Of a DNA stretch of 5,146 bases, positions 1 to 5,146 are shown one piece after another. The position numbers and the translations under genes are program-made. Source of the DNA: Thiobacillus sp. (GTDB taxonomy: Bacteria > Pseudomonadota > Gammaproteobacteria > Burkholderiales > Thiobacillaceae). The stretch covers positions 1 to 5,146 of the forward strand of contig JAABQU010000079.1 of the NCBI GenBank assembly GCA_011391285.1. The letters run 5' to 3'. Every line of letters starts with the position of its first letter. The first letter of the stretch is position 1. The notes under the pieces were generated by a model. The model was given only the letters and a program-made list of their open reading frames with translations, was not told where the DNA came from and ran no database searches.

Positions 1-3
1 CCG

Positions 4-3000
4 ATGTCTCTGCCGATGAACGTTTCTTCCACGCTTTCCCCGTTTTTTCGCCGCGCCTCGCGCTGGCTGGCGGCCCTGGCTGCGCTGGCCACGCTGGGTG
101 CTGCGTCAGCCGTGGCGCTGATGTATTTCTGGATATTGCCGAATATCGCCGATCACCGTGACACGGTGGCCAGCCTGATGTCGCGTGCGCTGGGGCAGCG
201 GGTGACGCTGGAGGCGGTATCGGGAGTGTGGCAGCAGGCGCGTCCCGAGTTCCGTCTGCGGGGGGTGCGTCTGATCGACCCCGAGGGGCGCGCCGCGCTC
301 TATCTGCCTGAACTGCATGCCGCATTTGCCTGGCGTTCGCTGCTGTTTCTGGAACCGCGCTTCAACCGCATCGAGCTTCAGGGGCTGATGCTCGGGGTGC
401 GCCGCGCGCGCGATGGCCACCTCTATGTCGGCGGCATTCCGGTCAACCCGGCCGCGCCTGACAGCGGGTTTGCCAACTGGGTGCTGCGGCAGGGTCGGGT
501 TCATGTCGGCAAGGCCACGCTCACATGGCTGGACGAGATGCGCGGTGCACCACCGCTGATTCTGCAGGCGGTCGATTTCACGCTGGCCAACACGCGCCGC
601 ACCCACCACCTGCAGATGCGAGCCATTCCCCCTGCTTCCCTGGCGCAGCCGTTGACGGTCGAGGCCCATCTGCGCGGCCGCGATGCGGAGGATGTCAGGA
701 CCTGGAGCGGCAGTATCGATGCGACCGTGACGGGCGTATCGTTTCCGCAATTGGCTTCCTGGCTGTCGCTGCCGCATCAGCCCCATCAGGGCACGGGTAC
801 GTTGAAAATGAGGTTCATGCTGGCGCGCGGTGCACTCACCGGCGTGTCGGCCGGCATGGAACTGCGCGAAGTCGAAACCACCCTGGGCGAGGGGTTGCCG
901 GCGATGCGGCTGGCCCGGGTGCAGGGCGAGGCCAGATGGGAGCAGCTGCCTGACGGTCACCGTGTGACATTTGAAAACCTGCGTGTGGCGCGGCCGGGCG
1001 CAGCCCTCGGAGCACCATTCAATGCGGGACTGGCCTGGGGTGCCGCCTCGCGTGAAATCACCGCCCGGATGTTCAGCCTGGGCGCCTGGCAATCGCTGCT
1101 GCCGAGCCTGCCGATGGAGGCGGCCTTGCGTGAGCGGCTGCAGGCGCTGCAGCCACAAGGGCGGCTCGACGACCTGCGTTTCAGCTGGAGTGGGGCGCAA
1201 CCGGCGATCGACAACTTCAACATCGCAGCCCATTTCAGCGGCATCGGGGTGACAGCGCTCGGCAGCCAGCCGGGGCTGGCCGGGCTTTCCGGGCGCATCG
1301 AGGGGGATGCGCGCGCAGGCGTGTTCGAAATCGATTCGTCGCAGCTGGCTGTCAACCTGCCCGATCTGTTTCGTGAACCGTCGTTCGGATTCGACAGCAT
1401 GCGCGCACGCGGCAGCTGGAAAAAAACCCCGCGTGGCCGCCGTGTGACGCTGGACGAAATGCGGTTTTCCAACGCCGACATGGAAGGCACGGCAAAGGGG
1501 CACTACGAACTGATCGCTGGCCATCCAGGCATCGTCGACATGACAGCCCGGCTGAACCGCGCCAAAGGGACCGCCGTGTATCGCTATTTCCCGAAAAAGG
1601 TCGGGGACAAGACGGTCGACTGGGTGAAGCAGGGCGTGGTGGCAGGCTATTCCGACGACGCGCAGCTGGAGCTGAAAGGCGACCTGAAACAGTTCCCGTT
1701 CGATCAGGGGAATGGGGTATTCCGTGTCGATGTGCAGGTGAAGGATGCCGTGATCGACTATGTGCCGGGCTGGCCGCGAATCGATGGCATTCAGGGGCGC
1801 CTGCTGTTTCAGGGCAAGCGCATGGAGGTGAACTCGAATCAGGCCCGGATCTACGATGTGGTGCTGTCGCCGGTGAAGGTTGTCATCCCCGATCTCCTTC
1901 ATCATGAGGAGATGTTGCTTGTCGACGGCGAGGCCAACGGCCCGATCCGGGACTTCATCCACTTTGCCAATGCCAGTCCGGTGGGGGCGCGCCTGCGCGG
2001 GTTCACCGATGCGCTCGAGGGCAGCGGACCGATGCAGATGAAGCTGAAACTGCGGGTACCGCTGCGCCACAATGCCGACACCACCGTGGCAGGCCGGCTT
2101 TCGTTTCAGGGCGACAGCCTGTTGCCGGCCGGCCTGCCCCGCGTCGATCAGGTGCGCGGTGACATCGATTTCACCAGCGACAGCCTGAACGCAAAAAACC
2201 TCACTGCGCAGTTCCTCGGCGGCCCGCTGCGCGTCGATGCCGTCACGCAAAATGGCCAGGTACGGTTCTTGGCGCAGGGCCGGGCTACTGCCGCCGGCAT
2301 GGCGCCCTGGCTTGGCGCGGCCTGGAGTGCACACCTGTCGGGGCAAACCGCATGGCGCGGCCAGCTCGACCTGGAGCCGGGGGGCGAGCGCATCCTGATC
2401 GATGCCGATCTCGTCGGGCTGGGTTCCAGTTTGCCCTCCCCTCTGGCGAAGGCCGTCGCGCAACCGCTGCCGCTGCGGGTGATCAGCCAGCCGCAGGGCG
2501 ATGGCCGGCTGCATGAGGTGCGGCTGGGTGGAATCGTCAGCGCGACTTGGCGCGGCATCGCGACGGGGCGCTTTGATCGTGGCGAAATCCGCTTTGGCGG
2601 CGAGGCCCTGATGCCGGACGAGCCCGGCCTGCGCCTTGCCGGAAGTGGGCGCGGCGTGGATATTTCTGGCTGGGCGGGGCTGTTGCCTGAGGGCGACGAC
2701 AAGGGACGCCTGTCGCTGTCATCGATCGATCTCGGCTTCGATACGCTTGACCTGATGGGGCGTCGTTACCAGGATGTGCGCGTGCGGGGGCGCACCCGCA
2801 ACGGCCTGTTGCGAACCCAGGTGACCGGGCGCGAAGTGAACGGCGTGCTGACCTATCGTCCGGCCGGCACATACGATTCCACAGGGGCTTCTGCCCGGAA
2901 TGGATCGGAGGCCTTGCGGGGGCAGTCAGCCCGCGTGTCGGCGCAATTCAGGCAGTTGACCATTCCGGCTGCTGCGCCTGCAACTGGCGCGGTAGAGGGC

Positions 3001-3849
3001 ATCAACGTGAAAGCTGCGGATTTTCCGATGCTGGATGTGACCGTGGAGGATTTTCGCTTGGAGGAACGCTCGCTGGGACGGCTGGAGGCCGTGGCGCACG
3101 GCGCGCCGGAAGGCATGGTGATCGACAGCCTGCAGCTGACGCATCCCGACAGCGTATTCCGCATGAGCGGCCTGTGGCGCGACGGCGCGCCGAGCCAGAC
3201 TCGTGCCGAATTGAGTCTGAAGGTACTGGACGCGGGCAGGTTCCTCGGCCGTTTTGGTTACCCGGATGCACTCAAACGCGGCAGTGCCGATATTCAGGGC
3301 AATGCCACCTGGATCGGCTCGCCCGCCGATTTCTCGTTTGATACGCTGGCAGGCCAACTTGATTTCAAGGCTGGGAAAGGGCAGTTCCTCAAGGTCGATC
3401 CCGGCATGGGCAAACTGCTGGGGGTGTTGAGCCTGCAATCACTGCCGCGCCGGCTGAGCTTCGATTTCCGTGATATCTTCAATGAAGGCTATGCCTTCGA
3501 CGATATCAGCGCCACGCTGCGCATTGCGCGCGGCGTGGTCTACAGCGATGATTTCAGGATGCGAGGGCCGGCAGCCAAGGTGAATATGTCCGGGCTGGCC
3601 GACCTCAATCAGGAAACCGTGCAGCTGCGGGTGAAAGTGATCCCGAAAATGTCCGAAAGCGTGGCCGTGGCCGGTGCCCTGATCGGCGGGCCGTTGGCAG
3701 GAGTGGGCGCGCTTGCCGCGCAAAAGCTGCTGCGCGACCCGTTCGAGGAGGCCATCAGCCGTGAATATATGGTGGTCGGAGCGTGGCAGTCGCCGGACGT
3801 CACGAAATTGACCAAAACAAAAACCGAATCTCCGGTGTCTGAACCGTGA
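4..3849 (+). CDS. yhdP: YhdP family AsmA-like envelope phospholipid-transport protein
   Basis: A 1281-residue protein, close to the roughly 1270 residues of E. coli YhdP. One hydrophobic segment at about residues 21-45, after a short basic N-terminus (FFRRASR), should anchor it in the inner membrane with the rest in the periplasm. An AsmA-like N-terminal region follows (about 50-130, with ALGQRVTLE and the GVWQQARPEFRLRGV stretch). A YhdP central domain is recognisable around 525-620 (YFPKK..., GDLKQFPFD, DYVPGWPRIDGIQGRLLF). The C-terminal AsmA-type domain spans about 1110-1272 (LDFKAGKGQFLKVDPGMG, a Gly/Ala-rich helix near 1225-1240, then YMVVGAWQSPDV). In the family, long beta-rich AsmA-like proteins bridge the periplasm; E. 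coli YhdP, TamB and YdbH redundantly support phospholipid movement to the outer membrane. The frame is open to the window edge, so the true start may lie upstream; a second ATG is at position 16 and no ribosome binding site is visible before either. The amidase gene follows 25 nt later, suggesting co-transcription. Family assignment is firm; the role is inferred from E. coli. Confidence 0.93.
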   Translation: MSLPMNVSSTLSPFFRRASRWLAALAALATLGAASAVALMYFWILPNIADHRDTVASLMSRALGQRVTLEAVSGVWQQARPEFRLRGVRLIDPEGRAALYLPELHAAFAWRSLLFLEPRFNRIELQGLMLGVRRARDGHLYVGGIPVNPAAPDSGFANWVLRQGRVHVGKATLTWLDEMRGAPPLILQAVDFTLANTRRTHHLQMRAIPPASLAQPLTVEAHLRGRDAEDVRTWSGSIDATVTGVSFPQLASWLSLPHQPHQGTGTLKMRFMLARGALTGVSAGMELREVETTLGEGLPAMRLARVQGEARWEQLPDGHRVTFENLRVARPGAALGAPFNAGLAWGAASREITARMFSLGAWQSLLPSLPMEAALRERLQALQPQGRLDDLRFSWSGAQPAIDNFNIAAHFSGIGVTALGSQPGLAGLSGRIEGDARAGVFEIDSSQLAVNLPDLFREPSFGFDSMRARGSWKKTPRGRRVTLDEMRFSNADMEGTAKGHYELIAGHPGIVDMTARLNRAKGTAVYRYFPKKVGDKTVDWVKQGVVAGYSDDAQLELKGDLKQFPFDQGNGVFRVDVQVKDAVIDYVPGWPRIDGIQGRLLFQGKRMEVNSNQARIYDVVLSPVKVVIPDLLHHEEMLLVDGEANGPIRDFIHFANASPVGARLRGFTDALEGSGPMQMKLKLRVPLRHNADTTVAGRLSFQGDSLLPAGLPRVDQVRGDIDFTSDSLNAKNLTAQFLGGPLRVDAVTQNGQVRFLAQGRATAAGMAPWLGAAWSAHLSGQTAWRGQLDLEPGGERILIDADLVGLGSSLPSPLAKAVAQPLPLRVISQPQGDGRLHEVRLGGIVSATWRGIATGRFDRGEIRFGGEALMPDEPGLRLAGSGRGVDISGWAGLLPEGDDKGRLSLSSIDLGFDTLDLMGRRYQDVRVRGRTRNGLLRTQVTGREVNGVLTYRPAGTYDSTGASARNGSEALRGQSARVSAQFRQLTIPAAAPATGAVEGINVKAADFPMLDVTVEDFRLEERSLGRLEAVAHGAPEGMVIDSLQLTHPDSVFRMSGLWRDGAPSQTRAELSLKVLDAGRFLGRFGYPDALKRGSADIQGNATWIGSPADFSFDTLAGQLDFKAGKGQFLKVDPGMGKLLGVLSLQSLPRRLSFDFRDIFNEGYAFDDISATLRIARGVVYSDDFRMRGPAAKVNMSGLADLNQETVQLRVKVIPKMSESVAVAGALIGGPLAGVGALAAQKLLRDPFEEAISREYMVVGAWQSPDVTKLTKTKTESPVSEP

Positions 3850-3866
3850 TCGTGGAAATCGTGGAA
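3849..3866 (+). repeat. Perfect 9-bp tandem duplication in the yhdP-amidase gap
   Basis: ATCGTGGAA occurs twice back to back (3849-3857 and 3858-3866). The first copy starts on the last base of the yhdP TGA stop. The second copy ends 8 nt before the annotated ATG of the amidase, so its GGAA is the only Shine-Dalgarno-like sequence for that start. The duplication therefore copied the weak ribosome binding site. It may be simple replication slippage. Confidence 0.75.
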
Positions 3867-3874
3867 TCTGTGAC

Positions 3875-4819
3875 ATGACAACGAAAAAACCAGCAAGACC
3901 CAGTGTGGCGCGTCCCAAGGGTGCCCAAGTCAAGAAGTCGGCGCCCCAGGCCGGTACCGTGCGCGTGGCGGCGATCCAGATGGCGTCCGGACCCAGCGTG
4001 CCGGCCAATCTGGCCGAGGCCGAGCAGCTCATCGAACTGGCGGTCGATGCCGGCGCGCGCCTGGTCGTGCTGCCGGAATTCTTCTGCATCATGGCCATGA
4101 AAGACAGCTATGTGGTGAAGGCGCGCGAGGCCGAGGGGCATGGTCCGATCCAGACATTCATGGCGCGCATGGCGAAGAAACACAAAATCTGGCTGGTCGG
4201 CGGCTCGGTGCCGCTGGAGGCCAGCGTGCCGAACAAGGTGCGCAACAGCTGCCTGGTGTATGACGAACGCGGCAAGCAGGTGGCGCGCTATGACAAGATC
4301 CACCTGTTCGGGCTCGACCTCGGCAACGAGCGCTACCAGGAATCCAAGCTGATCGAGCCGGGCGATAAGGTCGTCGTCGTCAACAGTCCCTTCGGCCGTA
4401 TCGGCCTGTCGATCTGCTACGACCTGCGCTTTCCCGAGCTGTACCGCGCCATGCCCGATGTCGACATCATCGTGGTGCCGTCGGCGTTCACCGCCACCAC
4501 CGGGCGTGCGCATTTCGAGACGCTGATCCGCGCGCGTGCCATCGAGAACCTCGCCTACGTGATCGCGCCGGCGCAGGGCGGCTACCATCTGTCGGGCCGT
4601 GAAACCCATGGCGACAGCATGATCGTCGACCCCTGGGGCGTGGTGCTCGACCGACTGCCGCGCGGTTCCGGCGTCGTCATCGCCAATATCAACCCGGCCT
4701 ACCAGGCCAGCCTCAGGAAGAGTCTGCCGGCGCAGCAGCACCGCTTCATCCAGTGCCAGCAGATCCAGGTCGATGTGATCGAGCGCCGCACGGTCGCCAA
4801 GCGCGAGCCCACCAAGTAG
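3875..4819 (+). CDS. Carbon-nitrogen hydrolase (Nit-type amidase, nitrilase superfamily)
   Basis: A 314-residue cytosolic enzyme of the nitrilase superfamily, expected to hydrolyse a small-molecule amide to acid plus ammonia through a cysteine thioester. All three catalytic residues are in their usual settings: Glu68 (VVLPEFF), Lys141 (RYDKIHLF) and Cys181 (GLSICYDLRFPELYR). The Nit-type signature GRAHFETLIRARAIENLAYV is at 210-229, and GDSMIVDPWG at 246-255. This resembles Nit1/YbeM-like deaminated-glutathione amidases and Nit2-like omega-amidases; sequence alone does not decide the substrate. The conserved fold begins at about residue 29 (VRVAAIQM), so the first 28 residues are a Lys/Ala/Pro-rich extension. 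The ATG at 3875 has only a weak GGAA upstream, and GTG at 3959 (Val29), with AGG 8 nt before it, is an alternative start. About 25 residues after LPAQQHR also exceed the usual core. The gene lies 25 nt after yhdP. Its TAG stop is made of a target TA plus the first base of the inserted element at 4819-5084. Confidence 0.93.
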   Translation: MTTKKPARPSVARPKGAQVKKSAPQAGTVRVAAIQMASGPSVPANLAEAEQLIELAVDAGARLVVLPEFFCIMAMKDSYVVKAREAEGHGPIQTFMARMAKKHKIWLVGGSVPLEASVPNKVRNSCLVYDERGKQVARYDKIHLFGLDLGNERYQESKLIEPGDKVVVVNSPFGRIGLSICYDLRFPELYRAMPDVDIIVVPSAFTATTGRAHFETLIRARAIENLAYVIAPAQGGYHLSGRETHGDSMIVDPWGVVLDRLPRGSGVVIANINPAYQASLRKSLPAQQHRFIQCQQIQVDVIERRTVAKREPTK

Positions 4820-4839
4820 GGCGTGCTAATACTAATTTC
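4819..4839 (+). repeat. Left terminal inverted repeat of the MITE
   Basis: This 21-bp end begins GGGCGTGCTAATAC and finishes AATTTC. It is the reverse complement of 5064-5084 except at base 8 (C here, T in the complement of the other end). Weaker pairing continues inward to 4848 (7 of 9 more positions, sharing CCGCG). Its outermost G is the third base of the amidase stop codon. The AT-rich TAATACTAATTT stands out from the GC-rich surroundings and is a plausible transposase-binding segment. Confidence 0.92.
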
Positions 4840-4852
4840 ACGCCCGCGACGA

Positions 4853-4944
4853 GGCCGATTCGGGATGCAGGCCGCGAAGCGAGACGCGCCGCAGTGTCGT
4901 TCACTGCAAGCGGCTCGCGACAAAGGAAAGCACCCGAATCGGCC
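4853..4944. repeat. Internal inverted repeat with nested hairpin in the left half of the MITE
   Basis: GGCCGATTCGGG (4853-4864) pairs perfectly with CCCGAATCGGCC (4933-4944), a 12-bp stem enclosing 68 nt. Nested inside is a 6-bp hairpin: GCAGTG (4891-4896), loop TCGTT, CACTGC (4902-4907). No T-run follows, so it does not read as a factor-independent terminator. Confidence 0.8.
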
Positions 4945-4962
4945 CGTCCCTTCGGGTTGCGC

Positions 4963-5032
4963 GCAAGAAAGCGCGTCTGCGGCGTTGCGCCGCTTGGCAA
5001 GGGATGGCCCTTGCCGGCGCGACGCGCCTTGC
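4963..5032. repeat. Branched palindrome in the right half of the MITE
   Basis: The outer stem is GCAAG (4963-4967) plus GCGCGTC (4971-4977) against GACGCGC (5021-5027) plus CTTGC (5028-5032), with an AAA bulge at 4968-4970. It encloses two hairpins. The first is GCGGCG/CGCCGC (4979-4984 and 4988-4993, 3-nt loop). The second is GGCAAGGG/CCCTTGCC (4996-5003 and 5008-5015, 4-nt loop). As RNA or extruded DNA this would form a compact three-way junction. There is no U-tract after it. Confidence 0.75.
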
Positions 5033-5063
5033 ATCCATCGCTTTCTCGCGGCAACGCGGACGC

Positions 5064-5084
5064 GAAATTAGTATTAACACGCCC
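5064..5084 (-). repeat. Right terminal inverted repeat of the MITE
   Basis: This is the inverted partner of 4819-4839, starting GAAATTAGTATTAAC and ending CACGCCC, with one mismatch over 21 bp. It is followed immediately by the second TA copy (5085-5086). Partial pairing with the left end continues inward to 5055. Confidence 0.92.
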
Positions 5085-5085
5085 T

Positions 5086-5093
5086 AAGGGAGA
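5086..5093 (+). promoter_or_regulatory. Ribosome binding site of the usp-like gene
   Basis: AAGGGAGA lies 5 nt before the ATG at 5099, a good Shine-Dalgarno match that fixes this start. It begins within the TA duplication, directly outside the right end of the MITE, so the insertion left translation initiation of the downstream gene essentially intact. Confidence 0.8.
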
Positions 5094-5098
5094 CCACC

Positions 5099-5146
5099 AT
5101 GTCACAGGTCATTGCATGCATCGACGGTTCCAGACTGACGCTCGCG
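5099..5146 (+). CDS. Universal stress protein (UspA family), 5' end only
   Basis: Only the first 16 codons are present (MSQVIACIDGSRLTLA); the frame is open at the window edge. The short beta strand followed by the acidic CIDGS turn matches the start of UspA-family proteins (compare the usual ILVAVDGS), where the conserved Asp lies at the nucleotide-binding site. Usp proteins are cytosolic, often bind ATP and are induced under stress or growth arrest. The ATG is well placed after AAGGGAGA. Before the MITE insertion this gene lay 11 nt after the amidase stop, so it was probably translated from the same mRNA. The family call rests on very few residues and could be wrong; that a coding region starts here is more certain. 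Confidence 0.7.
   Translation, partial: MSQVIACIDGSRLTLA

Follow-up and report, generated by a model that had tools for sequence, protein, structure and literature searches.

The window analyzed here, a 5,146-nucleotide stretch of Thiobacillus sp. DNA, holds a short palindromic sequence that begins inside the stop codon of a gene, and it raises the question of what kind of element this is, what might move it and how its fold should be understood. An earlier note, made from the letters alone, had read it as an undescribed-looking miniature transposable element (MITE) with a TA target duplication and an IS630/Tc1-mariner affiliation. Our own reading, to which we give a probability of about 0.8 on the basis of sequence comparison, is that it is one copy of a large MITE family with a foldback interior, probably moved in trans by IS5 transposases of the IS427-group type, which would duplicate TA at YTAR targets.

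The element and its repeat family

The element occupies positions 4819 to 5084 (266 bp, + strand), limits that follow from its inverted repeats, from full-length relatives with the same boundaries and from a covariance model. It is flanked by a TA target duplication, at 4817 to 4818 on the left and 5085 to 5086 on the right. The terminal inverted repeats, at 4819 to 4847 (+) and 5056 to 5084 (−), form the 5′ and 3′ strands of a terminal stem; with the flanking TA included, the inverted-repeat arms (4817 to 4848 and 5055 to 5086) are 32 nt long and 91% complementary. Inside this stem lies arm A (4848 to 4948, +), a long stem with an internal loop and an apical hairpin at about 4891 to 4907, traced by covariation. 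It is followed by a central CCC-TTC-GGG (4948 to 4956, +), whose CCC and GGG columns are invariant in 43 aligned members, and by arm B (4956 to 5055, +), which resembles arm A on the other strand and consists of a long stem with conserved GCGTTGC and GCGCCTTGC and an apical hairpin. Reading frames of at least 60 aa at the element comprise one internal frame of 82 aa and two antisense frames that each cross a junction. The earlier note had described near-perfect terminal inverted repeats, TA on both flanks and no gene of the element's own, and we confirmed this description; its coordinates and length were right as well.

Upstream, a YhdP-family gene precedes a carbon-nitrogen hydrolase gene (3875 to 4819, +), whose TAG stop consists of the left TA and the first base of the element. 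The hydrolase is 96% identical in G287, the nearest of 300 sampled genomes from the order of a Hylemonella metagenome-assembled genome (MAG). Its named best relatives include Azonexus, several Thiobacillus, a Hydrogenophilales bacterium and one labelled Candidatus Thermoplasmatota, a label that may be a binning error. In G287 the same codon of the hydrolase (locus L113) is a TAA stop, and no element is present. The window element thus separates the TA of that stop from its A, and TAG is completed by the element's own first base, G. This is not a clean empty site because the next gene differs between the window and G287. By eye, the reading frame downstream of the element, which starts near 5099 (window positions 5099 to 5146), is unlike its counterpart after the hydrolase in G287, so the neighborhood has been rearranged as well.

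The element is multicopy. Matches to it occurred in 74 of 117 genomes from the family of G287, and many of them spanned positions 1 to 270, including both TA dinucleotides. The Hylemonella MAG (G001), which was reached through its end sequence at L012, carries six full copies of exactly 266 bp each and one further partial match, while 24 of 120 genomes from its family gave matches, mostly partial. Distant relatives with the same architecture reside on plasmids of Azotobacter, Halomonas, Variovorax and Pseudomonas. In both Azotobacter copies (L001 and L002) an IS630-end sequence directly adjoins the MITE, as judged by eye. Full-length candidates numbered 80, including one false hit (L055) that was removed from the sets of 79 elements used below; both TA were present in 66, a single one in 10 and none in 4, and 64 were 264 to 267 bp long. 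The earlier note would have given up its reading had there been no second copy, or had homologues ended elsewhere than at 4819 and 5084; second copies exist, and their boundaries coincide with these positions.

The covariance model found the family in 83 of 274 genomes from the class of the Hylemonella MAG and in 34 of 61 from the class of a zetaproteobacterial MAG, some of the latter weakly (E near 1e-4); these counts include the two MAGs themselves, which had been picked as carriers of the element. Among seven other genomes only that of Aggregatibacter kilianii had a match, one full TA-flanked copy, and there was none in the genomes of two Alphaproteobacteria, a Woeseiaceae, a Saprospiraceae, a Dehalococcoidia and an Oscillospiraceae. 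Copies per genome from this model are lower bounds, few candidates having been scored. A scan of genome contigs with a pattern for the ends returned nine stretches, about what chance would give (approximately 7.5 by our own estimate, for 18 fixed bases), and only L012 and L007 among them resembled family members. The same pattern found nothing in viral contigs. Phages gave no match to the window element or to L221, and E. coli genomes gave none to L260 or L221.

Some copies are reduced or rearranged. In G067 we observed TA-flanked stripped copies of 47 to 51 bp (L069:243-293, L098:141-188, L098:1885-1933 and L085:2799-2845), consisting of the terminal stem and a few central bases; their centers differ, as though arm deletion had happened repeatedly. 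A similar 46-bp remnant, at L208:3396-3441, has no TA on its right side. In G488, contigs C6, C10, C12 and C15 end inside the element, about 150 bases from the outer limit of a terminal repeat, which suggests that assemblies break within it. A few kinds of apical module, GAGGAGAGAAGTTTGGTnATTCCAAATGAACGACGAG being one, can be seen by eye to reappear in L106, L221, L222 and L233, in one arm or the other and across distant genomes, as if arms had been exchanged.

Insertion sites and stop codons

A copy in G287 (L120) provided empty sites. When its flanks were joined, an unbroken match across the junction was found in 40 of the 117 genomes, counting spanning matches down to E 8.8e-51 and leaving weaker ones aside, and any match at all in 79. 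In G287 and G496 the flanks are split with an overlap of exactly 2 nt, TA. All 12 of the aligned empty sites read NTA|A, which is the stop of an upstream YceI-domain gene. In G462 (L273) the same flanks are split, at the same stop codon, by 149 bases of different sequence with a short inverted repeat of its own; we rejected this insert as a copy of the family. Across the family, the insertion target has the consensus YTAR, with Y in 47 of 54 cases and R in 50 of 54. YTAR is the target of IS5.

Insertion into stop codons proved to be enriched. We took the stop codons present before insertion and used neighboring YTAR sites as controls. For copies at YTAR with long flanks, 20 of 43 lay in the stop of a frame of at least 150 codons, as against 28 of 219 control sites (odds ratio 5.9; Fisher p = 2e-6, a value that is optimistic because some copies share an insertion). 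The corresponding counts, of 43 and 219, were 25 versus 41 at a cut-off of 100 codons and 17 versus 21 at 200. A cruder test with frames of at least 80 codons, in which 41 of 88 junctions ended such a frame versus 38% of 1382 control TA sites, was unconvincing, since chance alone often keeps a frame open in GC-rich DNA. Because the element begins with G, TA followed by that base rebuilds a stop codon on either side, and insertions into stop codons may survive for the reason that this first base restores TAG. Insertions within genes are presumably weeded out.

Partner insertion sequences

The end pattern occurred 146 times across 12 genomes, 10 of which had it, while the reversed control pattern did not occur at all. 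Pairs of such ends bound insertion sequences. G067 has one IS of 827 bp between two of them. A related transposase is found at nine places in G006. Seven of these are IS copies flanked by TA, six of them complete at 824 bp and one measuring 820 bp; the pattern found only one end at the other two. The IS of both genomes have two overlapping ORFs, and when the frames were searched separately they matched NF033580 (IS5 transposase) and the Pfam domains DUF4096 and DDE_Tnp_1. The two halves from G006 scored 107.7 and 102.8 bits against NF033580, just below the whole-protein cut-off of 110.

The outer ends of these IS match those of the MITE. The left end of the G006 element (GGGCGTGTTAACACTAATTG) equals the two ends of the window element at 17 and 18 of 20 bases. 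Compared with the better end of each of the 79 elements it agreed at 10 to 19 of 20 bases, at 17 or more in 47 elements and at 19 in 12. All 152 BLAST matches between the elements and the two IS were terminal; they involved 52 of the 79 elements and left about the outer 14 to 22 bases in common, so simple deletion within either IS does not account for the MITE interior. Both G006 and G067, which belong to the family of G001, also carry full MITE copies (L037 in the former, L034 and L057 in the latter). The earlier note's call of a MITE with a TA duplication is therefore borne out by full-length relatives in many copies, by the empty sites of another copy and by autonomous-type elements with matching ends. 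We propose that transposases of the IS427-group type recognize ends like GGGCGTGTTAACACTAATT, insert at YTAR and duplicate TA, and that, as the shared ends would suggest, they mobilize the MITE in trans.

In the window's own lineage, the 117 genomes of the family of G287, we found no IS with these ends. An IS5_3 match reached E 1e-15 or better in 10 of the 117 genomes (over the cut-off in 7), and a search of their 17 loci for the ends gave none. The G067 transposase half was matched in 1 of 20 genomes. The missing IS may reflect assembly loss, as drafts and metagenome assemblies may drop repeated IS, and this is indistinguishable from real absence.

The fold and how it may be explained

Folded as single-stranded DNA, the element scored −97.7 kcal/mol (z = −9.5), a value that no sequence among 200 dinucleotide shuffles reached; these averaged −63.3 ± 3.6. 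We aligned 43 of 69 collected elements (alignment A1), and RNAalifold gave a consensus with a three-way junction and 86 pairs, 68 of which showed a compensated change. The terminal repeats vary in step, for example from GGGCGTG to GGGCCTG at both ends. The earlier note had taken the near-identity of the ends as a sign of recent activity; the near-identity stands, but the argument is weaker than it looks, as the ends co-vary in diverged copies too. In a test of 58 copies (the 69 elements minus 11, namely the false hit, length variants and one wrongly oriented row), two-sided Watson-Crick changes were about 12 to 17 times the expectation under independence for copy pairs 86 to 97% identical. Between copies 94 to 97% identical there were 179 one-sided and 36 compensated changes, the latter about 17-fold over independence. 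Paired sites were only slightly less diverged than unpaired ones among close copies.

In three copies (L001:1378-1642, L003:1380-1643 and L005:1379-1643) the apical loops are, by eye, largely complementary and seem to co-vary within a Pseudomonas-type subgroup, so that a loop-loop contact is possible there (GGTCATTCC with GGAATGACC in L001, GGTGGTTCC with GGAACCACC in L003). We do not claim this contact as a family trait, because it was seen by eye in copies of the Azotobacter, Halomonas and Pseudomonas type and is absent from the window type. Integron attC sites, whose core motif is GTTRRRY, were also considered and dropped, as the arms have no such core by eye.

A TA duplication on a short palindromic element would in principle also fit a MITE of an IS630/Tc1-mariner element, as the earlier note had it, and an IS630 transposase gene does adjoin the copy in L002. 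The ends of that IS630 element (CTAGTGTTATGACACAG...), the one examined, are nevertheless unlike those of the MITE, and the IS found with matching ends encode transposases of the IS5 family, so this affiliation finds no support among the elements compared, and we regard it as very improbable. Another alternative takes the element for a structured non-coding RNA carried on a transposon and working as the transcript of one strand. Such an RNA would account for the very strong fold, the near-constant length and the conserved motifs, and the many copies in or just after a stop codon would fall in the 3′ part of a transcript. The RNAalifold consensus even has two conserved G-U positions, one pair being U-G in 43 of 43 members and one G-U in 38 of 43; in a consensus restricted to Watson-Crick pairs the bases of these columns pair otherwise or are unpaired. 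An RNA acting as one strand should keep G.U and shun A.C, yet in that Watson-Crick-only consensus (94 pairs, 3529 paired cells) we counted 114 G.T and 129 A.C beside 264 other mismatches, and folds of single copies made without G.U gave 66, 79 and 148, respectively, for one-by-one mismatches. With G.T and A.C about equal, the pairing is best read as a property of DNA, or of both strands equally. Both strands of the same copies also match the covariance model, and no Rfam family was found at gathering score in the window or L001 to L005 (best weak match E = 0.08, under the cut-off). Pairing thus looks to be kept at the DNA level and not as one RNA strand, and we consider the RNA improbable.

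Harder to set aside, though still unlikely in our judgment, is that the fold is a by-product, with template switching during replication keeping the arms of a palindrome complementary and no selection on structure. Entire stems have been swapped with their complementarity kept, transversion swaps in the terminal stem among them; the excess of two-sided changes over independence would fit such switching; and the terminal-stem remnants of G067 show that arms are lost. Against this, conserved bases persist unpaired, as in the GCGTTGC/GCGCCTTGC bulges of arm B, which are unpaired in the Watson-Crick consensus. Motifs in their expected segments also lie far above base-shuffled counts: of the 79 elements, CCCnnnGGG was found in 74, CGTTR in 73 and GCCTW in 70, as against about 2, 7 and 4. 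Length, too, is held within the narrow range given above.

We prefer the mobile foldback MITE, in which the place of a gene between the ends is taken by a terminal stem, a CCC-nnn-GGG center and two hairpin arms, each roughly an inverted copy of the other. Its fold might work in DNA, on either strand, in the form of extruded hairpins or a cruciform; selection may maintain it, perhaps with help from correction between the arms as the DNA is replicated. Taken further, this leads to a tentative proposal, which we hold at less than even odds, of a mobile, strand-symmetric folded-DNA module. The pseudo-inverted arms would give either strand, in either orientation, one GCGTTGC/GCGCCTTGC arm, to be read by the transposase or a host protein in extruded or single-stranded DNA, and the ends together with YTAR would make stop codons a safe landing. 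The module, not listed in the catalogues searched, would occur in about one in three sampled genomes of the gamma/betaproteobacterial class and in about one in two of the zetaproteobacterial class.

Relation to known elements and significance

The IS427 group of the IS5 family shares with the present elements the outer end sequence and the TA duplication, and our partner IS of 820 to 827 bp have two overlapping ORFs. In the available parts of two sources, members of this group are described as about 832 to 865 bp long, with mostly 2-bp repeats and two frames with a frameshift motif (PMC3281130), and ISPsp10 as duplicating TA (PMC4133298). The MITE differs from IS of this group in lacking a transposase and in having, as its interior, a conserved foldback unrelated to theirs. 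TIMEs are likewise non-autonomous (262 bp), with conserved core stretches and stable predicted folds, but they have 38-bp Tn3 repeats and 5- to 6-bp duplications and are usually single copy, whereas in the present family the ends are GGGCSTG, the duplication is TA and a genome carries several copies. REPINs and BIMEs, which are mobilized by RAYTs, are hairpin-based mobile repeats in Gammaproteobacteria, as here; we know of no TA duplication or DDE-type terminal repeats in them. Correia elements of Neisseria have an end sequence different from that of the present family and, to our knowledge, no two-arm junction. They are likewise short, palindromic and multicopy, and they are mentioned in the available part of PMC4133298.

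Searching the literature by sequence words and by topic, with ISfinder outside the scope, we found related MITE and IS papers, and no description of the family among the papers searched. The words IS427, Thiobacillus, Azotobacter and Betaproteobacteria are absent from the available part of the text of a 2024 MITE review (PMC10969869). Neither these searches nor the Rfam search contradicts the earlier impression that the element is undescribed.

If our reading is right, a single family of structured mini-transposons is present in a large share of Gamma-, Beta- and Zetaproteobacteria and is missing from Rfam and from the papers searched. The family would offer a direct test of selection on the fold of a mobile element's DNA, as opposed to its RNA. 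A simple rule, a TA target combined with an end whose first base is G, would leave a gene intact after insertion into its stop codon.
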